The notes under the pieces are model-generated. The model was not told the DNA's origin and ran no database searches. It saw nothing but the letters and a program-made list of their open reading frames with translations. Positions 1 through 30,315 of a stretch of 30,315 nt of DNA are shown here, in pieces (the first letter of the stretch is position 1; each line of letters starts with the position of its first letter). This stretch comes from a virus: positions 1-30,315 of IMG/VR virus record IMGVR_UViG_3300033571_025255; one strand, given 5' to 3'. The position numbers and the translations under genes were made by a program.

Positions 1-587
1 ACTATTATTGCTCCTGTTATTTCATCAGTACAACCCCCATTATTGATAACATATAACCCATAATCAAACGGTTCTGATGTTTCAATTACACAAGTCCCTG
101 TTGATCCACTACAACCCCCATCATCAAAAACTTCTATATAATAAACTTTAGGTGCTAATCCGAAAAATTGATACGTATTTGAACTTGATCCTGAAGTAAC
201 ATATGTACTGCCTGTATTAACATCATATTCATATAAATAATATTTTACAGGATTATACGCTGTTGCTGCTGAAACATTTATAAACCCGCTATTTAATCCA
301 CACGCTGATTCGCTATTTAAAGTGATAGATGCGCAAATGCCAGACGAAACGTGTAATAATATGTTTAAATACTGGTTATCCGGTGTAGTTGAATCTGTTA
401 CTAATAAACTATATGTACCTGCTGATAAACTATTCCTTGTTGAGGCTGTCACCGATACATCAGTACCTAGAGATGGTGATGTCCATTCAATAGTATATGG
501 TGATGCCCCAAATTGGGGGATTAAATTAATCGCCCCAGAATTTAAATTACCACAATCCCCTGTTATCGATACATTATAAGCTGCCAT
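1..587 (-). CDS. Tail-fibre/adhesin-like protein with SprB-type repeats (partial)
   Basis: This reading frame starts with ATG at 587 and stays open for 195 codons to the left edge, so the C-terminus is missing. Its start overlaps the stop of the 994-aa gene by one base (TAATG), which indicates translational coupling. The protein is built of tandem units of about 84-90 residues, starting near C12, C96 and C186. Each starts with a Cys, then a Gly-x-Ile strand (GAINL, GFINV, GAIIV), and the complete ones end in a Gly-Leu or Leu-Ser turn followed by Tyr and V-x-D (SAGTYSLLVTDS; GLAPKVYYIEVFDD). This pattern resembles SprB repeats of Bacteroidota surface adhesins. The position at the end of the baseplate block suggests a fibre or receptor-contact protein; that role is inferred. 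Confidence 0.75.
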   Translation of the reverse strand, partial: MAAYNVSITGDCGNLNSGAINLIPQFGASPYTIEWTSPSLGTDVSVTASTRNSLSAGTYSLLVTDSTTPDNQYLNILLHVSSGICASITLNSESACGLNSGFINVSAATAYNPVKYYLYEYDVNTGSTYVTSGSSSNTYQFFGLAPKVYYIEVFDDGGCSGSTGTCVIETSEPFDYGLYVINNGGCTDEITGAII

Positions 588-3571
588 TAATCACATCTAA
601 TTGTAAACTGAATACCAACATTCAATTCAAAAGTTTTATTATAAAAATTAGGATCACAACCTAAATTGTAAATAAATAATGTTGGTTTATCTATGTCAAC
701 ATTAAATATTACACCTAACCCATATTCCAACAGTATATTAGGTAAATCGTTTTGTAGATTAGTTAGCCATAAATTGTTGGATGGAGCATCATTCATACCA
801 TATCCGGTATATATTTGTTTTTGATATATTATACTACTATCATATCTAACATCAATAAACCAAGTAGAAATTAATGTATTTTCAACACAACTCGATAAAG
901 ATATTGATTGTCCTGATAAATAATTTGTTACTACAGAATACAATACATCCTTAAATGACGATACTAGATTATTTTCATTATCCCAAGGAAATATATATGG
1001 TTCAATATATTCATCTACACATTGATATGGGAATAAAGTTGTATTAATCAATACCGGATCACAAGGTAATGGCATTATTCTACAACCTCTTTGCAGTCTA
1101 TAGACAAATTTTTGCCTGTGGAATATAGAGTTGTCAAATTTAGTTCCCCCCATCCAAATAGTTGTTGCCGGAACCATTTGCTCAACCAACTTTATCCAAT
1201 AAGTACCCAAACCATTTATATAATTTATCATGGTTTGATACGTATAGTTGTCATTCGGTATGTTTACCTTAACTTCAGATTCAATATATTTCCACCATAT
1301 TGATTGTAATGTAGGATAACCACCGGTTTTACCGTCAGAAATAAACTGTCTATTTCTAACATTTATTGTATTAAACCAAAATGATTGTGCAAACTCAAAA
1401 AATGACTTTTTGCTTGGTTTAGGATTTATATATGTCCAATCGATACCTCCTGGCTGTGGGTACGGCGAGGTTAGTCCTGTTGATGGTATTGGATAATCGA
1501 ATTTATTCGACATATACCAAACATCGTACTCTAATCCTTGTGATGGTTTTAAAAAAATATCCGTATTCTTTACGTTAAGTAATAGTTTCTCATTAGATAT
1601 GTCATAATAAGCATCGTAGTTAGAACCTCTAGTTCCAACTCTAAGCCCTAAATCATTACTAACCCAACTTTTCTTATTATCAATAACACGGGTTATATTA
1701 AACCCTAAACTCATATATGGGAAATCCCTAAATCTGTCTAAATATTTTTGTCCGTAAGTAAATGGTTGAAATTCACTGTTTATTGTGAAATTCTGACCAC
1801 TAAATGTACTTCCTGATAAATTAACAATTAAAGGGCTTTGATGTTGCTTTGTTAGTTCATACCATCCAGCACCTTTTTGGAAGAACATACTATCATTGTC
1901 AACAGGGGCCTTTGGGAAACCATTGTCGTCCACCGGATAGTTATTTCGATATACTACAACATTATTAACAACAGTATTTGTTGTAAATGCACTATATTTA
2001 ACACCTAAAATACTAAATGTTGCACCACTATCTAATACCGGAAATTCCTCAACATATGTAGAACCAGATATTCTAGCATATTGCTCAGAGAAATCAGCCA
2101 TATTTATCCTTTCTCCTGCAATATATATACTTTCGTTAAACTCAACAAGTGCATCTGGGGCACCAACCAATCTGAGCATAAATTCAATAGATCGTCTAGT
2201 TCCTTTTGACCTAAAAAGATATGCTGAATTAAGAATTAAATTCCTATAAAATTGATAATTTAACTCTGTTGGAGTATTTGCTCTTGAGAATCCTGGGTAT
2301 TCTAACTTGTCGCCTGTACTGAAAATAGAATTTAGGAAATCATCATTAGTAATTGGAGATATGTTAATATTCCAACCCAAAGTTTGTGCTAAATTCTTTA
2401 ATAATTGTGAAGGTATGTCATTTTTAACAACATAATTTACCGATGTTATATGTGCCAGAGCATCAATAAATTTTTTAACCTCATCAAAACTTCTACCATA
2501 TATTGTCAAAAGTTTCTGAACTCTTTGATCTGTAGTGTCGAAATCCTTAAATGATTGAGTTGTTAAAAATCTGGCTATTAAGTTAGTTTTAAAACTATCA
2601 AACGAATCTGCAATATCGCTCAAAGTTTCAACATAATCATCAAACGAAGCTGTGAATATATCTAAATTCCAAACACCAAACAATGGCCAAGTAATTGTCT
2701 CAAAATCAGTATATTGTAAACCATCTTCAGTTTGTCTTGGAACTTGAAATGTTGCTGTATAAATTGGAACCACTAACCTGTTTAAAAGATATTGTTCTAT
2801 ATGATCAAATGGCTCTATAAACGCTTGGTCAGCATAAAAATCATTAGGCCTAATAACTAAGTAATCTATTGATTTATCTTGCCCAGAAAAAGGATTTCCT
2901 GCCACCGTAATCTCAAGAGTTCCAGTATAAATGTCTATACTCGGTTCTAAATATAATAAAATATATTCATTATCATTAATATATAACGAATACTTTGGAT
3001 ATTCTTTTCTCATATTTCTAAGATATGAGACTTCAAATTCTAATGAAGAAATATTTACATCTGAGTTAATACTAAAATCCACTGAAAATGGATTACTAAT
3101 CTTTTCAATATCAACATTAAATGTTGTGCTATTATCTACAGGATCATATACACAATTAAATGCTGTATAACCTGAAATTGCTAATCTATTAAACTGTGAT
3201 ATTTCTAATGCCGCAGGAAAATAATTAATTATCTTTGTTACGGATGTTGATAATCGCTTAGTTAATGGACCATACAATACAAAACTAGAAATTTCAGATA
3301 AATCAAAGTTAGGGTAAACACTAAATTCTTTAGATATTAATAATTTAGACTGTTGTACCGTATCAATGTTTAGCGTATCTAAAGATATTGGGTCAGAAAA
3401 AGCACCAATTTCAAAACTTCTATTAATTTTTTCACTTAATGAAGTTACAAACTCAAAATTTGCTAAAGTAAGACCCCCGCCAGTGACCAACTGAAGGCCA
3501 ACTAACTCATCTGAAAATGTACCTGCACCACTTGAGGGTACTGGCGGATATTTGTAAAATTTTTTAGCCAT
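587..3571 (-). CDS. Large baseplate wedge-like protein (gp7 / P2 gpI-like)
   Basis: A 994-aa protein. Residues about 340-470 resemble the tail protein I family (P2 gpI): a helical stretch with IYGRSFDEVKKFIDAL, then LLKNLAQTLGWN, and finally FRSKGTRRSIEFMLRLVGAP. T4 gp7, about 1030 aa, contains the gpI-equivalent part of the wedge, and this protein has a similar size and lies downstream of gp25 and gp6, so gp7 equivalence is a reasonable inference. Near residues 790-830 a conserved-looking block (YWIKLVEQMVPATTIW, then RQKFVYRLQRGC) precedes a Cys-containing C-terminal region. Start ATG at 3571 overlaps the upstream stop by one base, and the downstream fibre gene is coupled in the same way. 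Baseplate membership is fairly secure; the exact T4 counterpart is not. Confidence 0.7.
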   Translation of the reverse strand: MAKKFYKYPPVPSSGAGTFSDELVGLQLVTGGGLTLANFEFVTSLSEKINRSFEIGAFSDPISLDTLNIDTVQQSKLLISKEFSVYPNFDLSEISSFVLYGPLTKRLSTSVTKIINYFPAALEISQFNRLAISGYTAFNCVYDPVDNSTTFNVDIEKISNPFSVDFSINSDVNISSLEFEVSYLRNMRKEYPKYSLYINDNEYILLYLEPSIDIYTGTLEITVAGNPFSGQDKSIDYLVIRPNDFYADQAFIEPFDHIEQYLLNRLVVPIYTATFQVPRQTEDGLQYTDFETITWPLFGVWNLDIFTASFDDYVETLSDIADSFDSFKTNLIARFLTTQSFKDFDTTDQRVQKLLTIYGRSFDEVKKFIDALAHITSVNYVVKNDIPSQLLKNLAQTLGWNINISPITNDDFLNSIFSTGDKLEYPGFSRANTPTELNYQFYRNLILNSAYLFRSKGTRRSIEFMLRLVGAPDALVEFNESIYIAGERINMADFSEQYARISGSTYVEEFPVLDSGATFSILGVKYSAFTTNTVVNNVVVYRNNYPVDDNGFPKAPVDNDSMFFQKGAGWYELTKQHQSPLIVNLSGSTFSGQNFTINSEFQPFTYGQKYLDRFRDFPYMSLGFNITRVIDNKKSWVSNDLGLRVGTRGSNYDAYYDISNEKLLLNVKNTDIFLKPSQGLEYDVWYMSNKFDYPIPSTGLTSPYPQPGGIDWTYINPKPSKKSFFEFAQSFWFNTINVRNRQFISDGKTGGYPTLQSIWWKYIESEVKVNIPNDNYTYQTMINYINGLGTYWIKLVEQMVPATTIWMGGTKFDNSIFHRQKFVYRLQRGCRIMPLPCDPVLINTTLFPYQCVDEYIEPYIFPWDNENNLVSSFKDVLYSVVTNYLSGQSISLSSCVENTLISTWFIDVRYDSSIIYQKQIYTGYGMNDAPSNNLWLTNLQNDLPNILLEYGLGVIFNVDIDKPTLFIYNLGCDPNFYNKTFELNVGIQFTIRCD

Positions 3572-4479
3572 TATTGTGTTATTGTAGCAAAGTTTTTACT
3601 AAAGTCTATATTATTACCACGATCTTCCCTCACCTCATACAATAATGCGTTAAATCCATCTCTAACTTCATATAAATTATATTGTTTGTATATATTATTT
3701 TGGCTATCATATATGGTGTATATACCATCATCAATAGATTTAGTTTGATTTCCATATAGAGCAATGCCTAGTGTTGAAATATCCTGATCAACAAGTTCGA
3801 TATCCAATGTTATTGGATTAAAATATGTGTTAGTAAATATAATACTTTGACCTGGTTGGCCAATATATGGCGTTGCATTTGGTTTATTTGTTGGGGCTGA
3901 AGATGGTGTTAATGTGCAAAAAACCAAATTTGTAACGCCCTCAACATAACGGTATCTAATTGCTTTTTGTGATGTATTAGTTAAGTTTTGAGTTACTGGC
4001 TCACAAAAAAAGTTTGATGTTATAACTCTAAAAAAATTGGGAACTTTTGATCCATCATTGTTTAAATATTCTACTCGATAACCAACCAAACCTTGTGAAA
4101 TAAATTTGTTCCTGTATTGAGATGGCACATTATCCAAATTGATAACTATACCTCTTACATTTGGCAATGCTGATAATACGCCACAATCGTTGATTGTAGT
4201 TCTAATTTGAACTGGTCTAATATATAAAGTGTATATCCCTAAGGCATTAAACTCAGTTGAGGGTAACGTAAGATTATATAATCCACCAAGTATCTCAACA
4301 TTAGCATTACCGCCAGTATTTTGATTATTAAAATAAGGTCTTAATATTGTTTTAGCATCTAAAGATTTTAATATGAAATTATCCGTAACATCTCTAGATT
4401 GCGTATAATGCATGATTATCTCAACATCTTCTGGTGATACGTCAGCACCTCTAATAGTACCATATGTTCCAATTGCCAT
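3571..4479 (-). CDS. Unknown structural protein of the baseplate block
   Basis: A 302-aa protein with no signal peptide or membrane segment and no family that I recognise. It looks rich in beta strands, with a short helical start and Tyr- and Asn-rich strands. It lies between the PKD-domain protein and the gp7/gpI-like protein and shares a one-base stop/start overlap (TAATG) with the latter, so the two are probably translated together and may sit next to each other in the baseplate. ATG at 4479 follows a 40-base gap that carries a TATTTAT element 18 bases upstream, so this gene may start its own transcript. The structural role rests on context only. Confidence 0.6.
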   Translation of the reverse strand: MAIGTYGTIRGADVSPEDVEIIMHYTQSRDVTDNFILKSLDAKTILRPYFNNQNTGGNANVEILGGLYNLTLPSTEFNALGIYTLYIRPVQIRTTINDCGVLSALPNVRGIVINLDNVPSQYRNKFISQGLVGYRVEYLNNDGSKVPNFFRVITSNFFCEPVTQNLTNTSQKAIRYRYVEGVTNLVFCTLTPSSAPTNKPNATPYIGQPGQSIIFTNTYFNPITLDIELVDQDISTLGIALYGNQTKSIDDGIYTIYDSQNNIYKQYNLYEVRDGFNALLYEVREDRGNNIDFSKNFATITQ

Positions 4480-4497
4480 AATTTTCTATGTTATAAT

Positions 4498-4504
4498 ATA
4501 AATA
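4498..4504 (-). promoter_or_regulatory. TATTTAT element before the 302-aa gene
   Basis: TATTTATA on the minus strand, 18 bases before the ATG at 4479 and inside a palindromic ATAAATATTTAT. Candidate promoter element by recurrence; the overlapping CATAAATA read on the same strand resembles the T4-type late motif. Confidence 0.35.
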
Positions 4505-4519
4505 TTTATGTTTGTTCTT

Positions 4520-5614
4520 TTAAAGCGTTCTCATTTTGAAAAACCCATAACCATAGTTTTCTAAATCACCAATATTATCTACTTCCCCCAATCTTTGTAT
4601 TCTTTCTAATACACTGTTTTTACCTCTTTCTATAAAGATATCTGACTGAACTTCAGGTGCATATATTATATTAATTAATGACTCATCTTTAACTATAGGC
4701 TCAGAAATAAGCCATTCGCTAGTTATTCCTGAACTACTAGCAATAAATGTTGTAACACCTCCAGAATAATCAAAATACTTAATATTTTGTATTGTATAAC
4801 CAGTATATGATGGTTCTAATTCATTTACAGCCCCAAAAAATTCACCTAAATAATCTGTAACTATTTTATTAATAATATATGGAATAGGGCCATATTGTTT
4901 TAACTCCATAAGTCTTGATTTCGTGTACCCCGTAATTAAAAATGGTATTTGTGTGTAATTACTACTTACTTGAGCCTCAATAGTATTATTTGAATCGCCT
5001 GTGAAAATATAATCATAAGATATTTTAGTACCTGACCAAGAACCTATATTCGGGCTAAAATATGCCGTACCATTTGGATTTGGTATTGACGTTCCACTAA
5101 ACGGAATATTGACTTCTTTTTCAATTGTATTGATCCCCCAGGGATTTTTTTGAGATAGAGTTATTTTGTATGTACCACTATTATTATAATAATGAGTAAT
5201 ATACTCCGGAGAATATTTTGTGACTGTTTCACTATCTGTATTATCCCCCCAATCTATAGTATATGTCGATAATTCCAAGAAATTATTATAACTTTGCATT
5301 GAAGTGTTATAGACATAACACACATATGGGTTATTCTCACTGCCTGAGAATATAAAATTAGTTACCGCGTCATATTGTAATAGATTACCATCAAATGTCG
5401 AGTAATAACCAACATCTGTCGCTGTCTCAGTTAATAAAATAGGTACCGTTAAACCTGTTAATAATGAAGTCCCGCCAGTATTACCAGATAAGATATCTGT
5501 CATGGCACTATAAACATATGTACAACCACTAGGCGTTGTTGACCCTGAAGGATAACAAACTTGAACTAGATCTGAAACTATATTTTCTGGTGAAACTTTA
5601 ATAATAAAATTCAT
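4520..5614 (-). CDS. Tail/baseplate protein with a PKD-like domain
   Basis: A 364-aa protein. Residues about 112-171 fit a PKD-type beta-sandwich: a strand leading to IDWGDNT, which matches the W/F-G-D-G/N signature, then ITHYYNNSGTYKITL, which matches the usual H-x-Y...G-x-Y-x-V-x-L strand pair. PKD domains are common in secreted glycan-binding proteins and in phage virion proteins, where they act as spacer or carbohydrate-contact modules. The flanking parts are Ser/Thr/Gly-rich and not recognised. There is no signal peptide. Only two bases separate its start from the upstream stop, which points to a polycistronic message. A role as a baseplate decoration or short fibre protein is inferred. 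Confidence 0.65.
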   Translation of the reverse strand: MNFIIKVSPENIVSDLVQVCYPSGSTTPSGCTYVYSAMTDILSGNTGGTSLLTGLTVPILLTETATDVGYYSTFDGNLLQYDAVTNFIFSGSENNPYVCYVYNTSMQSYNNFLELSTYTIDWGDNTDSETVTKYSPEYITHYYNNSGTYKITLSQKNPWGINTIEKEVNIPFSGTSIPNPNGTAYFSPNIGSWSGTKISYDYIFTGDSNNTIEAQVSSNYTQIPFLITGYTKSRLMELKQYGPIPYIINKIVTDYLGEFFGAVNELEPSYTGYTIQNIKYFDYSGGVTTFIASSSGITSEWLISEPIVKDESLINIIYAPEVQSDIFIERGKNSVLERIQRLGEVDNIGDLENYGYGFFKMRTL

Positions 5615-5616
5615 GC

Positions 5617-6414
5617 TTATGGATTAATATATTCGTACCATTTTATTGGATTTGTAGTCGTACCTGCCTTATTATTGCTTTTATCAAAAATATTATATGT
5701 ATAGTTTGAATAATTAAGTACTACTTTATAATAGAAATAATCTTCTTGGGGGAATGAAAACTTATTACCTAATAATAAAGATTGTTGCGTATTCATCATT
5801 TTTATAAAAACGCCTGTTTTTGCATCAAAAAATTTAGCAGTCATGTAAAAGGTGTCAATATTAATGTAATCCCGATTCTTTAGCCAATAAATAAAAAAAC
5901 CCTCTTTATTCCCTATGTAATCTAATTTAAACCTTGGGGATTTTATATTTCTAGGTTTACCTAATATGTTAATTATATCATTCTCACCCTCCTGAACTGG
6001 TAAAATTATCGTTACATAATTTTTTTGTATCTTTAAGTTAGTACTATCATATAAGTCTAATTTGAAAAATGACTTTTTAAAAGAATTTGCATATAAAAAA
6101 ACTTCATTTGAAGAAAAACCTTGAGTTATATAGGATCTTACCCAAGTAGTATTATCAACTGACGCTCCTTCTGGCACAAAATAAAAATCGTAATTTAATT
6201 CAGTATTAATCTTATTATTAACCAAATACTCTTCAGGCCCAAACCTGACCACTTCGAAATCTTTATCAGTATTGATAATTTCGTTAATGGTGTTTGTTTC
6301 AAAATCTAATAAAGAATCACTCCTACCTACAAAGTCCCAATTATTTTGGATTGGAATGGTCAGCTCTTTCTCAATATTAGGATTTAATACTATATTATAT
6401 CTATTCGCAATCAT
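5617..6414 (-). CDS. Unknown structural protein of the baseplate block
   Basis: A 265-aa protein with no recognised family. It has alternating hydrophobic and polar residues with many Tyr, Phe and Asn, which suggests an all-beta protein, and no signal peptide, membrane segment or cysteine. Its start at 6414 lies inside the 3' end of the 591-aa gene (14-base overlap), so it is probably translated by coupling. It ends two bases before the PKD-domain gene starts. Co-transcription with gp25, gp6 and the gp7/gpI-like gene argues for a virion role, perhaps an adaptor between the large 1761-aa protein and outer parts. This is inference from position only. Confidence 0.55.
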   Translation of the reverse strand: MIANRYNIVLNPNIEKELTIPIQNNWDFVGRSDSLLDFETNTINEIINTDKDFEVVRFGPEEYLVNNKINTELNYDFYFVPEGASVDNTTWVRSYITQGFSSNEVFLYANSFKKSFFKLDLYDSTNLKIQKNYVTIILPVQEGENDIINILGKPRNIKSPRFKLDYIGNKEGFFIYWLKNRDYINIDTFYMTAKFFDAKTGVFIKMMNTQQSLLLGNKFSFPQEDYFYYKVVLNYSNYTYNIFDKSNNKAGTTTNPIKWYEYINP

Positions 6415-8176
6415 CTATTATTGGATCAAATATTTGATTTATATTTTCAGCCTCGACCCCTTCAGGTATCAACTTAAATAATATTTCGTTACTAGGGTAG
6501 TGAACTCCATTTAAGAATGGATAATCAACGCCAATACCATCACTATCTATATACCCATAATCATACATATCTCTCCAAATTATTTTTTTACTTTTTTGAG
6601 AAAAAAATGCGTAATTTGGTAAATTCACAATACTACTACTATTACCCTCTTCAATATACGGTGAAAACTCCTTTAGAGTAATACTGTAATGAGGAATGTA
6701 ATAATAACCTAATGGATTTGCAATCTTTTTGTTTTTATTCACAGAATTAGGATCCTGGATATACGATATCTTAAACAAGTCGCTATTATACGTTAATTTA
6801 TGATATTCCTTTGAAATAACTCTTTCTATCATTTCAACATTATTGAATTCACATAAGTCACCATCAACTATATCGCCAGGTTCTAAATTAACATTATAAT
6901 AAAATCTAAACTGATTTTTAGTATAATTTTTTGTTCTAATTGTTGTTTTATTTATATTAAAATTTTGTGATGACCAATAATCCGATAAATACGTATTAAC
7001 ATTGAACCCGAAGCCTTGTCTTAGTCCTGAAGATTCTAAATCATTAAGATTTATTGGTTTATTAAACCATCCAAAATAACCCTTGTTTACTATTGTTATA
7101 TACAATGAACTTAACGGCCTATTTAAATTATCTAAATAGCTGCTTATATCAACATCTTTTTTGAATGAAATTAGATATGATTGCCCCCCTTCTTTTTGAA
7201 CTATTTTAGCCCTATTATCGTAAGTTAATGAACTATATAAATAGGCGTTAATATTCTTAAAAGGGTTTTGTTCGAATCCTGATTTAGTTAATACCGCTTC
7301 ATCAATACTAGATAAAACCTTATGCCTTCTAACATAATATCTGGATGTGGATTCCCCGCTATTATTTATATCTATTATGCGTTTAAATGTACCTAGAGAA
7401 TTATTAGTGATATTAAACCCATAATTGAATACATTAAAAATGTACTTATCTGAATTATACCCAGAATTGCCTAAGGAATATACTTGGAAGATACTAATAC
7501 CCGTGTACCCTGGAATATTTACTACAACATATTCCCCAACTGAAAGATTATGTTCACAAATACATTTAAATGAAATTATGCTTTTAATTGTTCCGTCCCC
7601 AGGGCTATTAACTTTAAAATGAATCCCATCACTAACTTTCCAAGTATATGATGATCCATCTTCATAATAATACTGTAATGTTCTGCTGTTATCATTATCA
7701 AAGGCATATGTTATATATTGCCCCCAGTTGTATGTTGTGGCACTTTTGTTTACAAAGTCAACATGAGGGCCATCTATACCAACTTTTTTAGTATATCCAG
7801 GTATATTATTATCTGATCGTATAAAGTCAAACTCAGTATATTGTGGGAATCCTGACCATGATGAAGTATATATCGAATTTTCGCTATTTACTAGGTATAA
7901 ATTATTTGTAAATGGTTCATAAATATTTCCAATACCTGTCGTTCCAGAATATTCGTTACTAAAAACAAATGTCAATTTTGACGTTACCCTAAAGGTTGTA
8001 GATGTTTGCCTTTCATTATTGAAAACATCTGCAAGATTAACACTTGAGGTTCTGTCAAATTCATCCAACTCTTTTTGGTTTCCAGATAAACCAAAAGGTA
8101 TTTCAATATCTTTGTTAGTTGAAGATTTAAATTTATCTTCGCCAAGTATAATTCTAATTACGTCTCTATTCGCCAT
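6401..8176 (-). CDS. Unknown structural protein, 591 aa
   Basis: A 591-aa protein with Tyr/Asn/Ser-rich, probably beta-rich sequence that I cannot place in a family. The length is near T4 gp10 (602 aa), but I see no motif that supports this equivalence. It has very few cysteines (a CIC pair in the middle, one further on, and one at the C-terminus) and no membrane segment. Its ATG lies 11 bases inside the end of the 1761-aa gene and its end overlaps the 265-aa gene by 14 bases, so three genes form a tightly overlapping chain. A baseplate or fibre-attachment role is the likeliest reading. Confidence 0.55.
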   Translation of the reverse strand: MANRDVIRIILGEDKFKSSTNKDIEIPFGLSGNQKELDEFDRTSSVNLADVFNNERQTSTTFRVTSKLTFVFSNEYSGTTGIGNIYEPFTNNLYLVNSENSIYTSSWSGFPQYTEFDFIRSDNNIPGYTKKVGIDGPHVDFVNKSATTYNWGQYITYAFDNDNSRTLQYYYEDGSSYTWKVSDGIHFKVNSPGDGTIKSIISFKCICEHNLSVGEYVVVNIPGYTGISIFQVYSLGNSGYNSDKYIFNVFNYGFNITNNSLGTFKRIIDINNSGESTSRYYVRRHKVLSSIDEAVLTKSGFEQNPFKNINAYLYSSLTYDNRAKIVQKEGGQSYLISFKKDVDISSYLDNLNRPLSSLYITIVNKGYFGWFNKPINLNDLESSGLRQGFGFNVNTYLSDYWSSQNFNINKTTIRTKNYTKNQFRFYYNVNLEPGDIVDGDLCEFNNVEMIERVISKEYHKLTYNSDLFKISYIQDPNSVNKNKKIANPLGYYYIPHYSITLKEFSPYIEEGNSSSIVNLPNYAFFSQKSKKIIWRDMYDYGYIDSDGIGVDYPFLNGVHYPSNEILFKLIPEGVEAENINQIFDPIIDDCE

Positions 8177-11100
8177 CTATATCAATTCCACCTATGTATT
8201 TTGAATAAAATTTATTTATCGCTGTTTTACCCCTATTTAGTCCAAAATAAAAATACCAAGGGGCTCCAACTAATATTTTCCTATCATTTGGATTAAAATT
8301 TGCAGCATAATTATAAGTAGTCTGATTAAAATTATTATTATCGTTAGCATACAAAAATCCTGTAGAATTATACTGGTTAACCTGAATATTATAATTAGGG
8401 TACCCAGATGTAAATCTATCCATTTTCTGGTAGTTTAACGCCTTAATACTCTCTGAATTTGTTACCCACTCATTATATTGATTTCCAAACATAAATGGCT
8501 TATTAGCTAACTCTTGCACCGGATCACCCTGGTTTAACTTCCACAAATAATGAGGCGTTAATTGACTATCATTACCTAAATAATCATATAAGAATTGGCT
8601 ATTATTTAAATTAACTCTGATTATCCTACCTGGCGAGATATAATCTCTGTTTTGTATATTATCTGTTGTCGCTGAGAACATAATCCCCAACATAGGATCT
8701 TTATTTTTCTGTAAATTAAAATATATCGACGAATTTGTTGCCCCAGAACCTGTCGTATAAAAATTAGGGTCTAACGGCACTACACCGTACTGTGTATTTA
8801 CAGCAATTGTTTGTGCAAAATCAGCACTAACTCTTCTACCTGGTCTGTTAAAAAGTTTTAACAATGGATCCGTAAGTGTGCTTGTTATTATGTTTCCAGA
8901 AAATAAGTTGAGGAAATTAGCACTCAATAATCTAGAATATACAAATAAATTTACCACTTCAGAGTTATCATTATAAGATGTTTCGTTAATAGTATTCATT
9001 ACATAACCAGCGTACCTACCATTTAAAATAAGTTGTTGTAAAAACTCACTTCTTGGGCCCAAATTTAGTACAGTTGTCGGATACTTAAGGTTTATATCAT
9101 TAGCACCATTATCAACACTACCTTTTGATTTAAAACCAATGAATTTTTTATTAACATCATCCCAAGGCGATGACCTATAATAAAAATTATTACTCTTTGG
9201 ATGCAATAAAATAACATCTTTACAGTAAGCTCTACTTTGTACTTTATTCTTATTATTATAATATGTGTTGATTTTAAATGGATATGCAAACAACGTACCG
9301 TTAACCCAGTTATTTGTGAAAGTCTGGGAAAGGACATTTTGGCAAATGCTATAAAAGAATGAGAATCTTTTTTGGTATCTTAATATTGCCTTGAAATCTT
9401 TCGGAAGATCCCGTATTGGCCCAAAAATATCACTCCCTGGAGGGCTATCACAGGCTTTACAGAATACATAGCAACCGTTAACAACTGAATCTGAGTCTTC
9501 ACAATTTGGTTTGACCGTTATAGTACCATTTTTTTGCTCATAACAATTTAAATCAACCATATTTTCGCAACTAAATGTCGCTAAAACATTATTCTCATAA
9601 GTATTGTCTTCAGGCTCAATATCATCAGAATAATCCCCACCATTATATAATGGGCTAACTATATCTAATTTACCTTCAGTTATTTTATATATTACAAAAT
9701 TTGAATTTTGTTGTAACAAATATGTATTATTCATCTCACTAGAGATAATGTCTGAGCTTGGTAACCTATCACTTCTCATTACTATCCGACTAGGGTTATT
9801 CATTGTTAATATAGGTATGTTACCCCCATATATGAAACTGTAGTAATATGATCTGTATAAACTATCAACATTGTTCTGGCATGAATTGCCATATGTTATA
9901 CTACCAAATGATATATCATCATATGATAATATTGTACTTATATTGACACAATCTGAGATCGAATAAGTACCTCCATTTGGGCCTACTGAAAAGCTATTAA
10001 CTGTGCCATCACATGATTGATATTCAACAATACCTCCTGATGCTGACGGTGAAATAAAAATTGTTACATTTTCATAACAAGTTGTTACTGGAGGAACCGT
10101 TAGTTTGTCAAAGTACATATATGATGATCCTGCGAATAACTCACTCTCACTATATTTTTCACTTTCTTCTATTTGTGACAAATAACTATTTGTGATGTTT
10201 GTTTTAATGTATTTTATATCAGAAATACCACTTTCAATTTTGGTGCCGTTTAATTGAGTGTCCGGATTACTATCTATCTGATAATATGGAAGTTCTGTTG
10301 CTGATTTATAATCTAATTTAGAATACAAATTATGGGATAAAGTATTGTATGTTATGTAATTATCCCCAGGTATAAAGAATTTTGATGGATAGAATAAGCT
10401 AAACCCATTACTAGTATCATTATTTGATAATAATTCATGACTACACATAATCTCATTACCTAACCCATTTTCAGTGTTTCTAATTGGATTATTAATGCGG
10501 TAATCTCCTGTAACTGTAATTTCATCCATATTATCAAAACCGAAAATTCTACCTAAAGAAAATTTTGTAGATACTTTTGGTGAATATGGATCAACGCCTC
10601 TCTGGCATATAATCACTCTAGATTCTTGGTCGATTGAATCTATAGGTTTTACTGATAAAGATTCGTTACTGCAACAATCTCCGTAAGCCAATATATCAAA
10701 ATCAACAGTACTGTTAACAGGTATTTCTGCACTAGATATACAAATGTCAAATGATACCACATGTGTGCCAGTAGAATAGCTTTCAGTGATTACAGCCCCA
10801 TTACAAAGGTTAAATTTTATATCCCCAGAAGTTGTTACATCAATAGTAATACTTTCATAACAAGTACAATTTATCAACTTTGTTATAGTTGTCGTGCCTT
10901 CAATTATGTCGGCAAAACTATTTTTAACAATATTGTTTGTAGCAGATAATGCTCTAAATTCAGACACAGTATAAGTGTCTATTATTTGAAAATATTCAAC
11001 ATCTGATGGATATGTATAATATATTTTTTTACTAGAATTATCTGTAGCTAATTTTGGCGTATTATAATTTACAATTAAGTTATCTTGTCTATTTGTACTA

Positions 11101-13451
11101 TTACCATAAACTACCGATATACTATCAGGAATTATTGTAGTACCTGTTGTAGAATAAGTACCAATATCGTTAAACGATGGTTGACCTGCGATATTCTTGT
11201 CTGGTGATGTCTTAGGATTAACAACTGTAAATAAATCTCCATTTGAAAATTCAACACCTGGTAAACATATCATTACTAATGTATTATCGTAATGATATGT
11301 GTAAGTATCATTTATTGGATCATAGTTTGAATCTGGTTCATATGTTACTTTAATTATATTCTTACCTGAGTAATACGAGCTCTTAGCATTAAATTGATTT
11401 ATCCTTTCCCCGAAAGGTAAGTCACTAGAGATATATTCTCCAATTAAACCAGTAGTACCTTTTGTTTTATTAGAAAATTCTGTCCAACGGCCCCCAATTA
11501 ATTGTTTTAGTTGATCTCTATTCTCATATGTTATTACGTTACTATTATTAACATAATTATTATATGTTGTGATATCATCTAATTCAGAATATGCTGATGA
11601 AATACTAAATGGTACCAAAACACCCTGTAAAAGTTGATTATTTGAATTATCCTCTGTTTCTATAACACTACCGTCACCACAAGAACATGTTTCACATGCT
11701 GGATAGGTAATCATTGGTAACTTTAATGACCCTAATAATGGTTTCCTTTCTGGTGTACAAACTATTTTATCGCAAAAATTAGCATTTTTAAATAATGCCG
11801 AGTTGCATAAGCCACACAATATATTTAAAATAAGATCGTATATAATATTAACAATTGTTGCTACTACAGAATATATTGGAACAACAATTACTAATATCGA
11901 TAATAAAGCATTAACTAAAAACCTGGTAACTGTATAGAATAGTGTCCTGTAAAAAACCCCATCATTTGTTGGGAATTTATTGACAACATTTTCACAAGAA
12001 TCATCATCAATTCTTTTTATTGATAAAAATCTATTGTTCTCATTTGATGTTTTGAAATTATCAATAAGGCCTGATACCGTGTATACTTTATTATATTCAA
12101 AATTATAAAATCGATCCTCACAATTAATATATGAGATCAATTCATCATTGTTTACAGAAACAAAGCTACTAGTATAAGCTGACCAATTTAAATCAAATGC
12201 GTATGATGTTACTGCCTTTTTATATTGCTGGGAACTTGTTGACTTTAAAAATGGGTCATCATCAGATTCAAACCAACCGTTTTCTCTAATATTAGGAACT
12301 AAAAAATATCCACGTTTATATGGATCGGTTAATGTCTTATTTTGTTGCCATTTTATCTTAAATCTATATTTACCAGTAGTTGGAACACCAACTCTAGGAT
12401 CATCAGATAATATTTGTTCCCCAAATTCATTTGTGGTAACAAAATTATTATTCATTGGGACATCAAATAACCAAACACCATTTTCATCGATAAGTTTACC
12501 ACCATTTGGTAGATCAGCAATTCTTAAAACTGGTAGGCCTTTTTCATCCAAAAATACCGACTGAGTAATTCCAATTACTTCTCCTGGACCTGTTATTAAT
12601 TTACATAGGTTGCCTGAGTCTCGTTTAACTTTACCGTTTACCTTAACACCGTATTCATCTGGAGTACTGAATATTGAACCCATGAATATCGCTGTTGGTT
12701 GTATTGTAACATTTGCCTCGGATGTTAAGTCAAAATCCATTCTAGAAATACCTATTTGGCAAATGTCGTTCTCACCCCAAAATGGGACAACATCAACAGA
12801 CTTAGATAATTGTATAATTTGAGGAAGTGTGTCAATATTTGATGATGACTTAAAGTTAGCCCCATCTAATTGACTTTCAGTTGCCAAACCCATTCTGACT
12901 AAATCTTGTGGTAGCATTGAAAATTCGCCAATATCTGATAAATCAACATTTAGAATTAATGTTTGCTCTCCAATAGGTACCCCAAATATTAGATAGTCAC
13001 CACTTTCGTTTGTTTTTACAGTATATTTATAATACTTTTCATATATTTTAGATGCGGTATTGTTAACCAGAACATCTCTTCTGGTTGGGAAGGTACCTGT
13101 AGGCACATGCCCAGTATATGATGGTGAATACGGTAGTAAATTATATTTATATCCATCATCATTAACATCTTGTGGTGTTTCGTATGGATATATTGAGGAA
13201 ATATTTGGATTATCTAAATCATCTTGAGTTACAGGAATGAACACCGATACTTTTGCATTAGGAATTCCGTACCCATTATTACTAAAAACTCTACCAGCTA
13301 TAACCCCATAATCAGAGCACATCCTGATGTATATTTCATCTTGCCTGATTTTTAAGGATAAAATGTCTAATTGTTCAAAATCTTGCTCTAAATTGACAAC
13401 AATATTCTTATCTTTGCCAGGATTCGCTTTAATCCTATAGGATTTTCCCAT
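8166..13451 (-). CDS. Giant multidomain baseplate/tail protein, 1761 aa
   Basis: The largest complete gene here. Residues about 45-170 resemble a carboxypeptidase-regulatory-like beta-sandwich: GVIAGRVF...GIPNAKVSVFIP, later TNESGDYLIFGVPIGEQTL. A long loop rich in Pro and Tyr is inserted between the halves. Residues about 498-549 are strongly hydrophobic, enough for one or two membrane helices, and are followed by clustered cysteines (C546, C549, C560, C565, C586, C589, C591). Two copies of a Cys-bounded module start with CYE at 864 and 1125; a partial third may begin at C1303. The C-terminal 400 residues are Tyr/Asn-rich and unassigned. The gene follows gp6 after a 77-base gap that holds an inverted repeat and two TATTTAT elements. 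Function is unknown; a virion role comes from context. Confidence 0.65.
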   Translation of the reverse strand: MGKSYRIKANPGKDKNIVVNLEQDFEQLDILSLKIRQDEIYIRMCSDYGVIAGRVFSNNGYGIPNAKVSVFIPVTQDDLDNPNISSIYPYETPQDVNDDGYKYNLLPYSPSYTGHVPTGTFPTRRDVLVNNTASKIYEKYYKYTVKTNESGDYLIFGVPIGEQTLILNVDLSDIGEFSMLPQDLVRMGLATESQLDGANFKSSSNIDTLPQIIQLSKSVDVVPFWGENDICQIGISRMDFDLTSEANVTIQPTAIFMGSIFSTPDEYGVKVNGKVKRDSGNLCKLITGPGEVIGITQSVFLDEKGLPVLRIADLPNGGKLIDENGVWLFDVPMNNNFVTTNEFGEQILSDDPRVGVPTTGKYRFKIKWQQNKTLTDPYKRGYFLVPNIRENGWFESDDDPFLKSTSSQQYKKAVTSYAFDLNWSAYTSSFVSVNNDELISYINCEDRFYNFEYNKVYTVSGLIDNFKTSNENNRFLSIKRIDDDSCENVVNKFPTNDGVFYRTLFYTVTRFLVNALLSILVIVVPIYSVVATIVNIIYDLILNILCGLCNSALFKNANFCDKIVCTPERKPLLGSLKLPMITYPACETCSCGDGSVIETEDNSNNQLLQGVLVPFSISSAYSELDDITTYNNYVNNSNVITYENRDQLKQLIGGRWTEFSNKTKGTTGLIGEYISSDLPFGERINQFNAKSSYYSGKNIIKVTYEPDSNYDPINDTYTYHYDNTLVMICLPGVEFSNGDLFTVVNPKTSPDKNIAGQPSFNDIGTYSTTGTTIIPDSISVVYGNSTNRQDNLIVNYNTPKLATDNSSKKIYYTYPSDVEYFQIIDTYTVSEFRALSATNNIVKNSFADIIEGTTTITKLINCTCYESITIDVTTSGDIKFNLCNGAVITESYSTGTHVVSFDICISSAEIPVNSTVDFDILAYGDCCSNESLSVKPIDSIDQESRVIICQRGVDPYSPKVSTKFSLGRIFGFDNMDEITVTGDYRINNPIRNTENGLGNEIMCSHELLSNNDTSNGFSLFYPSKFFIPGDNYITYNTLSHNLYSKLDYKSATELPYYQIDSNPDTQLNGTKIESGISDIKYIKTNITNSYLSQIEESEKYSESELFAGSSYMYFDKLTVPPVTTCYENVTIFISPSASGGIVEYQSCDGTVNSFSVGPNGGTYSISDCVNISTILSYDDISFGSITYGNSCQNNVDSLYRSYYYSFIYGGNIPILTMNNPSRIVMRSDRLPSSDIISSEMNNTYLLQQNSNFVIYKITEGKLDIVSPLYNGGDYSDDIEPEDNTYENNVLATFSCENMVDLNCYEQKNGTITVKPNCEDSDSVVNGCYVFCKACDSPPGSDIFGPIRDLPKDFKAILRYQKRFSFFYSICQNVLSQTFTNNWVNGTLFAYPFKINTYYNNKNKVQSRAYCKDVILLHPKSNNFYYRSSPWDDVNKKFIGFKSKGSVDNGANDINLKYPTTVLNLGPRSEFLQQLILNGRYAGYVMNTINETSYNDNSEVVNLFVYSRLLSANFLNLFSGNIITSTLTDPLLKLFNRPGRRVSADFAQTIAVNTQYGVVPLDPNFYTTGSGATNSSIYFNLQKNKDPMLGIMFSATTDNIQNRDYISPGRIIRVNLNNSQFLYDYLGNDSQLTPHYLWKLNQGDPVQELANKPFMFGNQYNEWVTNSESIKALNYQKMDRFTSGYPNYNIQVNQYNSTGFLYANDNNNFNQTTYNYAANFNPNDRKILVGAPWYFYFGLNRGKTAINKFYSKYIGGIDIDGE
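9879..10079 (-). repeat. Cys-bounded module, copy B (within the 1761-aa gene)
   Basis: Residues 1125-1191 of the 1761-aa protein. The copy begins with CYENVTI and continues through SGGIVEYQSCDGTV, a Gly-rich turn, C1168 and C1191. It matches copy A in the order and spacing of its cysteines and of the strand residues. Confidence 0.6.
10671..10862 (-). repeat. Cys-bounded module, copy A (within the 1761-aa gene)
   Basis: Residues 864-927 of the 1761-aa protein. The copy begins with CYESITI and continues through SGDIKFNLCNGAV, a GTHVV strand, C904 and a C926-C927 pair. The shared pattern with copy B is CYE-x-[IV]-T-I, then SG-x-I, then C-[ND]-G-x-V, and then a second and third Cys. Confidence 0.6.
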
Positions 13452-13459
13452 AAAAAAAA

Positions 13460-13501
13460 TTTATTTACAATAAATAGTTGATTATATTATTTGTAAATAA
13501 A
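13460..13501. repeat. 11-bp inverted repeat upstream of the 1761-aa gene
   Basis: TTTATTTACAA at 13460-13470 is the exact reverse complement of TTGTAAATAAA at 13491-13501, with a 20-base A/T-rich loop. It lies in the 77-base gap between gp6 and the 1761-aa gene. The stem has only two G:C pairs, so it is a weak terminator candidate. It could instead be a leader hairpin or a pair of promoter or protein-binding sites, since both arms touch TATTTAT elements. Confidence 0.4.
13470..13476 (-). promoter_or_regulatory. TATTTAT element before the 1761-aa gene
   Basis: TATTTAT on the minus strand, 18 bases before the ATG at 13451. A second copy is at 13497-13503, touching the right arm of the inverted repeat. 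Candidate promoter element by recurrence. Confidence 0.35.
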
Positions 13502-13528
13502 TAACCATTTTTTCAGACAAATAAACTA

Positions 13529-15370
13529 TTAACTAATAGTCACTCCTTGGAAATTTTTAACTTTTACAGTTATATCTTTGTTAGGAAATCTTATTTGATA
13601 TATTTGATTTGGTAAGGCAAATATTGTGTTGTCTACAGTCTCAATCTGCTTAGTTGCACTGTCTGCATATGGCATTGAAGTTTCTGATGATGAATACTGC
13701 CCACCAACTTTATTAAACAATTTAAGATCTGATATTGTAATAACCCCGTTTTCAGCCTGAATTAATGCACTTAATTCTGATAAATTAACATTATCACCTA
13801 ACTCTCTCCTTAGTGGGGCGAAATAGTCTGCAATTTTATTAATTACACTAGCAATGACAACACCTTGGTTTTGACTAGCATCAAGAACTATTGAAATCTC
13901 AACAGCAAGATCTAATACTTCTGCCGTTTCAACTGAAACGTAATCGTTTATCATTCTGTAATTAGAAAGATATTCCGCTATATTACTTAATAATGTATTA
14001 GAGACTACCGAACTTAGCACTCCGGTTGCGTCGTATGTTAAAACTTTAACTACTATTTTATTATCAATTTCTATCACAGCAGATTTTGCAGGTGCACCAA
14101 ATTGGCCCGGCATTTTTCGTAAAATAGCCTCATAATCATTAATTGTTACAGCCCTATTTTGTGCAGAAAAGTTAAATGCAACATAATTCCGAACTTCTTC
14201 AACAGTAGGTGCTCCAGCACCGCCAATAGCCGCTGTTACGTTATTACAACTTAATGAATTAACAACTTGTGAATTTATTAAGTCTGAAGGGCCATTAACA
14301 TAAAATGACACTGTACCAATTTGATTTATTACGTTTACACCCAAATTAGTCGCTAAACCACCTCCAACACGATATTGAACGAATATTGTTGTGTTAGGTT
14401 TTAATGTACTACCTAATGAGAAATTATTTAGATATGACTGCATACCTAGTACATTGATACCTGATCTTGCGAACTCTCTTAACTGATCATCAGCGGATGT
14501 ATTACCCCCACCAAATGTCATCTTAAGGAATCCTTCTGGAGTATATTCTGTTATAAATCTATCATTTGTAACTACGTATTTGCCAACCTTAATTCCAGGC
14601 ATATCTGTTGGTTTTGTTGGGTCTTCGATAAAGACTCTATCTTGAGCTAAAGCATCGACTTCATACCATCTACCTGAGGATCCTAGAAACTCCTGTACGC
14701 TTGGCACGTTGGCGTAATTTGTACCTTCTTTCTGTAATACAGATGTTACCCCCAAAACATTTTTTTCTGGTAGGAAAAGCTCAAAAAACGGCCTAACATC
14801 TGAAGGTGTTATTACTCGTTTGAAAACTTTGGTAATACCATTAACAACCAACTCTCTTTTAACGATAGTATAATTAATTAAATTATTATTGGCATCAAAA
14901 TTAGGTATTTTTAATCTATTTGGATATCCTTGGCCATCATATGGCGATGAAAAATCAATATCATACACATTTTCAAAAACTTGACCATTTCCAATTACTT
15001 GGCTACCACGTCTAAGTAAGCCCTCATATCTTTCATCATCCTTATCACCATTAGCCGGAACTGTTATTGAAAAGTCAACTAGTGCTACTGAAGGTCTTTG
15101 CCCTGGAATTTTCAAGCCATAAGTCCTAGCTATATTATATACTGAAGATCTTTGTTTTGCAAATTGCAAAACAGTCTCTTGAATGCTTCTGTCAATGTGA
15201 AAATGTAGATTATCAGCAACAGCTGCATTCAAATCCATTAATGATGAAAATATTGACGCATCATTAAAATTATCAATTAGATCTGGGTAATAAATTTTAG
15301 TAAAATTTATTAACTCAGTTCTAAGTTGTTGGAAGTCTCTTACCGTATATGATATTTTCTTTTCAGCCAT
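13529..15370 (-). CDS. gp6: Baseplate wedge protein gp6 (baseplate J-like)
   Basis: A 613-aa protein close in size to T4 gp6 (660 aa), a core wedge protein that dimerises around the baseplate hub. Family-like segments include the N-terminal helical region (SYTVRDFQQLRTELINFTKIYYPDLIDNF, described here in shortened form as residues 7-36), a DLNAAVADNLHFHIDRS stretch, and the most telling block near residues 395-430, with PTVEEVRNYVAFNFSAQNRA followed by TINDYEAILRKMPGQFG. The latter corresponds to the baseplate J-like domain found in gp6 and P2 gpJ. It lies three bases after gp25, the normal T4 partner order. ATG at 15370 is the natural start. Function is secure at family level. Confidence 0.9.
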   Translation of the reverse strand: MAEKKISYTVRDFQQLRTELINFTKIYYPDLIDNFNDASIFSSLMDLNAAVADNLHFHIDRSIQETVLQFAKQRSSVYNIARTYGLKIPGQRPSVALVDFSITVPANGDKDDERYEGLLRRGSQVIGNGQVFENVYDIDFSSPYDGQGYPNRLKIPNFDANNNLINYTIVKRELVVNGITKVFKRVITPSDVRPFFELFLPEKNVLGVTSVLQKEGTNYANVPSVQEFLGSSGRWYEVDALAQDRVFIEDPTKPTDMPGIKVGKYVVTNDRFITEYTPEGFLKMTFGGGNTSADDQLREFARSGINVLGMQSYLNNFSLGSTLKPNTTIFVQYRVGGGLATNLGVNVINQIGTVSFYVNGPSDLINSQVVNSLSCNNVTAAIGGAGAPTVEEVRNYVAFNFSAQNRAVTINDYEAILRKMPGQFGAPAKSAVIEIDNKIVVKVLTYDATGVLSSVVSNTLLSNIAEYLSNYRMINDYVSVETAEVLDLAVEISIVLDASQNQGVVIASVINKIADYFAPLRRELGDNVNLSELSALIQAENGVITISDLKLFNKVGGQYSSSETSMPYADSATKQIETVDNTIFALPNQIYQIRFPNKDITVKVKNFQGVTIS

Positions 15371-15373
15371 AAA

Positions 15374-15841
15374 TTATATATTAATAATAACAAAATCTTT
15401 AGTGTTAAATACATCATCAGTAATAATATAATCTATTCTAACTTTTGCTGTATATTCCGCGACACCGGTGCCTGGTAAGCTATATTGCCTTACATTATTA
15501 TCACCTTCAACAGAATTCACAATCAATTCATTAGATTCATTAGGATCTATAGCATTAACTTTAATATCTGTTATTTTTAGGTTTGGGATGTACTTTTCAC
15601 AAGATTCAATTATCTCCCTTTCAATACTATTGAAAGTTGGTGTATCTAATGGTTCAAATATATATTCATATAGCCTAGTACCAAAATCTGGTAGAAAATA
15701 CCTAGAACCTTTTCTTGTTAACAACAAATGTATCAAATCAGACCTAATCTCATCATTAGCAGTCTGAGTTAATTTTAAATAATCACCCTCATTTGATATC
15801 ATAAAAGGGAATGCTATTCCGTATGTTTTACCATTAGCCAT
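15374..15841 (-). CDS. gp25: Baseplate wedge protein gp25 (gpW/lysozyme-like fold family)
   Basis: A 155-aa protein of the gp25/P2 gpW family, a small conserved baseplate wedge protein that links wedge and sheath. Typical features are IRSDLIHLLLTRKGSRYFLP, then DFGTRLYEYIFEPLD, and an ERE-type helix before YIPNLKI. I chose the ATG at 15841 (MANGKTYG); the frame is also open four codons further up, from a TTG, but this is less likely. T4 gp25 is 132 aa, so the length fits, with a longer C-terminal strand region. It is the first gene after the nrdA terminator and carries a TATTTAT element 21 bases upstream, so it probably opens the late structural transcript. gp6 follows immediately. Confidence 0.9.
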   Translation of the reverse strand: MANGKTYGIAFPFMISNEGDYLKLTQTANDEIRSDLIHLLLTRKGSRYFLPDFGTRLYEYIFEPLDTPTFNSIEREIIESCEKYIPNLKITDIKVNAIDPNESNELIVNSVEGDNNVRQYSLPGTGVAEYTAKVRIDYIITDDVFNTKDFVIINI

Positions 15842-15862
15842 GCTATAATACAATATATTATG

Positions 15863-15869
15863 ATAAATA
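15863..15869 (-). promoter_or_regulatory. TATTTAT element before gp25
   Basis: TATTTAT on the minus strand, 21 bases before the gp25 ATG and just downstream of the nrdA terminator. It shares TATTTATCA with the element before the helicase gene. This is a candidate phage promoter element, based only on recurrence. Confidence 0.35.
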
Positions 15870-15880
15870 CTTAAAAAAGA

Positions 15881-15910
15881 AAAATCCGCACAAAAATATG
15901 TGCGGATTTT
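15881..15910 (-). terminator. Intrinsic terminator after nrdA
   Basis: A perfect 11-bp inverted repeat, AAAATCCGCAC (15881-15891) and GTGCGGATTTT (15900-15910), with an 8-base loop. On the minus strand it is followed by a T-rich run (TTTTTCTTTTTT). It starts eight bases after the nrdA stop, so it should end the replication/nucleotide transcript and separate it from gp25. Confidence 0.85.
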
Positions 15911-15918
15911 ATTATATG

Positions 15919-18342
15919 CTATGCACTACAACCAAAACAGTCGAAAGGTGAGTCTTCAGGCTTGCTTGTTGGCGTATTAGTAAATACCGGTTGAGAAATA
16001 GTTCTCTGAGGTTCTATTGTTGAAATATCAACACCAAGATGTTTAGCCCCAGTAGAAACAGCTTTTGTCCTTACATAATAACATAGTGTTTTAAGTCCTT
16101 TTTCCCAAGCGTAAAAATGAGAAGTCGTAATTTTTGAAAGAGTTGGAGCTGCCAGGTATATATTCATAGATTGTGATTGATCTATAAATGGGGCTCTATC
16201 TGCGGCCATCTCTATTAAAGATTTTTGCGAAATCTCCCAAATTGTTTTATATTTTTGAATATAATGTTCAATAAGCTCAATTTTCTTGTTATATTCAGGA
16301 TCATTATTATCTAAGTACTTGTTAAAGTTTATATTTTGTATCGAACCGTCATTAAAAATAATTTCATTCTTAAGTTGCTCGCACCAGATGCCTATCGATT
16401 CAAAATCATCAATTAGGTATTTGTTAACAATCAAAATTTCGCCACCAACAACTCTTCTGTTAAACAGAGCGGAGTGAGCAGGTTCTGTCATCTCATAAGA
16501 ACCTGTTATCTTTGCTGAAGAGGCTACTGGCATTTGAGCCGTAAACAAACTATTTGAAACGCCATATTTCTTAACATCATCTTTTAGTGATTTCCAGTCA
16601 TATCTAGGTAAATCACCATCTGTCAATCCCCACATATCGAATTGAAAAATTCCGCTTTGCATTGGAGATCCTTCAAAATAATCATATGGCTTACGTCCTT
16701 CTTTACAAAGTCTGTTACTTTCTTTTATTGCTGAGTAGTATATCGTCTCAAAGATATCTCTATTAAGTTTCCTAGCCTCTTCTGAAGTAAAAACATAATC
16801 CAACTTAAAAAACACATCAGCAAGGCCTTGAGTACCAATACCAATTGCTCTTTGGCTTAAGCCACCTTTAAGACCTTTCTTTGTTGAGTAGTGATTTATG
16901 TCAATTACTTTATTCAATGATCTTACTATTTTGGCAACTTCAATTTCAAGTTTTTTAAAATTAAACTCACCATTTTCAACAAAATTCTTCAAAACAATTG
17001 AAGATAGTGTACAGATCGCTGTTGTTTCCTCATCCGTATATTGATATATCTCATTACAAAGATTTGATTGTTTAATAACACCAATATTCTTATGGTTTGT
17101 CTTTCTATTCGCGTTATCTTTAGAGCAAAGATATGGGACACCAGTTTCTATCTGAGAATCCAAAATCTTAACCCAGACATCTTTAGCCTTAACTTTTTTA
17201 CCAAGACCTAACTTAACAGCTTTGTTATAAATTTCTTCGTATTCATCACCATAAGCCTCTTGTAGAGGTTTTAACCCTGCTTTAATTATATCATTTGGGC
17301 AAAACAAATACCAATCAGTATTATCTTTAACAGCCCTCATAAAATTATCAGGTATCCACAATGCTGTAAATATATCCCTAGCCCTAAGCTCTTCAGAACC
17401 TGTATTTTTCTTGATATCCAACAAATCAAAAATATCCTTATGCCAAGGTTCAAGATAAATTGCGGCACTTCCAGGCCTTCTACCTTGTTGGTTAAAAAAC
17501 CTAAGTCCTTCATTTACTATTTTCAAATACTTCAATAAACCACCAGCAAATCCTCCTGTCGTAGATATTTTACTATCTTTACTGCGTATGTTAGACATAT
17601 TTAATCCAATACCAGCAGCATCTGAAGAATAGTTGCATATATCATTAAATGTATTTAACAATCCACTCCTAGAATCGCCATCACAATAATGTAGCACACA
17701 TGAGGCTAATTGTGGGTCAATACACCCTGATTTCAACATTATCGGAGTTGCTTTTGAGACAAGCTGACTAGTTAAAGAGTGATAATAATCAACAGCCTCT
17801 TCAAACGAATCTGTACACCATAAAGCTACTCGCATATACATATGTTGGGGTCGTTCAACATTAATAACTTTATCATCACATTCAATCTTAAGAAGATACA
17901 TCTCAGTTAGAGCTTTCCACCCAAAATAGTCAAAATTATTATCATTTTCATGATTGATCACAGCATCAATCTTTTCCGCCCCATACTCATTAATAATATT
18001 GATTAAGTTTTCAGAAATAACGCCATATTCACGCAATAAAAGCATCGTGTCTGTAAAACTATTAGATGTTTCTTTATAATATGAAGATATTGAAATATTC
18101 GCAGCAAGCCTTGAATAATCGTAATGTGTACCCGTATATGATGCAGAAATTTCTGCAATCAATTTATCAAGATCTTTTGTGGTAATAAATCCTTCAGTTG
18201 GTACTGATGTTATAACTTTGATGAATATTTCATCTGAGTTTACTTTAAGTTTTTTTGCAGCATTTTTAATCCTAGCATAGATTTTTTGGGGATTAAAAGC
18301 AACATTCTCACCGTTTCTTTTTGTTATTGTTAATGATGGCAT
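15919..18342 (-). CDS. nrdA: Ribonucleoside-diphosphate reductase, class Ia large subunit
   Basis: An 807-aa catalytic subunit that reduces ribonucleoside diphosphates to deoxy forms together with NrdB, the next gene upstream. Residues about 3-90 form an ATP-cone (TKRNGE...KIYARIKNA). Catalytic residues are all visible: C215 and C444 as the redox pair, N427-x-C429-x-E431 in the NLCNEI motif, radical-path Y755-Y756, and the C-terminal swinging pair C802/C805 (CFGCSA). Spacing is that of the eukaryote-type large subunit (human C218, N427, C429, E431, C444), not of E. coli NrdA, where C439 to C462 is longer. The gene lies 13 bases after nrdB and is followed by a strong terminator. It appears intact, with no intron or split. 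Confidence 0.96.
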   Translation of the reverse strand: MPSLTITKRNGENVAFNPQKIYARIKNAAKKLKVNSDEIFIKVITSVPTEGFITTKDLDKLIAEISASYTGTHYDYSRLAANISISSYYKETSNSFTDTMLLLREYGVISENLINIINEYGAEKIDAVINHENDNNFDYFGWKALTEMYLLKIECDDKVINVERPQHMYMRVALWCTDSFEEAVDYYHSLTSQLVSKATPIMLKSGCIDPQLASCVLHYCDGDSRSGLLNTFNDICNYSSDAAGIGLNMSNIRSKDSKISTTGGFAGGLLKYLKIVNEGLRFFNQQGRRPGSAAIYLEPWHKDIFDLLDIKKNTGSEELRARDIFTALWIPDNFMRAVKDNTDWYLFCPNDIIKAGLKPLQEAYGDEYEEIYNKAVKLGLGKKVKAKDVWVKILDSQIETGVPYLCSKDNANRKTNHKNIGVIKQSNLCNEIYQYTDEETTAICTLSSIVLKNFVENGEFNFKKLEIEVAKIVRSLNKVIDINHYSTKKGLKGGLSQRAIGIGTQGLADVFFKLDYVFTSEEARKLNRDIFETIYYSAIKESNRLCKEGRKPYDYFEGSPMQSGIFQFDMWGLTDGDLPRYDWKSLKDDVKKYGVSNSLFTAQMPVASSAKITGSYEMTEPAHSALFNRRVVGGEILIVNKYLIDDFESIGIWCEQLKNEIIFNDGSIQNINFNKYLDNNDPEYNKKIELIEHYIQKYKTIWEISQKSLIEMAADRAPFIDQSQSMNIYLAAPTLSKITTSHFYAWEKGLKTLCYYVRTKAVSTGAKHLGVDISTIEPQRTISQPVFTNTPTSKPEDSPFDCFGCSA

Positions 18343-18355
18343 ATTTTTTTTTTAT

Positions 18356-19306
18356 TTAAAAATCGTCAATAAATGTTATTTCTTCATTCAATTTTGCTTT
18401 TTGATATTCAACAACTCTTTTTTCAAAGAAATTTCCTTTAGTCTCAATAGCAATTTGTTCCATGAATTTAAATGGCTGCTCAACATTAAATACTTTACTA
18501 CAATTCATTTTAACAAGCAATCCATCCACAACAAATTCAAGATACTGTTTCATCAAATTTTGGTTCATACCGATCAATGAAACCGGGAGAGACTCTGTAA
18601 TGAATTCTTTTTCAATTTCAAGAGCTGAAAGAAGAATTTCTTTAATTCTCTCTTCGCTGACTTTATTTTCCAAATGATTATTAAGCAAATGAATTGCAAA
18701 GTCGCAATGAAGATTCTCATCTTTAAAAATAAGAGTATTTGCTAAGCACAAACCTGGCATTATACCTCTAGATTTAAGCCAAAAGATTGAGCAAAAAGAT
18801 CCTGAGAAAAATATACCTTCAACGGCTGCAAAAGCAACCAACCTTTCTTGGAAAGAAGAATTCTTAATCCAATTAAGTGCCCAATTAGCTTTTTTCTGAA
18901 CAGCTGGCAAATTATCTATTGCTGTAAAGCAAATATTTTTTTCTTCTTTATTGGTAATATACGTATCAATCAACAAAGAATACATAAGGCTATGAATATT
19001 TTCCATCATAAGTTGAAAACCATAGAAAAATTTAGCTTCAGGATATTGCACTTCTCGACAAAAATTCTCAGCCAAGTTTTCATTTACGATACCATCTGAT
19101 GCCGCAAAGAAAGAAAGTACGTTTTTCAAAAAATATCGTTCATTATCTGTTAGTTTTTCCCAATCACGCATATCCTCGGAAAGGTCAACTTCTTCAGCTC
19201 GCCAAAAAGCGGCTTCATGTGTCTTATAAAAATCCCAAATATCGTTATGTTCGATAGGGAATATAACAAATCTATTTGGATTCTCTACTAAAATTTTTTC
19301 TTCCAT
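18356..19306 (-). CDS. nrdB: Ribonucleoside-diphosphate reductase, class Ia small subunit
   Basis: A 316-aa radical-generating subunit of class Ia reductase. The di-iron ligands and radical site are all present: D71 ([10 protein letters not shown]), E102 and H105 ([10 protein letters not shown]), radical tyrosine Y109, E163 ([11 protein letters not shown]), E197 and H200 (DENLHCDFA). The sequence follows the eukaryote-type R2 closely ([41 protein letters not shown]). It ends in an acidic hydrophobic tail (ITFIDDF) that would dock into NrdA. It begins five bases after the helicase stop and lies before nrdA, so the subunits should be co-expressed. The ATG at 19306 has no Shine-Dalgarno. Confidence 0.96.
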
Positions 19307-19311
19307 GTTTA

Positions 19312-20691
19312 TTAATTTTGAGTGTTTTTTTCTTTTCTTTTGTTAATAATTTCCATAACTCGTTCTCTTTGAGCTTTTTCTTTTTGTTCCTCAAACCCTA
19401 GGAATGTTACTGAAGATTCTGTATCAATGACAAGCATTTCATTATCAAATCTACAATTTTCAAATATAACTCCGTCAGTACCAATTCTAGATTTAGTGAC
19501 AGCAATTGTTGCCAAACCAGCCTCTTTTTGCTGAAGTGTCTTTGCTACTGAAATGATTACGTGTCCAACTTGCGCTTTTTTAATAGAACCCCCCATTTGA
19601 TCTGTTGTAACAACTTCTGATGAGATTGAAGATCTATTACCTTGCGTAGCTGTCCACCCCACAATATTTAACTCATGACACATTGCCTCAAATCCTCGAA
19701 TAACTGATCCCTCACTTTTCCATTCATCTCCCAAATTTTTATCCGGAACAACACAATCGATATAGTCTAATAGGATCATATCTATTTTATTTCCCTCAGC
19801 AATCATTTTTCTAACTTGATTCTTAATCTGAAGCATTGTTACTGTATCAGATGGTAATTTTTTCAGAATCAATTTATTTTGCATCTTTTCTTTAATACCT
19901 ACCACAATATCCATAACTTCTTGCTTTCTATCTGAAAGGTCATCTGGTGAAATACCGGTCCACAAGGTAAAATGTTTTCTCTGAATAATCTTAGGGTTAT
20001 CTTCAAAAAAGATTTGAAGAACATTATATCCCAAATTATAAGCGTGGTTTCCAATTTTAGTTAAGAAGGTTGACTTACCAACACCTGTAGGTGCTAGTAT
20101 TACCCCGATCTCACCTTTTGCCAAACCTCCCTTTAGTAGTTTATCTAGTCCAGGAATACCCATAGATACTGGATGCCTGAAATCATCATTAAGTACTTCA
20201 TCAAGATTGTAAAAAACATCCTCAGATCCACGATCAATCTCACCAACCCTCAAAGCTTTAATAATAAGTTCCTCAACTTTATCATAGTTCTCAAATTCAC
20301 CTGAGTCGATAATTTTCTGAGCCCTAACGATAGCTTTTTGCATCTCCTGTTGTTTACAAAACTTAAGAGACTTTTCCTTAACAAAATTACTACCTTCTAA
20401 AGTAATCTCACTAATTTTTGTGATAGTATCAACTATCATTCTACTGAATAATTCACTCTCAACTTCTGACTTTGTTACCTGCACCAGAGTATCAAAAGAT
20501 GGGCTAGATTCATACTTTGAATAGTATTCTTTAATCATTTGCATAATGATTTTGAAATACTTATTTTCAAAGTAATTAACATCGATAACATCTATTATTG
20601 ATCTGGCAAAGTCCTTATCAATAACAATTTGATTTAGCAATTGAAGTTGAAAATTCTCTCCTAAATAATTAAAATTTTTGTCTGAACCCAT
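19312..20691 (-). CDS. gp41: Replicative DNA helicase, gp41/DnaB family
   Basis: A 459-aa hexameric 5'-3' helicase that unwinds the replication fork. The N-terminal half (1-150) is helical, like the DnaB/gp41 collar. The RecA-like C-terminal domain holds Walker A at 200-208 (APTGVGKST), an acidic DxxP-type element after it (FFEDNP, 228-233), Walker B at about 305-312 (MILLDYID), and a sensing Gln at 350 (TATQGNRSS). T4 gp41 is 475 aa, so length fits. The highly charged C-terminus ([19 protein letters not shown]) is typical of a flexible tail. It starts after a 28-base gap carrying a TATTTAT element and is followed closely by nrdB. No gp61-type primase is in this window, so it is presumably elsewhere. 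Confidence 0.93.
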
Positions 20692-20712
20692 GTAGGTTTG
20701 TGTTTAGCTTTG

Positions 20713-20719
20713 ATAAATA
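20713..20719 (-). promoter_or_regulatory. TATTTAT element before the helicase gene
   Basis: TATTTAT on the minus strand, 21 bases before the helicase ATG, in a 28-base gap. It shares TATTTATCA with the gp25 element. Candidate promoter element by recurrence only. Confidence 0.35.
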
Positions 20720-21175
20720 TTAGACTTTCAAATTATAACCAAGGTAATCATATTCAAGTGATTCAGAATTTGAAAATATGTTTGTCATGCCTGACAAAAT
20801 ATTCTTCAATAGCGGCCTCAAGTCAACAGTATAACGTACCTTAGGAGGATAGAGTTTAGCATTAAATTGTCTGTGTGTGATGATCCTATCATCAACCTTT
20901 AAATAAAGGTTAAAGTTTTCATCATCATTAGTCATTGATGTGTTCAAAATTTCAGGGTCATCAATAATTTGGTCAGAGTTTTCAAGCAAATACTCAGTAG
21001 TCTTATTTTTCAATGAAACCTGGATCCCCTCAATGACTCTATTAATGTATTCGTATAGGTCATATGAATTTCTAGCATCGCTGTTATAATTCTTGACATT
21101 GAAGAATCTTTGTACAATGATTTTATCATTCAATGTAAGCAAAAATTCCATTCTAGCATTGTCTTGTTCTTTCAT
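20720..21175 (-). CDS. Hypothetical protein with an internal duplication
   Basis: A 151-aa protein I do not recognise. It consists of two similar units, residues about 10-53 and 87-130. Both run as a hydrophobic strand (FLLTLNDKIIVQR; LYLKVDDRIITHR), then FN-x-K-x-Y, then a Y/V-D-L motif and a helix of about 15 residues (YEYINRVIEGIQ; RPLLKNILSGMT). A fused homodimer or a two-site binding protein is plausible. It sits between RNase H and the helicase, one base after the RNase H... gene's neighbour in transcription order, and so belongs to the replication block, possibly as an accessory factor. No catalytic motif or zinc site is visible. ATG at 21175; no Shine-Dalgarno. Confidence 0.7.
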   Translation of the reverse strand: MKEQDNARMEFLLTLNDKIIVQRFFNVKNYNSDARNSYDLYEYINRVIEGIQVSLKNKTTEYLLENSDQIIDDPEILNTSMTNDDENFNLYLKVDDRIITHRQFNAKLYPPKVRYTVDLRPLLKNILSGMTNIFSNSESLEYDYLGYNLKV

Positions 21176-21176
21176 A

Positions 21177-22181
21177 TTATTTTTTTTTGTTTTTAAATTT
21201 TTCTTTTCTTGAAATTTTCATAAATGGTTTGAAAAAATAAACCCAAGCATTATCTGTTTTGGGTAGGAGCTTAAAAATACCATCCTCAACCATCATCTTC
21301 ATAAGATTTTTATAATCTCGCCCATCTGGGTCTAGATCCTCCTTATAATGGTCTTCAACGATTAATTTGACCTCATCACTAATAATAGGATTATCTAGGT
21401 CTATAATCTTCTCATTTATCACATAAAACTCATCCCCGTAAATTCCTGTTTTAGTCTTGCCAGTTAAGATATTTGCTAAAACCTTTCTAGATTTATTTTC
21501 TTCAAACAATTTTTCAGTTTTTTCTAAAATATCTGAAACTGAAACCTTTTTATCAAATAATTCCGGGAAAAATTTTAAAAGAGTTTCGGGGCCTAGACAA
21601 TATATTCCGTCAATATTGTCTGAATTGTCGCCACACAGTATTTTGTAAGGTTTAACATTATAGTTTGGTATCTCTAAAGTTTTAATTTTAACTTTATCAC
21701 CATACTTATAATATTTTTTCAATATTGGTGAATAAATAGTAGTTTGTTCTGAGCACAATTGTTGAAGATCGTTATCTGCTGATAAAATTACTTTGGTCTC
21801 ATCTTTAGATATTTGACAATAATATGCAATTAAATCATCAGCTTCACAATTTTCTAAAATTATTTGTCTAATAAAAACTTCCTCAAGATATTTTTTAATC
21901 CTGTTACATTGTTTATAAAAGGATTGTTCTTCTTCGTCAGTCTTGGACTTGCCTCGGTTTGTTTTATAATTAGCATATATCTTTCTACGGTTTAACCAGC
22001 TTTCCTCACCATCCCAAAAAACAACAACTTTATCAAAATTGTTTTCTTCAATTAACAATCTTATTGTACTCAAAAAATACCAAATAGCACCTATATGCTC
22101 ACCATTATGAAAATAGGTTTTCACACCATGAAAACCTATTTTCGCTAAATTATTACCGTCTACTAATAAAGTTTTATTCAT
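21177..22181 (-). CDS. rnh: RNase H / FEN-like 5'-3' exonuclease (T4 Rnh type)
   Basis: A 334-aa PIN/FEN-family nuclease, like T4 RNase H (305 aa), which removes RNA primers and flaps from lagging strands. The acidic metal-site residues are in the expected order: D8 (LLVDGNN), D57 (FWDGEES) with the adjacent basic arch residues (NRRKIYANYK), E113, D115 and D116 (CEADDLIAYY), D136 and D138 (SADNDLQQL), and D185 and D188 (GDNSDNIDGI, the helix-hairpin-helix region). I chose ATG at 22181; the frame has a GTG one codon earlier. ATG overlaps the stop of the methyltransferase gene by one base (TGATG), so the two are coupled. The C-terminus is very basic. Assignment is firm. Confidence 0.92.
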   Translation of the reverse strand: MNKTLLVDGNNLAKIGFHGVKTYFHNGEHIGAIWYFLSTIRLLIEENNFDKVVVFWDGEESWLNRRKIYANYKTNRGKSKTDEEEQSFYKQCNRIKKYLEEVFIRQIILENCEADDLIAYYCQISKDETKVILSADNDLQQLCSEQTTIYSPILKKYYKYGDKVKIKTLEIPNYNVKPYKILCGDNSDNIDGIYCLGPETLLKFFPELFDKKVSVSDILEKTEKLFEENKSRKVLANILTGKTKTGIYGDEFYVINEKIIDLDNPIISDEVKLIVEDHYKEDLDPDGRDYKNLMKMMVEDGIFKLLPKTDNAWVYFFKPFMKISRKEKFKNKKK

Positions 22182-23098
22182 CACAAATATGCATATATTA
22201 AACCAGCATCTGAAATGTCTGCCAAATTATCAAATTTGTACCCTAGTTTTTTAAGTTTTTCCTGGATAAAAATACCAATTATTTTTTTATGGTATTCTAC
22301 CACTATTTTTTTACATTTTAATAGGTTGTCATCAGTAATTGTAGTAAAAAGATCTAATTCACATCCTTCACAATCAACTTTTAAATAATCAATTGTAGTT
22401 AATTGATAATCACTAATTAATTTATTGATAGTTGTAGTGAAAACCTTTACTGTGTTTTCGCTTTCATTTGAAAGCGTACCTAAGATTGAATTTACTGCAG
22501 AAGATTCTGAAATTGAAAAATCTGCAACGCCTTCACAATCATAGATACCACAGTTTATAAGTTCAACATTTGGTAATCCACTAATATTGTCTTTTAAGCA
22601 GTCAAACACAGGTTTATATGGTTCTACCGATATAACTCTTTTAGCACCTTTTTCAACAGCATATTGCGTAAACATTCCATAGTTAGCTCCAATATCAACA
22701 ACAACGTCTCCAGGTAAAACTTTCACATTTTCACTATCATATAATTCAAGAACTTTTACTTCGATAAAGGTAAAGTACGGAGAATCACTATCTAGTGTTT
22801 TTAATTTAAAATCATGACCTAAAAAAGTATAAGGTATAACTTTATCAAACAAGATAAAATTAAAGTCACCAATATCACCATCAAAAACTAATCTAGTATT
22901 ACTAACATGTTTAACCATGCTAATCGGTAATCCAATATAATACTCTACATTTTCATGTAATTCAAATGTTGTGGCATACAAATTAAGGTTTGTTGTTAAA
23001 TCAATCCAACGGCATTTGCTTGTTACATTAGGCCCTTGATATTTAAAATATACAACACAGCCTAACTCATTTTTATCTAATTTTATTATTTCTATCAT
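22181..23098 (-). CDS. FkbM-family SAM-dependent methyltransferase
   Basis: A 305-aa protein. The C-terminal two thirds form a class I SAM methyltransferase of FkbM type: motif I at 135-141 (DIGANYG), the ribose-binding acid E159 after a strand (VISVEP), and the FkbM signature near 238-247 (YLKVDCEGCE), followed by VVEYH. FkbM enzymes typically O-methylate sugars or small-molecule hydroxyls. Residues 1-95 form a separate strand-rich segment of unknown role that may select the substrate. Its gene is coupled to RNase H by a one-base overlap and lies seven bases after uvsX, which is an unusual place for it. The substrate (host glycan, phage glycan, modified DNA or other) cannot be read from sequence. 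Confidence 0.85.
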   Translation of the reverse strand: MIEIIKLDKNELGCVVYFKYQGPNVTSKCRWIDLTTNLNLYATTFELHENVEYYIGLPISMVKHVSNTRLVFDGDIGDFNFILFDKVIPYTFLGHDFKLKTLDSDSPYFTFIEVKVLELYDSENVKVLPGDVVVDIGANYGMFTQYAVEKGAKRVISVEPYKPVFDCLKDNISGLPNVELINCGIYDCEGVADFSISESSAVNSILGTLSNESENTVKVFTTTINKLISDYQLTTIDYLKVDCEGCELDLFTTITDDNLLKCKKIVVEYHKKIIGIFIQEKLKKLGYKFDNLADISDAGLIYAYL

Positions 23099-23105
23099 TT
23101 TGCGA

Positions 23106-24104
23106 TTACATTATATCTTCTAGCATTTCATATGTTTTATCTTCATTAAATTCAATATCACCATTACCACTCAAAATTTCATTCCAATATTGTGAGAATT
23201 CTTTTTTGTAATTGTTAAGTGCTTCTGCAGTATCTTCAATATACCCTTGAGGTACTACAATTATTTTACCATCCTTAAACCCTAAACCATTAACATGGTT
23301 TTTTATAACAGAAATTTTAGTCCTAATAGCATATGCCACAGTTCTACCATTTTTTGTAGCTGTAATGTGATTAATACCGCTCTTCTTTTGGTTTCCAAAG
23401 AGGAACACTAATGATGATGCCAACCAAGCAGCTTCACCACCTTTAGCCTTAATTTCAGGTTGGCCCATAGGGTTATCTGGAAGCATTACCCAGGGTTGAT
23501 TAACAATAATCATACTATTATAGTATGGGTAATCTTCTTTTTTAGTTCTAGTTATCCTAGCATGAATTCCCATCCCAAGTTTGTCTGATAAAACTGAGGC
23601 GTTGTGTTGTTTACCTCCCTTACCTTCATAGGTCATCTTACAAGGTACTGAACCAATACTATCCCAAAGAAAAAGTAAAGAAAACGGAAGGTCACCTTTT
23701 TCTTGTGCATCAATTAGATCATTAATAAAGTCAGTAATCTGCTCAATATATTCAAAGCTATCATTAAAAATAAAATGGCCGTCCCACTCTCCATTAGCAT
23801 TTTTTTCAGCTTTTAAACCAAGTTGGACCGCATGTTCCCAATTCCATTTTCGTTCTGTAATTATAAAAACAGGTAGATGCCCTTTATTCTGAGCATCAAC
23901 AGCTGCCAATATCATTGCAGTTGTTTTAGATGTATTAGTATGCCCCAAAAACATATTTATGCCACCCATAACAGGCCCTGGCAAACCACAAGCATTATGA
24001 AATGCTTCTCCACAGTAATAATAATCTACCGCTTTATATTTAGTCGCTGACGAATATTTATTTTTAATATCAGCTATAGTTATTTCTTTTTTCTTTAACG
24101 CCAT
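23106..24104 (-). CDS. uvsX: UvsX/RecA-like recombinase
   Basis: A 332-aa RecA-fold strand-exchange ATPase, the phage counterpart of RecA used in recombination-dependent replication and repair. Walker A is at 54-62 (GHTNTSKTT), where the Gly normally before Lys is Ser; T4 UvsX also deviates there. A Walker B-like strand ends at D148 (LLFLWDSIG). The DNA-binding L2-like region around 219-227 (KAKGGEAAW) resembles the GGNAL segment of RecA, and the C-terminus is acidic. Length is a little shorter than T4 UvsX (391 aa), mainly at the C-terminal end. It follows gp32 across a 66-base gap with a strong hairpin and precedes the methyltransferase by seven bases. Confidence 0.9.
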   Translation of the reverse strand: MALKKKEITIADIKNKYSSATKYKAVDYYYCGEAFHNACGLPGPVMGGINMFLGHTNTSKTTAMILAAVDAQNKGHLPVFIITERKWNWEHAVQLGLKAEKNANGEWDGHFIFNDSFEYIEQITDFINDLIDAQEKGDLPFSLLFLWDSIGSVPCKMTYEGKGGKQHNASVLSDKLGMGIHARITRTKKEDYPYYNSMIIVNQPWVMLPDNPMGQPEIKAKGGEAAWLASSLVFLFGNQKKSGINHITATKNGRTVAYAIRTKISVIKNHVNGLGFKDGKIIVVPQGYIEDTAEALNNYKKEFSQYWNEILSGNGDIEFNEDKTYEMLEDIM

Positions 24105-24133
24105 AGTTTGTTTTATTTTAAGTTAAAAATAAT

Positions 24134-24157
24134 ATGGGGTGAACATTGTCACCCCAT
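24134..24157. terminator. Hairpin between gp32 and uvsX
   Basis: A 9-bp perfect stem (ATGGGGTGA at 24134-24142, TCACCCCAT at 24149-24157) with a 6-base loop. Nine T residues follow on the plus strand, while the minus-strand flank (ATTATTTTT) is weaker. It starts just after the gp32 stop. On the minus transcript it could be a partial terminator that raises gp32 over uvsX, or an RNA-stability hairpin. No plus-strand gene needs a terminator here. Confidence 0.6.
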
Positions 24158-24170
24158 TTTTTTTTCACAA

Positions 24171-25010
24171 TTAAAATGGGAAATCATCATCAGGATCAAA
24201 ATCAGCTTGCCTATCTGACATACCACTAGATTTTCCGCCCATAACAATGTCATCGGCTGAATCCCCATAAACATATTTGTTTAATTCTGAGTCCCAACGA
24301 GGTTTTTCTCCCTTAGCTACAGCTTCAAGATATTCTTCCGGCTTTTTAGAATAAACATCTTTCCATGTGAGTTCATCGTCAAGCCATTCTTTAGCAATAC
24401 TTTCATCGTCAGAAAGTTTGCTTTGATCGTCAAACATAATTGCTTGAATGAATGTATAATCTTTGTTTTTAGAAGTCTTACCTTTAGCAAGTTCAATAAT
24501 CAGGTCTCTACCTGTAAATGGATCTGTAATATCACCCTTTGCTTTGAAAATTGGAATAATTTTGTCAAGAGGACCCTCACCTTTATAGTTATGTTTAAAC
24601 CTCCAAAACTTAACACCGTCTTCTGGATGATCCCTATCAATAACTTTTATTACATAAAATTTTCGAGATTTATATTCCTTTGCAAGCTCTTTATCTGAAG
24701 CTTTTCCGGTGGCAGTGAGATCGTCATATACCTCATTAAGTGGTGAACGCTCATTATCATTTTTACCCGGATCATAGAGCTTTACATATTTACCATCTTG
24801 AAGAATTTCGTGAAACCACGCTTCAACAAATGGCGACTTACCATCTTTAGATGGGAGAATTCTAATTCGTTTTTGGGCCGAACTTTTACCCTCAGGCAAA
24901 ATCGCTGTGAAGTATTTCTTCATACGATCTTCCCTACTCATTTTAAATGATGATGTTGACTGTTTTGAATCTTCGTACTGTTGCAGGACTGAATCTAGAA
25001 TTGAACTCAT
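24171..25010 (-). CDS. gp32: gp32-like single-stranded-DNA-binding protein
   Basis: A 279-aa protein of the gp32 family, which coats single-stranded DNA and coordinates helicase, polymerase and UvsX. The N-terminal basic segment (SREDRMKKYFTAILPEG) and the core (IRILPSKDGKSPFVEAWFHEI) match the family, as does KFWRFKHNYKG. The zinc site of T4 gp32 (His plus three Cys) is degenerate: H67 is present, but the protein contains no cysteine at all, with KLYDPGKNDNERSPL in the place of the Cys motif. The C-terminus (residues 269-279) ends in FDPDDDFPF, which resembles the acidic tip of bacterial SSB, unlike T4 gp32. It has its own strong promoter candidate, and a hairpin follows it. The family call is good. 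Confidence 0.88.
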   Translation of the reverse strand: MSSILDSVLQQYEDSKQSTSSFKMSREDRMKKYFTAILPEGKSSAQKRIRILPSKDGKSPFVEAWFHEILQDGKYVKLYDPGKNDNERSPLNEVYDDLTATGKASDKELAKEYKSRKFYVIKVIDRDHPEDGVKFWRFKHNYKGEGPLDKIIPIFKAKGDITDPFTGRDLIIELAKGKTSKNKDYTFIQAIMFDDQSKLSDDESIAKEWLDDELTWKDVYSKKPEEYLEAVAKGEKPRWDSELNKYVYGDSADDIVMGGKSSGMSDRQADFDPDDDFPF

Positions 25011-25043
25011 ATTTACTTTTTAGTTTAGGTTAAATTATACTCA

Positions 25044-25072
25044 AGTATATACCTTACAATCCGATATGTCAA
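25044..25072 (-). promoter_or_regulatory. Candidate sigma70-like promoter before gp32
   Basis: On the minus strand TTGACA lies at 25072-25067 and TATACT at 25049-25044, with a 17-base spacer. The same site also fits the Bacteroidota vegetative pattern: TTTG, a 20-base gap, then TATACTTG against TAnnTTTG. It lies about 34 bases before the gp32 ATG, in the 88-base gap with no gene. It would drive gp32 and, at lower level, uvsX and downstream genes. Confidence 0.65.
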
Positions 25073-25098
25073 ATCAAAACAGCCAACATCTTTAAATA

Positions 25099-25797
25099 TT
25101 ATCCCAACCCAATGTCTTTGTATTTTTCAATATCAAAAGTATCTCTAATATCTGAACTTGAAAAGTCTTCAACATCGTCAGTTGTTAATACATATTCATT
25201 TTTACCAGATTTTTCTAAATCTGGCATCTTATCTTGGAAATATTGTGATAATTTTTGATTATATGGCCCAGAGTCTAAACTTCTTAATTCTAATTTCTCT
25301 TGTGCTGTTTTTGGGCGATATTTTTCAAAACTATTTTTCAAGGATTCTACACTGTTAACTAAATTATTGAAGTTTTCTAATTTAGATTCCAAAGATTTTA
25401 GTTGATTAAATAAGTCTTCAAATGCTTGTGATTGTTTCTCAGAAATTTCTTTTTGAGAATTCACTAAATCCGTGATATCTAATTCTTCACTTTCTTCGCC
25501 TTCATCATCAGTTGACGGGCCTATTTTTTCAACTTCAGGATCTTCCTCATCAATTGGTTTATTTTCTAATTCATCAACAGGTTTATCTTCAATACCCGGT
25601 TCATTTTCACCACCAAGAGCTCCTGGTGCTGGTGGAGCACCAAGTCCGCCTCCTAATGGGGGTGCTGGTGCTGGTATTCCTCCTGGAGCCGCAGCATCTG
25701 CTGGTGGGGCCGCTAAAGCATCTTGTTCTGTTAAATAACGGTTGATTCTATTAAAATTTTTAATTTCATCAATGATTTTTTTCTCTATGTCTGTCAT
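25099..25797 (-). CDS. Low-complexity Pro/Ala/Gly-rich and acidic coiled-coil protein
   Basis: A 232-aa protein of unknown role. Its parts are: a short N-terminal helix (1-24); residues 28-63 made almost wholly of Ala, Pro and Gly; a very acidic segment at 64-106 (many Glu and Asp); a probable coiled coil at 112-160 (heptads with Leu, Phe and Val); and a C-terminal region with many Asp/Ser. There is no catalytic motif. This design suits a flexible linker between two partners, such as a virion or replication scaffold. It starts two bases after the stop of the 75-aa gene. The Ala/Pro/Gly segment makes a G+C-rich island in an A/T-rich gene. Confidence 0.6.
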   Translation of the reverse strand: MTDIEKKIIDEIKNFNRINRYLTEQDALAAPPADAAAPGGIPAPAPPLGGGLGAPPAPGALGGENEPGIEDKPVDELENKPIDEEDPEVEKIGPSTDDEGEESEELDITDLVNSQKEISEKQSQAFEDLFNQLKSLESKLENFNNLVNSVESLKNSFEKYRPKTAQEKLELRSLDSGPYNQKLSQYFQDKMPDLEKSGKNEYVLTTDDVEDFSSSDIRDTFDIEKYKDIGLG

Positions 25798-25799
25798 GG

Positions 25800-26027
25800 T
25801 TAGTCTATTAATAACTGCTTAACACCTGTTTTTGTCTCAACGTTTATTTTTTTGTTTAATTTCTTAGTATTATCGACTCTTTCAATCAAACCATCTTTAG
25901 ATTTAATTATATAACACTCACCACTGTCTAGGTCACAAACTTCTTTATCACCGTTAGGTCTTTGACTTTCAGTATATCTACCTTTTTTGCCTAAATAAGC
26001 ATCTAATGCTGATGAAACATTACTCAT
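25800..26027 (-). CDS. Small hypothetical protein, 75 aa
   Basis: A 75-aa protein with a charged, Lys- and Asp-rich sequence and a short two-Cys unit (VCDLDSGECYII). It has no recognised family, signal peptide or membrane segment. The gene follows the large hub-like gene after a 52-base A/T-rich gap that carries a TATTTAT element 17 bases before the ATG at 26027, and it is followed two bases later by the low-complexity 232-aa gene. Same strand, tight spacing and an ordinary amino-acid mix support a real gene. Confidence 0.6.
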   Translation of the reverse strand: MSNVSSALDAYLGKKGRYTESQRPNGDKEVCDLDSGECYIIKSKDGLIERVDNTKKLNKKINVETKTGVKQLLID

Positions 26028-26044
26028 AATATTTTCTTTATTAT

Positions 26045-26051
26045 ATAAATA
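26045..26051 (-). promoter_or_regulatory. TATTTAT element before the 75-aa gene
   Basis: TATTTATA on the minus strand, 17 bases before the ATG of the 75-aa gene. Candidate promoter element by recurrence only. Confidence 0.3.
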
Positions 26052-26079
26052 TATTTAATTTACAATTAAATTATTTTAT

Positions 26080-29000
26080 TTAACCAAATATTTTTGAATT
26101 TATAATTAAATTAAGTGCTTCTTCACACTTAGGTTCTAAATTTTCCTGTGTTAACCCATTATTTAGATTTTTACTAATTAAAGCACTAGCAATTGCTTGC
26201 GAAGTCTTTTTAGTATTATTCGCTATGTTTGGATTCCAAACGTTAACTAAAAACTTAATACATGACTCTTTATCATCAAACAAAGCTGTTGGCACATAAT
26301 CATTATTAGTCTTAATACACAAATATTCTTTATTGAAGAAACTTGATAAGTTTTCGCCCCAATCAATATTTAATGGAACTTTAGCAAAATTATTATTAAA
26401 TGTAATAAAAGTCTGCGTATTAATATCATATGAATTAACATAACAGGAAACAAATGATAATACTCTGGTCATATCATTTGATGTTTGGGCACTTATTGCT
26501 TTACCTAATTTTGTAACATTAGTATTAGTCTGGCTTCTTATTTGATTAGGAACATAATCAGCATAATTTATTGCAATTAATAATGCGCAAGGTGCTGGAT
26601 CTACAACTTCACTTGATGTATTCGTTGATTGAGTTGTAAGATTTGTTGTTGAACTACTATTAATCTGGATTAGTTGAGAGAATAACTCCTTAGTTATTGT
26701 CTGAAGGTATGTTTCACTTTCATTTGGATATGCAAAAACCTGTTGCCTAATACCTTTAAATGATGTGTCAAATTTACCAGGGGTTATTGTATGTTCAACT
26801 GAAGTAATATAATATGGCCCATTAAACATGGGAACGTATTTTAGATTAAAATACATTGTTGGCTGTATCATTGCGTTACCCAAGCAACTAACTGAGCACT
26901 CATAAGATCTTGATTTATAGAAATTCCATAATGATACGTTTTGAGTTGCTACAGCTTTTCCATTAGCTTGCTCAATCATATTATTTTCTTGAATAATGCT
27001 CTCAGATGTCGATTTACCAATATTTTGACTAACATTAAAATTTGAAAAAATACTCTGATTTCTTATTCCAATATCAACATTAAATCCAACGATTCTATTA
27101 GATAGACCCCAATCTTGTTTGTTTGTTAAAGGATCTATTAACGGGTTATCACTGCTTCTAACTAAACTTAACGTATCTGTTTTAAATCTATAAAAATCGT
27201 TTTTAATGTCAGGATGCTCACTAGCTTTTGCATTGTAAATACAAACTAATTTAGGTGAAGACTCCCTAGTATCAACACTCATAAATGTGCCAAATAATGT
27301 GTTTCCAAATTCCAAAGTACTATCAATCTTAGGAACATTATTTTTAGAGACTTCTTGCACATTATAATAATTGACATATCCTGGGTGCATCATAACACTA
27401 AAATTATGCTCTCTAATTAAAGTCTCAAGATATACATATACAGATGCTTTAGGATTAATATTTGTGAATAAATTCTTAACCTTAAAAGGATCAATTAATG
27501 TACTATCTGCAATATTTCTATTACCCCTATCTAATAATAACACATCCTGTAAAAAGGTTGTCTGTGAGTAATCATATCCAGCAATCCAAGTATCATTAAT
27601 ACCTTTAAATAATTCCCATAACTCTAATTTAATTTGCTCACCGTCAGTACCTATTTCTTGTTCTGGAGATGTACTAACACTAGGTAAATTTTTTCTAAGT
27701 TTAGTTAAAACAGTATCTAATACTAAATTATTAAAGGATGTTTCTTCACTAATATAGCTGGTAATATCATTTCTAAACTTTGACGCGTTATATGTTGGAT
27801 CAGCAGCTTTTTTTGTAGCATATATTTTTATTAATGGCGATAACTGACTAACAGAATCCTGAGTAAACTCAACATTCATATCAACAAAAAAATCTGTTAT
27901 TGTACTACCAGTACTTGTGTACTTAATACCTTCTATATTTGAAAACCCAACATAAAGTTCTAACGCTTTCCAAGCCTCAGGATTCTTAGCTTTATAATCA
28001 TCTAGTGGTATTGTCGGCAAACTACTAGCTGTTGGTAATACTCCTGACTTATAATAATCAAAAGTTATCGGATCAATAACTGAGAAATTATTTGAATAAC
28101 TATCAAACAACCTTCTATTGTAATCACCAGGGTTTCCATACTTTATAATAACATCATAATTCAAAAACCCATCTAGTGTAGCCTTAATTTTATTAAATTG
28201 TTCTGTTGATATTGTCTCAGTTAAAACTTTTGAATTTGCACTATTAATATATTGATTATTAACGCCCATTAACTGGGTCATTAATATCTGAAAGTTATGA
28301 TAAATAGTATCTGAGTTTACTTCTAAATTATTAAGCTTTTTTCTGAAAACTTTGGTACCTTCAACATTAACTCCATTAAAGTTAAATGTCGCATCATCAA
28401 CATTTATAACTTCCAGATCATACCTAGATTTGCTGAAGTTTAAAAACTCAGTTTCAAATCTGTCCAAAATGTCCTTATTAAACACTGAAAGCATTTCTTC
28501 GATTGTTGTGTAATAGTATTCATCATCTAAGTTAAATGCTGATTGTGTTGAAGATTGTGAATCAATTACCTTTAAATATGATCTATAATCTGGCTTTGTT
28601 AAACTACCATTTTCAAAATAGCCATAATTGGGTAATGCCCAGAACGATCTAACCGACCCATTATATACTGATTTATTATTATTTACAGGTATTTTATTAG
28701 TACCATCACTATTAAAACATTCAAATTTAACTTGATTAAAGTTAGACCCAAACGATGGTACAACATATTCAAAACCGTTTTTATTATCTATTATTGTTAC
28801 ATTCCAAGGATTAACATTTATTATATTTTTATTATCCAGACTTATCGAATTGATTTTGGCATCGTCTATCAATGTCAACCTAAAACCATCATTAGTATAT
28901 AGTTTACTGTTTATAGCATCATCGGTATATCCACTAAACATTTTATTGCCAAAATAGAATAAATTAAAATTATCAACTACTTTTGGATAAAATCCAAGAT

Positions 29001-30315
29001 TAATTTTATCGTATTGAACATTACTACTAATTGCCTGAGTTTCTAATGCAAAATCAATAATATTACCCCCAATGTTTAATTTATATGTTTTGGCCAAATC
29101 CTCAGTTTCTGGGTCAAAATTCTTTATATAATCAAAATCTCCCCAGGCATTATCTAATATGTCTGTACCTGTAGTTATTTTATGTTTATACCTGTACCAA
29201 ATAGACCCATATTTTAATATCAGAGCGTAAGGGACTTTATGTATCGCACCAAACTTTTTAAACGCTGAAAAAATATAATCTGAATCATTCCCATATGGAA
29301 GATTATTAAAGTATTTATACTTTTCCCTTAATGTTGCAATAGGCAAGCTATTCAGAAACAAATACGCTGATGTAATGTACGGAGTGTTGTCATTATTTAA
29401 ATACCACTTATCCACATCGTTTAATATTGCATTAACAAAATATGGCGTATTTAATAATGAAGTAGTCTGGGTATAAATAACATCCCCACTATAATTATAA
29501 TATTTTACAGCCCCCTCAGTTACTTGTTGCTTATATTTTTCATAAAATCTTTCAGTGTAAAAATTTGCTAACGAAGTTTTATCTGTAATTAATGACAGAT
29601 TATACTGGGGATTTGTCGCTACCTCATATGTAAAACTAGTAACAGGCCTTGGGTTATCTGTTGATGAAGAGTTAAAATTACATATAAGTTTTGTAGTATT
29701 ATCAACTAAATATATGTCACTAGTATTGTACAAATATCTAATATTATTATTTAAAAACCCAGCAGACATATTATTTTGACTCCATCCGCTAATAGAAAAT
29801 GGAAACGTATCTAAAAATCGAACTTCGTTTGTAACTGTTGATTTTATATAGCTTTCTAGTTTTGTCGTATCAACGCCTGAAGATATTTTATCTATCCCAG
29901 AATTAAAATAATCTAAAGTGTATATGTTAAAACTATTTGTAGTTTCTTCTTGAATATAATCGGTAACAAATATATCTCTAACAAACTTTTGCCAAGATTC
30001 ACCAATACCTGAATTTGATATTGATTGCAATGTTGCAATATAATTTGCTGAATTTAAATTCAATTCTTTTAACTTCTTAATCAAAAATGGGGATCCATTA
30101 ATTAATGAGTTAGCGATATTATTAGCCTCAGAATCAGATAATATTTCTAGTAATTGGTTTTTTGCTGCATTACCATCAAATCTTTGGTAAAAAGACATTA
30201 AAAATATTCTTTCCCAAATTTCATAGATAAATTTAACTTCTTGTTTGTTTCTGAAAAAAGAGAAGTTATTTGTATAATCTATTGCATTGAAAGATATTTT
30301 ATCAGTACCTTCTTC
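26080..30315 (-). CDS. Large baseplate hub-like protein (5' end outside the window)
   Basis: The frame is open from the right edge to the stop at 26080, giving at least 1411 codons. The first in-frame Met here is at 30198, but 39 sense codons precede it (ending in IYEIWERIFL), so that Met is probably internal. Counting from it, residues about 1095-1156 resemble the hub domain of phage late-control-D/VgrG/gp27-type proteins: YECSVSCLGNAMIQP, then FNGPYYITSVEHTITPGKF and a final strand. A Ser/Thr/Asn-rich linker (1170-1200) leads to a separate C-terminal domain (1200-1372) that weakly recalls phage muramidase-like domains (FNNNF, later LFDDKESCIKFL). The first 1000 residues are unassigned. It is likely a tail-tube-end or central baseplate component. 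Confidence 0.65.
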   Translation of the reverse strand, partial: EEGTDKISFNAIDYTNNFSFFRNKQEVKFIYEIWERIFLMSFYQRFDGNAAKNQLLEILSDSEANNIANSLINGSPFLIKKLKELNLNSANYIATLQSISNSGIGESWQKFVRDIFVTDYIQEETTNSFNIYTLDYFNSGIDKISSGVDTTKLESYIKSTVTNEVRFLDTFPFSISGWSQNNMSAGFLNNNIRYLYNTSDIYLVDNTTKLICNFNSSSTDNPRPVTSFTYEVATNPQYNLSLITDKTSLANFYTERFYEKYKQQVTEGAVKYYNYSGDVIYTQTTSLLNTPYFVNAILNDVDKWYLNNDNTPYITSAYLFLNSLPIATLREKYKYFNNLPYGNDSDYIFSAFKKFGAIHKVPYALILKYGSIWYRYKHKITTGTDILDNAWGDFDYIKNFDPETEDLAKTYKLNIGGNIIDFALETQAISSNVQYDKINLGFYPKVVDNFNLFYFGNKMFSGYTDDAINSKLYTNDGFRLTLIDDAKINSISLDNKNIINVNPWNVTIIDNKNGFEYVVPSFGSNFNQVKFECFNSDGTNKIPVNNNKSVYNGSVRSFWALPNYGYFENGSLTKPDYRSYLKVIDSQSSTQSAFNLDDEYYYTTIEEMLSVFNKDILDRFETEFLNFSKSRYDLEVINVDDATFNFNGVNVEGTKVFRKKLNNLEVNSDTIYHNFQILMTQLMGVNNQYINSANSKVLTETISTEQFNKIKATLDGFLNYDVIIKYGNPGDYNRRLFDSYSNNFSVIDPITFDYYKSGVLPTASSLPTIPLDDYKAKNPEAWKALELYVGFSNIEGIKYTSTGSTITDFFVDMNVEFTQDSVSQLSPLIKIYATKKAADPTYNASKFRNDITSYISEETSFNNLVLDTVLTKLRKNLPSVSTSPEQEIGTDGEQIKLELWELFKGINDTWIAGYDYSQTTFLQDVLLLDRGNRNIADSTLIDPFKVKNLFTNINPKASVYVYLETLIREHNFSVMMHPGYVNYYNVQEVSKNNVPKIDSTLEFGNTLFGTFMSVDTRESSPKLVCIYNAKASEHPDIKNDFYRFKTDTLSLVRSSDNPLIDPLTNKQDWGLSNRIVGFNVDIGIRNQSIFSNFNVSQNIGKSTSESIIQENNMIEQANGKAVATQNVSLWNFYKSRSYECSVSCLGNAMIQPTMYFNLKYVPMFNGPYYITSVEHTITPGKFDTSFKGIRQQVFAYPNESETYLQTITKELFSQLIQINSSSTTNLTTQSTNTSSEVVDPAPCALLIAINYADYVPNQIRSQTNTNVTKLGKAISAQTSNDMTRVLSFVSCYVNSYDINTQTFITFNNNFAKVPLNIDWGENLSSFFNKEYLCIKTNNDYVPTALFDDKESCIKFLVNVWNPNIANNTKKTSQAIASALISKNLNNGLTQENLEPKCEEALNLIINSKIFG

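Follow-up and report, generated by a model that had tools for sequence, protein, structure and literature searches.

An SSB-Ct-like C-terminal tip on the gp32-type single-stranded DNA-binding protein of a clade of uncultured T4-like phages

The gp32 gene and its surroundings

The window analysed here is the whole 30.3-kb stretch (30,315 nucleotides) of the virus record IMGVR_UViG_3300033571_025255. It carries gp25- and gp6-like baseplate genes and, on the minus strand, a block of genes in the order 75-aa protein, 232-aa protein, gp32, RecA/UvsX-like recombinase, FkbM methyltransferase, 5'-3' exonuclease, 151-aa protein, DnaB-like helicase, NrdB and NrdA. The features that matter for what follows are:

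24171..25010, minus strand: gp32-type single-stranded DNA-binding protein (ATG start, 279 aa, no cysteine)
24735..24812, minus strand: decayed zinc ribbon of gp32, residues 67-92
24174..24263, minus strand: predicted disordered tail of gp32, residues 250-279 (pLDDT below 50 at residues 251-266 and 268-279)
24174..24191, minus strand: C-terminal tip DDDFPF of gp32, residues 274-279, resembling the bacterial SSB-Ct
23106..24104, minus strand: RecA/UvsX-like recombinase (PHROG 97, 2e-10), the gene directly downstream of gp32 and a candidate partner of the tip
21177..22184, minus strand: 5'-3' exonuclease (Pfam, 1.4e-28)
20720..21175, minus strand: 151-aa protein found only in phages with the tip, a second candidate partner
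19312..20691, minus strand: DnaB-like (gp41-type) helicase (PHROG 19, 9.5e-62)

A preliminary description of this DNA had recognized the protein as a gp32, and three lines of evidence bear this out. The match to the Pfam gp32 family (PF08804, E=4.3e-11) scores 43.7 bits (curated cut-off 26.8), two PHROGs annotated 'single strand DNA binding protein' (224 and 1192) also match, and the predicted fold is that of gp32. The AlphaFold2 model, built from 78 relatives, has a pLDDT of 79.8; its core is predicted well, its tail lies below 50, and the best PDB matches found with Foldseek (2a1k, 1gpc and 8gme, with E values between 1e-10 and 1e-9) identify the gp32 OB-fold core. The cores of RB69 gp32 (2a1k, 1.6e-10) and T4 gp32 (1gpc, 3.9e-10) head this list with a TM-score by target of about 0.65. 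A profile sequence search of the PDB gave no meaningful match, and the Pfam scan found no PF00436 SSB domain in the protein, which is thus not of the bacterial SSB type. The gene had been placed earlier at 24174-24821; it is real, but that interval covers only residues 64-279 (216 codons) and starts 63 codons late. The 63 N-terminal residues that it omits are also without cysteine.

Close relatives of the window's gp32 come from metagenomes only, with at least 600 matches in IMG/VR. A tblastn search of 50,697 phage records had no match at E 1e-3, and relaxing the threshold to E 10 added only weak ones; a zinc-bearing relative (from the group that we call L093) had no match in the same records. 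No cultured member of the clade with the tip was found; when recombinase, baseplate and helicase are compared, Flavobacterium phage immuto and Microcystis phage Mel-JY01 are among the nearest cultured phages. A 134-kb relative encodes a Gp23 capsid protein, a prohead protease, PolB and helicases, which identifies it as a T4-like myovirus. Three contigs of 317-321 kb (L141, L143 and L144) carry a window-like gp32, indicating that the clade includes jumbo phages. The FkbM-type methyltransferase gene (22181-23098, minus strand) is an insertion between the recombinase and exonuclease genes, with a relative in only three of the 167 window-group loci among the matches listed, one of them the nearest relative, L001.

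The C-terminal tip and the zinc ribbon

The protein ends in DFDPDDDFPF-stop, and the likeness of this end to that of bacterial SSB, pointed out in the preliminary description, turned out to reflect a strictly conserved C-terminus. Among the matches listed, every one of the 184 distinct relatives whose C-terminus could be read terminates in [DEN][LMF]PF (165/165 in the window group and 19/19 in the L092 and L093 groups), whereas shuffling the last 30 residues would give 0.6 such ends, which rules out a chance likeness. The -3 position is Leu in 164 of these 184 proteins. None of the 72 proteins of the sister clade ends in this way; their ends are FDDLFN-like and their tails are still acidic. 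All four Pro codons (CCA 106, CCT 34, CCG 23, CCC 18) and both Phe codons (TTC 131, TTT 50) are used at the tip, so it is the peptide itself that is conserved. Most tail positions near the tip vary among relatives while the tip is invariant. The protein thus carries an acidic-hydrophobic-Pro-Phe motif at a free C-terminus, on a tail that is predicted to be disordered. In the window group, whose tail otherwise varies, a DPQ motif 12-14 residues from the end is nearly invariant; the window has DRQ at this place (24207-24215).

The preliminary description had also stated that the protein, being devoid of cysteine, cannot form the zinc ribbon of T4 gp32, whose ligands are His64, Cys77, Cys87 and Cys90 (PMC3012046), and this holds for the whole open reading frame. 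An alignment with T4 gp32 and zinc-bearing relatives shows that H67 is kept and that D80, S89 and N92 replace the three cysteines, within a ribbon frame that is still recognizable (YDPGKND..SPLN vs YCPAHND..CPLC). Among the matches listed, 153 of the 167 distinct proteins of the window's branch have no cysteine and the other 14 have a single one, which lies outside the ribbon in those inspected.

The two traits had been presented as coupled, and it is here that the earlier account fails. A complete His plus three Cys ribbon coexists with the PF tip in each of the 14 distinct L093-group proteins and in L262, and a partial ribbon is found in L092, L259, L260 and L261; loss of cysteines and gain of the tip as a single change is thereby ruled out. 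Conversely, both the ribbon cysteines and the tip are absent from cyanophage S-WAM2, whose gp32 has no cysteine at all, and from immuto and Mel-JY01. Intact-cysteine relatives without the tip had been named as the finding that would speak against the original proposal, and the outcome is mixed, since intact-cysteine relatives do exist, but the nearest of them carry the tip. The S-WAM2 protein further indicates that the His and three Cys are a T4 trait and not a family-wide one in PF08804. Parsimony requires four changes of zinc state on the core tree which, together with the other ribbon-less phages, makes cysteine loss an ordinary event that happened repeatedly.

In a tree of 67 proteins, those with the PF tip lie on one side of a single branch with a support of 100/97. 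A second tree, built without the tail and the ribbon, recovers this branch with a support of 100/99 and in 100% of bootstrap trees. This single group points to one evolutionary event and not to many independent gains, which would be superfluous where one branch suffices. As both zinc-bearing and zinc-less members have the tip, the simplest reading is that it came first and that the window's branch dropped its ribbon cysteines afterwards, in a loss unrelated to it. The zinc-bearing relatives mostly end in [FYLIMT]-[DE]-DLPF, and it is conceivable, comparing the sequences of the two clades, that only a short path separates the FDDLFN tip of the sister clade from the DLPF tip.

Hosts and putative partners of the tip

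Bacteroidota are known for lacking Shine-Dalgarno sites. A Shine-Dalgarno core precedes none of 17 genes in the window and, in the same count, 1/29 in immuto; T4 and Mel-JY01 differ from both in using such sites. By clade, usage is 0-10% (background) in the PF-tip groups and 45% in the sister group. The hosts of the PF-tip phages are therefore probably Bacteroidota-like. The main SSBs of the Bacteroidales that were sampled end in DDLPF, DGDLPF or DELPF, with the same -3 Leu as most phage tips, and one zinc-bearing PF-tip member lies in a Bacteroidales MAG. However, the L092 protein, with its partial set of zinc cysteines, is encoded on a Prochlorococcus single-cell contig (AG-409-L21, QCKH01000004), a placing at odds with the other PF-tip relatives. 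The SSB of this Prochlorococcus genome ends in NDIPF, and tip and nominal host are therefore not matched in every case.

We give an even chance to the following explanation. The protein would be the SSB with which a T4-like phage replicates and recombines its DNA, with the gp32 OB-fold as its core, and the peptide that closes its disordered acidic tail would act in the manner of the bacterial SSB-Ct, docking putative readers, mainly of the host. A gp32 filament on phage single-stranded DNA would display many such tips, and these would occupy the pocket in which DNA-maintenance proteins hold the SSB-Ct, bring those proteins to the phage DNA and compete with host SSB. The likeliest receptors would be the host readers of its own DDLPF tip, of the RecO and PriA classes (RecO is reported to dock to E. 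coli SSB via the SSB-Ct; PMC7913777), and possibly a phage partner too. The recruitment of host SSB partners suggested in the preliminary description is thus plausible. Host readers are favoured because the phage tip closely matches host SSB tips, and phage readers because of the gene context and the precedent of phage HK620, in which the NDYPPF end of the SSB is required to recruit Sak4, a recombinase encoded next door by the same phage (PMC5928155).

This precedent leads to the principal competing view, which we consider possible but clearly less probable, that the tip docks a phage-encoded partner only, either the adjacent UvsX-like recombinase or the 151-aa protein as a mediator or helicase loader, its likeness to SSB being convergence. 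The C-terminal region of T4 gp32 likewise recruits phage proteins (PMC11551737), and the UvsX gene is the next one here, as Sak4 is in HK620. The 151-aa gene, moreover, is present in 95/95 of the PF-tip loci in which exonuclease and helicase are both seen, always in the gap between the two, and in 0/34 sister loci (among the matches listed). Its product matches nothing in Pfam or PHROGs that would name it, nor any PDB structure below E 0.08, and is modelled with a pLDDT of 88 as two similar beta-beta-alpha halves. The co-occurrence nonetheless amounts to one event on one branch, so that the protein is a candidate partner. The recombinase of immuto, 36.5% identical to that of the window, goes together with an FDDLFN end, and a UvsX of this kind thus needs no PF. 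Nor would a private partner require the last residues to match host SSB tips as closely as they do. Docking to the host has points against it too: immuto, a Flavobacterium phage with a shared core gene order and an FDDLFN end, shows that a Bacteroidota host demands no PF tip; the PF-tip phages have helicase, primase and PolB genes of their own and would not obviously need host replication proteins; the HK620 partner is phage-encoded; and the single PF group stands for one event. The absence of a PF00436 SSB from 20 large relatives and from immuto, together with the lack of Shine-Dalgarno use, would count in favour of host docking. The idea that a phage without its own primase borrows host DnaG through the tip is weakened by the DnaG-type primase domain seen in 11 of 15 large relatives.

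The tail could alternatively be chiefly autoinhibitory, its acidic end covering the single-stranded DNA groove until DNA displaces it, as proposed for T4 gp32 and T7 gp2.5, and the P-F forming part of this intramolecular contact. The C-domain of gp32 has been documented to close the protein through charge (PMC5892887) and the tail of the window protein is acidic, but acidity would not by itself fix Pro and Phe at the last two positions in 184/184 relatives (among the matches listed), the sister clade has acidic tails with another end, and no ordered docking of the tail is seen in the model (pLDDT below 50), though AlphaFold2 often misses such contacts; we regard this as improbable. Less plausible still is a decoy, with abundant gp32 soaking up host readers of the SSB-Ct (repair nucleases or defence proteins that sense SSB, for example) instead of putting them to use. 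Phage SSBs are known to trigger several defence systems (PMC13381803), which makes SSB-sensing a real selection pressure, but a decoy need not sit on the main SSB, and there is no direct evidence for one.

An extension of the SSB-Ct-like docking reading, bold and on balance unlikely, is that a whole clade of T4-like phages turned the gp32 tail into an SSB-Ct mimic once, before some of its members lost the zinc ribbon, and that the tip both joins the host SSB network and recruits the 151-aa protein as a new mediator or helicase loader.

Comparison with known single-stranded DNA-binding proteins

gp32 and bacterial SSB represent two unrelated ways of organising DNA replication and repair, each by means of a disordered acidic tail with partners of its own. 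The window protein shares the OB-fold core (1gpc, 2a1k in its predicted fold) and the acidic C-terminal tail of T4 and RB69 gp32, but is only about 20% identical to them in the structural matches, has H, D, S and N in place of the His and three Cys, and ends in DDDFPF instead of LDDLLNDL. What it has in common with the bacterial SSB-Ct (DDDIPF in E. coli, DDLPF in Bacteroidales) is a disordered tail with a free C-terminus, where acidic residues lead up to a hydrophobic residue, Pro and Phe; the bacterial tip, however, sits on a PF00436 SSB and that of the window on a gp32-type OB fold. The HK620 protein is also a phage SSB with an SSB-Ct-like end whose gene adjoins that of a RecA-type recombinase, but it has been characterised as distantly homologous to bacterial SSB, not to gp32. 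The SSBs of immuto and Mel-JY01, which belong to the sister clade, are, like that of the window, of the gp32 type, without ribbon cysteines and encoded in the order gp32-recombinase-exonuclease-helicase, followed in immuto by NrdB and NrdA as in the window; they differ by their FDDLFN-type ends and by having no 151-aa gene between exonuclease and helicase.

In the literature searched we found no published description of a gp32-type protein with an SSB-Ct tip. The tempting story in which the tip and the missing zinc ribbon belong together is corrected by the relatives, which separate the two. The natural swap of DDLPF for FDDLFN on homologous cores, within similar gene blocks, lets one ask what the tip decides. 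That a gp32 invariably bears the docking peptide of bacterial SSB suggests that the one set of partners can be linked up with the other.
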